Source of the DNA: Candidatus Marivariicella framensis
Lineage (GTDB): Bacteria > Bacteroidota > Bacteroidia > Flavobacteriales > Flavobacteriaceae
Assembly: GCA_905182735.1 (NCBI GenBank)
Contig: CAJJCT010000012.1
Span: 1 to 64,000, forward strand
Direction of reading: 5' to 3'
DNA length: 64,000 nt
The number at the start of each line of letters is the position of its first letter. Within the stretch, counting starts at the first letter, position 1. Both the position numbers and the translations under genes were made by a program. The notes under the pieces are model-generated. The model was not told the DNA's origin. It did not search any database and saw only the letters and a program-made list of their open reading frames with translations. Of this stretch, positions 1-64,000 are shown piece by piece.

Positions 1-31
1 AAAGGAGATCATTTGATCTCCTTTTTTTTTT
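1..31 (+). terminator. Rho-independent terminator at window start
   Basis: A ten-base stem (1-10 with 15-24) closes a four-base loop and runs into an uninterrupted T tract to position 31. This is a textbook intrinsic terminator on the plus strand. It would end a gene lying before the window, about 40 bases ahead of rlmB, so rlmB probably has its own promoter. It is one of only two clear intrinsic terminators seen in the window. Confidence 0.9.
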
Positions 32-71
32 ACAAAAACATTGAATAAAAAAAATAAGGTATTTTTATTAT

Positions 72-815
72 ATGGAAGATAAAATTGAGATATACGGAAT
101 TCATGCAATACTTGAGGCTATAGAATCCGAGACTAATATAGAAAAGGTATGGCTGCTTAAAGGCAACAGAGGATCACTATTCCAAAGACTTGAACAATCA
201 TTACGGCAAAATAACATACCTCATTCGTACGTGCCAAAAGAAAGACTTGAAAGGTTTAAAAATAAAAATCATCAAGGGGCAATTGCTACCATATCTAAAA
301 TTGAATTTATTGAAGTTGAAGAATTAATAGAAAGTGCATTTAAAAATAATGATTCTCCAACTTTCATATTACTTGATGGAATTACAGATGCTAGAAATGT
401 TGGGGCAATCCTAAGATCTTGTGCAGCAACGGGAGTAAATGGGTTAATCATACCTCAAACAGGAAGTGCTCCAATAAATGATGACACAATAAAAACATCA
501 GCAGGAGGAGCATTTAAAGTTCCCATTTCAAGGGTAAATCACTTAAAAGATGCAGTTTATCTTTTAAAATCTTATAAAACTCAAATAATTGCTGTGAGTG
601 AGAAATCAAATGAAAACTTATTTAATTTAAAAATTGAAAAATCAGCTGCTGTAATAATGGGATCAGAAGATAAAGGAATTCAAAGTAGTCTTTTAAAAAT
701 ATGTGACTCCTCTATTAAACTTCCCATGGAAAAGGGAGTAGATTCTTTAAATGTATCTGTTGCTTGTGGAATTGTATTATATGAAAAAATAAGACAGCAA
801 TTGGCTTCTAAATGA
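72..815 (+). CDS. rlmB: 23S rRNA 2'-O-methyltransferase RlmB (SpoU/TrmH family)
   Basis: Probable methyltransferase that 2'-O-methylates a conserved guanosine of 23S rRNA using SAM. The N-terminal part (about 1-75) resembles the SpoU substrate-binding domain, with the start IYGIHAILEAI and the segment NHQGAIA. The SPOUT catalytic domain follows, with motif 1 (DARNVGAILRS, N109 and R115), motif 2 (MGSEDKGI near 197) and motif 3 (SLNVSVACGI near 228), which form the knotted SAM site. Length 247 aa is normal for the family. Its stop overlaps the rarA start by 4 bases (ATGA), so the two are translationally coupled. Exact rRNA target is inferred from family. A second, more divergent SpoU-type gene lies at 5881-6606. 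Confidence 0.93.
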   Translation: MEDKIEIYGIHAILEAIESETNIEKVWLLKGNRGSLFQRLEQSLRQNNIPHSYVPKERLERFKNKNHQGAIATISKIEFIEVEELIESAFKNNDSPTFILLDGITDARNVGAILRSCAATGVNGLIIPQTGSAPINDDTIKTSAGGAFKVPISRVNHLKDAVYLLKSYKTQIIAVSEKSNENLFNLKIEKSAAVIMGSEDKGIQSSLLKICDSSIKLPMEKGVDSLNVSVACGIVLYEKIRQQLASK

Positions 816-2098
816 ACAATATTCCTTTAGCAGAAAGAATGCGTCCACGCTCATTAAAGGATTATGTTGGACAAGAAAAATTACTTGGACCCCGAGGTAC
901 ACTTAGGAACATAATAGAAAGTGGATTAATTCCTTCGATGATATTATGGGGGCCCCCAGGCACAGGGAAAACAACTTTGGCTGAGTTATTATCAAAAATT
1001 CAGGAAAGACCTTTTTATCAAATTTCTGCAATAAATGCAGGGGTTAAGGATATTAGAGAGATTATTGAGAAATCTAAAAACAGGGGCGGATTATTTACAA
1101 AAAAAAATCCTATACTTTTTATTGATGAAATACATCGATTTAGTAAATCTCAACAGGATGCACTTCTTGGAGCAGTGGAAAAAGGCATTATAACTTTAAT
1201 CGGTGCAACAACAGAAAACCCAAGCTTTGAAGTTATAAATGCATTATTATCAAGGTGTCAAGTTTTCATATTAGAACCCCTACCAATAAAAGCTCTTCGT
1301 GAAATTATTAATAGAACAATCTTAGAAGACTTAGTCCTTTCAAAAAAAGATATTATAATCACAGAAGACGATGCTCTATTAAGACTTTCAGGGGGAGATG
1401 CTAGGAAATTATTATCAATTTTAGATTTAGTTATAAATGTGATGGATAATAATTCAAATAAAATTGAAGTTACCAATAAAAAAGTAATGGATGTTGTCCA
1501 AACAAACATGTTAATGTTTGATAAATCAGGAGACTTACACTACGATATAGTATCAGCATTTATAAAATCTATAAGAGGAAGTGATCCAAATGCAGCAATA
1601 TACTGGTTAGCTAGAATGATTGAAGCAGGAGAAGATGTTAAGTTTATAGGTAGGAGACTAATTATTCTTGCATCTGAAGATATTGGTAATGCAAATCCTA
1701 ATGCTTTGTTAATTGCTAAATCAACTTTTGACTCAATAAACATAATAGGTCTTCCAGAGGCAAGAATTATACTAAGTCAATGTGTTATTTATCTTGCAAG
1801 TTCGGTGAAAAGTAATAGTAGCTACAAAGCAATAAATAAAGCCCAAGAAATTGTTCAAAAAACAGGAAACCTTTCTGTACCTCTTCATCTTCGAAATGCA
1901 CCTACTAAACTTTTAAAAGAATTAAAGCATGGGAAGGACTATGATTATACCCATGATTATTCTAATAATTTTATTTCTCAAGAATATTTGCCAAAAGAAC
2001 TAACAAATACAAGCTTTTACATTCCAGGGCATAATCCTAAAGAAAAGACACTACGTGATTATTTAAAAAATCTTTGGAAAGATAAATACAACTATTAA
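812..2098 (+). CDS. rarA: Replication-associated recombination protein A (RarA/MgsA), AAA+ ATPase
   Basis: Clamp-loader-like AAA+ ATPase acting at stalled replication forks. Visible are Walker A GPPGTGKT (47-54), Walker B ILFIDEIHRF (101-110) and a sensor-1 type segment IGATTENPSF. After these comes the C-terminal tetramerisation region typical of RarA/MgsA/WRNIP1, with the signature SDPNAAIYWLARM. Length 428 aa matches the family. It overlaps the end of rlmB by 4 bases. Its stop codon overlaps the stop of trkH on the opposite strand by 4 bases, leaving no room for a terminator between them. Confidence 0.95.
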   Translation: MNNIPLAERMRPRSLKDYVGQEKLLGPRGTLRNIIESGLIPSMILWGPPGTGKTTLAELLSKIQERPFYQISAINAGVKDIREIIEKSKNRGGLFTKKNPILFIDEIHRFSKSQQDALLGAVEKGIITLIGATTENPSFEVINALLSRCQVFILEPLPIKALREIINRTILEDLVLSKKDIIITEDDALLRLSGGDARKLLSILDLVINVMDNNSNKIEVTNKKVMDVVQTNMLMFDKSGDLHYDIVSAFIKSIRGSDPNAAIYWLARMIEAGEDVKFIGRRLIILASEDIGNANPNALLIAKSTFDSINIIGLPEARIILSQCVIYLASSVKSNSSYKAINKAQEIVQKTGNLSVPLHLRNAPTKLLKELKHGKDYDYTHDYSNNFISQEYLPKELTNTSFYIPGHNPKEKTLRDYLKNLWKDKYNY

Positions 2099-3591
2099 CG
2101 ACTTCTCCAGAAGAATGGCGTAAACAAAATTAACACAGTAAATAATTCTAATCTTCCTAGCAACATAAGAAATGAAGCCCACCATTTACCAATGTCAGGG
2201 AGGAGAGCGTAGTTAGATGAAGGTCCGAAATCTCCAATTGCTGGACCTACGTTACCTAGACTAGCGGCTGACACTCCAAAAGCGGATTCATAATTTAACC
2301 CCAAAGCACTGAAAACCAAAGCGCCTAATGCAAACGACAGCATATATAAAATAAAAAAACCTGAAATATTATAAATAATATTTTGATCTACTATTGATCC
2401 ATTAAAGCGAGATCTTACTATTGCACTTGGATGTAGAAACCTTTTAAATTCTAAAAATCCACTTTTAATCATTAATAAATGTCTAACAATTTTAATTCCT
2501 CCAGAAGTTGAACCTGCTGATCCACCAACAAACATAAGTCCAAAGAAAAACATTGTTAAAAAGGGAGTCCAACCAGCAAAATTTCCTGAAACAAATCCTG
2601 TTGTTGTAATAACAGCAACAACTTGAAAAAGAGAATGTCTAATAGTGCTCTCTAATTTACCATAAACTTGAGGATGTTCAAAATTTGATTTTGATAAGTC
2701 TACATTGTTAAATACAATAAAAGCTACAATAATAACTGAAATTAAAATAAAAGTAAAATAAGTTTTAAACTCTTCATTCTTTATTATTTTTTGAATTTTT
2801 CCAGTAAAAACAAAATAACTCAAAACAAAATTTGTACCAGAAATAAACATGAAAAATATTATTATATATTGAATCATTGGATTATAATTCCAATATGCTA
2901 TACTAGCATTTTTAGTAGAAAAGCCTCCAGTTGCAATTGTGCTCATAGAGTTATTAATAGCATCAAAAAAGCTCATTCCAGCAATATTCAGTAATAATGT
3001 TTCCGTTAAAGTAAATCCGACATATATATACCATAGCCTTTTAGCTGTGTCTGTTATTCTTGGATGCAGTTTATCTCCAGTAGGGCCTGGGGCTTCTGCG
3101 CTAAAGAGTTGCATTCCTCCTACACCCAATAGAGGCAATATGGCTATTGTTAAAACAATTATCCCCATACCTCCTATCCAATGAGTGGTACTCCTCCAAA
3201 AAATTATACTCTTAGGAAGGCTTTCAATGTCATTAAGAATTGTGGATCCTGTGGCAGTATATCCAGAAGTTGTTTCAAAAAAAGCAAAAGAAATTTGAGG
3301 AATTGTTTCAGTTAATAAATAAGGCAACATTCCTGAAAAAATCATCAAGACCCAGCCTAAAGCAACTATTATATAGCCCTCTCTTTTTTGAATTTGTTTT
3401 TCATGATTTTTAGTGATGAACATTAATATTAATCCAAAAATAAAAACACTAGATCCAGCTGAAAAAATCTCTAGGGTAACTCCATCTTTAAAAATTAAAC
3501 TTACCAAAGCAGATAAAAACATAAATCCTCCATTAAAAAGAAGTAAAACTCCCATTAAATAGATTATTATTTGATAATTAATTCTATTCAT
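2095..3591 (-). CDS. trkH: Trk/Ktr potassium uptake protein TrkH, membrane subunit
   Basis: Inner-membrane K+ (or Na+) translocating subunit of the TrkAH system. The four selectivity-filter-like pore repeats of this superfamily are visible: TTSGYTATGST, STIATGGFSTKN, ITTTGFVSGN and AASLGNVGPAIG, separated by hydrophobic membrane spans. I start it at 3591 (MNRINYQII, 498 aa), 2 bases after the trkA stop. The open frame extends upstream to 3642, but that would overlap trkA by 49 bases and add a non-hydrophobic leader. trkA directly upstream encodes the cytosolic RCK regulator, so the two form an operon. Confidence 0.94.
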   Translation of the reverse strand: MNRINYQIIIYLMGVLLLFNGGFMFLSALVSLIFKDGVTLEIFSAGSSVFIFGLILMFITKNHEKQIQKREGYIIVALGWVLMIFSGMLPYLLTETIPQISFAFFETTSGYTATGSTILNDIESLPKSIIFWRSTTHWIGGMGIIVLTIAILPLLGVGGMQLFSAEAPGPTGDKLHPRITDTAKRLWYIYVGFTLTETLLLNIAGMSFFDAINNSMSTIATGGFSTKNASIAYWNYNPMIQYIIIFFMFISGTNFVLSYFVFTGKIQKIIKNEEFKTYFTFILISVIIVAFIVFNNVDLSKSNFEHPQVYGKLESTIRHSLFQVVAVITTTGFVSGNFAGWTPFLTMFFFGLMFVGGSAGSTSGGIKIVRHLLMIKSGFLEFKRFLHPSAIVRSRFNGSIVDQNIIYNISGFFILYMLSFALGALVFSALGLNYESAFGVSAASLGNVGPAIGDFGPSSNYALLPDIGKWWASFLMLLGRLELFTVLILFTPFFWRSR

Positions 3592-3593
3592 TA

Positions 3594-4943
3594 TTAAGAA
3601 AATAAACTTTCCACTTTTTTTATTGAACGATGCAAGCAACATACTAAAACTCTGTCCCCTGATTCTATAACATAATTTCCTAGCACAATTTTACCTACCC
3701 CAGACTTTACTACTCCACCAATAGTTGCAGTTCTAGGAAAATTCAAATCTTTTATTTTATATCCTGTTACTTTAGATTCTGGTTTTACAATAAACTCTAG
3801 AATTTCAGCATTAAGATTATTAAGAGTAGTCATATCAACAACTTCTCCTTTTCTTATGTATCTAAAAATTGTGTTTGCCGTTAAAAGTTTCTTATTAATC
3901 AATGTGTCAATCCCTATAGATTGAGAAAGTGAAAAATAATCCATATTCTCAACTAAAGCTATTGTTTTCGAAACATTTTTAGAATTCGCCATTAAACATG
4001 ACATTATATTAGTCTCTGAATTTTCAGTCACAGCAATGAATGCATCCATTTCATCTATAGACTCCTCATTAAGAAGCTCCACACTTCTTCCATCTCCATG
4101 AACTACTAGAGCTTCAGGATGAGATTCAGCAATGTCTAATGCTTTATTCTTTTTCTGTTCAATTAAAGTCACATTAAACTTTTTATTACATAGAGCATTT
4201 GCAGTACCTCTTCCAATTTTTCCACCTCCGAGTATCATAACATTTTTAATAGACTTCTTTTCTTTTCCAGTTAATTTATAAAGCTCATCTACACCCTGTT
4301 TTAGTGTAATAAAAAAAGTAGTATCACCAGCCTCAAACAAAGTATCTCCTCTTGGGATCATAGTGAGCTGTGTTCCCTTTCTTTGCAAAGCAATCGGCAT
4401 AAAATGCAAATCAGGAAAAATATTTGCAGATTCTTTTACTGATTTTCCAACAATAAGAGCATCATCTCCTAGACTAGTTCCTATTAAAGTTAACTCACCT
4501 TTCTCAAATTCATAGCTATTACTAAAAGCAGATTGGTCAAGTAATTGCATTATTTCTTCTGCAGCTAATGCTTCAGGGGAAATAAGTTCATCAACACCTA
4601 AACTATTAAAGTTAACCGCATCATTTTTCTTTAAAAATTCAAGAGTAGAAATTCTTGCAATTGTTCTTTTACAACCTAGTTGTTTAGATAGAGCAGCTAC
4701 TGTTATATTTGTTGTTTCTTCTGAAGTCACAGCTATAAACAAATCAGCCTTACCTACTCGCGCCTCTGTTAATAAAGCTATAGAAACGCAGCTACCTCTA
4801 ATTGTTCTTATATCTAAATGACTTTCAGCATAGTGTAAACGGTCTTTATCAATATCTAAGAGTGTTATATCTAGAGATTCAAATGAGAGTAATTTGGCTA
4901 GATGAAATCCAACCTCTCCAGCACCAGCAATAACTATTTTCAT
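3594..4943 (-). CDS. trkA: Trk system potassium uptake protein TrkA, RCK/KTN gating subunit
   Basis: Peripheral regulatory subunit that binds NAD(H) or adenine nucleotide and gates TrkH. It contains two tandem RCK units, each beginning with a Rossmann glycine motif: GAGEVGFHLAKLL at the N-terminus and GGGKIGRGTANAL near residue 240. Each is followed by a TrkA-C type domain. I choose the start at 4943 (MKIVIAGAGE, 449 aa). The frame is open to 4970, but that start would fall inside the -7 promoter box at 4968-4975. It is the first gene of the trkA-trkH operon. Confidence 0.95.
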   Translation of the reverse strand: MKIVIAGAGEVGFHLAKLLSFESLDITLLDIDKDRLHYAESHLDIRTIRGSCVSIALLTEARVGKADLFIAVTSEETTNITVAALSKQLGCKRTIARISTLEFLKKNDAVNFNSLGVDELISPEALAAEEIMQLLDQSAFSNSYEFEKGELTLIGTSLGDDALIVGKSVKESANIFPDLHFMPIALQRKGTQLTMIPRGDTLFEAGDTTFFITLKQGVDELYKLTGKEKKSIKNVMILGGGKIGRGTANALCNKKFNVTLIEQKKNKALDIAESHPEALVVHGDGRSVELLNEESIDEMDAFIAVTENSETNIMSCLMANSKNVSKTIALVENMDYFSLSQSIGIDTLINKKLLTANTIFRYIRKGEVVDMTTLNNLNAEILEFIVKPESKVTGYKIKDLNFPRTATIGGVVKSGVGKIVLGNYVIESGDRVLVCCLHRSIKKVESLFS

Positions 4944-4967
4944 ATTTTTGTAACAAAAAACTTTATA

Positions 4968-4975
4968 CAAATATA
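4968..4975 (-). promoter_or_regulatory. Putative -7 element (TATATTTG) for trkA-trkH
   Basis: The minus strand reads TATATTTG, an exact match to the Bacteroidota -7 consensus TAnnTTTG, about 24 bases before the chosen trkA start. No convincing -33 TTG lies at 19-21 bases. Its position excludes the longer trkA start at 4970. No experimental support. Confidence 0.5.
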
Positions 4976-5145
4976 CAAATTCATAAAATTAGATATAGGT
5001 TAAAAGTAAAAATGCAATTAAAACGATTAAATTTTATATCCAAAAAGTAATCTAATTAATAAACCTTATTATATTTCAACAATATTTCATTAAAAAAGAG
5101 GTTTATACATTTAAAGACAAACTTTAAAAGCTATTTAAACACAAA

Positions 5146-5880
5146 GTGAGTATAAACCATAAAACATATTATTTTTTAATATTATCACTATTAATATTTA
5201 AAGTTAACGCTCAATATCCTTCTGTAAGAGAAAGGATAATCAATCTTCCAAATTTTGATGAAAAATTTCTTCACTATGGATATTATGTAGGTGTTAATTC
5301 ATATGATTATAAATTTCAATATATAAAAGATTATTACAGAGTCAATAAGTATCCAGATATTCAGGTAGAGTCAATGACTGGTTTTAATGTTGGTCTAATT
5401 GGAGACCTCAGAATAAATAAGTTTTTTAATCTAAGAGTAGAGCCGGGACTTGTATACTCTCAACGTAATTTAACATATCCCGATATTCCAATATTTACAT
5501 CTGAAAATGATCTTATAAGGGAAATTAAATCTACTTATATTCATATTCCTCTATTAATAAAGATGAGCGCAAAAAGAATAAATAACTTTAAACCATATTT
5601 AACTTTTGGTATTTCTGCAGATTATGATTTATCTAGTAATTCAAAAAACACAGATGATAATTCAAGCAATGTCTTTAGAACAGTTTCAAAAAATTTAAAT
5701 TATGAGTTAGGTTTGGGTTTTGATTTCTATTTATACTATTTTAAATTTTCACCTTCTATTAGAGGTATTTTTTCAATGCAAAATGAATTAATTCAAGATT
5801 ATGATGTTTTTAGTCCATGGACCAGTAATTTAAAAAATATGTTTTCTAGAGGCTTTGTTATAAACTTTACATTTGAATAA
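5146..5880 (+). CDS. porT: PorT-family outer membrane protein of the type IX secretion system (PorT/SprT)
   Basis: Outer-membrane beta-barrel protein required for type IX secretion. A signal peptide (about 1-22, ending VNAQ) is followed by the hallmark segment NLPNFDEKFLHYGYYVGVN and then alternating beta-strand repeats, ending in an aromatic-rich FVINFTFE strand. Length 244 aa fits PorT. The only plausible start is GTG, which places the signal peptide correctly. The tail-to-tail TrmH-type methyltransferase and the following tamL-fbaA-accD genes match the usual flavobacterial porT neighbourhood. However, ubiE, which normally sits just upstream of porT, is absent: only about 200 non-coding bases lie there. 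Confidence 0.88.
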   Translation: MSINHKTYYFLILSLLIFKVNAQYPSVRERIINLPNFDEKFLHYGYYVGVNSYDYKFQYIKDYYRVNKYPDIQVESMTGFNVGLIGDLRINKFFNLRVEPGLVYSQRNLTYPDIPIFTSENDLIREIKSTYIHIPLLIKMSAKRINNFKPYLTFGISADYDLSSNSKNTDDNSSNVFRTVSKNLNYELGLGFDFYLYYFKFSPSIRGIFSMQNELIQDYDVFSPWTSNLKNMFSRGFVINFTFE

Positions 5881-6606
5881 TTAGTTTATTTGCCTATACC
5901 TCTCACTTAGAACAATTCCAACAGATAAAGCAACATTTAAACTATCAATCTTTAAGCTTTGTTTGTTTTTTGGTATTGTAATTAGATTGTTAATAAATTT
6001 ATTTACTTCGGATGAAATTCCGTTAGACTCGTTACCAAAAACAAAAATTGATTTTTTATTCAAATTTAAATCATATATAGCACCCCCCTTTAAACTTGCT
6101 CCAAATATCTCTAGTTTAGATTTTTTTAAAAATGGAAGTAAATCTATATAATGACATCTAACTCTTGAAATCGAACCCATAGATGATTGAACAACTTTGG
6201 AATTAAAACAATCAACAGTATCCTTACTACAAATCAAATCTGAAATTCCATACCAGTCACATGTTCTTATTATAGTTCCAAGGTTTCCAGGATCAGATAT
6301 TGCGTCTAAAACTATAACAGAATCAGATTCTTTATTAAAATCATATAAATATTGTGGTTTATTAAAAATTCCTAAAAAATTACTTGCACTCTTAAAATGA
6401 GTCAATTTTTGCATATCATTTTTTAAAATAAAATCTGCAGGAAAGCTTGTGTTGTTTTCGGTAGTTAAGAGTTTTGAGTATTTAAAATTAGCTTCTAATA
6501 ATTCTTGAATTAGTTTTTCGCCTTCAGCAACAAAAAGTCCAGTCTTTTGGCGAAATTTCTTTTGCTTCAGGTTTTGTATTTGATTAATCAGACTTTTTGT
6601 AACCAT
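5881..6606 (-). CDS. TrmH/SpoU-family RNA 2'-O-methyltransferase
   Basis: SPOUT-class RNA methyltransferase of unknown exact target (rRNA or tRNA ribose methylation). The N-terminal substrate-binding region (RQKTGLFVAEGEKLIQELL) is followed by the SAM-binding knot with motifs DPGNLGTIIRTCDWYG, FGNESNGISSEV and SLNVALSVGIVLSE. It resembles the YsgA/TsnR-like group more than RlmB, which is encoded separately at 72-815. Its stop directly abuts the porT stop with zero spacing. It is divergent from tamL with only 36 bases between starts, so the two promoters must overlap. Confidence 0.88.
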   Translation of the reverse strand: MVTKSLINQIQNLKQKKFRQKTGLFVAEGEKLIQELLEANFKYSKLLTTENNTSFPADFILKNDMQKLTHFKSASNFLGIFNKPQYLYDFNKESDSVIVLDAISDPGNLGTIIRTCDWYGISDLICSKDTVDCFNSKVVQSSMGSISRVRCHYIDLLPFLKKSKLEIFGASLKGGAIYDLNLNKKSIFVFGNESNGISSEVNKFINNLITIPKNKQSLKIDSLNVALSVGIVLSERYRQIN

Positions 6607-6624
6607 TCAAAAAATGTACTTTTG
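6597..6624 (+). promoter_or_regulatory. Putative tamL promoter (TTG - 17 - TACTTTTG)
   Basis: TACTTTTG at 6617-6624 matches TAnnTTTG. A TTG at 6597-6599 lies 17 bases upstream, slightly short of the usual 19-21. The start site would fall near 6628, giving a leader of about 15 bases before the TTG start of tamL. The -33 part lies inside the 5' end of the divergent methyltransferase gene. Confidence 0.45.
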
Positions 6625-6642
6625 GTTATAAATTAAATTAGT

Positions 6643-9183
6643 TTGAACTGTTTAAAACCAAAACTACATAATATACTTTTCATTTTACTACTAATTATGG
6701 GTTGTAGTACTGAAAAGTTTTTAAAAGAAGGAACCAACCTTCTGTATGAAAACAGGCTTTATATTGATGGAGAAGAAAAACGTAACGCCGCGGTAAAAGA
6801 ATTAATTTCACCCAAACCAAATACTTATTTTTTAGGCATACCTCTTAAGCTACAATTAAATCAGTTGTCAAAAGAATTACCCAAAGAATATTTTGAGAAA
6901 TGGCTAAACAAAAAGTCAAACAGAAAAGAAAAATTAAACTCATTATTATCCCCCAAACAAGTCTATCAATTAGAAAAGTATTTTGTAAGATTAAATACAT
7001 GGATGAAAAATAATGGAGAAGAACCTAGAATTGTTGATAGTTTACTAATTAAGAAGAACATTAGTAGACTTAATCAATTTTATAAAAACCTTGGATATTT
7101 TGATGTAGAAACAAATTTTGAAATAACTGAATTAAAGCCTAAAAATCAAGAAATAAAATATAAGGTTAATCTCAAAGAGGTCTATATTATTGAAGATTAT
7201 GTAGAAGAAATAAAATCAAATGAACTAAAAGATATGTTTTTATTTAATATTGATCAAAGTTTTATAAAATCGGGAAGCTCATTTAGCATAGAAAGGATTG
7301 AAAAAGAAAGAGATAGATTAATAAAGTTATTTAGAAATAATGGTGTGTATAATTTTCAACAAAACAGTGTACAGTTTCTAGCAAAAATAGATAGTAGTGG
7401 AATAGACAAGAGGATTAATGTTGTTTTAGAAATAAATTCAATTCAAAAAAGAATAAATGACACTCTTAAAACAATACCATATAAAAAATTTAAAATTGAT
7501 GAAATTAATATTTTTATTGAATCATTAGCCAATAATGATTTGAACTATAATTATAAATCCTATTATAAAGGATTTATAATTAATTCAAAAGAGAAATTAA
7601 AATATAGAAATAAAGCTATTACTGATCCTATTTTTATTAAAAAAGGCGAGCTATATAGTGATAATGATAGGACATCCACTTATGGATACTTCAACTCTTT
7701 GGGGAATTTTAAATACCCAAGTATAACATATGAGCCAAATTCGGACAGTACATTAATTGCATCTGTTTTTTTAATTCCTAAAGAACGATTTTCGTTGGGA
7801 ATGGATTTGGATATTTCTCATTCTAATATTCAAGATGTAGGAATGGGATTAGGAATTACTAATGGGATAAGAAATCTATTTAAAGGTACAGAAATTCTAG
7901 ATTTTAGGATTAAAAGTACTCTTGGAGCATCAAGAAATTCAGCAGTCGCAAGTGATCGATTTTTTAATTTATTTGAACTGGGAGCAGATATTAAAATTAA
8001 ATTTCCTAAAATAGTATCACCCTTACCTATATCATTAGAAAAATTTATACCTAGAGAAATGGATCCTATTACTCAGCTAACATTTGGGACTACTTTACAG
8101 GAGAACATTGGACTAGATAAACAATATTTTGGAAGTAGCTTTGAATATCAATGGAGTCCAAAAAAATCAAGAAAAATTAGTTTTAAGCTTATTGATTTGG
8201 AGTTTGTAAATAATAAAAATGTTGAAAATTATTTTAATGTTTATAGAAACTCATATGACAGGTTAAATACAATTGCAAAAAACAACTCTAATACTAGTCA
8301 ATTCATGGGAAGTGACGGAAACTTAGCTATCCCTGAAGGATCAAATTCATTTATTGAAAATGTTCAAAATGGTAATTTACAGCTAGAAACTCAGGCTGAA
8401 TTAGACAGAGTAAGTAGCATAAGTGAGCGTCAACAACGTCTTACAGTAAATAATCTAATCCTAGGCTCTTCATTAAGTTTCAACACAAATAGTCAAAAAA
8501 GTTTAATCGATGAAAATTTTTATCAATTAAAATGGAAAATTGAATGGGTAGGAAATGTTTTGAATAAACTATTAGAGTTCTCTTCTGAAAAAAATAATAA
8601 AGGAGAATATGCTATTAACGGAGTATCTCCATCTCAATATATAAAAACTGAATTAGACTACGTCAAACATTATCAAACAGGAAGGGATCGTATTTTAGCA
8701 TTTAGATTTTTTGGAGGAATAGCTTTACCCACAGGAAGCTCGTTAAGTATACCTTTCTCAAGATCATATTTTGCTGGTGGAGCAAACGACAATAGAGCAT
8801 GGAAAGCTTATAAACTTGGACCTGGAACAGGTAGTAATAATAATGAATTCAATGAGGCTAACCTGAAAATTTCGACCAATTTAGAATATCGCTTTCCTCT
8901 TATAGGGCCATTGAAAGGAGCTCTGTTTATTGACGCAGGTAATATTTGGAATATCGCAGATAACATAAAGGATTCTGATGCAAGTTTTGAAAAAATTTCT
9001 GATTTAAGTGAAATTGCAGTTGGTTCAGGTTTTGGGATTCGATATGATCTTGATTTTTTTGTTTTTCGATTTGATACCGCATTTAAAACATATAACCCTT
9101 CCCTTGAAAAGCAAAATAGGTGGCTTAGTGAGTTTTCATTGAAGCAGGCGGTATTTAATATTGGAATTAACTATCCTTTCTAA
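6643..9183 (+). CDS. tamL: TamL/BamA-superfamily outer membrane lipoprotein (translocation and assembly)
   Basis: Omp85-superfamily barrel protein with a lipoprotein signal (lipobox LIMGC, Cys21). Lipidation is the trait that distinguishes Bacteroidota TamL from TamA. POTRA-like repeats occupy roughly 25-330 and the barrel begins near 400. The conserved L6-type motif appears as NDNRAWKAYKLGPG near residue 710, and the protein ends in FNIGINYPF with a terminal aromatic. Length 846 aa is normal. No ATG precedes the signal peptide and an in-frame stop sits just upstream, so the start must be TTG at 6643 (or ATT). Likely role: insertion of outer-membrane proteins together with a TamB partner encoded elsewhere. 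fbaA follows 30 bases downstream. Confidence 0.9.
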   Translation: MNCLKPKLHNILFILLLIMGCSTEKFLKEGTNLLYENRLYIDGEEKRNAAVKELISPKPNTYFLGIPLKLQLNQLSKELPKEYFEKWLNKKSNRKEKLNSLLSPKQVYQLEKYFVRLNTWMKNNGEEPRIVDSLLIKKNISRLNQFYKNLGYFDVETNFEITELKPKNQEIKYKVNLKEVYIIEDYVEEIKSNELKDMFLFNIDQSFIKSGSSFSIERIEKERDRLIKLFRNNGVYNFQQNSVQFLAKIDSSGIDKRINVVLEINSIQKRINDTLKTIPYKKFKIDEINIFIESLANNDLNYNYKSYYKGFIINSKEKLKYRNKAITDPIFIKKGELYSDNDRTSTYGYFNSLGNFKYPSITYEPNSDSTLIASVFLIPKERFSLGMDLDISHSNIQDVGMGLGITNGIRNLFKGTEILDFRIKSTLGASRNSAVASDRFFNLFELGADIKIKFPKIVSPLPISLEKFIPREMDPITQLTFGTTLQENIGLDKQYFGSSFEYQWSPKKSRKISFKLIDLEFVNNKNVENYFNVYRNSYDRLNTIAKNNSNTSQFMGSDGNLAIPEGSNSFIENVQNGNLQLETQAELDRVSSISERQQRLTVNNLILGSSLSFNTNSQKSLIDENFYQLKWKIEWVGNVLNKLLEFSSEKNNKGEYAINGVSPSQYIKTELDYVKHYQTGRDRILAFRFFGGIALPTGSSLSIPFSRSYFAGGANDNRAWKAYKLGPGTGSNNNEFNEANLKISTNLEYRFPLIGPLKGALFIDAGNIWNIADNIKDSDASFEKISDLSEIAVGSGFGIRYDLDFFVFRFDTAFKTYNPSLEKQNRWLSEFSLKQAVFNIGINYPF

Positions 9184-9213
9184 TTTAAATTTTTAATTTT
9201 ACCAAAAAAAATA

Positions 9214-10284
9214 ATGAGTTTACCTTTTCGTCCTGGAGTTGTCACTGGAACAAATGTTCAAAAAGTATTTAAGCTGGCTAAGCTCAAAAAATTTGCAATT
9301 CCAGCAGTTAATGTTATTGGATCAAATTCAATAAATGCTGTTTTAGAAACTTCTGCTAATATAAATAGCCCAATAATTATTCAATTTTCAAATGGAGGGG
9401 CATGTTTTAATGCAGGGAAAGGTCTTACTAATACAAATCAAAAAGCTGCTATTGCAGGAGCCGTTGCAGGCGCAAAACATATACATGAATTAGCGAAATC
9501 ATATGGTGCATATGTGATTTTGCACACTGATCATTGTTCTAAAAAGCTTTTACCTTGGATTGATGGGCTTCTTGATGCGAGTGAAGATTATTTTAATAAA
9601 AATGGACATTCACTATTCAGTTCCCATATGATAGATTTATCTGAAGAACCAATAGAAGAAAATATCAAAATATGTAAGTCATATTTAAAAAGGATGAAGC
9701 CTTTGGGTATGACTCTTGAAATAGAATTAGGAATTACTGGTGGAGAAGAGGATGGAGTTGATAATAGTGACGTAGATGTTTCAAAACTCTATACTCAACC
9801 TGAGGAAGTTTCTTATGCTTATAAAGAATTAAGCAAAGTAAGTCCTCAATTCACAATTGCTGCTGCTTTTGGAAACGTTCATGGAGTTTATAAACCTGGA
9901 AATGTTAAATTAACTCCTAAAATTTTAAAAAATTCTCAAGAATACATATCTAAAAAATATAATCTTCCAATTAATACTGTAGACTTTGTCTTTCATGGAG
10001 GTTCAGGTTCATCTGAACATCAAATTAAAGAATCTATTGGTTATGGTGTAGTTAAGATGAATATTGATACTGATTTACAGTATGCTTTTACAGAAGGAAT
10101 TAGAGATTATATGAATGACAAGTATGAATATCTCAGTTCCCAAATAGGAAATCCAGATGGAGCAGATCAACCTAATAAAAAATATTATGATCCTCGAAAA
10201 TGGCTGAGAATGGGTGAAGAAACATTCATTAATCGTTTAAAAAAAGCCTTTGAAGATTTAAATAATGTTAATACATTAGATTAA
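9214..10284 (+). CDS. fbaA: Class II fructose-bisphosphate aldolase
   Basis: Zinc-dependent aldolase interconverting fructose 1,6-bisphosphate with DHAP and glyceraldehyde 3-phosphate. The catalytic and zinc signature HTDHCSKKLLPW near residue 104 is intact, as are IELGITGGEEDGVDN, FGNVHGVYKPG and VFHGGSGSSEHQ, which supply further zinc and phosphate ligands. Length 356 aa corresponds to the longer class IIA type found in E. coli and Flavobacteria. It lies 30 bases after tamL and 12 bases before accD, probably one transcription unit. Confidence 0.96.
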   Translation: MSLPFRPGVVTGTNVQKVFKLAKLKKFAIPAVNVIGSNSINAVLETSANINSPIIIQFSNGGACFNAGKGLTNTNQKAAIAGAVAGAKHIHELAKSYGAYVILHTDHCSKKLLPWIDGLLDASEDYFNKNGHSLFSSHMIDLSEEPIEENIKICKSYLKRMKPLGMTLEIELGITGGEEDGVDNSDVDVSKLYTQPEEVSYAYKELSKVSPQFTIAAAFGNVHGVYKPGNVKLTPKILKNSQEYISKKYNLPINTVDFVFHGGSGSSEHQIKESIGYGVVKMNIDTDLQYAFTEGIRDYMNDKYEYLSSQIGNPDGADQPNKKYYDPRKWLRMGEETFINRLKKAFEDLNNVNTLD

Positions 10285-10296
10285 ATATAAAATTTT

Positions 10297-11154
10297 ATGA
10301 GCTGGTTTAAGAGAAGCGAAAAAGGAATCCTTACTAAAACCGAAGAAAAAAAGGATATTCCTAAGGGTTTATGGTACAAGACTCCGTCAGGAAAAATTGT
10401 TGAAACACAACAATTAGCCGAAAACTTTTATGTTAGTCCCGAAGACGATTACCATGTCCACATTGGAAGTAAGGAGTATTTTGAAATTCTTTTTGATAAA
10501 AATGAATTCACTGAATTAGACGTTAATATAAAGCCAATAGATTTTTTAAACTTCATTGATAATAAAAAATATAAAGAACGAATAAAGCAAGCCCAAAAAA
10601 AAACTAATCTTAACGATGCTATTCGAACTGCAGTTGGAATGTCAAAGGGAAAAGAGCTAGTAATATCATGTATGGATTTTGCATTTATTGGAGGTTCAAT
10701 GGGCTCTGTAGTGGGGGAGAAAATTGCAAGAGCTACTGACTACTGCATCGAAAATTCACTTCCTTTATTGGTGATTTCTAAATCTGGCGGAGCTAGAATG
10801 ATGGAGTCTGCCACTTCTCTCATGCAAATGGCTAAAACATCTGCTAAACTAGCTCATTTAGCAGAGGCTAAGTTGCCTTTTATCTCTTTATGTACAGATC
10901 CAACTACTGGAGGCACAACTGCCTCTTTTGCAATGCTGGGGGACATAAATATTGCTGAACCCAAAGCTTTAATTGCTTTTGCTGGGCCAAGAGTAGTAAA
11001 AGACACAACAGGTAAAGATCTTCCAGAAGGATTTCAAACAAGTGAATTTCTTAAAGAAAAAGGGTTTTTAGACTTTATAGTTCATAGAAGTAAGCTAAAA
11101 GAAGAGGTGAACAAATACATTGACTTAATACTTAATCAAAAAATTAGAGAATAA
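10297..11154 (+). CDS. accD: Acetyl-CoA carboxylase carboxyltransferase subunit beta, lacking the zinc ribbon
   Basis: Beta subunit of the carboxyltransferase that makes malonyl-CoA for fatty acid synthesis. The crotonase-like core is clear: [46 protein letters not shown] and the C-terminal [18 protein letters not shown]. In the N-terminal region aligned to the four-cysteine zinc ribbon of E. coli AccD (about 25-50 here), all zinc cysteines are missing. The segment [12 protein letters not shown]...FYVSPED has Thr, Ser and Asp in their place. The fold is otherwise recognisable. Partner accA is not in this window. Length 285 aa. Confidence 0.95.
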
Positions 11155-11188
11155 TTTGAGATTTAAAGATCTAATTATTAAAAATAAT

Positions 11189-11196
11189 TATATTTG
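11189..11196 (+). promoter_or_regulatory. Putative -7 element (TATATTTG) for rpsO-pnp
   Basis: Exact TAnnTTTG match 47 bases ahead of the rpsO start, in the only spacer between accD and rpsO. A TTTG lies upstream at 11155-11158, but 30 bases away is too far for a standard -33. This probably drives rpsO and pnp. Confidence 0.5.
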
Positions 11197-11243
11197 CAAA
11201 CCAAAATAACGCGTACATAAAAATCATTTAAAATAATATTGGC

Positions 11244-11513
11244 ATGTATTTATCAAAAGAAATAAAAGAAGAGATTTTTACCAAATATGGAAAATCTAAA
11301 TCTAACACTGGGTCTACAGAAGGTCAAATCGCGCTCTTCTCCCATCGAATAAACCATTTATCGGAACATTTGAAAAATAATAGAAAAGATTTTAACACTG
11401 AAAGATCACTAGTTGGTTTAGTAGGAAAAAGAAGAAGTCTTCTAGATTATTTGAAATTTAAAGATATCGAAAGATATCGTTCTTTAATAAAAGAATTAGG
11501 TATAAGAAAATAG
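11244..11513 (+). CDS. rpsO: 30S ribosomal protein S15
   Basis: Small-subunit protein that binds the central domain of 16S rRNA and starts platform assembly. At 89 aa it has the standard S15 length and motifs: NTGSTEGQIALFSHRINHLSEHLK, with the central HL..H segment, then the strongly basic GLVGKRRSLLDYLK. It precedes pnp by 79 bases, the same gene order as in most bacteria, where the two are often co-transcribed and co-regulated. Confidence 0.97.
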   Translation: MYLSKEIKEEIFTKYGKSKSNTGSTEGQIALFSHRINHLSEHLKNNRKDFNTERSLVGLVGKRRSLLDYLKFKDIERYRSLIKELGIRK

Positions 11514-11592
11514 CCCTAAACTTATAACAAGGGAAATACCTTAGTTTTTCATTGGTTGCACGACACACAACGCTTAATTAAAACCTTGAAAA

Positions 11593-13722
11593 ATGAAACC
11601 AAAAATATTTAAAGAAGAAATTAAACTCCCTGATGGCAGAATAATTTCTATAGAAACGGGTAAGCTCGCAAAGCAAGCCCATGGATCAGTTGTCGTACAA
11701 ATGGGAAAAACCATGTTGTTATGTACAGTTGTATCAAACTACAAACAAACTGATTTAGACTTTTTGCCCTTAACAGTAGATTATCGGGAAAAATTTGCGG
11801 CAGCAGGTCGCTATCCAGGTGGTTTTTTTAAAAGAGAAGCACGTCCTAGTGATGGTGAAGTATTAACTATGCGTTTAGTCGATCGTGTACTACGTCCATT
11901 ATTTCCAAAAGATTATCACGCAGAAACACAAGTAATGATTCAATTGATGTCTCATGATGAAGATGTAATGCCAGATGCTTTAGCTGGTCTTGCAGCTTCT
12001 GCAGCTATTCAATTAAGTGACTTTCCTTTCGAATGTGCTATTTCTGAAGCTCGAGTAGCTCGTGTAAATGGTGAATTCGTTATCAACCCAAGCCGTGCAC
12101 AATTAGCAGAATCTGATCTTGATATGATGATTGGTGCTTCTGCAGATTCAGTAATGATGGTTGAAGGTCAAATGGATGAAATTTCTGAAGAAGAAATGGC
12201 AGATGCTATAAAGTTTGCTCACGAAGCAATTAAAGTACAAGTTGCTGCTCAATTACGATTAGCAAAAGCTTTTGGAAGAAAAGAAGTTAGAGAATATGAC
12301 ACTGCTCAAACCAATGAAGACCTTGAAAAGCGTGTTCATGATATGGTTTATGACAAATGTTACGCTATTGCTAAGAAGGGGACTTCTAAAGCAGAACGTA
12401 GCGCTGCATTCTCTGATATCAAGGAAGAGGTTAAAGCGTCTTTCTCTGAAGAAGAAATGGGAGAATTTGGCCATCTTGTTGGAGGATACTACAGAAAGTC
12501 TGAAAAAGAAGCGATACGTGAATTAACATTAAGTGAAGGAGTTCGTTTAGATGGGCGTAAAACAGATGAAATTAGACCGATTTGGTGTGAGGTGGATTAC
12601 CTGCCGTCTACACATGGCTCTTCAATCTTTACTCGTGGAGAAACTCAAGCATTAGCTACAGTAACACTTGGAACATCAAGAGATTCAAATAAAATTGATA
12701 TGCCTTCTTTTGAAGGTGAAGAAAATTTCTATTTACATTATAACTTCCCTCCATTTTGCACAGGTGAAGCCCGTCCCTTAAGGGGAACCTCGCGTAGAGA
12801 AGTTGGGCATGGAAACTTGGCTCAACGTGGTTTAAAAGGCATGATTCCTGCTGATTGTCCTTACACTGTTCGTGTAGTATCTGAAGTTTTAGAATCAAAT
12901 GGATCATCATCTATGGCAACTGTATGTGCAGGAACTATGGCATTGATGGATGCAGGGGTTCAAATCACAAGACCTGTTTCAGGTATTGCAATGGGACTTA
13001 TTTCTGACGGAGATCGTCATGCAGTACTGTCTGATATTTTAGGTGATGAAGATCATCTTGGTGATATGGATTTTAAAGTTACTGGTACTTCTGAAGGAAT
13101 AACTGCATGTCAAATGGATATTAAAATTAAAGGACTTTCATATGAGATATTAGTAAAAGCATTGAAGCAAGCTAGAAATGGAAGGCTTCATATTTTAGAT
13201 AAAATATCTGAAACTATTGAAAAGCCGAATATAGATGTTAAATCACATTCGCCAAAAATGGTGACTAGAAGAATTCCTAATGAATTTATTGGTCCATTTA
13301 TTGGCCCTGGAGGAAAAGTAATTCAAGAACTTCAAAAAGTAACAGGCTGTACAATAGTGATTAATGAAGATCCTGTAACTGAAGAAGGTGTTATTGAAAT
13401 ACTTGGAACTGGACAAGAAGGAATCGAAACCGTATTAACAAAAATAGATTCCTTACTATTCAAACCAGTAAAAGGAGACACTTACGAAGTTAAAGTTATT
13501 AAAATTCTAGATTTTGGTGCTGTTGTAGAATATAATGAAGCGCCTGGCAACGAAGTTTTACTTCATGTTAGTGAAATAGCATGGGAGAGAACCGAAGATG
13601 TTAGTGACGTTCTTAAAATTGGAGACGTTTTAGAAGTTAAATATTTTGGTGTTGACCCTAGAACTAGAAAAGAAAAAGTTTCCAGAAAGGCTCTATTAGA
13701 TAGACCACAAAGAAAAGATTAG
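11593..13722 (+). CDS. pnp: Polyribonucleotide nucleotidyltransferase (PNPase)
   Basis: Phosphorolytic 3'-5' exoribonuclease of mRNA decay, normally a homotrimer. Domains in order: first RNase PH domain (about 10-140), helical linker, second RNase PH domain (about 310-540, beginning [13 protein letters not shown]), KH domain with the GxxG loop in [16 protein letters not shown] (about 555-615) and an S1 RNA-binding domain (about 625-695). Length 709 aa is standard. Arginine codon use changes within the gene: roughly the first 475 codons favour CGN, while the last 235 use only AGA/AGG, as most neighbours do. A strong terminator follows the stop. Confidence 0.97.
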
Positions 13723-13744
13723 TAAAACTTTTTTTATCTCAATT

Positions 13745-13776
13745 AAAAAAACCTCCTTAACTGGAGGTTTTTTTTT
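13745..13776 (+). terminator. Rho-independent terminator after pnp
   Basis: The stem AACCTCC/GGAGGTT, extended by flanking A and T runs, closes a six-base loop (13757-13762) and runs into nine T residues. It lies about 25 bases after the pnp stop and ends the rpsO-pnp unit. rpoD begins about 58 bases further on, so it must have its own promoter. Confidence 0.93.
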
Positions 13777-13833
13777 AAATAATGAAACCTTTGTAAAATA
13801 ATTACGTATAAGAGGTATAATCCAAATTATAAA

Positions 13834-14697
13834 ATGAGACAATTAAAAATTACAAAACAGGTTACAAATAGAGAAACAGCTTCTTTGGATAAGTATCTGC
13901 AAGAAATTGGTAAAGTAGACTTAATTACAGCTGAGGAAGAAGTTGAATTAGCGCAAAGAATAAAAGCTGGAGATCAACTTGCATTAGAAAAATTAACTAA
14001 AGCTAATTTACGTTTTGTAGTTTCGGTTGCCAAGCAATATCAAAATCAAGGATTAACACTTCCAGATCTTATTAATGAAGGTAATCTAGGTTTAATAAAA
14101 GCGGCTCAGAGATTTGATGAAACTAGAGGTTTTAAATTTATTTCTTATGCTGTTTGGTGGATACGTCAATCAATTCTTCAGGCTCTTGCAGAACAATCAA
14201 GAATAGTTAGACTTCCCTTAAATAAAATTGGCTCTATAAATAAGATTAATAAGACTTATGCTTTTTTAGAGCAGGCTCACGAACGCCAACCTTCTCCAGA
14301 AGAAATCGCAAAAGAGTTAGATATGACTATTAATGATGTTAAAGAGTCATTAAAAAACTCAGGACGTCATGTTTCAATGGATGCTCCTCTTGTAGAAGGT
14401 GAAGATTCAAATTTATATGATGTTTTAAATATTGGTGAATCTCCTAATCCTGATAAAACTCTTCTTCAAGAATCCTTACGCACAGAAATTGAACGCGCTC
14501 TTGAAACATTAACTCCCAGAGAAGCTGATGTTGTTAGGTTATATTTTGGTCTAGGAAATCAGCATGCCATGACATTAGAAGAAATAGGAGAAACTTTTGA
14601 TTTAACAAGGGAAAGAGTTAGACAAATTAAAGAAAAGGCTATAAGGCGTTTAAAACATACTTCTAGAAGTAAAATATTAAAAACTTATCTTGGGTAA
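13834..14697 (+). CDS. rpoD: Primary sigma factor RpoD (Bacteroidota type, no region 1.1)
   Basis: Housekeeping sigma-70 factor directing RNA polymerase to the TTG/TAnnTTTG promoters typical of this phylum. Region 1.2 ([24 protein letters not shown]) is followed by regions 2.1-2.4 ([44 protein letters not shown]), region 3 and region 4.2 ([29 protein letters not shown]). It is only 287 aa: the acidic region 1.1 of proteobacterial RpoD is absent, which is normal in Bacteroidota. It stands just after the pnp terminator and 9 bases ahead of rpe. Confidence 0.97.
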
Positions 14698-14706
14698 AAG
14701 TATTAT

Positions 14707-15363
14707 ATGAAATATCTCATCGCTCCTTCAATTCTTGCAGCAGATTTTGGTAACCTAGAAAAAGACTGTAAGATGATTAATAAAAGTAATGCTGATTGGT
14801 TTCATATTGATATAATGGATGGCGTATTTGTTCCTAATATTTCTTTCGGAATGCCTGTGCTAGCATCAATAAATAAATATGCTACAAAACCACTTGATGT
14901 TCACCTAATGATTGTTGATCCCGATAGATATATTAAAACATTTTCTGACCTTAATGCAGAAATATTAACGGTTCACTTCGAAGTTTGTAATCACCTTCAT
15001 AGATCTATTCAAGAAATTAAAAATAATGGAATGAAAGCAGGAGTTGCTTTAAATCCTCACACACCTGTTAATGTTTTAGATTCAATTATTGATGAAATTG
15101 ATTTAGTCTGTATTATGAGTGTTAATCCTGGTTTTGGTGGTCAAAAATTCATTAAAAATACATTTGCAAAAATAAGTGAATTAAAGAAACTAATTGAATT
15201 AAAGAAATCTAGTGCTATTATTGAAATTGATGGTGGAGTAACAGATCAAAATGCCAAAGAATTAATCAAAGCTGGTGCTGATGTCTTAGTTGCTGGAAGT
15301 TTTATTTTTAAATCAATTAGTCCATTGGACACAATTTCCAATCTTAAGTCAATTACTAATTAG
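14707..15363 (+). CDS. rpe: Ribulose-phosphate 3-epimerase
   Basis: Metal-dependent TIM-barrel enzyme of the pentose phosphate pathway, converting ribulose 5-phosphate to xylulose 5-phosphate. Motifs seen: APSILAADF, FHIDIMDGVFVPN (metal and acid/base Asp), LDVHLMI (metal His), MSVNPGFGGQKF and EIDGGV (second catalytic Asp), followed by the phosphate-binding loop ADVLVAGSFIFK. Length 218 aa is standard. It follows rpoD by 9 bases and is probably co-transcribed with it. Confidence 0.96.
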   Translation: MKYLIAPSILAADFGNLEKDCKMINKSNADWFHIDIMDGVFVPNISFGMPVLASINKYATKPLDVHLMIVDPDRYIKTFSDLNAEILTVHFEVCNHLHRSIQEIKNNGMKAGVALNPHTPVNVLDSIIDEIDLVCIMSVNPGFGGQKFIKNTFAKISELKKLIELKKSSAIIEIDGGVTDQNAKELIKAGADVLVAGSFIFKSISPLDTISNLKSITN

Positions 15364-15409
15364 TGAGTAGATGAAATTGCATTTATCATTCATTGATTAT
15401 ATTTAGTAG

Positions 15410-16102
15410 ATGGATTATACCATAGAATTTTTATCTATCGAGTGGATTAGAAATTTAGTTATAATATTTTTTTTAGCTTCACTTTTTTTATTTGCAGGTA
15501 AGTTTTTTAATAAAAATCAAAACCTGATAATTGCAAAATCACTTAGCGTCTTTCTATTGTTGATTACTATTTTTCACGCTTCATACCTCTTAATTTATGA
15601 TCTTTGGGATGTCAAAGAACATCTTCCATTACACTTATGCAGTATAAATGGTGTTATATGTTGTTTTATTTTATTCATGCCTAAAAATAAAAATTTATTC
15701 GAATTTAATTTTTACACAGGTATTATAGGAGGTGCTGTTGCATTACTAACTCCTCAATTAAATGATTATGACGGGAGCTTTTCACAATATATAGTTTATT
15801 ATTTAAGTCACGGATTAATAATACTTATACCTCTATATCTTTATTATTATTTAAATTTTGAACTGCGAAAGTTATCATGGTTAAGAGCTTTAGTTTTCTT
15901 AAATATTCTCACGGCTATTTTTATTCCTTTAAATTCATATTTGAAATCCAATTACATGTATGTTAACGAACCACCAAAAGTTGATAATCCATTAATTATT
16001 GGTGAGTGGCCTATTTATTTAATAAACCTTGAGGTGATAATATTATTATTGTTTGCAGTTACATATTTTATTTTCACAAAAATTTCTATTTTTAAGTCTT
16101 AA
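15410..16102 (+). CDS. TMEM164/YwaF-family (TIGR02206-like) integral membrane protein
   Basis: A 230-aa protein with about seven hydrophobic spans. The family hallmark LPLHLCSIN (72-80, Cys77) and a downstream SHG (His134) are present. These features match the YwaF/TIGR02206 group, which is related to eukaryotic TMEM164, reported to be a lipid acyltransferase with an essential Cys and His. The Cys-to-His distance here (57 residues) is close to that recalled for TMEM164 (Cys123, His181). A lipid acyl-transfer role is inference only; bacterial members are uncharacterised as far as I know. It stands alone after rpe, ending about 205 bases from the converging tRNA gene. Confidence 0.75.
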   Translation: MDYTIEFLSIEWIRNLVIIFFLASLFLFAGKFFNKNQNLIIAKSLSVFLLLITIFHASYLLIYDLWDVKEHLPLHLCSINGVICCFILFMPKNKNLFEFNFYTGIIGGAVALLTPQLNDYDGSFSQYIVYYLSHGLIILIPLYLYYYLNFELRKLSWLRALVFLNILTAIFIPLNSYLKSNYMYVNEPPKVDNPLIIGEWPIYLINLEVIILLLFAVTYFIFTKISIFKS

Positions 16103-16195
16103 CTTTTTTATGATTTATATTAAAGTGAATATCCCTAATTAAGTATGTAAAATTTATGATGAATAAAAGTAATCTATCATAGTTGTGATTCTGTT

Positions 16196-16208
16196 TGTGT
16201 GTGTGTGT
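16196..16208. repeat. Short (TG)n microsatellite
   Basis: Six and a half TG units lie in the 205-base spacer between the TMEM164-like gene and the tRNA. It is the only dinucleotide tract of this kind noticed in the window. The open frame that covers it runs through the tRNA and is not a gene. Confidence 0.7.
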
Positions 16209-16307
16209 TTGGATTTTTAAAACACGAAATGAAAGAAACAATTTTGTTGAAGAAACATTAAGAATGATGATGAAGCAGAGAGAGAAATTTCATCAAATTT
16301 TATTTAG

Positions 16308-16381
16308 TGACCCAGAGAGGATTCGAACCTCCAACCCTCAGAGCCGAAATCTGATATTCTATCCAGTTGAACTACTGGGCC
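16308..16381 (-). tRNA. tRNA-Arg (anticodon UCG)
   Basis: The minus strand folds into a cloverleaf. The acceptor GGCCCAG pairs with CTGGGTC, with discriminator A at 16308. The D arm is GTTC/GAAT, the anticodon stem TCAGA/TCTGA encloses loop TTTCGGC, and the T arm GGAGG/CCTCT encloses TTCGAAT. Loop positions 34-36 read TCG, an arginine tRNA decoding CGA and other CGN codons. CCA is not encoded. Its 5' end lies 14 bases after the stop of the YqeY-like gene on the same strand, so it may be processed from the tail of the dcw transcript. Confidence 0.95.
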
Positions 16382-16395
16382 ATTTTTAAATATAC

Positions 16396-16845
16396 CTAAG
16401 ATGATAGTTTTTCCCTAACAATATTAGAAATTGTTTTTCCATCCGCTTTTCCTGCTAATTTATTAGTCACTATCCCCATAACTTTTCCCATATCTTTAAT
16501 TCCTTCAGCACTAATTTGGGTTATTACTACAATGACTACGTTTTCAATTTCTGATTCAGATAATTGTTTAGGAAGAAACTCCGAAATTATATTAGCTTGA
16601 GCCTCTTCAGGTTCTGCCAAATCAATTCTATTTTGCTCTCTAAAGATTGATGCACTATCTTTTCTTTGCTTAACTAATTTCTGGAGAACTTGAACTTCTT
16701 TAGTTTCTAAAATTGGTTGATTTCTGTCTTCAGTCTTTAATAAAATTAAGGCTGATTTTATCGCTCTTAAAGCTTCAAGACGGATTACATCTTTTGCTTT
16801 CATAGCTTCTTTGAGTTTACTCGTTACATTATTTTCTAGAGACAT
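16396..16845 (-). CDS. GatB/YqeY domain-containing protein
   Basis: A 149-aa protein of the YqeY family, homologous to the tRNA-binding tail of GatB, the Asp/Glu-tRNA amidotransferase subunit. Features include the N-terminal helix with LKEAMKAKDVIRLEALRAIKSAL and the C-terminal DMGKVMGIVTNKLAGKADGKTISNIVREKL typical of the family. The exact cellular role is unsettled. It begins 20 bases after ftsZ and is regularly found in this place at the end of flavobacterial dcw clusters, so co-transcription is likely. The tRNA-Arg follows immediately. Confidence 0.93.
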   Translation of the reverse strand: MSLENNVTSKLKEAMKAKDVIRLEALRAIKSALILLKTEDRNQPILETKEVQVLQKLVKQRKDSASIFREQNRIDLAEPEEAQANIISEFLPKQLSESEIENVVIVVITQISAEGIKDMGKVMGIVTNKLAGKADGKTISNIVREKLSS

Positions 16846-16865
16846 ATGGTTTTATTTTGTTAAAA

Positions 16866-18896
16866 CTAATCCACATTATCATGAAGAAAAGAGTTGTTTG
16901 ACTTGAGTTTAACGCTATCATTTTCATCTGTTTCAATAACTATTTTAGGTAAATTATGACTAGATTCAGATTCGTCAATATTTAACCCATATCTTTTATA
17001 AGCAGGTTCTTTCTCTAATTCATCAATATTACTTAAATTATTTTTGAATGAATAGTTAAATTCCTTTAGGTGAACCATTCTTTTTTTATTCTCCAAAGAA
17101 GCTGTTTCTATAATTGTTTTATCAAATGGAGTTTGACCATTATTAGTATTAGAATCAATAAATTCAGGTTCATTAACTTCAATATTAAATAGTTCAGACG
17201 TTGAAATTTCTTTACTATCATTTAATTTATCTATATCATCATCCATTTCATTTTTTTCTAAATCATAATTTTTAATTTCAACAAGATCTGGAACATCTAT
17301 TTTTTCTGAGTTTTCAACTTGATCAGTTTCAAAATCGTTAAGAATAAAGTTAATAGAATCTACAGCCTTAGTTTCATTTTTTTGAATTCTACTTAATGGT
17401 ATTCCAAAATCAAAGGTTGTCTGATTTTCTTTTTCAATATCTAATAGCTCTTCATCTACAATTTTTAATGATTTAATATCCTCGCTTAAATCATTAATTA
17501 TGAAACTACCCTCAAATTCTTGATCATAAGATTCCGAAGGAGGAGAATTTAATAATTCATTATTTATTTCAAATGAATCAAACATCTCAATCCCTTTATT
17601 TTCATAGATAGAGTTTGAATTTTCATTTATTAAGTTAGTTTTATCAGAATCTTGAATATTATTTCCTTTAATTTCTTTAAAAACAACATCTATATTCCTT
17701 ATTTCATCTGTTAAAAGTATTTTTAAACTTACCTCATTAGTATTATCATATATTGAATCATTTTCTTCAACTTCTTCAATATCATCCTCTGTATTTTCTA
17801 AGTTATGATATGTGATTTTCTTGTCAGTTGAAACTAATATATGTTCCATTTTCTGATCTTCCTCAAGGGTATGAATGATTTTTTTCGATTCAGTATTAAC
17901 AATTTGATTTTGCTGATCTACATCAAACCCAGTTGCAATTATAGTTACTGATATAGCATTTTCAAGATTTTTATCTTCACCAACCCCCATAATAATATTT
18001 GTATTATTTCCGGCTTCAGACTGAATAAAATCATTTATTTCTCCTATTTCATCAATCGTAATTTCCTCAGATCCTGATACTATAAGTAATAAAACATTTT
18101 TACTACCCGTTATTTTATTATCATTTAATAATGGAGAGTCTAAAGCTTTAACAATTGCTTCTTGTGCCCTGTTAGTTCCACTGGATGTTCCTGAACCCAT
18201 TATGGCAGACCCACTATTAGTCAATACAGTTTTGGCATCTTTAAGATCAATATTTTGAGTGTAATGATGAGTTATAACTTCCGCTATACCTCTTGCTGCT
18301 TTAGACAAAACCTCATCGGCCTTAGCAAAACCAGCTTTAAACCCAAGATTTCCATAAACTTCTCTAAGTTTATTATTGTTAATTACTACTAAAGAATCAA
18401 CTTCAGATTTTATGTTTTCTAATCCCTTTTGGGCTTGATCCAATCTGAGTTTTCCTTCAAACTGAAATGGCATTGTAACTATTCCTACAGTTAATATATC
18501 CAATTCTTTTGCCATTTTAGCAATTATTGGAGCAGCTCCAGTTCCAGTTCCACCTCCCATTCCTGCTGTAATAAAAATCATTTTTGTTTGTGCATTTAAA
18601 AGACTTCTTAGGTCTTCGTAACTTTCCTGTGCAGCTTGAGCCCCAACCTCTGGATTTGCACCTGCACCCAGCCCTTCAGTTAAAGTCGCCCCTAATTGAA
18701 TTTTTATCGGAACTGAGCTTTGATTTAGAGCTTGAGCATCTGTATTACAAACAACAAAATCAACACCATTTAGTCCTTGTTGAAACATATAATTGATAGC
18801 ATTACTCCCTCCTCCTCCAACTCCAATTACCTTAATTACGTTGCTCTTGTTTTTTGGTAAATCGAAACTAAAATTTGTACTATTTTCTTGATCCAT
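16866..18896 (-). CDS. ftsZ: Cell division protein FtsZ with a long acidic C-terminal tail
   Basis: Tubulin-like GTPase that polymerises into the Z ring. The N-terminal half (about 15-330) is canonical: [17 protein letters not shown] signature GGGTGTG (114-120) and the T7 synergy loop [22 protein letters not shown]. The remaining roughly 340 residues, about half of the 676 aa, form an acidic, low-complexity linker rich in D, E, N and S. The protein ends in a conserved flavobacterial tip (KEPAYKRYG, then [11 protein letters not shown]) in place of the proteobacterial FtsA/ZipA-binding peptide. The linker is much longer than in E. coli (383 aa total), although long tails are common in this family. 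ftsA lies 14 bases upstream. Confidence 0.97.
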
Positions 18897-18910
18897 TCTA
18901 CTAGGTTTAT

Positions 18911-20230
18911 TTATGCATTATCTAAAAACTCCTTAAACTTATCTACCCATTTATCAAAAATTGATTTATTAGGGTTTGTTTTATCTAAATTGATTTTAAT
19001 ATCATTGTTTTCAATATTTTCTGAATGATTTAAATTTTCAGTACCATTCACTTCTTTATCTCCTTGTGTGAAATTTGAATTATTCAAAGCATTCATTAAT
19101 AGTCCAACAGCAGTAGAAAACATTGGGCTGGTGTTTTTACTAGAATCTCCTGCCAAATGCTCACTAGGATATCCAATTCTTGTGTCCATTCCTGTTATAT
19201 ATTCTGCTAATTGTTTTAAATGATTTAATTGACTTCCACCTCCAGTTAAAACAATACCAGCAATAAGCTTATTCTTTTGCTCACTGTGTCCGTAATTTTT
19301 AATTTCTAAAAAGACTTGCTCTATTATCTCAACAACTCGAGCATTAATAATTTTTGATAATGTTTTTAATGAAATTTCTTTTGGATCTCGACCTCTTAAA
19401 CCTGGAATAGACACAATTTCAGTATCTCTGTTTTCTCCAGGCCATGCGGAACCAAATTTAACTTTTAAAAGTTCAGCTTGTTTTTCGATAATAGAACAAC
19501 CTTCTTTAATATCTTCTGTAATTACATTTCCTCCAAAAGGAATAACAGCTGTATGTCTAATAATTCCATCTTTAAAAATAGCTAAATCACTTGTTCCGCC
19601 GCCTATATCAATTAAAGCAACACCAGCCTCTTTTTCTTCATTACTTAGAACTGCATCTGATGAAGCAAGTGGTTCTAGAGTGATATTTCCCATTTTCAAG
19701 CCTGAACTTTTAATGCACCTACCAATATTTCTTATTGATGAAACCTGACCTACAACTACATGAAAATTTGCCTCAAGCCTTCCGCCGTACATACCAATTG
19801 GCTCTTTTATCTCGGCTTGACCATCAACCTTATATTCCTGAGGAAGAACATGTATGATTTCTTCACCTGGCAACATAACCAGTTTATAAACTTGTTGAAT
19901 TAAACGCTCAATATCATTTTCATCAATAACTTCTTCCGGGTTATTTCTTGTAATGTAATCACTGTGTTGTAAACTTCTTATATGCTGACCAGCAATTCCA
20001 ACAACGACTTCATCAATTTCAACACCTGATACACTCTTGGCTTCTTCAACCGCTTGTTGGATTGATTGTATAGTTTGAGTTATGTTATTAACCACTCCTC
20101 TATGAACACCCAAACTTTGAGATTTTCCAATTCCTAGAACTTCTACTTTATTGAAATCATTCATTGTACCAACCATAGCTACAATTTTAGTAGTACCAAT
20201 ATCTAATCCAACCGAAGTATTTTTTTTCAT
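18911..20230 (-). CDS. ftsA: Cell division protein FtsA (actin-like)
   Basis: Actin-fold ATPase that tethers FtsZ filaments to the membrane and recruits later divisome proteins. The N-terminal phosphate-1 motif (VGLDIGTTKIVAMVG), the SHS2 1C insertion (about 80-165) and the phosphate-2 motif ALIDIGGGTSDLAIFKDG are clear, as is the adenosine motif GIVLTGGGSQLNHLK. The C-terminal segment IFDKWVDKFKEFLDNA looks like the amphipathic membrane-targeting helix. Length 439 aa is usual. It sits between ftsQ (5-base gap) and ftsZ (14-base gap) in the conserved order. Confidence 0.96.
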   Translation of the reverse strand: MKKNTSVGLDIGTTKIVAMVGTMNDFNKVEVLGIGKSQSLGVHRGVVNNITQTIQSIQQAVEEAKSVSGVEIDEVVVGIAGQHIRSLQHSDYITRNNPEEVIDENDIERLIQQVYKLVMLPGEEIIHVLPQEYKVDGQAEIKEPIGMYGGRLEANFHVVVGQVSSIRNIGRCIKSSGLKMGNITLEPLASSDAVLSNEEKEAGVALIDIGGGTSDLAIFKDGIIRHTAVIPFGGNVITEDIKEGCSIIEKQAELLKVKFGSAWPGENRDTEIVSIPGLRGRDPKEISLKTLSKIINARVVEIIEQVFLEIKNYGHSEQKNKLIAGIVLTGGGSQLNHLKQLAEYITGMDTRIGYPSEHLAGDSSKNTSPMFSTAVGLLMNALNNSNFTQGDKEVNGTENLNHSENIENNDIKINLDKTNPNKSIFDKWVDKFKEFLDNA

Positions 20231-20235
20231 TTTAA

Positions 20236-20940
20236 TCAGTGTGTAGAAATAATTTGATTATAAACTGTCAAATCAATTCGTTTTGGTTTTTTATTAATTT
20301 TATTCTCTTTAACAAATGCACAAAAAGCCTTTAACTTCTTTATTTTATTATCACTATTTTTAGAATCACCGAAATAGACCTCGAAATCATAATCTCTAAG
20401 CCTTATAGTGAATCCATATTTATCATCCCATACTTCAACAAGTTCTGATTTCAAATAACTGTCACTAATGATTGATTTTGACAACCTTATTAAATCTTCA
20501 ACATTTTCATCTTTAAAAACCCCACTATATATAGGGACTTTAGGAGTGTACTTTTTTGAAAACGGAATTTTTTCACCAAAATAATCTATATAAAAACCTT
20601 CATTATGAATTCTTAACAAAGCTGAACTTTCAAAAATTCTGGTATTAACAGTGCCATTGGCATCATAAAACACTTCCGCATTACGAACTTCAGGAAGTAA
20701 CTCTAAATATTCCTCAAGATCTTTCAAATCTAGTTTAAGATTTGAAAGATTTACTTTAATTCCTGTCTTTTGTATCAACAATTTATTAACGAGAGAATCA
20801 TTTAAAAAATTAGATTTGTTTTCAAAAAATAAAATATTGAATCTACTATCATTCCTATGATTAAAATTCCAATGAGATAAAACACTTAACCCCGACAAAA
20901 GAAGAGTTGTTAATCCAAGAAATAATTTTTCTTTAATCAT
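20236..20940 (-). CDS. ftsQ: Cell division protein FtsQ/DivIB-like
   Basis: A 234-aa bitopic inner-membrane protein: short cytoplasmic head, one membrane span (about 5-22), and a periplasmic region with a POTRA-like stretch (NLSNLKLDLKDLEEYLELLPEVRNAEVFYD) followed by the FtsQ domain. Sequence identity to model FtsQ is low, as usual in Bacteroidota; the call rests on topology, the POTRA-like segment and its place between murC and ftsA. It presumably links FtsL and FtsB-like proteins to septal synthesis. It overlaps the end of murC by 4 bases. Confidence 0.88.
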   Translation of the reverse strand: MIKEKLFLGLTTLLLSGLSVLSHWNFNHRNDSRFNILFFENKSNFLNDSLVNKLLIQKTGIKVNLSNLKLDLKDLEEYLELLPEVRNAEVFYDANGTVNTRIFESSALLRIHNEGFYIDYFGEKIPFSKKYTPKVPIYSGVFKDENVEDLIRLSKSIISDSYLKSELVEVWDDKYGFTIRLRDYDFEVYFGDSKNSDNKIKKLKAFCAFVKENKINKKPKRIDLTVYNQIISTH

Positions 20941-22265
20941 CTAATAGATTTAGTTTTTAAATATTCAGTTATATAACCTCCAATACTTCCTGCTCCTAAA
21001 ATTGCAACAACATCTGCTTTATTTGTGTCTAAATTTTTATTGAAATTTTTTCTATCTAAAAGAGCCGCTTTTGAAGTTATCTTTTTAAGAATTCTAAGAC
21101 TGTCTATTCCAGGAATCGGTTCTTCTCTAGCAGGATAAATCTGCATCAACTTAACGCTATCAAATTTTGATAATTCAAAAGCAAAATCATTAAGAAAATC
21201 TCTAGTCCTTGAGAACAAATGTGGCTGAAATATAACTTCAATATATGAATCTGGATATTTTTCTCTAAGAGTGTTATTTACAGCAGCTATTTCTGTTGGA
21301 TGATGAGCATAATCATCAATTATTATTTTATTATCAATTTGATGAGTTATCATTCTCCTCATAATTCCATCAAAAGTTCCTAATGATGGAATTATCTCCT
21401 CCAATTCATGTCCAGATTGATGAGCTAAGGCCAGAGCAGCCAACATGTTTTCTAAATTATGTTTACCAGTTACTTTACAGAATATCTTTGAGAAGCTTTT
21501 GTCTGGAGTCTTAATGTCTACATAATAACCGTCATTTGATTGATTACAGTTTTCGAAAACATAATCAGCTTTAACATTTAGACCATATGTTAGACCCTTA
21601 AATGGAATTGTGTGATGAATTATTAATTGACCCTTTACATTTTTGGAAAAATAATAAAATGCTTGCTTTAATGATTCATGACTTTTATATATATCTAGAT
21701 GATCTGCATCTAAAGAGGTGATACATGCTGCATAAGGATAAAGCTTTAAAAATGATCTATCAAATTCATCAGCTTCAACTACTGTCTTTTCAAATCCTTT
21801 ATGAATAAAATTAGTTTTCTCTGGCAACATTATTCCACCAACAAAAGCAGAAAATGACACTTTAATGTTTTTAAAAATATGAGTTAAAATAGAGCTAGTT
21901 GTGGTTTTACCGTGTGTGCCGGCAACCGCATATGATTCAGTATCATTAACTATTGAAGCTAAAAAAACTGCTCTTTTAATTGGAACATGTCCATTCAAAA
22001 CAAAATAACTTAGAATTGGATGTTCTGGTTTGATTGCTGCAGAATAAATAATTTGAATTTTACTTTTTTTGAAATATTTTTGTATACTATTAACTGAATC
22101 AGTAAAACTAATAACTGCTCCTTTACTCTCAAGTAAATCTGTTATATATGAAGAAGTTCTATCATAACCAAAAACTTTACAGCCCTTTAGAAGCAGATAT
22201 TGTGCTATTGAAGACATTCCAATACCACCAATTCCAATTAAAAAATATGTTTTAAAATTTTTCAA
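20937..22265 (-). CDS. murC: UDP-N-acetylmuramate--L-alanine ligase MurC
   Basis: First Mur ligase: adds L-Ala to UDP-MurNAc using ATP in the cytoplasm. It has an N-terminal Rossmann domain (IGIGGIGMSSIAQYLL), an intact ATP-binding loop (VAGTHGKTTTSSIL), the EADEFDRSFL acidic motif and a central DADHLDIY, followed by the C-terminal domain with DDYAHHPTEI and FQPHLFSRT. Length 442 aa is normal. All three domains and catalytic motifs are complete, in contrast to the truncated Mur ligase relative at 44677-45594. It overlaps murG and ftsQ by 4 bases each. Confidence 0.97.
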   Translation of the reverse strand: MKNFKTYFLIGIGGIGMSSIAQYLLLKGCKVFGYDRTSSYITDLLESKGAVISFTDSVNSIQKYFKKSKIQIIYSAAIKPEHPILSYFVLNGHVPIKRAVFLASIVNDTESYAVAGTHGKTTTSSILTHIFKNIKVSFSAFVGGIMLPEKTNFIHKGFEKTVVEADEFDRSFLKLYPYAACITSLDADHLDIYKSHESLKQAFYYFSKNVKGQLIIHHTIPFKGLTYGLNVKADYVFENCNQSNDGYYVDIKTPDKSFSKIFCKVTGKHNLENMLAALALAHQSGHELEEIIPSLGTFDGIMRRMITHQIDNKIIIDDYAHHPTEIAAVNNTLREKYPDSYIEVIFQPHLFSRTRDFLNDFAFELSKFDSVKLMQIYPAREEPIPGIDSLRILKKITSKAALLDRKNFNKNLDTNKADVVAILGAGSIGGYITEYLKTKSIR

Positions 22266-23350
22266 TTAATTATTTTTTTTATGACTTCAACAATATCTTT
22301 GGTTGCATTAGGTTTTGATAATTTTTGTAAATTATTTTTCATTTTAATTCTTAATAAATTATTTACCCAAAACTCAGTTAATACAGTTTTAAATTTTTTT
22401 TCAAGATGTTTTTCTTCAATCATTTCAGAAGCATTTAAATTGAATAGTTCTATAGCATTATAATATTGATGATTTTCTGCAACATTTGGGGAAGGAATTA
22501 ATATAGTGGGTGTATTTGTGACACATATTTCAGAAATAGTTGATGCTCCTGATCTAGATATTAAAACATCTACTGCTTTGTAAAAAAAATTCATTCTGTT
22601 AATGAATGGTAAAACCTTTATGCTATCCGTTTGAAGAAACTTATATTTTTCATAATATAGTTTTCCACATTGCCAAATAACTTGAACTTCTAGATCATTG
22701 AAAACCTCTAGATTATCACTTATGATCTTATTTAGATAAAGAGCTCCTAAACTACCACCAATAACACCTATAACTGGCTTATTAGGGTTTAAATTAAAAA
22801 ATGCTTTTGCGTCTGTCGATTTTATATTATTATCAATTATATCTTTCCTCACGGGGTTTCCTGTATATACAATTTTTTCTTTTAAGAAAAACCTATCCAT
22901 TTTAGAATAGGCTACGGAAATGAATTTAGCTCTTTTTCCTAATATCTTATTTGTAACTCCTGGGTATGAGTTTTGCTCTTGAATTAATGTAGGGTAACCC
23001 ATTATTTGTGAAGCAAAAACTACGGGACCACTTGCAAATCCTCCTGTTCCAATCACTATGTCTGGCTTGAACCTAATGACAATAAAAATTGACTTTATAA
23101 TACTTATTAAAAGCTTAAAAGGAAATAGAATGTTTTTAAATGAAAAAGAACGTTGAAAACCCTCTACAGGAATACCAATTATATCAAAACCAGAATCTGG
23201 AATTTTTTTCATTTCCATCTTCCCAATTGACCCTACAAATAAAAATTCTGAACCTGGTTCATCATTTTTTATCTCATTAGCAATTGATAATGCAGGAAAA
23301 ATATGTCCTCCTGTCCCACCTCCTGAAATAATATATTTATTTGTCTTCAC
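22262..23350 (-). CDS. murG: UDP-N-acetylglucosamine transferase MurG
   Basis: Membrane-associated GT-B glycosyltransferase that converts lipid I to lipid II by adding GlcNAc. Motifs: ISGGGTGGHIFPALSIA at the N-terminus, GTGGFASGPVVFASQ, QEQNSYPGVTNKIL, then GVIGGSLGALYLN and the UDP-sugar-binding ISRSGASTISEI and PSPNVAENHQYYNA. Length 362 aa is standard. The gene overlaps ftsW by 14 bases and murC by 4 bases, implying tight translational coupling. Confidence 0.97.
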   Translation of the reverse strand: MKTNKYIISGGGTGGHIFPALSIANEIKNDEPGSEFLFVGSIGKMEMKKIPDSGFDIIGIPVEGFQRSFSFKNILFPFKLLISIIKSIFIVIRFKPDIVIGTGGFASGPVVFASQIMGYPTLIQEQNSYPGVTNKILGKRAKFISVAYSKMDRFFLKEKIVYTGNPVRKDIIDNNIKSTDAKAFFNLNPNKPVIGVIGGSLGALYLNKIISDNLEVFNDLEVQVIWQCGKLYYEKYKFLQTDSIKVLPFINRMNFFYKAVDVLISRSGASTISEICVTNTPTILIPSPNVAENHQYYNAIELFNLNASEMIEEKHLEKKFKTVLTEFWVNNLLRIKMKNNLQKLSKPNATKDIVEVIKKIIN

Positions 23351-24524
23351 TTAAAATAGCTAAAGGGTTATCAATGTCTGTTAAATTATTTTGAATTGAA
23401 CTGCTGACGCTTAAAATGACACCTAACGCTATAAATGTCATCCAAGCCGAAGTACCTCCACTACTTACTAAAGGAAGAGTTTGTCCAGTTACAGGAAAAA
23501 CCTGAAGAGTAACACCAATATTTATAAAAGCTTGAAAAACTATTGGAACACCTAAACCAACGACTAAAAGTTTGCCAAATAAATTTGAAGTTTTATGAAC
23601 AATGACAACTATTCTAAAAAGAAGAAGTAAGTATAATAAAATTAATGTCACACCTCCTACAAGCCCGTATTCTTCAACAATTATAGCATATATAAAATCG
23701 GATGAACTTTGTGGAAGAAAGTTTTTCATTACACTTTTTCCAGCTCCTTGACCGTATACTCCTCCCGAAGCAATTGCAATTTTTGCTCGTTCAATTTGAT
23801 AATTTCCATCTTGCTTACCTGATTTAAAATTTTCAATTCTACTTGTCCATGTATCAATTCTATTTGGAATTATTTCTGGAAAAGTCTTAACTAATAAAAA
23901 AAATATGAAAATCATTCCAATACAAAATCCTAATATATAAATAAGATACTTTGATGGGTATCCACCAATGAACATCTGAGTAATTACCATAAATAAAAGT
24001 ATTACTGCAGTTGAAAAGTTTGAAGGAAATATAAGCATCACAATCGAAATAACAGGAAACCACAATAACCAAAAAGAGTTTTTAAACCTTAGATAACTAT
24101 TGTTAGGTTTTGACATATAATTAGCCACATAAATCATTAAAATCATAGAGGCAAGTGTAGAAGTTTGAAAGCTAAAACCAATTATTGGAATCTCGATCCA
24201 CCTATTTGCATTTGCACCACCAATAATATCACCTTGTGAAGCGGTATATATTAGTAAAATGAAAATAACTGGCATCATCAAAACAGAAATCCCTTTAAAA
24301 TATGTGTATGGAACCTTATGAACCGCAAATAAAAGTGAAAAACCAAATGACATTATAACAAAATGTTTGATCAAATATCCTAGAGGAGTGCCTTTTCCAA
24401 TAACATAAGCAAGGTTTGAGCTTGCGCTAAAAACTGGCAAAAAAGAAAATATTACTAACAATGATATTATGCACCACAAAACTCGATCCCCTTTAATCCA
24501 ATAATTTTGTGTAGTTAAACTCAT
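23337..24524 (-). CDS. ftsW: Septal peptidoglycan polymerase FtsW (SEDS family)
   Basis: Polytopic inner-membrane glycosyltransferase that polymerises lipid II together with its cognate class B PBP (FtsI, in the same cluster). About ten membrane spans are visible. SEDS motifs include GGANRWIEIPIIGFSFQTS, YQIERAKIAIASGGVYGQGAGKS and the C-terminal GVTLQVFPVTGQTLPLVSSGGTS. Length 395 aa is standard. It lies between murD (4-base overlap) and murG (14-base overlap). Confidence 0.96.
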   Translation of the reverse strand: MSLTTQNYWIKGDRVLWCIISLLVIFSFLPVFSASSNLAYVIGKGTPLGYLIKHFVIMSFGFSLLFAVHKVPYTYFKGISVLMMPVIFILLIYTASQGDIIGGANANRWIEIPIIGFSFQTSTLASMILMIYVANYMSKPNNSYLRFKNSFWLLWFPVISIVMLIFPSNFSTAVILLFMVITQMFIGGYPSKYLIYILGFCIGMIFIFFLLVKTFPEIIPNRIDTWTSRIENFKSGKQDGNYQIERAKIAIASGGVYGQGAGKSVMKNFLPQSSSDFIYAIIVEEYGLVGGVTLILLYLLLLFRIVVIVHKTSNLFGKLLVVGLGVPIVFQAFINIGVTLQVFPVTGQTLPLVSSGGTSAWMTFIALGVILSVSSSIQNNLTDIDNPLAILSEDK

Positions 24525-25858
24525 AAACTTCTTACTGCATTTTTAAACTGATTTCCACGATCTTCATAATTTTTAAATAAATCAAAACTAGCACAAGCTG
24601 GTGATAATAAAACTGTTTCTTTTTTTTTGGAAATGTTGTGTGCTATTTTCACAGCTTCATTCATAGATTGGGTCTCTACCATTACATCTGTTACTTTATA
24701 AAAAACTTCAATTAATCTTTGATTATTTTTTCCTAAACAAATAATAGCTTTAATCTTCTCTCTAACTAAAGGCAATAACTGCTCATAATCATTTCCCTTG
24801 TCAACCCCTCCAACAATCCAAACTCCTTTGGTGTTTAATGTTTCTAGAGCATAAAAAGTTGCATTAACATTTGTTGCTTTAGAATCATTTATGTAATTAA
24901 CATCCTGGATTTTTAAAACATGTTCAAGTCGGTGAGGTAAACCATTAAAATTTGATAAACTTTCACGAATATTACTTTTATTCAATTTAAATATTGATGC
25001 AATAGTCGACGCAACCATTGCATTTAGTAAATTATGTCTTCCTTTTAATGGAAATGTACTAGTTGAAATCATAGTATTAACATTTTTATATTTAATAGTT
25101 ATATTTTTATTATTTAATGATGTTGATGAATCACACTCTAAATCGTATCCGAATAAATGCTTGTGAGCTTTGGTTGAAACCCGACTAATTGCCTCCATTA
25201 AAACTGAATCATTTGCGTTTAAAAGTAAAAATTGATCATTAGTTTGATTTAAAGTAATTCTAAGTTTAGAGGCTATGTAATTATTAAAATTATTATTGTA
25301 ACGATCTAAATGATCTGGAGTAATATTAGTTATCACTGCTATATCAGGGGCAAAGTCAATAATGTCATCTAACTGAAAGCTGCTTAGCTCCAAAACATAA
25401 ATTTCAAAAGAGTTTTCAGCAACTTGCTGAGCAAAGCTTTTTCCAATATTACCTGCTATTCCAACGTTAAGCCCTGAGTTTTTTAACATCTGATAAGTTA
25501 ACTCTGTTGTCGTGGTTTTTCCATTACTACCTGTAATACCAATAATTTTTGCATTAGTGTGTCTTGATGCAAACTCTATTTCTGATAGAATTGGAATACC
25601 TAATTCTTTTGCTAATAAAACTGAGGATGAATTATTTGGTATTCCTGGACTTTTCATTATCCAATCTGCATTTTGAAAAAAATTAGATTCTTGAACATTT
25701 TCTTCCCAGAAAACTCCCCAATCTTTAAATTTATCTTTAATATTATTTTCGAGTAAGCTAGTATCTGAAACATACACATCAAAACCTTGTTTAATAGCAA
25801 GTTGTGCAGTTCCTACTCCACTAATTCCCCCTCCTAAAATAACACACTTATTTTTCAT
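24521..25858 (-). CDS. murD: UDP-N-acetylmuramoylalanine--D-glutamate ligase MurD
   Basis: Second Mur ligase: adds D-Glu to UDP-MurNAc-L-Ala. It shows the N-terminal Rossmann fold (VILGGGISGVGTAQLA), ATP loop GITGSNGKTTTTELTYQML, ELSSFQLDDI, NITPDHLDRY, and the C-terminal domain with NDSKATNVNATFYAL, GGVDKGNDY and LLSPACASFDLFKNYEDRG. All typical catalytic residues appear present; 445 aa is normal. It abuts mraY directly and overlaps ftsW by 4 bases. Confidence 0.97.
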   Translation of the reverse strand: MKNKCVILGGGISGVGTAQLAIKQGFDVYVSDTSLLENNIKDKFKDWGVFWEENVQESNFFQNADWIMKSPGIPNNSSSVLLAKELGIPILSEIEFASRHTNAKIIGITGSNGKTTTTELTYQMLKNSGLNVGIAGNIGKSFAQQVAENSFEIYVLELSSFQLDDIIDFAPDIAVITNITPDHLDRYNNNFNNYIASKLRITLNQTNDQFLLLNANDSVLMEAISRVSTKAHKHLFGYDLECDSSTSLNNKNITIKYKNVNTMISTSTFPLKGRHNLLNAMVASTIASIFKLNKSNIRESLSNFNGLPHRLEHVLKIQDVNYINDSKATNVNATFYALETLNTKGVWIVGGVDKGNDYEQLLPLVREKIKAIICLGKNNQRLIEVFYKVTDVMVETQSMNEAVKIAHNISKKKETVLLSPACASFDLFKNYEDRGNQFKNAVRSL

Positions 25859-27079
25859 CTATCTTATCTTTAATGTTACTATTGTTAGGATTGCAAATAA
25901 AATTCCTAAAATCCAAAATCTAGTTACAATCTTACTCTCATGAATTCCTTTTTTTTGAAAATGATGATGAATAGGTGACATTAAAAAAATTCTTTGACCC
26001 TTTCCCTTTTTTCCTTTAGTATACTTAAAATAGCCTACCTGAATTAATACTGATAGTGTTTCGATAAAGAATATTCCACACAATAATGGTATTAATAACT
26101 CCTTTCTAACTATTAAAGCTATAACTGCTATAAGAGCTCCAATTGTTAGACTACCTGTGTCTCCCATAAAAACTACGGCAGGATAAGTATTGTACCACAA
26201 AAAACCTATTAAACTCCCTAAAAAGGCAGCTATAAAAATTGTTATTTCCCCAACTTGAGGGATATACATGATATTTAGATAGTCAGCAAAAACAAAATTA
26301 CCAGAAATCCATGCAAAAATCCCTAAAACAAAAACAATTATGGCAGAGCTTCCTGCACATAAACCGTCTAAACCATCTGTTAAATTTGCTCCATTAGAAA
26401 CAGCTGTTATTATAAAAATAACTATTGGTATAAAAACTATCCAAGTATAATCAATTAAGTTTTTATCAATCCATGTGATTAAGCTAGAATAATTAAATGC
26501 ATTATCTTTTATGAGAGGAATATTTGTTACGAAGGCTTTCTCTTCAGCAGAAAAAGGATTTTCAACTTCAACGCTTAAGATTTCATAAGTTATAAGTTTT
26601 TGACGAACAGTAATATCTGAATGAAAATATAATGTAGATCCAATAAATATTCCAAGGATTATTTGACCAATCACCTTAAAATGACCTTTAAGGCCTGCTT
26701 TATTTTTTTTAAAAACCTTTATGTAATCATCTAATCCCCCTATTAGCCCCATCCATAGAGAAGTAATCAAAAGAATTATTATATATATATTCTCTAATTT
26801 AGCTAAGAGAATAACAGGAATAATAGTTGAAAATATAATTATTAAACCTCCCATTGTAGGTGTGCCTGACTTTTCCTTTTGCCCTTCCAATCCGAGGTCT
26901 CGTATGGATTCACCTATTTGTAGTTTGGATAAATAGGATATTATTTTTTGTCCAAAAACTAAAGAAAAAGTTAAAGAAAAAATCATTGCTACTGCTGCTC
27001 TAAAGGATAAAAATTGGTACAATCCTGATCCTGGAAAATGATACTTATATTCAAGAAATTCAAAAAAATAATAAAGCAT
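25859..27079 (-). CDS. mraY: Phospho-N-acetylmuramoyl-pentapeptide transferase MraY
   Basis: Integral-membrane enzyme that moves phospho-MurNAc-pentapeptide onto undecaprenyl phosphate, making lipid I. About ten spans are present. Signature segments: [62 protein letters not shown] and [22 protein letters not shown]. The acidic metal-binding residues (GLDDY and MGDTGS) are intact. At 406 aa it is longer than E. coli MraY (360) because of a periplasmic insert around residues 155-205, typical of Bacteroidota. It lies 10 bases after murE and abuts murD. Confidence 0.97.
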
Positions 27080-27089
27080 ATGATTAGTT

Positions 27090-28547
27090 TTAATTTTTAA
27101 AATATTTTTTTGCTATTACAAAATCATCAAATGGAATTTTATTATTACATATTTCTTGATATGATTCATGACCTTTTCCTGCTATCAAGATTATATCAGA
27201 ATGATTTGAAATATGTTTGGAGGTTTTAATTGCCATTTCACGTTCTTCAATATTTAATACTTTATGATAATCTTCAGGCTTAACTCCTTCAAGCATTTGA
27301 TCTATAATTTTACTGGGGTCTTCATTTCTTGGATTATCAGAAGTGAAAATCACCTTGTCACTTTTTTGAGATGCAATTCTTCCCATCTCAGGTCTTTTTT
27401 TCTTATCTCTATTTCCTCCACATCCTATCACAGTAATTAAATTTTCATTTTTAGTTCTTATTTGATTTATTGTGTCAATAACATTTTCAAGAGCATTTGG
27501 AGTGTGAGCGTAATCAATTATCACTAGTCCTTTTTTATTAAATTGAAATGTCTGAAAACGTCCTGGAACATTTTTCAACATACTTATACTTCGCAAAATT
27601 TCAGATTCTGGAATATTTAACAAAGCAGCAACACTAAATACGGCTAGTAAATTTGAAGCATTAAAATTACCTAGCAAACTTGTCCATACCTCTTGATTAT
27701 TTATTCTAATAAGCATTCCATCAAATTCACATTCTAATATTTTAACTTTAAAATCTGCAAAATTATTCATTGCATACCCTGACTTATTAGAGCTTGTATT
27801 TTGCAGCATAAATGATGCATTTTTATCATCATTATTTACTAATGAAAATGAAGATTTTGGAAGTTTGTCAAAGAAAGTTTTTTTGACATTTCTGTAATTT
27901 TTAAAAGTTTTATGATAATCAAGATGATCATGAGTCAAATTACTAAATACGGCACCTGAAAAATTAAGTCCATCAATTCTTCCCTGAGATATTCCGTGAG
28001 AAGAGACCTCCATAAAACAATAATTAATATTTTCGCTTACCATTTCGGATAAGTAAAAATTAGTGGTAATTATATCTGGAGTTGTATGATTAGATGGAAT
28101 TTCATTTGTGTCATATTTGATATTAATAGTTGAAATTAAACCTGCTTTTCTCTTTTGATTGTTAAAAAGCTCAAACAATAGATTTGTTATTGTTGTTTTA
28201 CCATTTGTTCCAGTCACTCCAACTAATTTTAGTTTTTTTGATGGATGATCATAAAAATTTCCTGAAATTACAGCAAGTGCTTTAGTTGTGTCTTCTACTT
28301 TTATATAAGTTTTTGATTTTTTTAAATTGTTTGGAAATTCTAAACAAACTATTGCTGAAGCTCCATTATTTATTGATTCGTCAATATAATCATGACCATT
28401 TGAATTTGTTCCAGATAAAGCAACAAATAAATAATTTTTTTTAACCTTTCTTGAATCAATTTCGATTTTAGATATATTTTGATCTGGAGGACCTGCCATA
28501 CCAATTATAGAGACTTTATATAATATATCTTTCAACGACTTTTTCAT
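27090..28547 (-). CDS. murE: UDP-MurNAc-tripeptide synthetase MurE
   Basis: Third Mur ligase: adds the diamino acid at position 3 of the stem. It has the ATP loop [19 protein letters not shown], the [11 protein letters not shown] substrate segment, [16 protein letters not shown] and the C-terminal [13 protein letters not shown]. The amino acid-selecting motif reads [11 protein letters not shown], i.e. DNPR, which in characterised MurE enzymes indicates meso-diaminopimelate rather than lysine. Length 485 aa is normal. It overlaps the upstream ftsI by 4 bases. Confidence 0.97.
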
Positions 28548-30511
28548 AAGTTCAAGTTGATGGTTTTAACTTTATTTAAAGAAGTTCCTGGTGCCACAGA
28601 CTGCCTTTTAACTTTCCCTTTCTTTCCTTGTATATTTACTTTTATATTTTTATTTTCAAGAAAAGCTATAGCATCCATTGCTTCAGCTCCTACCATATTT
28701 GGCAGTATGTTATTGGATTCAAATAAAGTGTTTTTAGAAATTTTTAAATTTTGCATAGAAATTTCAACCTCTTTAGGTATACCTGTATAAATTTTCTTTG
28801 CTATTTTTTTAAAGACAGGCGCTGCAACTTGAGCTCCATAATACCCTTTATCTTTATTAGGTTTGCTAATAACTACTATACAAGAGTATTTTGGTTTTTC
28901 AGCAGGAAAATAACCAACAAAGCTTGATATATATTCTGTTGAATTTGTAGTATAAGCGGTTTGAGTGGTGCCTGTCTTTCCTGCAATAGTAAAATTTTTA
29001 TCTTTTATGTTATTTGCAGTACCCCACTCTTTATCTACAACGTTAAACAACATTTTCTTTACTGCTAAAAGTGTAGACTCTGAACAAACAGAAGGGTTTA
29101 ACACCTCCCTTGAAAATTCAATGTGAGGTTTTGCGCCTAAACGACCTATCTTATCAATAAAATTTGGTTTAACCATTACACCATTATTTGCTATTGCATT
29201 ATAAAAGGTGAGTATTTGTAAAGGTGTTAATGAAACTCCATATCCCCATGCCATCCATGGTAAACTAATTCCACTCCACTCATTATCTGTTGGATAGGGT
29301 ATTTTTGGATTTGCCTCCCCTTTTATAGGGATATTTAATGGCTTATGAAGCCCCATATTATATATTCGATCTACAAATTGTTTTGGCTTATTTTTATAAT
29401 TATCATATATGATTTTTACAATTCCTGTGTTAGAAGAAACCTCAAAAACTTTAGATACGGATATAGAACCATATCCTCCTTTTTGTGAATCTTTTATCTT
29501 TTTTCCATAAATAATTCTTTCTCCGTCTCCTGTATCTATTATATCTGTAGGTTTAACAATATTATCCTCCAAAGCTGCAATAATACTAATTAATTTAAAT
29601 GTAGATCCAGGCTCTTGAGCTGATCCTACAGCATAGTTTAATTTTTCAAAATATGTTTTCTTAGAAGTAATTCCAAGATTTGAAATAGCTTTAATTGCTC
29701 CAGTTTCTACCTCCATTACTACAACTGTTCCACTATCAGCTTCATATTTTTCCAATTGTTCTAAAAGTGAGTTATGAGCTATGTCTTGAAAATTTATATT
29801 TATAGTTGTATAAATATCGTATCCCTCTGTGGGCTCTTTTTCATTTATATTATTAATTGATTTCCATTTACCATTAGCTATTTTTCTTTTCAACCTATAC
29901 CCTTCTTTTCCTTTTAACAAACTTCCATATGCACCTTCAAGGCCTACTCTTAAAAATGTACCATCTAAATGAGGACGTTCATAACCAATTGTTCTTTCTG
30001 CAATTTTCCCTAGAGGCCTTTCTCTGGTCACTTTCTGTTCAATTATTAAACCTCCTTTATATGATGGAAAGTTAAAAAGAGGTAATTTTTTTAAAGCTTT
30101 TTGTTGAGAGTAGCTCAGATTTTTTCCAACCAACCAATAACGATTATTTTTATACCTAGCTTCTTCTAAATCTATTTTTGTTTTCAATAAATCTTTATTA
30201 GTAATCCTAGAAATTCCAACAGCTAATTTTTCTTTATTTTTTTTAAAATTTTTATCTGAAACTACTTTTGAATCCCATCTTAATTCATATTTAACTACTG
30301 AAGTTGCTAATAAACTTTGATCATCAGAGTATATGTTTCCAGGAATAGGTTTTACTATAATATTTTTAAGAGTTCTTTCTTTTGCAATTTTTTTATATTT
30401 ATCCCCTTCTATTATCTGAATATAAATAAGCTTAGAACATAAGGTTATAGATAATAAGATCAGGATGGAAATAACAAAATAAAACCGAAAATTAAAATTT
30501 CTAAATTTCAT
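28544..30511 (-). CDS. ftsI: Class B penicillin-binding protein FtsI/PBP3 with PASTA domain
   Basis: Septal transpeptidase, membrane-anchored by one N-terminal span (about 8-27). After the dimerisation domain comes the penicillin-binding domain with the three active-site motifs: SxxK in EPGSTFKLIS, SxN in SSNTGIVK and KTG in AGKTGTTQTAY. A C-terminal PASTA domain (about 590-655, NILPNMVGAEAMDAIAFLE) follows, as in many Bacteroidota and Gram-positive homologues but not E. coli. Length 655 aa. It overlaps ftsL and murE by 4 bases each and probably works with FtsW. Confidence 0.95.
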   Translation of the reverse strand: MKFRNFNFRFYFVISILILLSITLCSKLIYIQIIEGDKYKKIAKERTLKNIIVKPIPGNIYSDDQSLLATSVVKYELRWDSKVVSDKNFKKNKEKLAVGISRITNKDLLKTKIDLEEARYKNNRYWLVGKNLSYSQQKALKKLPLFNFPSYKGGLIIEQKVTRERPLGKIAERTIGYERPHLDGTFLRVGLEGAYGSLLKGKEGYRLKRKIANGKWKSINNINEKEPTEGYDIYTTININFQDIAHNSLLEQLEKYEADSGTVVVMEVETGAIKAISNLGITSKKTYFEKLNYAVGSAQEPGSTFKLISIIAALEDNIVKPTDIIDTGDGERIIYGKKIKDSQKGGYGSISVSKVFEVSSNTGIVKIIYDNYKNKPKQFVDRIYNMGLHKPLNIPIKGEANPKIPYPTDNEWSGISLPWMAWGYGVSLTPLQILTFYNAIANNGVMVKPNFIDKIGRLGAKPHIEFSREVLNPSVCSESTLLAVKKMLFNVVDKEWGTANNIKDKNFTIAGKTGTTQTAYTTNSTEYISSFVGYFPAEKPKYSCIVVISKPNKDKGYYGAQVAAPVFKKIAKKIYTGIPKEVEISMQNLKISKNTLFESNNILPNMVGAEAMDAIAFLENKNIKVNIQGKKGKVKRQSVAPGTSLNKVKTINLNL

Positions 30512-30819
30512 TTTGTTACAATAATTTTTATTGGTGGTCTTTCAGAGGAAACTATTCCTTTATGAGATAGTAAATTGATTACATTAGTTTCCATTTTTAA
30601 TTTCATCAGATATGTTCTCTGTTCAACAAACTCACTTTTTAGTGATTTAATTTTTTCATTCAAATTTGCTATTTTAAATATTTTTCTATCAGCAGAATGA
30701 CCAATTGATATCATGGTTAAAGCTAAAATTGAAAAAAATAAAATCATTCTCCAATTTTTAAAAGAATCTTCTTTAATCAAAAACTCCATTTTTAAAAAAG
30801 AAATAATTTTTTTAATCAT
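30508..30819 (-). CDS. ftsL: FtsL-like cell division protein
   Basis: A 103-aa bitopic protein. A cytoplasmic head of about 25 residues is followed by one membrane span (MILFFSILALTMISIGHS, about 25-43) and a short periplasmic region with heptad-like hydrophobic spacing (IANLNEKIKSLKSEFVEQRTYLMKL), suggesting a coiled coil. Sequence similarity to proteobacterial FtsL is slight. The call rests on size, topology and position between rsmH and ftsI. It probably joins FtsQ and an FtsB-like partner in the divisome. Confidence 0.85.
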   Translation of the reverse strand: MIKKIISFLKMEFLIKEDSFKNWRMILFFSILALTMISIGHSADRKIFKIANLNEKIKSLKSEFVEQRTYLMKLKMETNVINLLSHKGIVSSERPPIKIIVTK

Positions 30820-30832
30820 ATGATTTATTTAA

Positions 30833-31726
30833 CTATACTTTTTCAGCTATTCTAAGTTTAGCACTTCTAGACCTATTGTTTTTATTTATTTCATCTGAGG
30901 AAGGTACTTGAACACCTCCTATTTTTTTGAAAGGCAAGTTTGTGTTTCCGTATACATCTTTATCTGCCTCACCTTGAAACTTGCCTTCTCTTATAAATCG
31001 TTTCACTAAACGATCTTCTAAAGAGTGATATGATATACAGACCAACCTGCCTCCAGGAGACAATGAATGGGGTGTTTGAATTAAAAAATCTTTAATAACT
31101 TCTAATTCATCATTTACTTCTATCCTAAGAGCCTGGAAAAGCTGTGCCAATGTTTTATTTAAAAACCTATCAGGCAGGATAGACTCAACTACTCTTCTTA
31201 ATTCAGCTGTTGTTAATATGGGAGCAATTGACCGTTGGACACCAATAACCGCAGCCAATTGCTTTGAATTTCTTAACTCCCCATAATCCTTGAATAACTT
31301 AACTAAATCTTCTACAGAATATTCATTTATAATATTGAATGCTGATAAAGTTTGGGTTTTATCCATTCTCATGTCAAGCGGACCATTAAAACGCGTTGAA
31401 AAACCTCTTTCCTTAGAGTCAAATTGGTGAGAAGAAACACCAAAATCAGCTAAAATTCCATCGACTTTATTTATGCCATTTAATTTCAAAAACCTGTTTA
31501 GATATCTAAAATTTGATGAAATAAATAAAATTCTATTATCATTTAATCTATTACTCATTGCATCTTCATCATGATCAAAAGCAATAAGCTTTCCCTTGTC
31601 AGATAGTTTTTCTAAAATCACCTTACTATGCCCTCCTCCTCCATAAGTAACATCAACATAAACTCCATCAGACTTTATTTCTAAGCCATTTATTGATCGT
31701 TCGAGAAGAACTGGTTTATGATACAT
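30833..31726 (-). CDS. rsmH: 16S rRNA m4C1402 N4-methyltransferase RsmH (MraW)
   Basis: SAM-dependent methyltransferase acting on C1402 in the decoding centre of 16S rRNA. Motifs: MYHKPVLLERSINGL at the start, VDVTYGGGGHSKVILE (SAM loop), ADFGVSSHQFDSKERGFSTR, RIEVNDELE and CISYHSLEDRLVKRFIREG. I choose the start at 31726, which begins with the conserved MYHKPVLL (297 aa). The frame is open to 31744, which would only add a nonconserved MITIIK. The gene overlaps mraZ by 11 bases. Confidence 0.96.
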   Translation of the reverse strand: MYHKPVLLERSINGLEIKSDGVYVDVTYGGGGHSKVILEKLSDKGKLIAFDHDEDAMSNRLNDNRILFISSNFRYLNRFLKLNGINKVDGILADFGVSSHQFDSKERGFSTRFNGPLDMRMDKTQTLSAFNIINEYSVEDLVKLFKDYGELRNSKQLAAVIGVQRSIAPILTTAELRRVVESILPDRFLNKTLAQLFQALRIEVNDELEVIKDFLIQTPHSLSPGGRLVCISYHSLEDRLVKRFIREGKFQGEADKDVYGNTNLPFKKIGGVQVPSSDEINKNNRSRSAKLRIAEKV

Positions 31727-32183
31727 CTTTATTATTGTTATCACCCATTACGTCTTCAGCTAATGATCCAAAGTCAACTGTTGCTGCGTTAATTGACTCC
31801 TCATAAAGGTCTTTATCCCAAACTTCAAGTATGTTAACTGCTGAAGAAACTACAACTTCTTTTTTAATTTCAGCATGTAATATTAAGTCGCGAGGAATTA
31901 GTAGTCTACCTGAAGAATCAATATTTACAATTTTAACACCAGCAGTAAATCTTCTTATAAAGTCATTATTTTTTTTATTAAATCGGTTTAAAGCATTTAC
32001 TTTTTCCATTAACAAAGTCCACTCTGACATAGGGTATAATTCCAAGCAAGAATTAAAAACTGCTCTTTTAATAACAAAACTCTCTGTTATAGCATTAGAT
32101 ATTTGCTTTTTTAAAGACACAGGGATCATTATCCTTGATTTATCATCTGCTTTGCACTCGAAAGTTCCTATAAAATGACTCAT
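31716..32183 (-). CDS. mraZ: Transcriptional regulator MraZ
   Basis: Ring-forming DNA-binding protein with two SpoVT/AbrB-type half-domains (FECKADDKSRIMIPVSLK near the N-terminus and IVNIDSSGRLLIPRDLI in the middle). MraZ proteins bind direct repeats ahead of their own operon and adjust dcw expression. The ATG at 32183 gives 155 aa; a TTG one codon upstream is in frame but unnecessary. It is the first gene of the dcw cluster. A candidate operator of three 10-base repeats lies 39-68 bases upstream of the start. Confidence 0.95.
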   Translation of the reverse strand: MSHFIGTFECKADDKSRIMIPVSLKKQISNAITESFVIKRAVFNSCLELYPMSEWTLLMEKVNALNRFNKKNNDFIRRFTAGVKIVNIDSSGRLLIPRDLILHAEIKKEVVVSSAVNILEVWDKDLYEESINAATVDFGSLAEDVMGDNNNKDVS

Positions 32184-32208
32184 CAATTAAAATTAACTCG
32201 TTAATAAT

Positions 32209-32216
32209 CAAATATA
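32209..32216 (-). promoter_or_regulatory. Putative -7 element (TATATTTG) of the mraZ/dcw promoter
   Basis: Exact TAnnTTTG match on the minus strand, 25 bases ahead of the mraZ ATG. The region where a -33 would fall is inside the repeat block at 32222-32251, so a protein bound there would compete with RNA polymerase. Confidence 0.6.
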
Positions 32217-32221
32217 AATAA

Positions 32222-32251
32222 TATTTTACCACATTTTACCAGATAAAACCA
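32222..32251 (-). promoter_or_regulatory. Candidate MraZ operator: three 10-base direct repeats
   Basis: On the minus strand three consecutive decamers read TGGTTTTATC, TGGTAAAATG and TGGTAAAATA. They share TGGT at an exact 10-base period. They lie just upstream of the mraZ -7 box, over the -33 region. E. coli MraZ binds three TGGGN repeats separated by five bases, which is the same 10-base period. Binding is inferred from this likeness and from position. Confidence 0.6.
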
Positions 32252-32328
32252 CTTATTTCCTTTTTTTTCTTAACAATCCTCCTATGTATTCAAATTCAAT
32301 TAAAGTGCTATATTGGAAACTAATTGAA

Positions 32329-32336
32329 TATATTTG
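32329..32336 (+). promoter_or_regulatory. Putative -7 element (TATATTTG) for the hydrolase-engB unit
   Basis: Exact TAnnTTTG match 12 bases before the ATG at 32349. The in-frame TTG at 32334 lies inside this box, so translation must begin downstream. A TTG upstream (32313-32315) is too close for a good -33. Confidence 0.5.
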
Positions 32337-32348
32337 TCAATTCAGAAC

Positions 32349-33122
32349 ATGAAAATGAATCATTTGAATCTAATAGAAGAGAACTCATTTAAGTATGTTC
32401 AATCCGGAGAAGGGCAGCCAATAATAATCCTGCACGGATTGATGGGAGGACTGAGTAATTTTGATAAAGTATTGTTGTTTTTTCCACAAAAAGGATATAA
32501 GGTTATAATACCAATACTTCCCTTATATGACAAACCAATACTTGAAACAACTGTAAAGGCGTTTGCAGAATACTTAAATGACTTTTTATTGTATAAAAAA
32601 TTAGATTCTGTTATCCTTCTTGGAAATTCCTTAGGCGGACATATAGCCCTATTTTTTGCCAAAATATTTAAACCAAAGGTTATTGGACTTATTCTTACAG
32701 GTAGTTCGGGTCTCTATGAAAACTCTATGGGTGATGGATATCCAAAACGCGGTAACTATAATTATATTAAAACAAAAACAGAAGAAGTGTTTTTTAATTC
32801 AAAAATTGCAACAAAAGAACTAGTTGATGAGGTTTTTGAAACAGTTAATGACAGAAATAAATTAATTAAAACACTAACTATAGCCAAAAGTGCCATTAGA
32901 CATAATATGGCTAATGATCTTCCAAATATTAAAAATCCAACATTAATAATCTGGGGTAAACAGGACAGTGTAACCCCTCCCAGTGTTGCAAAAGAATTCG
33001 ACAGCCTTCTTCCTAACTCAAGTCTTATTTGGATAAACAACTGTGGACATGCACCAATGATGGAACATCCAGATGAATTTAACACCCTTGTTTTTGAATG
33101 GCTTCAAAAAAAGAGATTTTGA
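32349..33122 (+). CDS. Alpha/beta hydrolase
   Basis: Alpha/beta-fold hydrolase with a complete triad: oxyanion region IILHGLMGG, nucleophile elbow GNSLGG, acid in IIWGKQDSVTPP and His in NNCGHAPMMEHP. The cap region is small. Substrate unknown; similar proteins beside engB in Flavobacteria are annotated only as hydrolases. I start at ATG 32349 (257 aa); ATG 32355 is also possible, and the TTG at 32334 is excluded by the promoter box. It is divergent from mraZ and 3 bases ahead of engB. Confidence 0.88.
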   Translation: MKMNHLNLIEENSFKYVQSGEGQPIIILHGLMGGLSNFDKVLLFFPQKGYKVIIPILPLYDKPILETTVKAFAEYLNDFLLYKKLDSVILLGNSLGGHIALFFAKIFKPKVIGLILTGSSGLYENSMGDGYPKRGNYNYIKTKTEEVFFNSKIATKELVDEVFETVNDRNKLIKTLTIAKSAIRHNMANDLPNIKNPTLIIWGKQDSVTPPSVAKEFDSLLPNSSLIWINNCGHAPMMEHPDEFNTLVFEWLQKKRF

Positions 33123-33125
33123 GTT

Positions 33126-33722
33126 ATGAAAGTTACAAGCTCTGAGTTTTTAATAAGTAATTCGAATGTTAATAAATGTCCCAGTAATAATTTATCTGAC
33201 TATGCCTTTATAGGTAGATCTAATGTCGGTAAATCTTCATTGATAAATGCTTTATGTAATAAAAAATCATTAGCTAAAACTTCCTCGAGACCTGGTAAAA
33301 CTCAATTAATAAATCATTTTCTGATAAATAATAGTTGGCATTTGGTTGATCTGCCTGGCTATGGATATGCAAGAACATCAAAAACCCAAAAGAAAATATT
33401 TCAAAAGTTTATAACTGAATATTTTAATGAAAGAAAGCAATTGGTTTCTGCTTTTGTTTTAATTGACATAAGACACGAACCCCAACCTATTGATTTAGAC
33501 TTCATGTATTGGCTAGGGGAAAAAGAAATTCCATTTTCGATAATTTTTACTAAATCAGATAAATTAAAACCTAATAAAATAAAAATAAATATTGAAAATT
33601 ATTTTAAAAAAATGAATGATCAATGGAATTCTTTTCCAGTTCATTTTATTACTTCTGCCGCAAAAAAAAACGGCATTAAAGATGTTTTAATATACATCGA
33701 CCAACTTAACGGTTTAAAATAA
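33126..33722 (+). CDS. engB: Ribosome biogenesis GTP-binding protein EngB (YsxC/YihA)
   Basis: TrmE-Era-Obg class GTPase needed for large ribosomal subunit assembly. G-motifs: G1 GRSNVGKS (30-37), G2 region SSRPGKTQLINHF, G3 VDLPGYGYA, G4 TKSDK and G5 TSAAKKNG. Length 198 aa is normal. It follows the hydrolase by 3 bases. Its stop is 2 bases from the converging gldC stop. Confidence 0.96.
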   Translation: MKVTSSEFLISNSNVNKCPSNNLSDYAFIGRSNVGKSSLINALCNKKSLAKTSSRPGKTQLINHFLINNSWHLVDLPGYGYARTSKTQKKIFQKFITEYFNERKQLVSAFVLIDIRHEPQPIDLDFMYWLGEKEIPFSIIFTKSDKLKPNKIKINIENYFKKMNDQWNSFPVHFITSAAKKNGIKDVLIYIDQLNGLK

Positions 33723-33724
33723 AA

Positions 33725-34057
33725 TTACTTTAAGTCCATTTTTTCAGCAAAATAATCACAAAAGTCATTCATTGTTGAAGTCATCTTTTCATCTTGAGTT
33801 GCTCTATGAAATGTATTGGTCATGCTAATCAAGCTTTGATGAAAAAACTGTTTCATCTCATTTAAAGGCATCTCTTTTACCCAAAGATCCATTCTAAGAG
33901 ATTCTTTACTTTCTCCATCCCAAAAAGTTAAAAGCATAGCCATAGCCTCCTGATTATTCACTCCTCCATCAGGAGCAGACCATTTTATACTTTCAGGTAT
34001 TTTGTTTTCATCTAAACTAACATTAATTGTAATTGGGGCTTGTTTTTTTACTGCCAT
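33725..34057 (-). CDS. gldC: Gliding motility protein GldC
   Basis: A 110-aa soluble protein recognised as GldC, which in Flavobacterium johnsoniae improves but is not essential for gliding and acts with the neighbouring gldB. Segments PITINVSLDENKIPESIKWSA, MAMLLTFWDG and MRMDLWVKEMPL-like SLRMDLWVKEMP are typical. There is no signal peptide or membrane span. Molecular function is unknown. It overlaps gldB by 10 bases, so the pair is translationally coupled. Confidence 0.92.
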   Translation of the reverse strand: MAVKKQAPITINVSLDENKIPESIKWSAPDGGVNNQEAMAMLLTFWDGESKESLRMDLWVKEMPLNEMKQFFHQSLISMTNTFHRATQDEKMTSTMNDFCDYFAEKMDLK

Positions 34058-35031
34058 ATTCTTCTTGGTTTGTACTTTGATTTATTAAATAATTCTTCTG
34101 CTGGAAGATCTAATATTTCATACAACTCAGCATCAGGAAACTCATCTGAATATGATCTTACTATCTGCCAGCCTATCCATTGGCCAATTCTACCCGGAGA
34201 ATCGTTGTCTATTTCTAGATAAAATTTCGAAAAAGGTGCTGGAAGAAGAAATCTATCATCTAGCCTGTCGTCTGTATCATATAATAATTGTTTTTCAATA
34301 ATATATTGCCATATAAATAATTCATTTTTATTAACCCAAGTATTTTCTTCTTCGGAATAGTTGATTTTAACCGCATCACTACTATGCATCATTATTATGT
34401 CTTTAAAATATAATTGCTTTCCGTAAAATATCATTTTAGATAAAAAATTTCTTTCTGAATGTTTTATAATTGTTTTATTGGCATATTTTTCTGCAATATT
34501 TGACAATAAATAATTTATATCCATACCATTCTTTACAAAAAGAGGGATTCCATCATACAGACTATGATTTGCACCCAAATAAGAGTCAATTGAAATTATA
34601 AGTAACGTGTCTGCTAATATTAATTTATTTTCATAGTCAACATTATTAATCACAGAAATAATTCTGGGCACTTTAACTTGAGGAAACTCGTATTTTAAAT
34701 GTTTATAAAAGTGAGACATGTCATCCTCGATTTCGTTAAAATCTTTAAACTTATTAGTTACAGCCTTTTTCAGCAAATTGTATAAGGTGTCATTAGACTT
34801 ATTTAACCAGAAAGTATTTGAATAATTACTAGGAAACAAAAAAGGATATTTTTTCTTTATGTTAGAAATATTTGATTCAGATAAAGTGTCAAACACTTCA
34901 TCAAATCGATCAACCTTAACTTTAACTTCAATAGAGTTAACTTTAGTTTCTTTATTATTAATATTATTACACCTTATATTTAATAAAAATATAGTAAAAA
35001 AAAGAAAAGTTGTAAAACGATACTTTTTCAA
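34048..35031 (-). CDS. gldB: Gliding motility lipoprotein GldB
   Basis: Lipoprotein required for gliding and linked to type IX secretion in Flavobacterium. A signal peptide (KKYRFTTFLFFTIFLLNIRC) ends in a lipobox cysteine, and the family region follows, including IDSYLGANHSLYDGIP, GRIGQWIGWQIVRSY and the C-terminal KSKYKPRRIW. No ATG precedes the signal peptide. TTG codons at 35031, 35049 and 35067 are in frame. I prefer 35031 (327 aa) because 35067 lies inside a TAAGTTTG box and would be upstream of the likely transcription start. Divergent from nadE. Confidence 0.9.
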   Translation of the reverse strand: MKKYRFTTFLFFTIFLLNIRCNNINNKETKVNSIEVKVKVDRFDEVFDTLSESNISNIKKKYPFLFPSNYSNTFWLNKSNDTLYNLLKKAVTNKFKDFNEIEDDMSHFYKHLKYEFPQVKVPRIISVINNVDYENKLILADTLLIISIDSYLGANHSLYDGIPLFVKNGMDINYLLSNIAEKYANKTIIKHSERNFLSKMIFYGKQLYFKDIIMMHSSDAVKINYSEEENTWVNKNELFIWQYIIEKQLLYDTDDRLDDRFLLPAPFSKFYLEIDNDSPGRIGQWIGWQIVRSYSDEFPDAELYEILDLPAEELFNKSKYKPRRIWQ

Positions 35032-35032
35032 A

Positions 35033-35062
35033 TTGAGTTTAGCTTTCAAATTTTTATCTTTG
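35033..35062 (+). promoter_or_regulatory. Putative nadE promoter (TTG - 19 - TATCTTTG)
   Basis: TTG at 35033-35035 and TATCTTTG at 35055-35062 are 19 bases apart, an exact fit to the Bacteroidota consensus. The start site would be near 35066, about 29 bases ahead of the nadE ATG. It overlaps the region immediately upstream of the preferred gldB start. Confidence 0.65.
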
Positions 35063-35064
35063 CA

Positions 35065-35072
35065 CAAACTTA
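35065..35072 (-). promoter_or_regulatory. Putative -7 element (TAAGTTTG) for gldB-gldC
   Basis: The minus strand reads TAAGTTTG, matching TAnnTTTG, with a predicted start near 35061. It lies only 2 bases from the opposite-strand nadE -7 box. No -33 TTG is seen at the standard distance, so confidence is lower than for nadE. Confidence 0.45.
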
Positions 35073-35094
35073 CACTCTATAATAGAATTATTAA

Positions 35095-35886
35095 ATGAAA
35101 TCTCCTGAAAAAGTAAAAAAATATATTGTTAATTGGCTTAAAGAATACCTTGTTAACTCAAAACAAAAAGGTTTTGTCGTAGGAGTTTCAGGTGGAATTG
35201 ATTCTGCTCTTACTTCAACATTATGTGCGTTAACTGAGTTTCCAGTTCACGCCATTGAAATGCCAATTCATCAAAATAAAAATGAAATTTCTAGATCAAA
35301 AGATCACATAAAATGGCTTACCTCTAATCATGAAAATGTTAAGTCGTTTTCTCATTCTCTCACAAATGTGTTTGATACATTCAAAGATGAGATTGAAATA
35401 GAAAGAAGAGGGAAACTAGATTTGCTTAGCCTAGCAAACACAAGAGCCAGGTTAAGAATGGCTACTTTATATTATTTTGCAGGGTCTTATAAATGCATAG
35501 TAGCTGGTACTGGGAATAAAGTTGAAGATTTTGGAGTAGGGTTTTATACGAAATATGGAGACGGAGGAGTAGATATAAGCCCAATAGCTGACTTAATAAA
35601 ATCGGAAGTTTTTTCATTAGCATCTCATTTAAATATAATAAAAAGTATTTTGACTACAAAACCCACTGATGGTCTTTGGGATGACGGAAGGACAGATGAA
35701 GATCAAATTGGAGCTAGCTATAAAGACTTAGAAAAGGCAATGGAATTAATTGAAAGAAAAATCCCTGATAATAATCTAACCGAAAAAGAAGTTAAGACAA
35801 GAAAAATATATCAAAAACTTAACTCTCAAAACAAACATAAGATGTTGCCAATTCCAGTATGCAATATTCCAAAAAAATATTTATAG
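35095..35886 (+). CDS. nadE: NAD+ synthetase (ammonia-dependent type)
   Basis: Final step of NAD synthesis: amidation of deamido-NAD using ATP. The N-type ATP pyrophosphatase loop SGGIDS (32-37) is intact, with NTRARLRMATLYYFA, GTGNKVEDFGVGFYTKYGDGGVDISPIADL and KPTDGLWDDGRTDEDQIG, all NadE signatures. At 263 aa it has no glutaminase domain, so it should use free ammonia. Its stop overlaps the dnaG stop on the other strand by 6 bases. Confidence 0.96.
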   Translation: MKSPEKVKKYIVNWLKEYLVNSKQKGFVVGVSGGIDSALTSTLCALTEFPVHAIEMPIHQNKNEISRSKDHIKWLTSNHENVKSFSHSLTNVFDTFKDEIEIERRGKLDLLSLANTRARLRMATLYYFAGSYKCIVAGTGNKVEDFGVGFYTKYGDGGVDISPIADLIKSEVFSLASHLNIIKSILTTKPTDGLWDDGRTDEDQIGASYKDLEKAMELIERKIPDNNLTEKEVKTRKIYQKLNSQNKHKMLPIPVCNIPKKYL

Positions 35887-37854
35887 GACTCTATTAAGCT
35901 TATTTGATACAATCTTTTTTAATGAATTATAATTCATTATATCCTCTAATAAGTCTTTGTTGTTGATTGACTCATCCTTAACAAGTTCACTTTTCAAATC
36001 ATTAATTTTTTCATTAATTAAATTTTTCCTTAATGATAAAATAGTCTCACTAACTAACTGACCAATATCTTTAGTTTTACTTTTAACAAAAATATTTTTT
36101 GTTTCCCAAGAATGCAAGAAATATTTTTCAGTTTCCATAATTATATCAGTTACAACCAAATTTAAATCACTATTATTAGAAAAAATTAATTTGTTTATTG
36201 CAGAATCAGCTTTTGTTTGATATGCTGAAATAAGCTGGGAAAATAGTTTTCTGAAAATAGGGTCAGCCAATTCAATTTCATCCTCTTGTAAATCAAGAAA
36301 AATTTTCTCATACACCTTAGATTTAATTTTTTCAAAACTTTCTATTAGCACTCCTTCTTCATTTGGTTTAACAACAATATCCTCATATTCAGCTTCTATG
36401 TGCCCATATTGTAAAAGAATTGAAATGATTTGTTTTTCTAGATTATATAAATCATTAATTTTTTTTAAAGGAGTTGTTTTTTTGAGAACTGTTTGAGGAA
36501 GTTGATATTTTTTTACATTTTTATTTCTATGTTTTTTATTATTTTCTTGAGCAAAAGCGCTAAACAAAACCTCTTCACTTACATCCATGATTTCAGAGCA
36601 GCTTTTTAAATAAAATTCTTGCTGAATTATATCTGGAATTTTAGAAATACTTTCAATCATATCTCTTACAGTAGATGTTTTTTTAATAGGATCATTTTCA
36701 GATTCATGAAGTAAGAGTTTAGCTTTAAATTGAATAAAATCTTTTGCATTATTAATTAAAAAATCTTTTAAATCAGAAGAAGAACTACTCTTAGCAAAGC
36801 TGTCAGGATCTTCACCGTCGGGAAAAGTACAGACTCTAACATTAATACCTTGTTCTAAAATTAAATCTACACCTCTTAAAGCAGCTCTTATTCCAGCCGG
36901 ATCTGAATCAAACAAAACTACAATATTAGAAGTCAGTCTTTTAATCAATCTAATTTGGTCAGAACTAAGAGCAGTTCCTGATGATGAAACAATGTTTGTT
37001 ATACCAGATTGATACATTTGAATCACATCTGTATATCCTTCAACTAAATAGCAACAATTCTCTTTTGCTATAGATTGTTTAGCCTCATATAAACCATACA
37101 AGGTTTTGCTTTTATAGTAAATATCACTTTCAGGTGAATTAATATATTTTGCAGTTTTTTTATAACTTGACAAGGTTCTTCCTCCAAAACCTTGAATGCG
37201 CCCTGACATAGTTCTAATAGGGAAAATCACTCTTCCTCTAAAACGATCCACATTACTTTTTTGAATTTCATTAGAAATGACCAAACCTGTTTTGATCATA
37301 AATTCTATTTTATATCCATTTTTTAGAGCATCGTTTGAAAACACATCAATTTTATCTGAAGAATAACCAAGTTTAAAAAATTTTATAGTTTGATCACTAA
37401 ACCCTCTTTCTCTGAAATAAGTAACTCCAATTGATTTTCCCTCCTCTGAATCCCATAATGATTTTTCAAAAAAATCAGAAGCATATTTTGAAAGAAGATA
37501 CATGCTCTCCCTATCATCATTTAGCAGCTTTTCTTCTTCAGTTTGCTGAGTTTCCTCAATTTCTATGGAATACTTCTTAGCTAAATAACGAATCGCTTCA
37601 GGGTAAGTAAAATGCTCATGTTCCATTATAAATGCTATAACGTTTCCGCCCTTTCCACTACTGAAATCTTTCCAAATCTGTTTTACAGGCGAAACCATGA
37701 AGCTTGGTGTGTTTTCCTTTGTAAAAGGGCTGAGTCCTTTAAAATTTGCTCCTGACTTTTTTAATGACACAAAATCACCAATAACCTCCTCGACTCTGGA
37801 AGCTTCATAAACTTGATCAATCGTACTTTTATTTATCACCTTTAGGTTTTTCAT
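35881..37854 (-). CDS. dnaG: DNA primase DnaG, with the zinc ligands of the N-terminal domain replaced
   Basis: RNA primer synthase for replication. Domains: N-terminal zinc-binding-domain equivalent (about 10-100), TOPRIM catalytic domain (EGYTDVIQMYQSGI, VVLFDSDPAGIRAALRG, FPDGEDPDSF) and a C-terminal DnaB-interaction region. The CHC2 zinc motif is degenerate: where C, H, C and C are expected the sequence has S42, T45, D63 and S66 (LSPFTKENTPSF and WKDFSSGKGG), although surrounding residues are conserved. I recall the same pattern in other Flavobacteria. Length 657 aa. It is 23 bases after the polyprenyl synthase and converges on nadE. Confidence 0.95.
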   Translation of the reverse strand: MKNLKVINKSTIDQVYEASRVEEVIGDFVSLKKSGANFKGLSPFTKENTPSFMVSPVKQIWKDFSSGKGGNVIAFIMEHEHFTYPEAIRYLAKKYSIEIEETQQTEEEKLLNDDRESMYLLSKYASDFFEKSLWDSEEGKSIGVTYFRERGFSDQTIKFFKLGYSSDKIDVFSNDALKNGYKIEFMIKTGLVISNEIQKSNVDRFRGRVIFPIRTMSGRIQGFGGRTLSSYKKTAKYINSPESDIYYKSKTLYGLYEAKQSIAKENCCYLVEGYTDVIQMYQSGITNIVSSSGTALSSDQIRLIKRLTSNIVVLFDSDPAGIRAALRGVDLILEQGINVRVCTFPDGEDPDSFAKSSSSSDLKDFLINNAKDFIQFKAKLLLHESENDPIKKTSTVRDMIESISKIPDIIQQEFYLKSCSEIMDVSEEVLFSAFAQENNKKHRNKNVKKYQLPQTVLKKTTPLKKINDLYNLEKQIISILLQYGHIEAEYEDIVVKPNEEGVLIESFEKIKSKVYEKIFLDLQEDEIELADPIFRKLFSQLISAYQTKADSAINKLIFSNNSDLNLVVTDIIMETEKYFLHSWETKNIFVKSKTKDIGQLVSETILSLRKNLINEKINDLKSELVKDESINNKDLLEDIMNYNSLKKIVSNKLNRVL

Positions 37855-37877
37855 AAAAGTATAAAAAAGTATAGTAT

Positions 37878-38858
37878 TTATACTTTTCTCTCAACAACAT
37901 AATTAACCATTAATTCTAGAGAATCTCTATATTCACTTTTAGGAAAATTATTTAAAACCTTAAGCGCTTTATTTTTATACAAATACATGGTGTCAGAAGC
38001 GTATTTGACACCCCCTAATTTCACAACTTGATCAATAACTTTTTTTATACTTTTTTTGTCATTATTTTTATTTTTAATAATATTAACTATCCATTTCTTG
38101 TCTTTTTGTTCTGCAATATTAATTGCATAGATAAGTGGTAATGTTAATTTTCTTTCTTTAATATCTATCCCTGTAGGCTTTCCAATTTTAGTTTCTCCGT
38201 AATCAAAAAGATCATCCTTAATCTGAAAAGCAACCCCTATCAATTCCCCAAACTCATGAAGCTTAAGAACTTCATCCTCAGAGCTATTCACTGATTTAGC
38301 TCCTACTGCACAGCACGCAGCTAAGAGTGATGCTGTTTTCTGTTTGATAATTTTAAAATAAATATCTTCAGTGATATTCAGTTTTCTTGATTTTTCAAGT
38401 TGCAACAACTCACCTTGACTTATTTCACGAACTGCTACAGAAATGATTTTTAATAAATCAAAATCCTCATTTTCTATAGAAAGAAGCAAACCTTTAGAAA
38501 GGAGATAATCTCCAACTAAAACTGCAATCTTATTTTTCCAGAGAGCATTGATGGAAAAAAAACCTCTACGCAGACTGCTATCATCAACTATATCATCATG
38601 AACTAAAGTTGCAGTATGAATTAACTCAATTACCGCAGCTCCTCTATATGTTCTCTCATCAACTTCACTTTCTTTTGACAATAGCTTAGCAGAAAGAAAA
38701 ACAAACATGGGTCGCATCTGTTTCCCCTTTCTTTTTACTATAAAATGAGTTATACGGTTTAAAAGAGCAACTTTTGACAACATAGAATCTGAAAATTTCT
38801 TTTCAAAGAGCTCCATCTCTTTATAAATTGGTAATTTAATACGCTCAGTTATTTTCAT
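37878..38858 (-). CDS. Polyprenyl diphosphate synthase (long-chain, IspB-like)
   Basis: Trans-type prenyltransferase that extends farnesyl diphosphate with IPP to a long-chain polyprenyl diphosphate, probably for the menaquinone side chain. The first Asp-rich motif DDIVDDSSLRRG (with GKQMRP upstream) and the second, QIKDDLFDY, are intact. The residues preceding the first motif (AAVIELIHTATLVH) contain small side chains at the chain-length floor, in line with a long product. Exact chain length cannot be read from sequence. 326 aa. A TAnnTTTG box ends only 4 bases before the start. Confidence 0.92.
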   Translation of the reverse strand: MKITERIKLPIYKEMELFEKKFSDSMLSKVALLNRITHFIVKRKGKQMRPMFVFLSAKLLSKESEVDERTYRGAAVIELIHTATLVHDDIVDDSSLRRGFFSINALWKNKIAVLVGDYLLSKGLLLSIENEDFDLLKIISVAVREISQGELLQLEKSRKLNITEDIYFKIIKQKTASLLAACCAVGAKSVNSSEDEVLKLHEFGELIGVAFQIKDDLFDYGETKIGKPTGIDIKERKLTLPLIYAINIAEQKDKKWIVNIIKNKNNDKKSIKKVIDQVVKLGGVKYASDTMYLYKNKALKVLNNFPKSEYRDSLELMVNYVVERKV

Positions 38859-38862
38859 ATTT

Positions 38863-38870
38863 CAAATATA
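38863..38870 (-). promoter_or_regulatory. Possible -7 element (TATATTTG) for polyprenyl synthase, near-leaderless
   Basis: Exact TAnnTTTG match ending 4 bases before the ATG. If used, the transcript would have almost no 5' leader. No -33 TTG at the usual distance. It may be chance in such AT-rich sequence. Confidence 0.3.
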
Positions 38871-38889
38871 AACCATATGAAATAGACTT

Positions 38890-39954
38890 TTATTGAGCTC
38901 TGGAAAATTCATTAATCTTATTAGCAAGCTGACCGCAAGCTGCCTCAATATCTTGCCCTCTTGAATGTCTTATTGTAACTGTAATATTAGCTTTTTCTAA
39001 TGCATTCTTATATTCATTTATTTTTGATTTTGAAGCCTGAATAAATTTCGAATTACCAATCGAGTTATATTGAATTAAATTTACTTTGGAAGGAATTTTT
39101 TTACAAAAGTTGATTAATGATACAATATCTTCATTTTGATCATTAATACCTTTCCAAATAATATATTCAAAAGTCACAGACTTATTTACTTTTTTATACC
39201 AATATAGAAGTGAATCCATTAAATCATCAAGTGGAAAGTTTTTTGTAAAAGGCATTATTTGTTCTCTTATAGATTGTCTAGCGCTATGCAAAGAAATAGC
39301 TAAACCAAATTTAACTTTATCATCAGCTAATTTTTTTATCATTTTAGGAATTCCAGATGTAGATAAAGTTATTCTCCTAGGAGACATTCCTAAGCTTTCT
39401 GGTTCAGTAATTTTTTTTATTGCTAATAAAACATTTTTATAATTCATTAATGGCTCCCCCATTCCCATAAAAACAATATTTGTCAAAGACCGTTTATGAT
39501 AAAGCATACTTTGTTTATCTATAGCAACAACCTGATCATAAATCTCATCTGGATTAAGGTTTCTCATCCTTTTTAGGAGAGAAGTTGCACAAAAAGAACA
39601 ATCTAAACTACATCCAACTTGAGAAGAGATACAAGCTGTGATTCTTTTTTTTGTTGGAATTAAAACTGATTCAACTAATAAACCATCGTGCAGTTTTACA
39701 GAATTTTTTATAGTTCCATCTTTGCTTTTTTGTTGAAGGTCAATTAAAATATTATTAATTATGAATTTTTTTTCTAAAATTACTCGAGTAGTTTTAGAAA
39801 TATTTGTCATTTTACTAAAGGAAAAAACATTGTTTTTCCATAACCAATTATAAACCTGTTTAGCTCGAAAAACTTTTTCACCAATACTTTCAAAAAAAGA
39901 TATTAATTCTTCTAATGAGAGAGCCCTTATATCTTGTTTGACTTGACTTTCCAT
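38890..39954 (-). CDS. rlmN: 23S rRNA m2A2503 / tRNA m2A37 methyltransferase RlmN (radical SAM)
   Basis: Radical SAM enzyme that methylates C2 of adenosine 2503 in 23S rRNA and A37 of some tRNAs. The 4Fe-4S motif CxxxCxxC is at 115, 119 and 122 (GCSLDCSFCATSLL), followed by GEPLMNYKNV, the SAM-binding STSGIP and the C-terminal catalytic cysteine region IEAACGQLA. Length 354 aa is standard. It is 5 bases after queA. Confidence 0.96.
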   Translation of the reverse strand: MESQVKQDIRALSLEELISFFESIGEKVFRAKQVYNWLWKNNVFSFSKMTNISKTTRVILEKKFIINNILIDLQQKSKDGTIKNSVKLHDGLLVESVLIPTKKRITACISSQVGCSLDCSFCATSLLKRMRNLNPDEIYDQVVAIDKQSMLYHKRSLTNIVFMGMGEPLMNYKNVLLAIKKITEPESLGMSPRRITLSTSGIPKMIKKLADDKVKFGLAISLHSARQSIREQIMPFTKNFPLDDLMDSLLYWYKKVNKSVTFEYIIWKGINDQNEDIVSLINFCKKIPSKVNLIQYNSIGNSKFIQASKSKINEYKNALEKANITVTIRHSRGQDIEAACGQLANKINEFSRAQ

Positions 39955-39959
39955 TTTTA

Positions 39960-41009
39960 CTAAAGGATAAGCATAGCATCTCCATAAGATGAAAATCTAT
40001 ATTTTTCTTTTTTTGCAACATTATAGGCATTCATAATCATATCGTGATCTGCAAATGCAGAAACCGTCATTAAAAGTGTAGATTTTGAAGTATGAAAATT
40101 TGTTATCATACAGTTTGCAATGGAAAATTTATGAGGTGGAAAAAGAAATTTATGAGTCCAACCGTCGTGAGGCTTTAGGGTTTTTATTGAAGAAACAGAG
40201 CTTTCTAGTCCTCTCATTACAGTAGTTCCAACAGCACATATTCTTTTTTTACTTTTCAGAGCAGTATTTACAAGATCAACCGCTTCGTCTTCAATAATCA
40301 ACTCTTCTGAATCCATTTTATGCTTTGAAAGATCTTCAACTTCAACAGGATTAAATGTGCCTAATCCTATATGAAGAGTTAATTCTGCTAAATTTATACC
40401 TTTAATTTGAAGACGTTTCAGAAGGTGCTTTGAAAAATGGAGTCCTGCAGTTGGAGCTGCAACTGCTCCCTCATGTTTTGCATAAATAGTCTGATACCTT
40501 TCTTTATCTTGCTCTTCAATAGCTCGATTTATATATTTTGGGAGAGGTGTTTGTCCCAACTCATTTAACTTTACTCTAAATTCAGAGTATGTGCCATCAA
40601 ATAAAAAACGTAATGTTCTACCCCTAGATGTTGTATTATCAATAACTTCAGCAACTAGTGATTCATCTTCACCAAAATATAACTTATTTCCAATTCTTAT
40701 TTTTCTAGCTGGATCAACTAAAACATCCCACAATCGCTGATCTGTATTAAGCTCTCTGAGTAAAAAAACCTCAATTCTAGCTCCAGTTTTTTCTTTGTTT
40801 CCATACAATCTAGCTGGAAAAACCTTTGTATTGTTTAAAACAAAAACATCATCTTCATCAAAATAGTTGATCACATCTTTAAAGGTGTGATGTTCGATTT
40901 TTCCATTACTTCTATCCAAAACCATCAAACGAGACTCGTCTCGAATGGGAGTTGGATGTTGAGCTAATAAAGAATCAGGAAGTTCAAAATTAAAATCAGT
41001 TAGTTTCAT
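39960..41009 (-). CDS. queA: S-adenosylmethionine:tRNA ribosyltransferase-isomerase QueA
   Basis: Queuosine pathway enzyme that converts preQ1 in the tRNA anticodon to epoxyqueuosine using the ribose of SAM. Typical segments: [69 protein letters not shown] and [20 protein letters not shown]. Length 349 aa is normal. It heads a queA-rlmN-polyprenyl synthase-dnaG run with a promoter box just upstream. Confidence 0.97.
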
Positions 41010-41031
41010 TTTCTATTTATTTTTTGAATTG

Positions 41032-41063
41032 CAAATATACTATCCTGAGATAGGCAAAGTCAA
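41032..41063 (-). promoter_or_regulatory. Putative queA promoter (TTG - 21 - TATATTTG)
   Basis: On the minus strand a TTG (41063-41061) is followed after 21 bases by TATATTTG (41039-41032), which is 22 bases ahead of the queA ATG. Both elements and their spacing fit Bacteroidota promoters. It would drive the queA-rlmN-polyprenyl synthase-dnaG run separately from aroA. Confidence 0.55.
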
Positions 41064-41086
41064 GTAAATATCAAATTATATTAATT

Positions 41087-42307
41087 TCAAACATATCGAA
41101 AACCAATTTTATGTAAATCATTCCAAAAATCTGGGTATGATTTATTAACGACACTGGCATCCTCAATCATTAAAGATGTTTTTATAGCTAGAGGAGCAAA
41201 TGCCATTGCCATTCGATGATCTTGGTATGTGGAGACTTTAATATTTTGATTTAATTTTTTTGAAGATTTAACATGAATACTTTCCTCTGTTGTATGAACA
41301 TCGGCTCCAAACTTTGTTAATTCTTTCTTTAATGCACTTAAACGATCTGTCTCTTTTATTTTTAGAGTATGAAGTCCGTGTAATTCAGAATCTATACATA
41401 ACCCAATACAAGTTACCGCTATTGTTTGTGCTAGGTCAGGAGAATTAATTAAGTTTAAGGAAATAAGTTTTGGGTTTTTAAAATCAGATAGTTTTTCAAT
41501 AACTAAAGTATCCCCTTCAAACTTGGAAGAAACTCCAAGTTTTTCATAAATTTCTATTAGACAATCATCACCTTGCAAAGATTTTTTTTTATAACTATTT
41601 AATCTAATTATTGAGCGTTCAGATAAAGCAGCAATACTATAAAAATATGACGCAGAACTCCAATCTGACTCAATAGTTATTGTTTGATTACTTATTGTTT
41701 CTTTATTAAATATTTTTATTTTTTTATTTTCAAACTCAACTTTTACTCCTATATTTTTCAGGAGTGACTCGGTCATTTTTATGTAAGGTAACGAGGTTAT
41801 TTTACCAGACAATTCGATTGTTAAACCATTCAATATTTTTGGAGCAACAAGCATTAAAGCAGAAACATATTGACTACTAGTAGATGAAGACAGTTTTACA
41901 AAACTCTTTAAAGGCTTTGAACCTTTAATTCTTATTGGAGGAAATCCATTTATTTTTTGATACTCGATTAATGCTCCTAAATCTTTTAAAGCATCAATAA
42001 GAATTTTAATTGGTCTGTTTTGCATTCTTTCAGACCCCGTCAATACAATATCACTATTTAACTTAAATGCGTAATATGCAGTCAAAAATCTCATAGCAGT
42101 TCCTGCATGATGAATATCAATATTTTTTTTAGAAGACTTAAGAGCATTTATAATCATATTAGTATCATCCGAATTAGAAACATTATTTAATTTAATATTT
42201 GGATAAATTGCTTGTAAAAGAAGCAATCTATTTGATTCGCTTTTAGAGCCTGTAATATATATTTTTCCTGAAAAATTATTTGGCTTATATAATAACTTGA
42301 TATTCAT
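41087..42307 (-). CDS. aroA: 3-phosphoshikimate 1-carboxyvinyltransferase (EPSP synthase)
   Basis: Shikimate pathway step joining shikimate 3-phosphate and PEP. The N-terminal TGSKSESNRLLLL and the PEP loop HHAGTAMRFLTAYYA are visible, along with SSTSSQYVSALML, LINSPDLAQTIAVTCIGL, KIKETDRLSALKKEL and DHRMAMAFAPLAI. The position equal to Pro101 of E. coli AroA is Phe74 here (AMRF rather than AMRP), which I recall as common in Flavobacteria. Length 406 aa, slightly shorter than E. coli (427). 3 bases after the MazG-like gene, end of the adk-to-aroA run. Confidence 0.94.
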   Translation of the reverse strand: MNIKLLYKPNNFSGKIYITGSKSESNRLLLLQAIYPNIKLNNVSNSDDTNMIINALKSSKKNIDIHHAGTAMRFLTAYYAFKLNSDIVLTGSERMQNRPIKILIDALKDLGALIEYQKINGFPPIRIKGSKPLKSFVKLSSSTSSQYVSALMLVAPKILNGLTIELSGKITSLPYIKMTESLLKNIGVKVEFENKKIKIFNKETISNQTITIESDWSSASYFYSIAALSERSIIRLNSYKKKSLQGDDCLIEIYEKLGVSSKFEGDTLVIEKLSDFKNPKLISLNLINSPDLAQTIAVTCIGLCIDSELHGLHTLKIKETDRLSALKKELTKFGADVHTTEESIHVKSSKKLNQNIKVSTYQDHRMAMAFAPLAIKTSLMIEDASVVNKSYPDFWNDLHKIGFRYV

Positions 42308-42310
42308 TTA

Positions 42311-42637
42311 CTAATTCAATTTTTTATTTAAACGATGACGTTTGTTATCTCTTTTTGTTTTCGATTTAAGCTTTTTGTCAAATGCCTTCTGTAAATCTAT
42401 ATCTGTTTGATTTGCTAAACACATAATTACAAAAACAACATCAGCTAATTCTTCTCCTAAATCTTTATTTTTATCTTCTTCTTTCTCACTTTGCTCACCA
42501 TATCTTCTTGAAATTATTCTAGCAACCTCACCTACTTCCTCTGTTAATTGTGCCATATTAGTTAGAATGTTGAAATATCTTACACCGTGTTTAGAAATCC
42601 ACTCATCAACTATTTTTTGATAATTTTTGATATCCAT
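42311..42637 (-). CDS. MazG-like nucleotide pyrophosphohydrolase
   Basis: A 108-aa single-domain all-alpha NTP pyrophosphatase. The magnesium-binding EExxE...ExxD pattern is present: LTEEVGEVARIISRRYG followed by LGEELADVVFVIMCLANQ. Small MazG-like proteins of this kind hydrolyse nucleoside or deoxynucleoside triphosphates, possibly damaged ones; the substrate here is unknown. The C-terminus is strongly basic. It lies within a tight run, 4 bases after the YjjG-like phosphatase and 3 bases before aroA. Confidence 0.9.
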   Translation of the reverse strand: MDIKNYQKIVDEWISKHGVRYFNILTNMAQLTEEVGEVARIISRRYGEQSEKEEDKNKDLGEELADVVFVIMCLANQTDIDLQKAFDKKLKSKTKRDNKRHRLNKKLN

Positions 42638-42641
42638 ATTT

Positions 42642-43337
42642 TTAATTTAATAATTTATGTAATTCCTTTATAGAATTTACGATTGTACATTTTTCATGTT
42701 TGGGTTCATTAGTTGAGTTGAAATGAATTGCATTCATACCAACGTTAAGGGCTCCCATAACATCTGCAAAAAAGTCATCTCCTATCATTAAGCAGTTTTT
42801 AGGGTTTTCTTTAACAAGACTTAGAGCATAGTTGAAAATTTTGCTGTTAGGTTTTTTTGCTAAAGAATTTTCTGGATTGATAATTTTATCAAAATAAGTA
42901 AGTATTTTGGAATTTTTTAATTTCATATACTGAACATCTTCAAATCCGTTTGTAATTATATGCAAATTATATTTTGGCTTTAAATGTTTAAGCAAATCAA
43001 TAACTCCCTCAAATAAAAAAGTTTGTGTAGGAAGAGTTTTCATGTATTCACAAGAAATTTCATCAATAAATTTTGCAGTACTATTAAACTTTAAGGCTTT
43101 AAAAGTTTCTTTCAAACGAATTGTCCTTAATTGTTCTGCACTTATTTTATTTTCACTGTAATAGTCCCAGTACTTATGATTAATTGGAATATAAAATGTT
43201 AAAAATTTTGAATGAGAAAAAGGAAAGCTTCTGTTATTAAAAATATTTTTAAAAGCTAAGGAGGAGTTTTTTTCAAAGTCCCATAAAGTATGATCTAAAT
43301 CAAAAAAAATTGTATTTACTTGATTAATAAATTTCAT
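42642..43337 (-). CDS. HAD-superfamily hydrolase, YjjG-like (pyrimidine 5'-nucleotidase type)
   Basis: Haloacid dehalogenase-fold phosphatase. Motif I FFDLDHTLWDF carries the nucleophile and acid Asp pair, motif II is ITNGFEDVQ, motif III Lys lies in AKKPNSKIFNYAL, and motif IV MIGDDFFADVMGA. The alpha-helical C1 cap and overall match suggest the YjjG group, which removes phosphate from non-canonical pyrimidine nucleotides. Length 231 aa. It overlaps the deacetylase-like gene by 4 bases. Confidence 0.9.
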   Translation of the reverse strand: MKFINQVNTIFFDLDHTLWDFEKNSSLAFKNIFNNRSFPFSHSKFLTFYIPINHKYWDYYSENKISAEQLRTIRLKETFKALKFNSTAKFIDEISCEYMKTLPTQTFLFEGVIDLLKHLKPKYNLHIITNGFEDVQYMKLKNSKILTYFDKIINPENSLAKKPNSKIFNYALSLVKENPKNCLMIGDDFFADVMGALNVGMNAIHFNSTNEPKHEKCTIVNSIKELHKLLN

Positions 43338-44626
43338 ATTTCATTAATAAACTTTAAAAAAGAGGAACGCCATAAAAGATTTTCTGAAGATTGTGATAAT
43401 AGTTTAGGGGTAAAAGCAAAACAAAATATTGAATTTTCTAGAGGTAGTTTTAAAAGATATTCTTTCATAACTTCAAAAGCATTTTTAACTGATAATTTCC
43501 TTAAAGCAAATTCAGTGATTGCAACAGGGTAAACCTTGAGAGGGCTTTGAACTTCATTTATTAAATCATAATAATAAAATGGGATCGAAGTACTTGCTCT
43601 ATAACCAATTTGATCAATGTAACCCATACTATAATCCTCTAAAACTTCACTTTGAACCAACATTGGGTATATTTCTGAAATTGATAAAATTCCTAAATTA
43701 AGTCTAACTTTTTGAGAATTTCTATGCGTTAGCTTTGTTAAATTCTTCATTTCATTTTTTAGAATTTTTATATTTTTTTGAGCAAAAGAAGAAACCAATA
43801 AACTAATGAAAATTTTATCCGAAATATTTTTAATTAATAATTTATATGAAGAGTTGAAAATTGAAATAGCACCAATATCAATACTGTGCTGGGTATATCT
43901 GAAAAAACCAAGAAGATCAATTTTGATGTTGTTAAACTGATCTGTTATAAAATCATACTCCAAGTATGGGTCTTTTGAAAGACGAAATAACACATAAACT
44001 TGATTAATCAAATTTTTAAAATTTAAATTCCAAATTGAATTTAGTGCTTGGAAAAATGATAGAAAAATTGATTTATTTTGAAACATATATGGTTCAGAAA
44101 CTTCAAAGACTGGAATTATATTTTTATTTTTTTTTGATTCTTTTATTGTGGTTTTGAATTTAATATTTATGATTTCAGCTAATTCAATTACCCATATATC
44201 TATAATTGGCTTATCTAAAAAATTATTTTTAAACGCTATACTTTCTTCAAAACAGAATCTACCACTAGCATCTTTTAAGTGAGGTAAATATTCTTCATAA
44301 CGACTTATTAAATAAAAACTTGCTGCAAAAATATCAAATGGCATAGCTGATTCAGCATTAACTTGAAAAAAAATAGGATACTTTTCAGTGTTTGAAACAT
44401 TAATTGAAATATCTTGAATTCCTTGATCAATTAAAAATGCTGTTGAATAAAAAAATAACTCATTACCCAAAGGCTTATTTGAATAGGAGAATTTCGGTCC
44501 ATTATGTGCTACAAAATCTTCAACAGATCCAGTCAAATTAATTTCTAATTCAAGCATCCTGAAAAAAATATGTTTAAAAACATACCGAATCCTTGGAGTT
44601 ATTTTAGGGGTATAAACCAAAAGCAT
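43334..44626 (-). CDS. Polysaccharide deacetylase-like protein (DUF7033 type) with apparently lost catalytic residues
   Basis: A 430-aa protein resembling the flavobacterial polysaccharide deacetylase family found next to obgE and adk. The N-terminal part is well kept (LLVYTPKITPRIRYVFKHIF, SYSNKPLGNELFF, PFDIFAASFYLISRYEEYLPH), but the C-terminal catalytic part is eroded. Where relatives, as I recall them, have a DVDxAY metal motif this has FEVSEPY (174-180). Where they have VGLHPSF it has ISLLVSSF (274-281). Where they have GFRAGTC it has GYRASTS (341-347). No stop or frameshift interrupts it. It is either a non-catalytic paralogue or an early pseudogene. It lies 50 bases after the truncated Mur ligase and overlaps the YjjG-like gene by 4 bases. 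Confidence 0.65.
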   Translation of the reverse strand: MLLVYTPKITPRIRYVFKHIFFRMLELEINLTGSVEDFVAHNGPKFSYSNKPLGNELFFYSTAFLIDQGIQDISINVSNTEKYPIFFQVNAESAMPFDIFAASFYLISRYEEYLPHLKDASGRFCFEESIAFKNNFLDKPIIDIWVIELAEIINIKFKTTIKESKKNKNIIPVFEVSEPYMFQNKSIFLSFFQALNSIWNLNFKNLINQVYVLFRLSKDPYLEYDFITDQFNNIKIDLLGFFRYTQHSIDIGAISIFNSSYKLLIKNISDKIFISLLVSSFAQKNIKILKNEMKNLTKLTHRNSQKVRLNLGILSISEIYPMLVQSEVLEDYSMGYIDQIGYRASTSIPFYYYDLINEVQSPLKVYPVAITEFALRKLSVKNAFEVMKEYLLKLPLENSIFCFAFTPKLLSQSSENLLWRSSFLKFINEI

Positions 44627-44676
44627 TTTAAAAGAAATTTTTAGATTTAGCTAAAATAAGGATTTACTATCATTAC

Positions 44677-45594
44677 TTAATCTCCTTGGTAGCTAATTAT
44701 AGCTTCATAAAAATCAGATTGGTAAATTCCTATGAGTTGGCATGCCCATAGCGCTCCTCCAATATTAATAAGACTATAGTCATTGTGAGAAATTAATGGA
44801 TAATTCCCTTCTTCTGTTTGTAAATTAACAACCCCTTTAAAAATAACGCTTCTTGGACTAGAGTAACTCTTTTTTTTAATAGTATGGTTTGAATTTTTAA
44901 CTAAATTATTTGTTTGATGATCATTCTCATTATAAATTAAAGTTCCTCCAGGGACTATATTATCTATTAATAAAGAAAAATACTTTTTATAACCCTCAAA
45001 AGAAGAATGTCTTTCAACATGTTTCCAAAACATAGATGTTATTATTGCTAAATGAGGATTAAAAAATTCAAATTTAGATAAATTATCAATTTTAGGTAAA
45101 ATGTTTTCATTTCCTTCAATAATTATAAAATCATTCTCTTTAGATAAATGAATTGAAGAATCAAACGCTGAAACTTTTTTATTGATAATAAAATCAAAAG
45201 AGAAATCATGAAATTTTAAAACATGTAAAATAATAGATATTATAGAAGTTTTCCCATAGGTTCTTCCAGCAACTAAAACTCTAGTTTTTTCTTTTGAAAA
45301 ATAGTTAATAAACTGTGTAATAGAAAATATCTTAATTTTCAGACTTTCAGCTCTTACAAATTCTGAATTATTGTTATTTAAATTAGAACCCAATATAATA
45401 AAATCAATGTTTTTAGTTATATTATTAGGGCGCCATCCTTCATAAAAGTTTAAATTATTTTTTTTGAAATTTTCTTTCAAACTCAATGAAATGTTTTCTT
45501 CACTAATAGACACTTCAAAATCAATATTTTTAAGAGCAGTTGCTAGACTTATAGTCTGTTTATCTATAGCTGAAATAAAATGGATTTTTTGCAC
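44677..45594 (-). CDS. Truncated, active-site-degenerate Mpl/MurC-like Mur ligase
   Basis: Aligns along its length with the first two domains of the flavobacterial peptidoglycan-recycling Mur ligase (Mpl-like, usually about 450 aa), but stops at 305 aa (DFYEAIISYQGD), just where the C-terminal domain should begin. The N-terminal glycine motif is lost (ISAIDKQT). The ATP loop has an extra residue (GRTYGKTS at 110-117 instead of GSHGKTT). The acidic EGDEY motif reads EGNEN (160-164). WDH reads WKH (190-192). The start is GTG. Only 50 bases separate it from the next gene, so the third domain is deleted, not frameshifted. Ligase activity is very unlikely. Confidence 0.72.
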   Translation of the reverse strand: MQKIHFISAIDKQTISLATALKNIDFEVSISEENISLSLKENFKKNNLNFYEGWRPNNITKNIDFIILGSNLNNNNSEFVRAESLKIKIFSITQFINYFSKEKTRVLVAGRTYGKTSIISIILHVLKFHDFSFDFIINKKVSAFDSSIHLSKENDFIIIEGNENILPKIDNLSKFEFFNPHLAIITSMFWKHVERHSSFEGYKKYFSLLIDNIVPGGTLIYNENDHQTNNLVKNSNHTIKKKSYSSPRSVIFKGVVNLQTEEGNYPLISHNDYSLINIGGALWACQLIGIYQSDFYEAIISYQGD

Positions 45595-45600
45595 CTCAAA

Positions 45601-46608
45601 TTATTTCACTTCATTTAAAAGATTCCAAAGACCATCCTTGAGAAGGTCAAGTCCTCTTTTTGAGATAGATGAAATTAAAAAATGTGGAATTTTATCAAAA
45701 TAATTTTTCATTTCAATTTTATACTCCTCGAATAATTCGTCATCTAATAAATCACACTTAGTTAATGCAATTGCAAAATTTTTATCTAATAATTCTGGAT
45801 TATATTCCTTTAATTCCGCTATTAAAATTTCAAAATCTTTTTTAACATCTTTTGAATCACATGGAATCGTAAATAATAAAATTGAATTTCTTTCTATATG
45901 TCTCAAAAAATAATGCCCTAATCCTTTTCCTTTTCCCGCTCCCTCAATTATACCAGGGATATCTGCAATTACAAAAGATCTGAAATCACGATAAGGAACA
46001 ATACCTAAGTTTGGTTTAAGTGTTGTAAATTCATAATCAGCAATTTTTGGTTTTGCTCCAGTTACAGCAGCTAATAATGTTGATTTTCCAGCATTAGGAA
46101 AGCCCACTAATCCAACGTCTGCTAAAACTTTAAGTTCTAGAGTTACAGCCAATTCTTTTCCTTTTTGTCCTGGCTGTGCATATCTTGGAGTCTGTCTTGT
46201 AGAAGATTTAAAGTGCCAATTACCCAGACCTCCTAATCCACCTTCAAGAAGAATGACTTCTTGTTTTTTTTCTGTAATCTCAAATAGCGTTTCATTAGTA
46301 TTTGAGTCTTTAAAAACTGTTCCAAAAGGCACCTCTACATAAATGTCCTGACCTTGAGCTCCAGAACTTCTATTTTTACTGCCATGCTCTCCATGACCTG
46401 CTGAAAAATGTCGCTTAAATTTAAAGTGATATAGTGTCCATAAATTAGAATTAGCTCTAATTATCACATGCCCTCCTCTTCCTCCGTCACCTCCATCGGG
46501 TCCACCCTTGGTGATAAATTTTTCTCTATGAAGGTGAATTGAGCCTTTTCCTCCATTCCCAGAGTCTACATTTAACTTTACATAATCCACAAAATTACCT
46601 TCTGTCAT
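45601..46608 (-). CDS. obgE: GTPase ObgE/CgtA
   Basis: Essential GTPase of ribosome assembly and stress signalling. The N-terminal glycine-rich Obg fold ([25 protein letters not shown], then [19 protein letters not shown]) covers about 1-158. The G domain follows, with [11 protein letters not shown] (G1), [12 protein letters not shown] (G2), [16 protein letters not shown] (G3), TKCDL (G4) and SSISKRGL (G5). The variable C-terminal OCT domain is absent, as in many Bacteroidota; 335 aa. It is 1 base after adk. Confidence 0.97.
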
Positions 46609-46609
46609 T

Positions 46610-47185
46610 TTATTTAATTTGATTAATCAAATTAATTAATCGATTTTTTATTTCATCAATTGTTCCAATGCCATTAATATTAAACAATTTATTCATGGAG
46701 TTATAATATTTTTTTAATGGAGATGTTTTTGTGTTATATTCATTAAAGCGATTACGGATTTTATCAATATCTTGATCATCGGTTCTTCCACTTAACTGAC
46801 CTCTTTTAATTAATCGTTCTTCTAGAATAGAATCCTCAGCTTCCAAAGAAATAGTGGCTGTTATTTTCATGTTAATGGATTTCATAAAAGAATCTAATGC
46901 CTCAGCTTGCGAAATTGTTCTTGGAAAACCATCAAAAATAAAACCATTAACATCATGATTTATATTAACCTGATTTATTAACATTTCAATAGTAACTTGA
47001 TCTGGAACTAAACCTCCTTTATCAATATAAGACTTAGCTAAAAGACCAAATTGAGTTTTATTTTTAATATTATTTCGAAATAAATCGCCAGTAGATATAT
47101 GAACTAAATTATAATTTTTTTTTAAGAATTCTGCTTGTGTTCCCTTTCCAGATCCAGGTTTTCCGAATAATATAAGATTAATCAT
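46610..47185 (-). CDS. adk: Adenylate kinase
   Basis: Catalyses ATP + AMP to 2 ADP, setting the adenylate energy balance. The P-loop [10 protein letters not shown], the AMP-binding segment [28 protein letters not shown] start [10 protein letters not shown] and the closing [15 protein letters not shown] are present. It is the short-LID type without zinc cysteines. I choose the start at 47185 ([13 protein letters not shown], 191 aa); the frame is open to 47206 but those residues are not conserved and overlap the promoter box. In related genomes hpt commonly precedes adk; here purK diverges instead. Confidence 0.96.
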
Positions 47186-47203
47186 ATAACTAAAATTAAA
47201 AAC

Positions 47204-47211
47204 CAAATATA
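47204..47211 (-). promoter_or_regulatory. Putative -7 element (TATATTTG) for the adk-obgE run
   Basis: Exact TAnnTTTG match on the minus strand, 18 bases ahead of the adk ATG at 47185. No TTG at 19-21 bases. It also argues against the longer adk start at 47206. Confidence 0.5.
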
Positions 47212-47253
47212 CCCAATTTGTTTAGCAATTTTCGAATCACCAAAAGATATACG

Positions 47254-47261
47254 TATTTTTG
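47254..47261 (+). promoter_or_regulatory. Putative -7 element (TATTTTTG) for purK-purE
   Basis: Exact TAnnTTTG match 14 bases ahead of the purK ATG. A weak TTCG lies 19 bases upstream (47231-47234). Divergent from the adk promoter box 42 bases away. Confidence 0.45.
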
Positions 47262-47275
47262 ACAAAAAGTATTGA

Positions 47276-48430
47276 ATGAATTTTTTTTCAACAAATAAAA
47301 AACTTGGAATTTTAGGAGGTGGGCAACTTGGAAAAATGTTACTGTACAGTACTCGAAAATGGGATATAAGAACCTTTGTTTTAGATCCTAATTATGAAGC
47401 TCCAGCAAAGCTGGCCTGTGATGTTTTTATTCAAGGAGATTTGACAGATTATCAAACTGTCTTAGATTTCGGAAAAAAAGTTGATATTTTAACAATTGAA
47501 ATTGAAAATATTAATATAAAAGCCCTTTATAAACTTAAAAAAGAGGGAGTTAAAATATTTCCTCAACCCGAAATAATTGAAATTATTCAAAATAAATCTT
47601 CACAAAAAGAATTTTATATAAAAAATAATATTCCAACTTCAAACTATAAAAGTTTTTCAAATTTGGAAACTTTGAAAAATGCTATAGCAAAAGGAAGCCT
47701 TTCCTTTCCATTTGTTTGGAAAGCATCCGAAATGGGATATGATGGATATGGAGTTTCCGTAATTAAGAAAAATAAAGATTTAGAAAATCTTCTAGATTGT
47801 GATTGCATTGCTGAGGACTTTGTGCCTTTTAAAAATGAGCTTTCTGTAATTATAGCTAGACGTGAACAAGGAGAAACTCAAGCATATCCTGTTGTTGAAA
47901 TGGAGTTTCATCCAACTGCTAATCAAGTAGAATATGTTATTTGCCCTGCTAGAATTTCAAGTGAAATCAAATTAAGGGCAAAGAAAATTGCTTTAGAAGT
48001 TTCGAAAAAATATAAACATATAGGCCTTCTTGCTGTTGAGATGTTTTTAACTGAGACAGGAGAAATTTTAGTCAACGAGGTCGCACCAAGGCCACATAAT
48101 TCTGGACATTTAACAATTGAATCATCATATACAAATCAGTTTGAACAGCATATTAGAGCAATTTTAAATCTTCCATTGGGTGATAGTGGTAATAAAGTAT
48201 CAGGAGTTATGGTAAATCTAGTTGGAAAAGAAAATCATAATGGGCCTGTTGTTTATAAAAATATTGACCAAATTCTTGCAATAAACGGAGTTACTCCTCA
48301 TATTTATGGAAAGAAACAAACTCGTCCGTTTAGGAAAATGGGACACGTGTCAATAGTTAATAAAAGTTTAGATAAAGCAAGGCAAATTGCAGAAGAAGTT
48401 AAATCAATAATTGAAGTAATCTCTGAATAA
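47276..48430 (+). CDS. purK: N5-carboxyaminoimidazole ribonucleotide synthase PurK
   Basis: ATP-grasp enzyme that carboxylates AIR to N5-CAIR with bicarbonate in purine synthesis. Motifs: LGILGGGQLGKMLLYSTR at the N-terminus, FPFVWKASEMGYDGYGV (ATP-grasp loop), EDFVPFKNELSVIIAR, GLLAVEMFLTETGEILVNEVAPRPHNSGHLTIE. Length 384 aa is normal. The product is passed to PurE, encoded 1 base downstream. Divergent from adk, so two purine nucleotide genes share this intergenic region. Confidence 0.97.
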   Translation: MNFFSTNKKLGILGGGQLGKMLLYSTRKWDIRTFVLDPNYEAPAKLACDVFIQGDLTDYQTVLDFGKKVDILTIEIENINIKALYKLKKEGVKIFPQPEIIEIIQNKSSQKEFYIKNNIPTSNYKSFSNLETLKNAIAKGSLSFPFVWKASEMGYDGYGVSVIKKNKDLENLLDCDCIAEDFVPFKNELSVIIARREQGETQAYPVVEMEFHPTANQVEYVICPARISSEIKLRAKKIALEVSKKYKHIGLLAVEMFLTETGEILVNEVAPRPHNSGHLTIESSYTNQFEQHIRAILNLPLGDSGNKVSGVMVNLVGKENHNGPVVYKNIDQILAINGVTPHIYGKKQTRPFRKMGHVSIVNKSLDKARQIAEEVKSIIEVISE

Positions 48431-48431
48431 A

Positions 48432-48917
48432 ATGGAACAAGTAGGAATTATAATGGGTAGTAAATCAGATCTTCCAGTAATGAAAGAAGCGATTGAAATT
48501 TTAAAAAAGTTTAATATAATTGCTGAGGTTGATATAGTGTCCGCCCATCGAACACCCTCTAAACTCATGGAATATGGTGAGAATGCTCATAAAAGAGGTT
48601 TAAAGGTTATTATAGCTGGAGCTGGAGGCGCAGCTCACTTACCAGGAATGATTGCCTCTTTAAGTCCTTTACCTGTTATTGGTGTTCCAATAAAATCTAG
48701 TAATTCCATTGATGGATGGGATTCAATTCTCTCCATACTACAAATGCCCAGTGGCGTTCCAGTTGCGACCGTTGCATTAAATGGTGCTAAAAATGCTGGG
48801 ATATTAGCTGCTCAAATTATTGGTGTAGATTCAAATGAAACCCAAAAAAAAATAATTGATTACAAAAACGAATTATCTCAAAAAGTAATTGATAGCTCAA
48901 AAAATATAAATAAATAA
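48432..48917 (+). CDS. purE: N5-carboxyaminoimidazole ribonucleotide mutase PurE (class I)
   Basis: Converts N5-CAIR to CAIR. Class I hallmarks are visible: GIIMGSKSDLPVM, SAHRTPSKLMEY with the catalytic His, AGAGGAAHLPGMIASL, PVIGVPIKSS and SILQMPSGVPVATVA. Length 161 aa. It belongs to a tight unit with purK (1-base gap) and the M3 peptidase (1-base gap). Confidence 0.97.
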   Translation: MEQVGIIMGSKSDLPVMKEAIEILKKFNIIAEVDIVSAHRTPSKLMEYGENAHKRGLKVIIAGAGGAAHLPGMIASLSPLPVIGVPIKSSNSIDGWDSILSILQMPSGVPVATVALNGAKNAGILAAQIIGVDSNETQKKIIDYKNELSQKVIDSSKNINK

Positions 48918-48918
48918 A

Positions 48919-50937
48919 TTGCAAAACCCTCTTCTTACTGAATTTCAAACTCCTTTTAAATCAGCTCCTTTTTCAAAAATACTTCCAGAACATTTCGTTG
49001 AAGCTATTCTGAAAAATATCAATGATTCTATTTCCTTGATTGAACTTATATCGATCCAAAAGGAAATTCCAACTTTTGATAACACAATTAATGGCTTACA
49101 AGAATCAAGTAAACAATTAGGTAGAAATGTAAGTTTATTATTTAATTTGAATAGTGCTGAGACCTCTACTAAATTGCAAGAAGTCACACAAAAAATTGCA
49201 CCACATTTAAGCAAATACAAAAACGATATACTTTTAAATAAAAAACTTTTTAAAAGGGTAAAATTTGTTTATTTAAAGTCTGATAAATCAATACTATCTC
49301 CTGAACAAAATACTTTATTAGAAAAAGAATTTAATGAGTTTGTTAGAAATGGAGCATTATTGTCAACAAAACAAAAAGAAAAATTAAGACAAGTAGATGA
49401 AATTCTAGCTATAAGATCTCTTTCTTTTGGTGAAAAAATACTAGCTGACACTAATATCTATTTACTTCATATAAAAAATGAAAAAAAATTAAAAGGACTT
49501 CCTGATTTTTCAATAAATGAAGCTAAATCAAAAGCAAAAAGCAAAAATTTAAAAGGATGGGTTTTTACTTTAGACGCACCAAGCTATATACCATTTATAA
49601 CTTATTCAGAAGTAAGAAGTTTGCGAAAAGAAATTTCTATAGCATATGGAAGCAGAGGTTATAGAAAAAACGAGAATAATACAATCTTATTAATTGAAGA
49701 AATAATAAAACTGAGACATAAAAGATCGAAAATTCTTGGTTATAAATCTCATGCTGATTTTGTCTTAGAAGAAAGAATGTCTCTGACAGAAAAAAATACA
49801 AATTATTTTATAAGTCAGCTATATTTAAAGTCATTTCCTTTTGCTAAAAAAGAATGGGATGAATTAACCTTGTTTTCTAATCAAAATTTAGGGATAAACA
49901 AACTTGAAAAATGGGATATCGCATTTGTGACAGAAAAATTAAAAAAATCATCTTTAGAACTGGATGAGCTTGAATTAAAAAAATATTTTTCGCTAGATAA
50001 TGTTATTTTGGGTCTATTTAAAATATTGAATAAACTTTACGGCTTAAGTTTTAATATTAATAATAAAATAGAAGTTTATGCTAAATCAGTTAGAGCTTAT
50101 GAAGTATATGATCGAAATAATAATTTTAAATCTTTGCTATATTTGGATTTATATCCAAGAGCAGGTAAAAGAAGTGGAGCATGGATGACCAGTTATGTTG
50201 GTCAAAAAAAAAATCAAAGACCACATATTTCTGTAGTTTGTAATTTTCCGGTTCCTAGTAAATCAAAACCATCTCTAATTAGTTTTCAAGACGTAACAAC
50301 ACTATTTCACGAATTTGGACATGCTCTTCATGGCATTTTAGCTAATACGTATTATGAAAGCTTAAGTGGAACAAATGTCTTATGGGATTTTGTTGAGTTA
50401 CCTAGTCAAATAATGGAAAACTGGTGTTATGAAGAAGAGGCATTAAATATTTTTGCTAGACATTATAAAACTAATAAACTAATACCTAAATCATTTATAA
50501 AAAAAATAAAGGCTATTAGTTATTTCCAGCAAGGAATTCAGAACCTTAGACAACTTGGCTTTGCATCACTTGACCTGAGTTATCATTCAATGAATTCACA
50601 TGAAATTAAAAATATAAAAAAACATGAAGATTTGATTTTAGATAAATTTAATTTTATAAAACCATACAAAGATCAGTGCTTAAGTTCTTCATTTTCTCAT
50701 ATATTTCAGGGAGGTTATTCTGCTGGTTATTATAGTTATAAATGGGCAGAGGTATTGGATGCTGATGCGTTTGAAATGTTTATAGAAAATGGTATTTTTA
50801 ACTCTAAAGTTGCTAAAAAATTTGAAGATAATATTCTTTCTAAAGGGGGGACAGAACACCCTATGAAACTTTATAAGAAATTCAGAGGCAAAGAGCCTGA
50901 TCCAGAAGCATTGATTAGAAGATCTGGTTTAATATAA
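48919..50937 (+). CDS. M3-family oligopeptidase (zinc metallopeptidase)
   Basis: Thimet oligopeptidase or peptidyl-dipeptidase-type enzyme degrading short peptides, probably in the cytoplasm since no signal peptide is seen. The zinc motif is HEFGH (464-468), and the third ligand region YYESLSGTNVLWDFVELPSQIMENW is conserved. The helical N-terminal half and the C-terminal GGYSAGYYSYKWAEVLDADAF and EALIRRSGL are typical. 672 aa. The start codon is TTG, directly after the purE stop; no ATG is available near the N-terminus. The 3' end overlaps the convergent UbiA-like gene by 23 bases. Confidence 0.93.
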   Translation: MQNPLLTEFQTPFKSAPFSKILPEHFVEAILKNINDSISLIELISIQKEIPTFDNTINGLQESSKQLGRNVSLLFNLNSAETSTKLQEVTQKIAPHLSKYKNDILLNKKLFKRVKFVYLKSDKSILSPEQNTLLEKEFNEFVRNGALLSTKQKEKLRQVDEILAIRSLSFGEKILADTNIYLLHIKNEKKLKGLPDFSINEAKSKAKSKNLKGWVFTLDAPSYIPFITYSEVRSLRKEISIAYGSRGYRKNENNTILLIEEIIKLRHKRSKILGYKSHADFVLEERMSLTEKNTNYFISQLYLKSFPFAKKEWDELTLFSNQNLGINKLEKWDIAFVTEKLKKSSLELDELELKKYFSLDNVILGLFKILNKLYGLSFNINNKIEVYAKSVRAYEVYDRNNNFKSLLYLDLYPRAGKRSGAWMTSYVGQKKNQRPHISVVCNFPVPSKSKPSLISFQDVTTLFHEFGHALHGILANTYYESLSGTNVLWDFVELPSQIMENWCYEEEALNIFARHYKTNKLIPKSFIKKIKAISYFQQGIQNLRQLGFASLDLSYHSMNSHEIKNIKKHEDLILDKFNFIKPYKDQCLSSSFSHIFQGGYSAGYYSYKWAEVLDADAFEMFIENGIFNSKVAKKFEDNILSKGGTEHPMKLYKKFRGKEPDPEALIRRSGLI

Positions 50938-51730
50938 GCAAAGTAAATATCCAAATTATTGGAATTCCCTCAACCCAAAACCTTGTGAAGCTTAAAGGTT
51001 TATTGGTAGATGAAATTAACAATGCATAGCCTAGAACTAAATAAATAAAAAATTCAATAATTTTAAATATCAAATTGATTTCAATGACAAAATAAAGCAA
51101 ACAAGTATTTAATGTTAAAAGTAGAATCCCTAATAATTTACTTTTAAAAACTCCAAACCTTTGGGGCAAAGTACCAAGCTCACTATCATCTATGTTAATA
51201 TCTCGAATCTCGAACGGAATTGTAGCAACCAAAACGAAAATAAAACGTTGAATACCCAAAATAACATTTTGATTGAACTCAAGAATATTCATCTGACTTG
51301 TTAGAGAAACATAGCTTACCAAAGTCCATGAAAAAGCAACTAAAAAAATCTTAACACCATTTGAATTTCTCAAATTTATTTTTGAAGAAGGATTTGGAAT
51401 AATATAAAAAATTACTAAAATAAAACTCAGTATAAAAACAACTTGTGTTAACAAATGAGTATAAAAAAAACACCATATACCAATTAATAATGACGAAAAA
51501 GTGATAAAAATTATTTCTTTTGAAACCAGTGTTTTGTTTTTTAAAAACATTGATCCATACTTTATTACATTATATCCAACAACTGATGAAGTAAACACAA
51601 GTCCATCTAGATAAAGGTTTTCAGTTGAATTAAAATAAATAAAAGACACTTTATATAAGGCCCAAACTGCAAAAGAAACATGTAAACTGCTTAGCAAGTA
51701 AAAAGAATAAAGGGTTTTAAGTAGTTTCAT
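50915..51730 (-). CDS. UbiA-like polytopic membrane protein
   Basis: A 271-aa protein with about eight or nine hydrophobic spans. The segment EIRDINIDDSELGTLPQRFG (174-193) resembles the second Asp-rich motif and following loop of UbiA prenyltransferases. In place of the first NxxxDxxxD motif there is GYNVIKYGS (52-60), which lacks the aspartates. It may be a UbiA-fold protein with altered chemistry or a non-catalytic relative; substrate unknown. It stands alone between convergent M3 peptidase and divergent gcvP. Confidence 0.7.
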   Translation of the reverse strand: MKLLKTLYSFYLLSSLHVSFAVWALYKVSFIYFNSTENLYLDGLVFTSSVVGYNVIKYGSMFLKNKTLVSKEIIFITFSSLLIGIWCFFYTHLLTQVVFILSFILVIFYIIPNPSSKINLRNSNGVKIFLVAFSWTLVSYVSLTSQMNILEFNQNVILGIQRFIFVLVATIPFEIRDINIDDSELGTLPQRFGVFKSKLLGILLLTLNTCLLYFVIEINLIFKIIEFFIYLVLGYALLISSTNKPLSFTRFWVEGIPIIWIFTLLILNQIF

Positions 51731-51829
51731 TTTGTAAAACTAAACAAAGTGCTTTTTTATTTTATTTTTTTAGTTGAAAAATTTTTAAAATAGATGTACA
51801 TATCTAAATAATACAATTAAATTTTGAAC

Positions 51830-51837
51830 TATTTTTG
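51830..51837 (+). promoter_or_regulatory. Possible -7 element (TATTTTTG) for gcvP
   Basis: Exact TAnnTTTG match, 11 bases ahead of the gcvP ATG, so the leader would be under 10 bases. No good -33 TTG at the standard distance. No riboswitch-like structure is seen in the 118-base spacer before gcvP. Confidence 0.35.
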
Positions 51838-51848
51838 AAAAAAAAAGA

Positions 51849-54707
51849 ATGAACACAGATCTTTTTGAATCAAGACATATTGGGCCTAGTTCAGATGAAG
51901 TAAATAAAATGTTGAAATCACTAGGGGTTAAAAATTTAAATGACTTAATTGATGAAACAATTCCAAAAAGTATTCAATTAAAAAAACCCCTGAATCTTCC
52001 TGACGGAATAAGTGAAAATTATTTTTTAAAACATATAAAAGAAGTAGGTGAAAAAAATAAAATTTTTCAAACATACATAGGGCTTGGATATAATCCTTCC
52101 ATTACACCAGCTGTAATTCAAAGAAATATTCTGGAAAACCCTGGATGGTACACTGCATACACTCCATATCAAGCTGAAATTGCTCAAGGCAGATTAGAAG
52201 CTTTATTTAATTTTCAAACAGTCATTTGTGATCTTACGTGTATGGAAATAGCAAATGCTTCTTTATTAGATGAAAGCACATCTGCAGCAGAGGGAATGAC
52301 TATGTTACATAGTTTTTTTAATTCAAAAATTAAAAAACTTGGTGCAAATAAATTTTTTGTCCATGATCAAATTCTTCCTCAAACATTATCGGTTTTAAAA
52401 ACAAGAGCAACACCTTTAGAAATAGAACTAATTGTTGGTAATCCTGAAACCTTTGAATTTAATGAAAATTTTTATGGAGCTTTAATTCAATATCCAGGAA
52501 AACATGGTGAAATAGTAAATCTTCCGGAGATTACAGAAAAACTCAAATTAAAAGATATTAAATGTATTGTAGCTGCTGATATTCAAAGCTTAGTTTTGTT
52601 AGAGGGACCTGGATCTTATGATGTAGATGTAGTTGTTGGAACTACTCAGCGTTTTGGAATTCCGCTTGGCTATGGAGGTCCTCATGCAGCATTTTTTGCT
52701 ACAAAAAAAATATATAAAAGAAGCATACCTGGAAGAATTATTGGGCAAACCAAAGACACGGATGGTAATCCCGCTTTAAGAATGGCTTTACAAACAAGAG
52801 AACAACATATAAAAAGAGATAGGGCTACTTCAAATATATGTACAGCTCAAGTTCTTTTAGCTGTAATGGCAGGAATGTATGCTGTTTATCATGGGCCCGA
52901 GGGGTTAAAGTATATTGCAAATAAAATACATGATAATGCAAAAAAATTGGAAAAAATGCTAAATAATATTGGTATTAATCAATTAAATAAGTTTTATTTT
53001 GACACCCTTAAAGTTAATGTTGAATCTGAAGAAATTAGACTAATTGCAGAAAAAGCTAAAATTAACTTAAATTATATTGATAATAATACTGTGTCTATTT
53101 CATTAAATGAGACAACAGATAAAATTGAATTGGAGGCTTTATTCAAAATATTTAGTATTTATGCAAATAATTTAAATAAGAAAGAAAAAGAAAATCATAT
53201 TTCTCTAATTAGAATCCCTAAATCAACGACTAGAGTAAAAAGTTTTATGACTCATTCTGTTTTTAATTCTTATCATTCTGAGACAGCGTTAATGAGATAT
53301 ATTAAAAGTCTTGAATTAAAAGATTTAGCTTTAAATCATTCTATGATTTCACTTGGATCATGTACAATGAAGCTAAATGCAGCAGCAGAAATGCTTCCTT
53401 TAAGCTCACCTAATTGGAACAGTATTCATCCTTTTGTTCCAGTTAATCAAGCTAAAGGGTATCATAAAATTTTAAAAGCTTTAATTTCTCAACTAAATGA
53501 GATAACTGGATTTCACGCAACTTCAATTCAACCAAACTCTGGAGCTCAAGGAGAGTATGCCGGTTTAATGGTTATAAGAGCATATCATCTTTCAAGAGAC
53601 AATAGACATCGTAATATCTGTTTAATCCCAGCTTCAGCTCATGGAACTAACCCAGCTTCAGCTGTAATGGCAGGAATGAAAGTTGTTGTTATAAATACAG
53701 ATAAAAATGGAAATATTGATTGGAATGATATTAAAGAAAAGGCTGAGCTTTACAAAGAAAATTTAGCAGCTTTAATGATCACATATCCATCAACTCATGG
53801 AGTTTTTGAGAGTCATATTCAAAAGATAACAAGACTTATTCATGATAGTGGTGGACAAGTTTATATGGATGGCGCTAATATGAATGCACAGGTTGGTTTA
53901 ACTAGTCCTGCTATTATTGGTGCTGATGTATGTCACCTAAACTTACACAAAACCTTTGCAATTCCTCATGGAGGAGGTGGGCCTGGAGTTGGACCCATAT
54001 GTGTAGCAAAACATTTAGCATCATTTCTTCCATCTAATCCTATTATAAAAACAGGAGGTAATAAAGGAATAAACGCTATTGCTGGGGCCCCATGGGGGTC
54101 TGCATTAGCTTGTATTATATCTTATGGCTATATAAAAATGCTTGGGAAAAATGGATTGAAAAATTCTACTAAAATAGCCATCTTAAATGCAAATTATATA
54201 AAAAAGTCGCTCGAAGGTGCTTATGAAATTTTATATACTGGAGAAAATGGAAGGGCTGCTCATGAGCTAATAATAGATTGCAGGAGCTTCAAGAAAAAAG
54301 GCGTTGAAGTTGTTGATATAGCAAAAAGACTAATGGACTATGGTTTTCATGCTCCTACTGTATCATTCCCTGTAGCAGGAACAATGATGATTGAGCCTAC
54401 AGAAAGCGAAAACTTGAATGAAATTGACCGTTTTTGTAAAGCGATGATTTCTATTAGGTTAGAAATTGAAAGTGATAACCCAGATGGAATAGAAATTCTT
54501 AAAAATGCACCTCATACTTTATCAATGATTACTAATGATTCCTGGCCATTCAAATACAGCCGAAAGAAGGCAGCTTTCCCTTTAGATTTTGTAAAAGAAA
54601 ATAAGTTTTGGCCAAGAGTTAGAAGAGTTGATGAAGCATTTGGGGATCGTAATTTAATTTGTAGCTGCACTCCATTAAATGAATATCAAAATATTGATAA
54701 TCAATGA
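51849..54707 (+). CDS. gcvP: Glycine dehydrogenase (aminomethyl-transferring), P-protein, single chain
   Basis: PLP-dependent decarboxylase of the glycine cleavage system, handing the aminomethyl group to lipoylated GcvH. It is the fused two-half type (952 aa): an N-terminal half with FIGLGYNPSITPAVIQRNI-like FQTYIGLGYNPS and SLLDESTSAAEGMTML, and a C-terminal half with LGSCTMKLNAAAEMLPL, NSGAQGEYAGLM and the PLP lysine region HLNLHKTFAIPHGGGGPG. gcvT and gcvH are not in this window. It is separate from its neighbours on both sides. Confidence 0.97.
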   Translation: MNTDLFESRHIGPSSDEVNKMLKSLGVKNLNDLIDETIPKSIQLKKPLNLPDGISENYFLKHIKEVGEKNKIFQTYIGLGYNPSITPAVIQRNILENPGWYTAYTPYQAEIAQGRLEALFNFQTVICDLTCMEIANASLLDESTSAAEGMTMLHSFFNSKIKKLGANKFFVHDQILPQTLSVLKTRATPLEIELIVGNPETFEFNENFYGALIQYPGKHGEIVNLPEITEKLKLKDIKCIVAADIQSLVLLEGPGSYDVDVVVGTTQRFGIPLGYGGPHAAFFATKKIYKRSIPGRIIGQTKDTDGNPALRMALQTREQHIKRDRATSNICTAQVLLAVMAGMYAVYHGPEGLKYIANKIHDNAKKLEKMLNNIGINQLNKFYFDTLKVNVESEEIRLIAEKAKINLNYIDNNTVSISLNETTDKIELEALFKIFSIYANNLNKKEKENHISLIRIPKSTTRVKSFMTHSVFNSYHSETALMRYIKSLELKDLALNHSMISLGSCTMKLNAAAEMLPLSSPNWNSIHPFVPVNQAKGYHKILKALISQLNEITGFHATSIQPNSGAQGEYAGLMVIRAYHLSRDNRHRNICLIPASAHGTNPASAVMAGMKVVVINTDKNGNIDWNDIKEKAELYKENLAALMITYPSTHGVFESHIQKITRLIHDSGGQVYMDGANMNAQVGLTSPAIIGADVCHLNLHKTFAIPHGGGGPGVGPICVAKHLASFLPSNPIIKTGGNKGINAIAGAPWGSALACIISYGYIKMLGKNGLKNSTKIAILNANYIKKSLEGAYEILYTGENGRAAHELIIDCRSFKKKGVEVVDIAKRLMDYGFHAPTVSFPVAGTMMIEPTESENLNEIDRFCKAMISIRLEIESDNPDGIEILKNAPHTLSMITNDSWPFKYSRKKAAFPLDFVKENKFWPRVRRVDEAFGDRNLICSCTPLNEYQNIDNQ

Positions 54708-54817
54708 TTTATAAACATATTTTGTAATCTATTATAATTTTAAAAAAAAATGAACATTACAGTTAATTTAGTTTTTATTGTTAATAGAAATGTAAATATT
54801 AATAGTATTGTCAATAT

Positions 54818-55879
54818 ATGATGAATTCAAAAATAATTGGGACCGGAAGCTATATTCCATCTGAAGTTAAAAATAATAATGCTTTTCTAGATCATTCATT
54901 TTTAGATATTGAAGGAAATAAAATTCAATCTGAAAATGAGGAAATCATTGATAAATTTGAATCAATTACAGGGATAAAAGAAAGAAAATATGTAACTAAC
55001 GGCATGAAATCTTCTGATATAGCTACAGAAGCATCCATAAGCGCTATTAAATCATCATCTGTTAACCCAGAAACTATTGATTACATAATTTTAGCTCATA
55101 ATATTGGAGACGTAACTCAAGGATCAAATCAATTAGACGCTATGCCTTCACTGGCATCTAGAGTGAAGTCAAAACTTGGAATAGAAAACCCTAATTGTGT
55201 CGCTTACGACATCTTATTTGGCTGTCCAGGTTGGCTAGAAGGAGTTATTCAAGCTAATGCCTTTATAAAAGCAGGAATTGCAAATAGATGTCTAGTTATA
55301 GGATCTGAAACTTTATCTCGAGTCATTGATTCAAATGATAGAGATGGAATGATTTTTGCCGATGGAGCTGGAGCTGTAATTATTGAATCTTCAAATAAGA
55401 GTGATGGAGTTCTAAGTCATAAAACTGTTACTTACTCTAATAATGATGAAGCAAACTATATATGCTATGGAAAATCAAATAACTTAAACTCCGATGATAC
55501 TAAGTACATTAAAATGCAAGGGAGAAAAGTATATGAATTCGCATTAAACAAAGTCCCTAATGCTATGAAAAAATGTTTTGACGAATGTGGTCATGATATA
55601 AAAGATTTGAAAAAAATATTTATTCATCAGGCAAATCTAAAAATGGATGAAGCTATTGTTAAACGTTTTTATAAACTATATGACCTAAAAGCTCCTAAAG
55701 ATGTTTTACCGATGAATATTGAAGTGTTTGGTAATAGCTCTACTGCAACAATTCCAACACTTCTAGACTTAGTTATAAAAAAAAAGTATAATGGTCATGA
55801 AATAAAAAAAGGAGATATAATTCTTTTTGCTAGTGTAGGAGCCGGAATGAACATAAATGCCGTTTCTTATCAATACTAA
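54818..55879 (+). CDS. Beta-ketoacyl-ACP synthase III-like (FabH-like) protein
   Basis: Thiolase-fold condensing enzyme. The catalytic triad is present: Cys136 in DILFGCPGWLEG, His in IFIHQANLKMDEA and Asn in VFGNSSTATIPTLL. At 353 aa it is slightly longer than FabH (about 320), with an N-terminal insertion, and looks like the divergent family seen in Flavobacteria beside or in addition to true FabH. It may start branched or special fatty acids; the primer substrate is not readable from sequence. Either of two adjacent ATGs (54818, 54821) could be the start. mlaE follows after 48 bases. Confidence 0.85.
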   Translation: MMNSKIIGTGSYIPSEVKNNNAFLDHSFLDIEGNKIQSENEEIIDKFESITGIKERKYVTNGMKSSDIATEASISAIKSSSVNPETIDYIILAHNIGDVTQGSNQLDAMPSLASRVKSKLGIENPNCVAYDILFGCPGWLEGVIQANAFIKAGIANRCLVIGSETLSRVIDSNDRDGMIFADGAGAVIIESSNKSDGVLSHKTVTYSNNDEANYICYGKSNNLNSDDTKYIKMQGRKVYEFALNKVPNAMKKCFDECGHDIKDLKKIFIHQANLKMDEAIVKRFYKLYDLKAPKDVLPMNIEVFGNSSTATIPTLLDLVIKKKYNGHEIKKGDIILFASVGAGMNINAVSYQY

Positions 55880-55927
55880 TTTTTATTTCACATATAGTTT
55901 TTTCCTTTTTGTATTTTTACAAAAGAC

Positions 55928-56665
55928 ATGAAGGTTTTAATAAATATTGGAAGTTACTTTTTAATGCTTCAAAAAGTTTTTGGAAAGTTTACTAAATGGT
56001 CTGTACTTAGAACTCTGATTTTTAAGGATATAGAAGTGCTAATTATTGGGTCTCTTGGCATTGTTAGTGTTATTTCTTTTTTTGTGGGTGGTGTGGTTGC
56101 GATACAAACAGCTCTAAACTTGAGCAATCCTTTAATTCCTAGAAATCTTATAGGTTATGCTACGAGACAATCTGTTATTTTAGAATTTGCCCCTACTTTT
56201 ATGTCTATAATTATGGCTGGAAAGGTAGGTTCATATATAACATCAAGTATTGGAACGATGAGAGTTACAGAGCAAATTGATGCTTTGGAGGTCATGGGGA
56301 TTAACACTTATAACTATCTTATTTTTCCTAAAATAATTGCTTTATTACTATATCCATTTGTTATAACACTTTCAATGTTTTTAGGAATTTTGGGGGGTTA
56401 TGTAGCAAGCGTAACAGGTGGCCTTTGTTCTAGTGCTATATTTATTGAAGGACTTCAACTTGATTTTAACCCTTTTCATATACAATATGCTTTTATTAAG
56501 ACTACTCTATTCTCATTTTTTTTAGCAACAGTTCCTGCATTTCATGGATATTATCTCAAGGGCGGAGCTCTTCAAGTCGGAAAAGCAAGTACCACTTCTT
56601 TTGTTTGGACTAGTGTGGTAATAATTTTAGCCAATTTTATAATAACTCAATTAATTCTTGCTTAA
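55928..56665 (+). CDS. mlaE: MlaE-family ABC transporter permease
   Basis: Permease of an Mla-type phospholipid ABC transporter between inner and outer membranes. About five or six spans. Family segments: VGGVVAIQTAL, LEFAPTFMSIIMAGKVGSYITSSIGTMRVTEQIDALEVMGINTYNYLIFPK (the conserved EQIDALEVMG loop) and GGALQVGKASTTSFVW. 245 aa. The stop and the mlaF start share one base (TAATG). An MCE-domain partner (MlaD) is not in this window. Confidence 0.93.
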   Translation: MKVLINIGSYFLMLQKVFGKFTKWSVLRTLIFKDIEVLIIGSLGIVSVISFFVGGVVAIQTALNLSNPLIPRNLIGYATRQSVILEFAPTFMSIIMAGKVGSYITSSIGTMRVTEQIDALEVMGINTYNYLIFPKIIALLLYPFVITLSMFLGILGGYVASVTGGLCSSAIFIEGLQLDFNPFHIQYAFIKTTLFSFFLATVPAFHGYYLKGGALQVGKASTTSFVWTSVVIILANFIITQLILA

Positions 56666-57438
56666 TGATAACTGTAAAAAACATTTTTAAGGTTTTTGAC
56701 AAAACAACTATACTAAATAATATTAGTGCTTCTTTTAAAAAAGGAAAGACAAATCTAATTATTGGTCAGAGTGGATCTGGAAAAACAGTTTTATTAAAAT
56801 GTTTATTGGGATTGCATGTTCCTGAAAAAGGAGAAATATTTTTTGGAGATGAGTCATTAATTGATATGAAAGAAAAACAAAGGAGGATGCTTAGACAGGA
56901 AATGGGAATTGTTTTTCAGGGAAGTGCTCTTTTTGATTCAATGAATGTTGAGGAAAATATTATGTTTCCATTAAAAATGTTTACTAATAATAATGATGAG
57001 GAAATATTAGATCGAGTAAATGAAGTTATTAAAAGAGTAAATTTAACTAATTCAAATTATAAAATGCCTTCAGAGCTTTCGGGGGGTATGCAAAAAAGAG
57101 TAGCCATCGCTAGAGCTATTGTTATGAATCCAAAATTTTTATTCTGCGATGAGCCCAATTCTGGATTAGATCCAAAAACTTCAATACTAATTGATAATTT
57201 AATTCAAGAAATAACAAAAGAGTATAACATAACAACGGTAATTAATACTCACGACATGAATTCTGTTATGGAAATTGGAGAAAATATTATTTTTCTTCAG
57301 AATGGAAAAAAAGAATGGGAAGGTTCAAACCTAGATATTTTTGATACTGATAATAAACCGTTTATTGACTTTGTTTATTCATCAGAAATATTAAAGAAGG
57401 CGAGAAAAGCTTTAAAAAATAGTAAAGCTGATTTATAA
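56665..57438 (+). CDS. mlaF: MlaF-like ABC transporter ATP-binding protein
   Basis: ATPase partner of MlaE. Walker A GQSGSGKT (34-41), Q-loop in GIVFQGSALFDSM, signature LSGGMQKRVAIARA, Walker B FLFCDEPNSGLDP and the switch His in VINTHDMNSV are all intact. 257 aa. It overlaps mlaE by one base, so the two are coupled. Its stop overlaps the SprT-like gene on the other strand by 6 bases. Confidence 0.94.
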   Translation: MITVKNIFKVFDKTTILNNISASFKKGKTNLIIGQSGSGKTVLLKCLLGLHVPEKGEIFFGDESLIDMKEKQRRMLRQEMGIVFQGSALFDSMNVEENIMFPLKMFTNNNDEEILDRVNEVIKRVNLTNSNYKMPSELSGGMQKRVAIARAIVMNPKFLFCDEPNSGLDPKTSILIDNLIQEITKEYNITTVINTHDMNSVMEIGENIIFLQNGKKEWEGSNLDIFDTDNKPFIDFVYSSEILKKARKALKNSKADL

Positions 57439-58029
57439 TGTTACTTCAGCTATTGGATTGAATAGATATTTCCTTCCTGATGATTTCTCTTCACATTCAA
57501 AACGTTTTCTAAGTTTTGGTCCTTTTTTAAAAACTCGACCGTTATATATTTTAAAATACTCTCCTTCAGGAATTTTAAAAACATATAATTTATCATCTTT
57601 TTCATAGGTATGCAATGCTGTTACTAATTCTATATCAGAGTCTGAAGACGCTTTGGGGTTTATAAAATGTTTTCTTAAAACTGGCAGAAGTTTTTCAGGA
57701 AAAATACTTGAATTTAAAAATGGAGTCATTAGGTTTATATATGTTTTTTTCCATTCAATTCCGTGTGGTTTTATATTTTTACTATGAAATTTATATGTGA
57801 CTAAATGAGCTATCTCGTGAATTAAAGTTATTAAAAATCTAAACGGGCTAAGATTAGAATTAATTGTAATCTGTTCAGAGCCATTAAAATAAATTCTGTA
57901 ATCTCCGTGCTTAGTATATCTTTTTTTTGATATTTTAAATTTAACCGGATATTCCTTTATGTATTTTGCTAAAATGGAGTGAGCCTGAACTGGCGTGTAG
58001 TCAAATATCGTTTTAAAATGATTATCCAT
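57433..58029 (-). CDS. SprT-like zinc metalloprotease domain protein
   Basis: A 198-aa protein with an M48/SprT-type zinc site: HEIAH at 71-75 and a third His at 89 in HGIEWK, as in the Spartan/SprT group. The C-terminal part is a basic beta-rich segment (YFKIYNGRVFKKGPKLRKRFEC), where SprT proteins often carry a zinc ribbon, but only one Cys is present. In eukaryotes Spartan cleaves DNA-protein crosslinks; the role in bacteria is unproven. It overlaps the SDR gene by 1 base and converges on mlaF. Confidence 0.88.
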   Translation of the reverse strand: MDNHFKTIFDYTPVQAHSILAKYIKEYPVKFKISKKRYTKHGDYRIYFNGSEQITINSNLSPFRFLITLIHEIAHLVTYKFHSKNIKPHGIEWKKTYINLMTPFLNSSIFPEKLLPVLRKHFINPKASSDSDIELVTALHTYEKDDKLYVFKIPEGEYFKIYNGRVFKKGPKLRKRFECEEKSSGRKYLFNPIAEVTL

Positions 58030-58712
58030 TATGGAGTGGATAAAGAAACTGGAATCAATTTTCCATTATACAATTCATGTCCTGAAATTGAGAACTCTAA
58101 AATATAAGAGGCCATTTTTTTAGCTGAAACATTTGATTTATATCCAGGAAAAGCCTTTTCTAACATTTCGGTTTGTACAGCTCCAAGGGCTAGAACATTA
58201 AATGAAGGGCCTGTTTCATTGTATTCCTCAGCAAGTAATTCAGTTAATGTTATTAAAGCTCCTTTACTACTTGAATAGGCAGAAAGTCCTGGAAACTTTG
58301 AGCTACCCTGAACTCCCCCCATACTACTAATATTTAAAACATGGCTTTTTTTATTCATTATTGGTAAACACATACGAATAACGGATACAACCCCAAAGAC
58401 ATTAACATTATATACATTTTTAAAAGTTTTAATAGAAGTTTCTTCAAAAGGCATGTTTACCAGTAATCCTGCATTGTTTATTAAAATATCTAATTTGATT
58501 TTTTTTTGAATTAGATTTTTAACAAAAGATTCTATTAAGGAATCATTAGTTATATCAACAGAATATGAGTCAACATTTATAAGAGGTTTTAAATTAGTTA
58601 TGTCTCTAGAAATAGCTATTACTTTATGCCCTAAAGAAGCGGCTGTTTTAGCTATCTCAAAACCAATACCGTTACTAGCTCCTGTAATTAAAATAGTTTT
58701 TTTGTTTATCAT
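58029..58712 (-). CDS. Short-chain dehydrogenase/reductase (SDR family)
   Basis: NAD(P)-dependent classical SDR of 227 aa. The cofactor loop TGASNGIG (10-17), NNAG (ILINNAGLL), the catalytic Ser (LNISSMGG) and YxxxK in SAYSSSKGALITL are intact. The substrate cannot be told from sequence. It lies 3 bases after pdhC and overlaps the SprT-like gene by 1 base, so it is at the tail of the pdhA-pdhC unit. Confidence 0.92.
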   Translation of the reverse strand: MINKKTILITGASNGIGFEIAKTAASLGHKVIAISRDITNLKPLINVDSYSVDITNDSLIESFVKNLIQKKIKLDILINNAGLLVNMPFEETSIKTFKNVYNVNVFGVVSVIRMCLPIMNKKSHVLNISSMGGVQGSSKFPGLSAYSSSKGALITLTELLAEEYNETGPSFNVLALGAVQTEMLEKAFPGYKSNVSAKKMASYILEFSISGHELYNGKLIPVSLSTP

Positions 58713-58715
58713 AGA

Positions 58716-60320
58716 CTATAATAAGAGTCCTATCGGATTTTCTATAAAATTTCTTAAAGTTTTAAGAAATGCTGAGCCAGTAGCACCATCAACTGATCTA
58801 TGATCGCACGCCAATGTAAGTTTCATTGTGTTTCCTACTACAATCTTACCCTCTTTGACAATTGGTTTTTGAATTATTGCACCAACAGATAAAATAGCTG
58901 AATTAGGCTGATTAATAATGGATGTAAATTCAGAAATACCAAACATACCAAGATTGGAAATTGTAAAAGTACTTCCATCCATTTCGGCTGGCGTTATCTT
59001 TTTAGACCTTGCTCGAATTGCTAACTCTTTAACTAGCTCACCAATTTGTAATAAGCTTTTTTCGTTTGCAAATTTAACAACAGGGACTACAAGCCCTTCG
59101 TCGACTGCGACAGCAACTCCCACATGAACATGATTAAAGTGAACTATTTTCTCATCATACCATCTAGAATTAACTTCAGGATGAAGCTTCAAAGCTTTTG
59201 CTGATGCTTTTATAATTAAATCATTAAATGAAATCTTTGAATCTGTTGAGTTATTATGCTGAATTCTAAATGAAATTAGATTTTCCATGTCAAATTCAAC
59301 TCCTAAATAATAATGGGGTGCTGAAAATTTTGATTGAGAAAGTCTTTTAGCAATAGCTTTTCGCATTTGGCTGTTTGCAAATTCAGATAAAGACTCTTCT
59401 CTATTTAAAGTTGAATTTTCTTTTGAAACGATATTACTAGAATTAAAGTTTTCAATATCTCTTTTTATAATTCTACCATTATCTCCAGTCCCACTTACTT
59501 GTGAAATTTTTATTCCTTTTTCAGTAGCAATTTTTTTAGCTAATGGAGAAGCAAAAATTCTATCATTATTTATTATTTCAGATTTAATATTTTTAATTGG
59601 TTTTTCTGACTCCTTAGGTTTCTCTTTTAAAGATTCCTCTTTTTTAGTTGTATTACTTGATTCATTTATAGTACTAGATTCTTTACTTGAATTTAATGAA
59701 AGTAGCACTTCATCAACATCAGTATCTTTATCTCCAATAATCGCTAAAACACTATCAACCAAAGCTGATTCGCCCTCTTTTACCCCTATATAAATTAAAT
59801 GTCCAGAATAAAAAGATTCAAACTCCATAGTGGCCTTGTCTGTCTCAATTTCGGCTAAAATATCTCCCTCTTTAACAATATCACCAACTTTTTTATTCCA
59901 TGAAGCTACGACCCCTTCTTCCATTGTGTCACTTAATCTTGGCATATTAATAACCTCTAAATTTTTATTGATATTAGTAATGGGTTTCGTTTCTTTAACT
60001 ACTCTATTTTCTGATTTCACATCAGATTTTTTAGAAAGTGAATCTTTGGAAGGTTCATCTATATATTTTGAAATATTTTCATCTTTTTCACCAATAATAG
60101 CAAGCAAGCTATCTACCGGTGCAGTTTCACCTTCATTCACACCAATGTGAAGTAGTTCGCCTTCATAAAAAGCTTCAAACTCCATTGTAGCCTTATCCGT
60201 CTCAATTTCAGCTAAAATATCTCCCTCTTTAATGCTATCACCAACTTTTTTAAACCACTTAGCAACTGTGCCTTCTTCCATCGTATCGCTCAAGCGGGGC
60301 ATGTTTATAATTTCAGGCAT
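58716..60320 (-). CDS. pdhC: Dihydrolipoamide acetyltransferase, E2 of pyruvate dehydrogenase, two lipoyl domains
   Basis: Core of the pyruvate dehydrogenase complex, moving acetyl groups to CoA. Two tandem lipoyl domains (about 1-80 and 124-203) each carry the lipoylated lysine in EIETDKATMEFE. Flexible charged linkers separate them from an E1/E3-binding domain (FASPLAKKIATEKG, about 265-300) and the catalytic domain with ACDHRSVDGATGS (His and Asp of the HxxxDG motif). 534 aa. It follows pdhA by 1 base. E1 beta (pdhB) is not adjacent. Confidence 0.96.
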   Translation of the reverse strand: MPEIINMPRLSDTMEEGTVAKWFKKVGDSIKEGDILAEIETDKATMEFEAFYEGELLHIGVNEGETAPVDSLLAIIGEKDENISKYIDEPSKDSLSKKSDVKSENRVVKETKPITNINKNLEVINMPRLSDTMEEGVVASWNKKVGDIVKEGDILAEIETDKATMEFESFYSGHLIYIGVKEGESALVDSVLAIIGDKDTDVDEVLLSLNSSKESSTINESSNTTKKEESLKEKPKESEKPIKNIKSEIINNDRIFASPLAKKIATEKGIKISQVSGTGDNGRIIKRDIENFNSSNIVSKENSTLNREESLSEFANSQMRKAIAKRLSQSKFSAPHYYLGVEFDMENLISFRIQHNNSTDSKISFNDLIIKASAKALKLHPEVNSRWYDEKIVHFNHVHVGVAVAVDEGLVVPVVKFANEKSLLQIGELVKELAIRARSKKITPAEMDGSTFTISNLGMFGISEFTSIINQPNSAILSVGAIIQKPIVKEGKIVVGNTMKLTLACDHRSVDGATGSAFLKTLRNFIENPIGLLL

Positions 60321-60321
60321 A

Positions 60322-61323
60322 TTAATCTAATTTATGTTTCAAAAAAGGATAATCTTTTTGTTCATATACTGCATCGTACATTAAGCTTTTATCAGGATAT
60401 GGAGATTCATTTGCAAATTTTTCACACTCAAGCACTCGCTCTTTGATAGATACATCTATTTTATCTAACTGAGATTGTGTTGCATATTTCTTTTTCACTA
60501 TAACATCTTTAACCTGAATAATTGGATCTATCTTACGGTATTCAACTACCTCATCTTTAGTTCGGTACTGTTGAGCATCTGACATTGAATGGCCACGATA
60601 TCTATATGTTTTCATTTCTAAAAATGAAGGACCTTTTCCGGATCTAGCGTGTTTAATTGCCTTATCTAATGATTTTGCAACTTCAACAGGGTTCATTCCG
60701 TCTACAGGCTCACATGGCATTTCATAACCAAGACCTAGTTTCCAAATATCTTGATGACTTGCAGTTCTCGCTACAGAAGTACCCATAGCATATCCATTAT
60801 TTTCAACGACAAAGACAACAGGTAAGCCCCATAGAGTAGCTAGGTTTAATGTTTCATGTAAAGTTCCTTGTCTTACTGCTCCATCTCCCAAAAAACATAA
60901 AGTAACATTATCCCTGTTAAAATATTTATCACCAAATGCCATACCAGCTCCTAAAGGAATTTGACCACCAACAATTCCATGTCCTCCATGAAATTTAAAT
61001 TCTTTAGAAAAAATATGCATTGAACCGCCCAAACCAGATGATGTTCCCGTGGCTTTCCCAAATAATTCAGCCATAACTCTCCTTGGATCTTCTCCCATTC
61101 CTATAGGTTGAACATGATTCCTGTAAGCTGTTATCATCCTATCCTTTCCGAGCTGCATAACATGTAGCGCACCTGCTAAAACAGCTTCTTGACCGTTATA
61201 CAAATGTAAAAAGCCTCTTACCTTTTGTTGGATATAAACAGAGGCTAATTTGTCTTCAAACTTTCTCCAAAAAAGCATGTTTTCATACCAATTAAGATAT
61301 GTCTCCTTGGTGATTTTTTTCAT
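60322..61323 (-). CDS. pdhA: Pyruvate dehydrogenase E1 component subunit alpha
   Basis: TPP-dependent alpha subunit of the heterotetrameric E1. TPP motif GDGAVRQGTLHETLNLATLWGLPVVFVVENN, upstream GGHGIVGGQIPLGAGMAFG and the phosphorylation-loop equivalent YRYRGHSMSDAQQYRTKDEV are present. 333 aa. The beta subunit must be encoded elsewhere, which I recall as usual in Flavobacteria. It precedes pdhC by 1 base and follows porV by 60 bases on the same strand, with its own -7-like box. Confidence 0.96.
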   Translation of the reverse strand: MKKITKETYLNWYENMLFWRKFEDKLASVYIQQKVRGFLHLYNGQEAVLAGALHVMQLGKDRMITAYRNHVQPIGMGEDPRRVMAELFGKATGTSSGLGGSMHIFSKEFKFHGGHGIVGGQIPLGAGMAFGDKYFNRDNVTLCFLGDGAVRQGTLHETLNLATLWGLPVVFVVENNGYAMGTSVARTASHQDIWKLGLGYEMPCEPVDGMNPVEVAKSLDKAIKHARSGKGPSFLEMKTYRYRGHSMSDAQQYRTKDEVVEYRKIDPIIQVKDVIVKKKYATQSQLDKIDVSIKERVLECEKFANESPYPDKSLMYDAVYEQKDYPFLKHKLD

Positions 61324-61357
61324 AAAACCTATATGATATGTGTTTAATTAAGCAAAA

Positions 61358-61365
61358 CAAAAATA
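61358..61365 (-). promoter_or_regulatory. Putative -7 element (TATTTTTG) for pdhA-pdhC
   Basis: Exact TAnnTTTG match on the minus strand in the 60-base spacer between porV and pdhA, about 34 bases ahead of the pdhA ATG. No clear -33. Confidence 0.4.
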
Positions 61366-61383
61366 CTGAATTCTTGTGGATTT

Positions 61384-62529
61384 TTAAATGCTTTCTAGAA
61401 TATTAAAAGCTAAAGAAAATCTCAATGTGTTTTCTAATGGACTTCTTACATTTGAAGTAGAGAATAAATAAGATACATTAAAGTTCATTTGATTAATTAA
61501 AAACCCTGTTCCAAAAGTCACATAACGTCTAGCACCTTTTTCTATGCTTTCATTAAAATATCCTGTTCTTAATGAAAAAGCTTCCTGAAAAACGTATTCA
61601 AAACCTAATGCCCATGTAATTTCTTTTAGCTCTTCTTTGAATCCATCAGGAGCATCATTAAAAGATTGCATGATCCCTTTTAAAAACCCTATATCTGGTT
61701 GCTTATATCCTAAAAATTTATTTGAATCATCATAACTAGCTATAGGAGTAGGAACTAATAATTTATTTAATTCTAAATTAAAATTCAAAGTGTTATCATC
61801 ATCAAAAGAAATCTCAAGTCCAGTTCCAAGCTTAAGATTTGTCGGAATGAAATTTTGTTTTCCCCCTACGTCATATTTTAATCTAGGGCCTATATTAGAT
61901 ATGTTAAAACCAGATCTAAAAATTGTATTCATACCATTTATATCAAAAGATTTACTTTGATAAAAACCTGCAATATCAACACCTAAAGAATTTGCTGAAT
62001 TATTATCTGAATCACTGGAAAGTTTTAAATCAGATCTAATATACCTCACAGCGACAGCCATTGAAAAAAACTCACTTAGCTTCAAAGAATATGATAAGTC
62101 AAGAGTTAATTCGTTTGGGCGCTCAACCCCTTGATCTATAATTGATCCAGCAATAACCTGATTAAACTGTACGTCACCCAAACTGAAATACTTAAAACTT
62201 GTAGCCCACGAACTCCTCTCATTAAGTTTTCTGTAATAAGTTACATTTCCTAAAAAAATATCATTTACTAGCTTACTTAGGTAAGGAGTATAACTTATCC
62301 CAAAACCTCCTGATGTTTTTACAAAAGAATATTTAGCAGGGTTCCATTGCTGAGAAAAAGCATCTGAACTAGTTGCTACTCCAACATCTCCCATTCCTGC
62401 TGCTCTTGCGTCTGAGGTTATTAATAAAAAAGGAACCCCCGTAGTAATAACTCTATCTTGAGCATTTATTTTAAAGATAAACATGATCAAGACAGATACT
62501 CCAAAAAATAGAATTTTACTTTTTATCAT
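61384..62529 (-). CDS. porV: Type IX secretion system outer membrane protein PorV (LptO)
   Basis: FadL-like outer-membrane barrel that binds cargo CTDs and delivers them from the SprA translocon to the attachment complex. The signal peptide ends KINAQ and is followed by the highly conserved PorV start DRVITTGVPFLLITSDARAAGMGD, then GVATSSDAFSQQWNPAKYSF and alternating barrel strands. 381 aa matches the family. In many relatives porU and cdd lie beside porV; neither is present here, and gldK diverges instead. Confidence 0.95.
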   Translation of the reverse strand: MIKSKILFFGVSVLIMFIFKINAQDRVITTGVPFLLITSDARAAGMGDVGVATSSDAFSQQWNPAKYSFVKTSGGFGISYTPYLSKLVNDIFLGNVTYYRKLNERSSWATSFKYFSLGDVQFNQVIAGSIIDQGVERPNELTLDLSYSLKLSEFFSMAVAVRYIRSDLKLSSDSDNNSANSLGVDIAGFYQSKSFDINGMNTIFRSGFNISNIGPRLKYDVGGKQNFIPTNLKLGTGLEISFDDDNTLNFNLELNKLLVPTPIASYDDSNKFLGYKQPDIGFLKGIMQSFNDAPDGFKEELKEITWALGFEYVFQEAFSLRTGYFNESIEKGARRYVTFGTGFLINQMNFNVSYLFSTSNVRSPLENTLRFSLAFNILESI

Positions 62530-62563
62530 TTTGCATATTTATAACGAATAGATATCGTTTTTG

Positions 62564-62586
62564 GTATTTTTTTTAAAAAAAAATAC
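62564..62586. repeat. AT-rich perfect inverted repeat between porV and gldK
   Basis: GTAT followed by a T run meets an A run ending in ATAC, a 23-base near-perfect palindrome within the 178-base porV/gldK spacer. A second short inverted repeat, AACGA N7 TCGTT, is at 62543-62559. They could be regulator sites or simply low-complexity sequence. Being upstream of both genes, they are not terminators for either. Confidence 0.5.
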
Positions 62587-62670
62587 TAAAAATTTATTTT
62601 AAACGTTCTAGGATTGAATGTTTTAATGAGTCTGTTATTTAATAAATAACAATGAGAGTGTTAAAATTAT

Positions 62671-62678
62671 TATATTTG
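62671..62678 (+). promoter_or_regulatory. Putative -7 element (TATATTTG) for gldK
   Basis: Exact TAnnTTTG match 29 bases before the gldK ATG, with no TTG at the expected -33 distance. This is the likely promoter of the gldK operon, whose remaining genes lie beyond the window. Confidence 0.5.
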
Positions 62679-62707
62679 TTTAAGTTTTACAAACATAAAG
62701 TATTTAT

Positions 62708-64000
62708 ATGAGCATAAAAATTGTATATCGTTTACCTCTTTTGGTTCTAATATTATTAATAGTTACTGGTTGTGGTAAAAATAATACGTCAAGAGGAACT
62801 GGTTGGGGTATAAATGCAAAGGATAAAGGTTTTCAATATAATACTGACTTTGAAGATCAAGAAACTGGTCCTGGATTAGTATTTATCGAAGGAGGTACTT
62901 TTACAAAAGGCCAAGTTCAAGATGATGTTCTTCATGACTGGAATAATAGTCCATCTCAACAACATGTAATGTCTTTTTACATTGATGAAACTGAGGTTAC
63001 TAATATCATGTATATGGAGTATTTAGACTGGTTAGAAACTGTTTTTCCTCAAACTAATAATATATATAGACAAGTTTACCGTCAAGCCCTTCCTGATACT
63101 CTTGTTTGGAGAAACGCTCTTGGATACGTTGAGGAACTTACCACTAATTATCTTCGCCATCCGGCTTATGCTGAATACCCAGTTGTTGGAGTTACTTGGG
63201 TTCAGGCAGTTCAATATGCAGAGTGGAGAACAGATAGAGTAAATGAATTTTTACTAGAAAGAGAATCATATGTTAAAAAAGATGTTCGTTTTGAAAGTAT
63301 AGATCCAAATAGCACATTTAATACTCAAGCATACTTAAGTAGGCCTGAAACAGCATACGGTTCAAAAATTGATAGCCTTGATGGAGGAGAAATACCCCTT
63401 ATTAATTCTGGGAAAAGGGGTACTACTAAAAAAGATACAACAACAGTAAATGTATATGCTGGCGTAGGCAGTGGGCTTCTTCTACCATCCTATAGACTTC
63501 CAACAGAAACAGAATGGGAGTATGCAGCTTTAGCTTTAGTAGGGGATAGAGAGTATAACAATTACAGAGGTAAGAAAAAATATCCTTGGCAGGGAGAATA
63601 CACAAGATCTCAAGATCGAAAAATGGAAGGTGATCAGTTAGCAAACTTCAAGTTTGGTAAGGGTGATTATGGAGGAATTGCTGGATGGTCAGACGATGGA
63701 GCAGATATAACAATTCAGGTTAAGTCTTATCCTCCAAATGACTTTGGATTATATGATATGGGTGGTAATGTAGCCGAGTGGGTTGCCGACGTTTACAGAC
63801 CTATAATAGATGACGAATACAATGATTTTAATTATTACAGAGGAAACATCTACTATAAGAAAAGAATTGGAGAGGATGGAAAAGCTATTGTTATTGCAAG
63901 GGATGAATTGATTTACGATACTCTACCGAATGGGAGAGTAATACTAAAAAAAATACCAGGACAATTAGATCAATTAGCAATTGATGAGGAAGAAACATTT
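62708..64000 (+). CDS. gldK: Gliding motility / type IX secretion lipoprotein GldK (partial, runs off the window)
   Basis: Outer-membrane lipoprotein that forms the periplasmic GldK-GldN ring of the type IX secretion machine (PorK in Porphyromonas). A lipoprotein signal with lipobox LIVTGC (Cys22) is followed by a formylglycine-generating-enzyme-like fold: GLVFIEGGTFTKG, FYIDETEVTNIMYMEYLDW, YPVVGVTWVQAVQYAEWR, YRLPTETEWEYAAL and DMGGNVAEWVADVYRP. This fold is structural in GldK. The frame is open for 431 codons to the last base of the window and has no stop. gldL, gldM and gldN would be expected just downstream. Confidence 0.95.
   Translation, partial: MSIKIVYRLPLLVLILLIVTGCGKNNTSRGTGWGINAKDKGFQYNTDFEDQETGPGLVFIEGGTFTKGQVQDDVLHDWNNSPSQQHVMSFYIDETEVTNIMYMEYLDWLETVFPQTNNIYRQVYRQALPDTLVWRNALGYVEELTTNYLRHPAYAEYPVVGVTWVQAVQYAEWRTDRVNEFLLERESYVKKDVRFESIDPNSTFNTQAYLSRPETAYGSKIDSLDGGEIPLINSGKRGTTKKDTTTVNVYAGVGSGLLLPSYRLPTETEWEYAALALVGDREYNNYRGKKKYPWQGEYTRSQDRKMEGDQLANFKFGKGDYGGIAGWSDDGADITIQVKSYPPNDFGLYDMGGNVAEWVADVYRPIIDDEYNDFNYYRGNIYYKKRIGEDGKAIVIARDELIYDTLPNGRVILKKIPGQLDQLAIDEEETF

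Follow-up and report, generated by a model that had tools for sequence, protein, structure and literature searches.

Recurrent half Mur ligases in Flavobacteriaceae, possibly retained for a function independent of catalysis

Mur ligases are three-domain enzymes and drug targets. In the 64,000-nucleotide stretch of Candidatus Marivariicella framensis analyzed here (contig CAJJCT010000012.1, positions 1 to 64,000; hereafter, the window), the gene that follows obgE resembles a Mur ligase but encodes far too short a protein, which raises the question of whether it is a decaying remnant or is kept for something other than ligation. An earlier note, made from the DNA alone, had described this gene and its deacetylase-like neighbor as two open frames of 305 and 430 aa, both stripped of catalytic residues, and had suggested one shared cause. 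Both frames proved to be open over the intervals given in Table 1.

Table 1. Features of the locus and of the internal control in the window
Feature	Position	Strand	Remarks
Half Mur ligase (Mpl/MurC-like), 305 aa, GTG start	44677..45594	-	uninterrupted ORF
DUF7033 / VimE-like polysaccharide-deacetylase-like protein, 430 aa, without metal/catalytic His-Asp set	43334..44626	-	uninterrupted ORF
Final ~95 codons of half ligase (middle-domain end: PGGTLIYNEND ... Y.SP ... WACQLIGIYQSDFYEAI)	44680..44964	-	best-conserved stretch in half ligases
obgE	45601..46608	-	upstream neighbor of half ligase; species tree marker
adk	46610..47206	-	upstream neighbor
HAD-family hydrolase gene	42642..43337	-	overlaps DUF7033 stop
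Intact MurC in dcw cluster	20937..22265	-	internal control (AGTHGKTT, EADE, DADHLD, DDYAHHPTE retained)

We compared the window ligase with its full-length relatives, which are ~450 aa long and have a C-terminal domain besides the GSHGKT, EGDEY and WDH motifs. All four, within a full frame, were found at 78 of 80 named loci, the exceptions being L178, whose C-domain motif differs, and L215, whose frame has 360 aa and lies close to the end of a contig. In the window, the P-loop GGSHGKTT has become AGRTYGKTS, in which a one-residue insertion breaks the GxxGKT/S spacing, the acidic motif EGDEYLSS has become EGNENILP, and the DH motif WDHINVFPT now reads WKHVERHSS, no longer WDH(I/V)N. The broken ATP loop and the altered acidic and DH motifs reported earlier were thus borne out. 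The UDP loop is also gone (SAIDKQTI), with E at the D31/D32 pair. A larger loss had been overlooked: the entire C-terminal domain (PF02875; ~150 aa, DFAHSPSK...), which scores above the cut-off in the full-length relative G008, is missing, and the frame ends at FYEAIISYQGD, exactly after the middle domain and 50 bp from the next gene. PaMpl uses its C-terminal domain to bind the tripeptide, and three residues of its ATP site, Arg358, Asp373 and His376, also lie there (PMC3060825). Judging from the missing domain and motifs, the window protein cannot plausibly act as a working Mur ligase. The window also has a dcw cluster whose MurE, MurD and MurC are all normal, so AT-rich drift in general does not account for the motif loss.

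The remaining part is still recognizable as a Mur ligase. Pfam Mur_ligase_M (PF08245) matched at 49.6 bits, and the MurC and Mpl models scored the protein best among families, yet far under their cut-offs (68 bits against a curated cut-off of 388.7 bits for Mpl, TIGR01081). Because even the full-length relatives G008 and G041 reached only 181 and 159 bits on TIGR01081, we use “Mpl-like” as a homology label. An AF2 model of the window ligase (pLDDT 86; residue 1 missing) matched the N and middle domains of MurC/Mpl in Foldseek with TMq 0.77-0.81, although this agreement in fold is partly built in, the model having been made on an alignment of full-length homologues. Compared with the murein ligases Mpl and MurC (PaMpl 3hn7, NmMpl 3eag and HiMurC 1p3d), the half ligase therefore has homologous N and middle domains but no C-terminal domain and no intact P-loop, acidic motif or DH motif.

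Half ligases with the same end (about residue 302 of the full protein) were found in five other lineages, namely G403, G114/G316, G272/G044, G333/G139 and G035. The groups with a half ligase ending there are g109, g39, g134 and g244, plus G035 from another family. Several of these genes occupy the place of the full gene. The ancestral order is mpl-radC-DUF7033-HAD, and the half ligases of G403, G114 and G316 lie within it, while those of G333 and G139 adjoin a gene for a very large protein, which in G008 and G011 is a neighbor of the full-length ligase gene. A further ancestral form is obgE-mpl-DUF7033-HAD. No ancestral slot was recognized for G272, G044 and G035. The window locus has no radC; this gene lies between the ligase and DUF7033 genes in most relatives and is gone from that locus in the window’s genus.

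The ObgE tree required six changes of state and rejected a single half-ligase clade (AU p 9e-99, log-likelihood difference 261); six is the number obtained on the best ObgE tree, in which the deep forks are weak. For the window’s genus, G035 and g244, the case for separate origins comes from branches with support or from grouping with full-length relatives. In an unmasked ligase tree the half ligases clustered together, which we read as long-branch attraction. When motif columns were masked and one lineage was included per run, the window and its sister G005 joined the full-length ligases of G041/G319, and G403 joined those of G017/G007/G024. One ancient half-ligase lineage is contradicted by the ObgE tree, the gene slots and the masked single-lineage trees. 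These results show that the truncation evolved on several occasions, at least, among related marine bacteria.

To what extent such proteins are under selection can be seen most clearly in g244, here called Allomuricauda because its member G419 and the uncultured Allomuricauda L218 share 11 kb of identical sequence. A half ligase of ~300 aa was found in 15 of the 31 sampled species, and in the DUF7033 tree 14 half-ligase rows formed one clade beside the full-length sister L211, with all frames open. Among these half ligases, dN/dS had a median of 0.129 (range 0.110-0.181; 21 pairs with dS < 1.5, NG86). In the least diverged Allomuricauda pairs it was 0.02-0.06 for full-length ligases and 0.03-0.07 for DUF7033 proteins. 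The lowest rates within the half ligases, 0.079-0.107, fell in the last 90 residues (KGGSITY..ED..ENPIRK..TPDG..P..AGAKW.CQQMG.DEVEFYEA). With dN/dS near 0.13 at unsaturated dS and the strongest constraint at the end of the protein, the half ligase is a selected pseudoenzyme in Allomuricauda, its presumed inactivity following from the missing domain and motifs.

The slowest Allomuricauda stretch is also the one best kept over all six half-ligase lineages. Across these lineages, catalytic columns were kept at 8-44% and late middle-domain columns at 83-94% (columns 211-225, 241-255 and 286-300, retention 0.83-0.94). In g134 (L245-L252), the proteins are down to ~190-215 aa and the N domain is gone; the end residue is the same and the conserved late stretch is still present.

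Within the window’s own genus the picture is more mixed. Out of seven genomes, only the window and G005 carry the half ligase, and the gene is absent in G001, G002, G003, G004 and G006. The G005 copy is an open frame of 303 aa with the same end and 47% identity to the window copy, in which the motifs are damaged differently (its P-loop region reads GINGKKTL). The DUF7033 gene is retained in all genomes of the genus and is open in four of the five ligase-less sisters, where obgE adjoins it, except that in G003 an unrelated gene intervenes. The degenerate pair that the earlier note had proposed to look for in sister genomes thus recurs in one sister and is lacking in five, where DUF7033 stays without the ligase. 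Since five of the seven genomes do without the gene, the half ligase is dispensable there. The gene between obgE and DUF7033 in G003 encodes a 298-aa protein (L063:5057-5953) and fills the place of the absent ligase; in G041 and G319, genes of about that size separate obgE from the full ligase. In G002 (L066:7336-8641), internal stops split DUF7033 into two frames, reflecting either an assembly error or a pseudogene.

Accordingly, the main competing explanation is that in the window’s genus the half ligase is on its way out, under relaxed selection after the loss of activity, and that neither survivor has so far fixed a disrupting change. The five losses, which leave obgE beside or near DUF7033, are consistent with this, as is the different motif decay of the two surviving copies. 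Between the window and G005, dN was 0.43 for the half ligase, four to five times the 0.096 of ObgE, and 0.224 for DUF7033. However, both survivors are fully open at 47% identity and saturated dS, which would be unexpected if they were neutral at this base composition. Under simulated neutral drift with the base composition of the window, 7.6 stops accumulated per 0.2 substitutions per site, and none of 1,000 runs remained stop-free. The earlier expectation that such AT-rich sequence should quickly gain stops if neutral was therefore sound, and chance is excluded as the reason why the window and sister frames are open. In addition, every examined member of the Allomuricauda clade retains its half ligase at a dN/dS of 0.13. 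We regard an outgoing gene as unlikely, though it deserves serious weight.

The dN/dS comparison proposed earlier thus gave low values in the Allomuricauda clade and, for the window and G005, a dN of little use as a ratio at saturated dS, so that selection on the window copy can be read only indirectly. The window copy is probably also a selected pseudoenzyme, with slow decay as the chief rival given the gene loss in the genus.

Because a dead half protein is clearly selected in one genus, it probably has a non-enzymatic job. On balance we lean towards the reading that the 305-aa protein of the window is a pseudoenzyme kept for a non-catalytic job of the middle-domain end, most likely protein binding. 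A flavobacterial Mpl/MurC-like ligase would have lost its C-terminal domain, and the nucleotide- and UDP-sugar-binding residues would have gone as well. The remainder would then have been retained for a non-catalytic job residing mainly at the middle-domain end, most likely the binding of another protein, possibly as a scaffold. The window copy may have the same role as the Allomuricauda copies.

Instead of a protein, the half ligase might bind a small ligand, acting as a sensor of UDP-MurNAc or a nucleotide without ligating it. In Allomuricauda half ligases, the UDP-site residues G9, M13 and D31 are mostly present, and some keep the P-loop lysine. However, the window copy has neither the UDP loop nor the D31/D32 pair in its original form, and the g134 half ligases do without the N domain altogether, making a sensor improbable.

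We further examined the neighboring deacetylase-like protein, which the earlier note had linked to the ligase. It matched DUF7033 (PF23019) at 99 bits, well above the gathering score of 27, and no credible PDB relative was found with a DUF7033 sequence profile. Its similarity to VimE (NF053580) and carbohydrate esterase 4 is that of a distant relative sharing the DUF7033 domain: it scored 91.8 bits against the VimE cut-off of 440 and lacks the D-D-H-H-H set. At these five positions it has E175, S177, L277, N310 and T406, so that the reported loss of His/Asp positions was correct; D331 and R343 are retained. The surveyed DUF7033 proteins all have D331 and nearly all have R343, and the full D-D-H-H-H set occurs in only 6 of 50. 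Most Flavobacteriaceae whose 450-aa ligase is intact lack the set, Ca. Arcticimaribacter (L154) among them, and the five sites read N-T-S-R-S in Allomuricauda with half or full ligase alike. As these sites are lost alongside intact ligases and are the same in both Allomuricauda groups, the decay of DUF7033 is older than and independent of that of the ligase. The neighbor degenerated separately and earlier, is strongly constrained, and its decay is uncoupled from the ligase’s. VimE-like proteins without the His/Asp set, at the dN/dS given above for Allomuricauda DUF7033, constitute a second widespread pseudoenzyme candidate.

It is therefore very improbable that the ligase and the deacetylase-like protein were jointly converted into one non-catalytic module, as the earlier note had suggested. 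The two genes are adjacent and both lack catalytic residues, but the partner has decayed in most genomes whose ligase is intact, it outlives the ligase in five sisters, and no DUF7033 gene was found in three half-ligase genomes (G272, G044 and G035). A single shared cause of both losses is contradicted by the same observations, and the idea of a non-catalytic module survives for the ligase by itself, which is open, dead and under constraint in Allomuricauda. Finally, it is barely conceivable that a C-terminal domain from another gene restores a working ligase: nothing was found in favor of such a split gene, no C-domain remnant other than that of MurC was detected in the window or any half-ligase locus, a MurC profile search of the window’s own genome returned no additional C-domain match, and the P-loop, acidic and DH motifs are gone too.

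Loss of peptidoglycan-fragment recycling, previously offered as the driver, found no support. The LD-carboxypeptidase LdcA (PF02016) had no match in the seven genomes of the window’s genus; it was likewise absent from the full-ligase relatives G041, G319, G010 and G309 and present in the half-ligase genomes G403, G114, G316, G333 and G139, a distribution without correlation to the form of the ligase.

The use of a Mur-ligase homologue as a structural component of a different complex has a precedent in plants, where the MurE-like protein PAP11 forms part of the plastid RNA polymerase (PMC9456514, PMC12681378). Unlike the half ligase, PAP11 is a MurE homologue from plants and retains the C-terminal domain, which makes contacts. 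Our literature search, which had partial coverage, returned no report on a Mur-ligase pseudoenzyme, on DUF7033, or on Mpl in connection with Bacteroidetes. Half-ligase genes should not be annotated as peptidoglycan ligases.

We tentatively propose that non-catalytic half Mur ligases recur in Flavobacteriaceae and that their middle-domain end preserves a function independent of catalysis, one that the full-length enzyme would share. Such a hidden role can be tested directly in Allomuricauda, whose sister species include carriers of the half form and carriers of the full form. That the same domain was lost repeatedly and in place, while what remained stayed under selection, points to a second, non-catalytic role of the full flavobacterial Mpl-like protein, one that may outlive its reaction.
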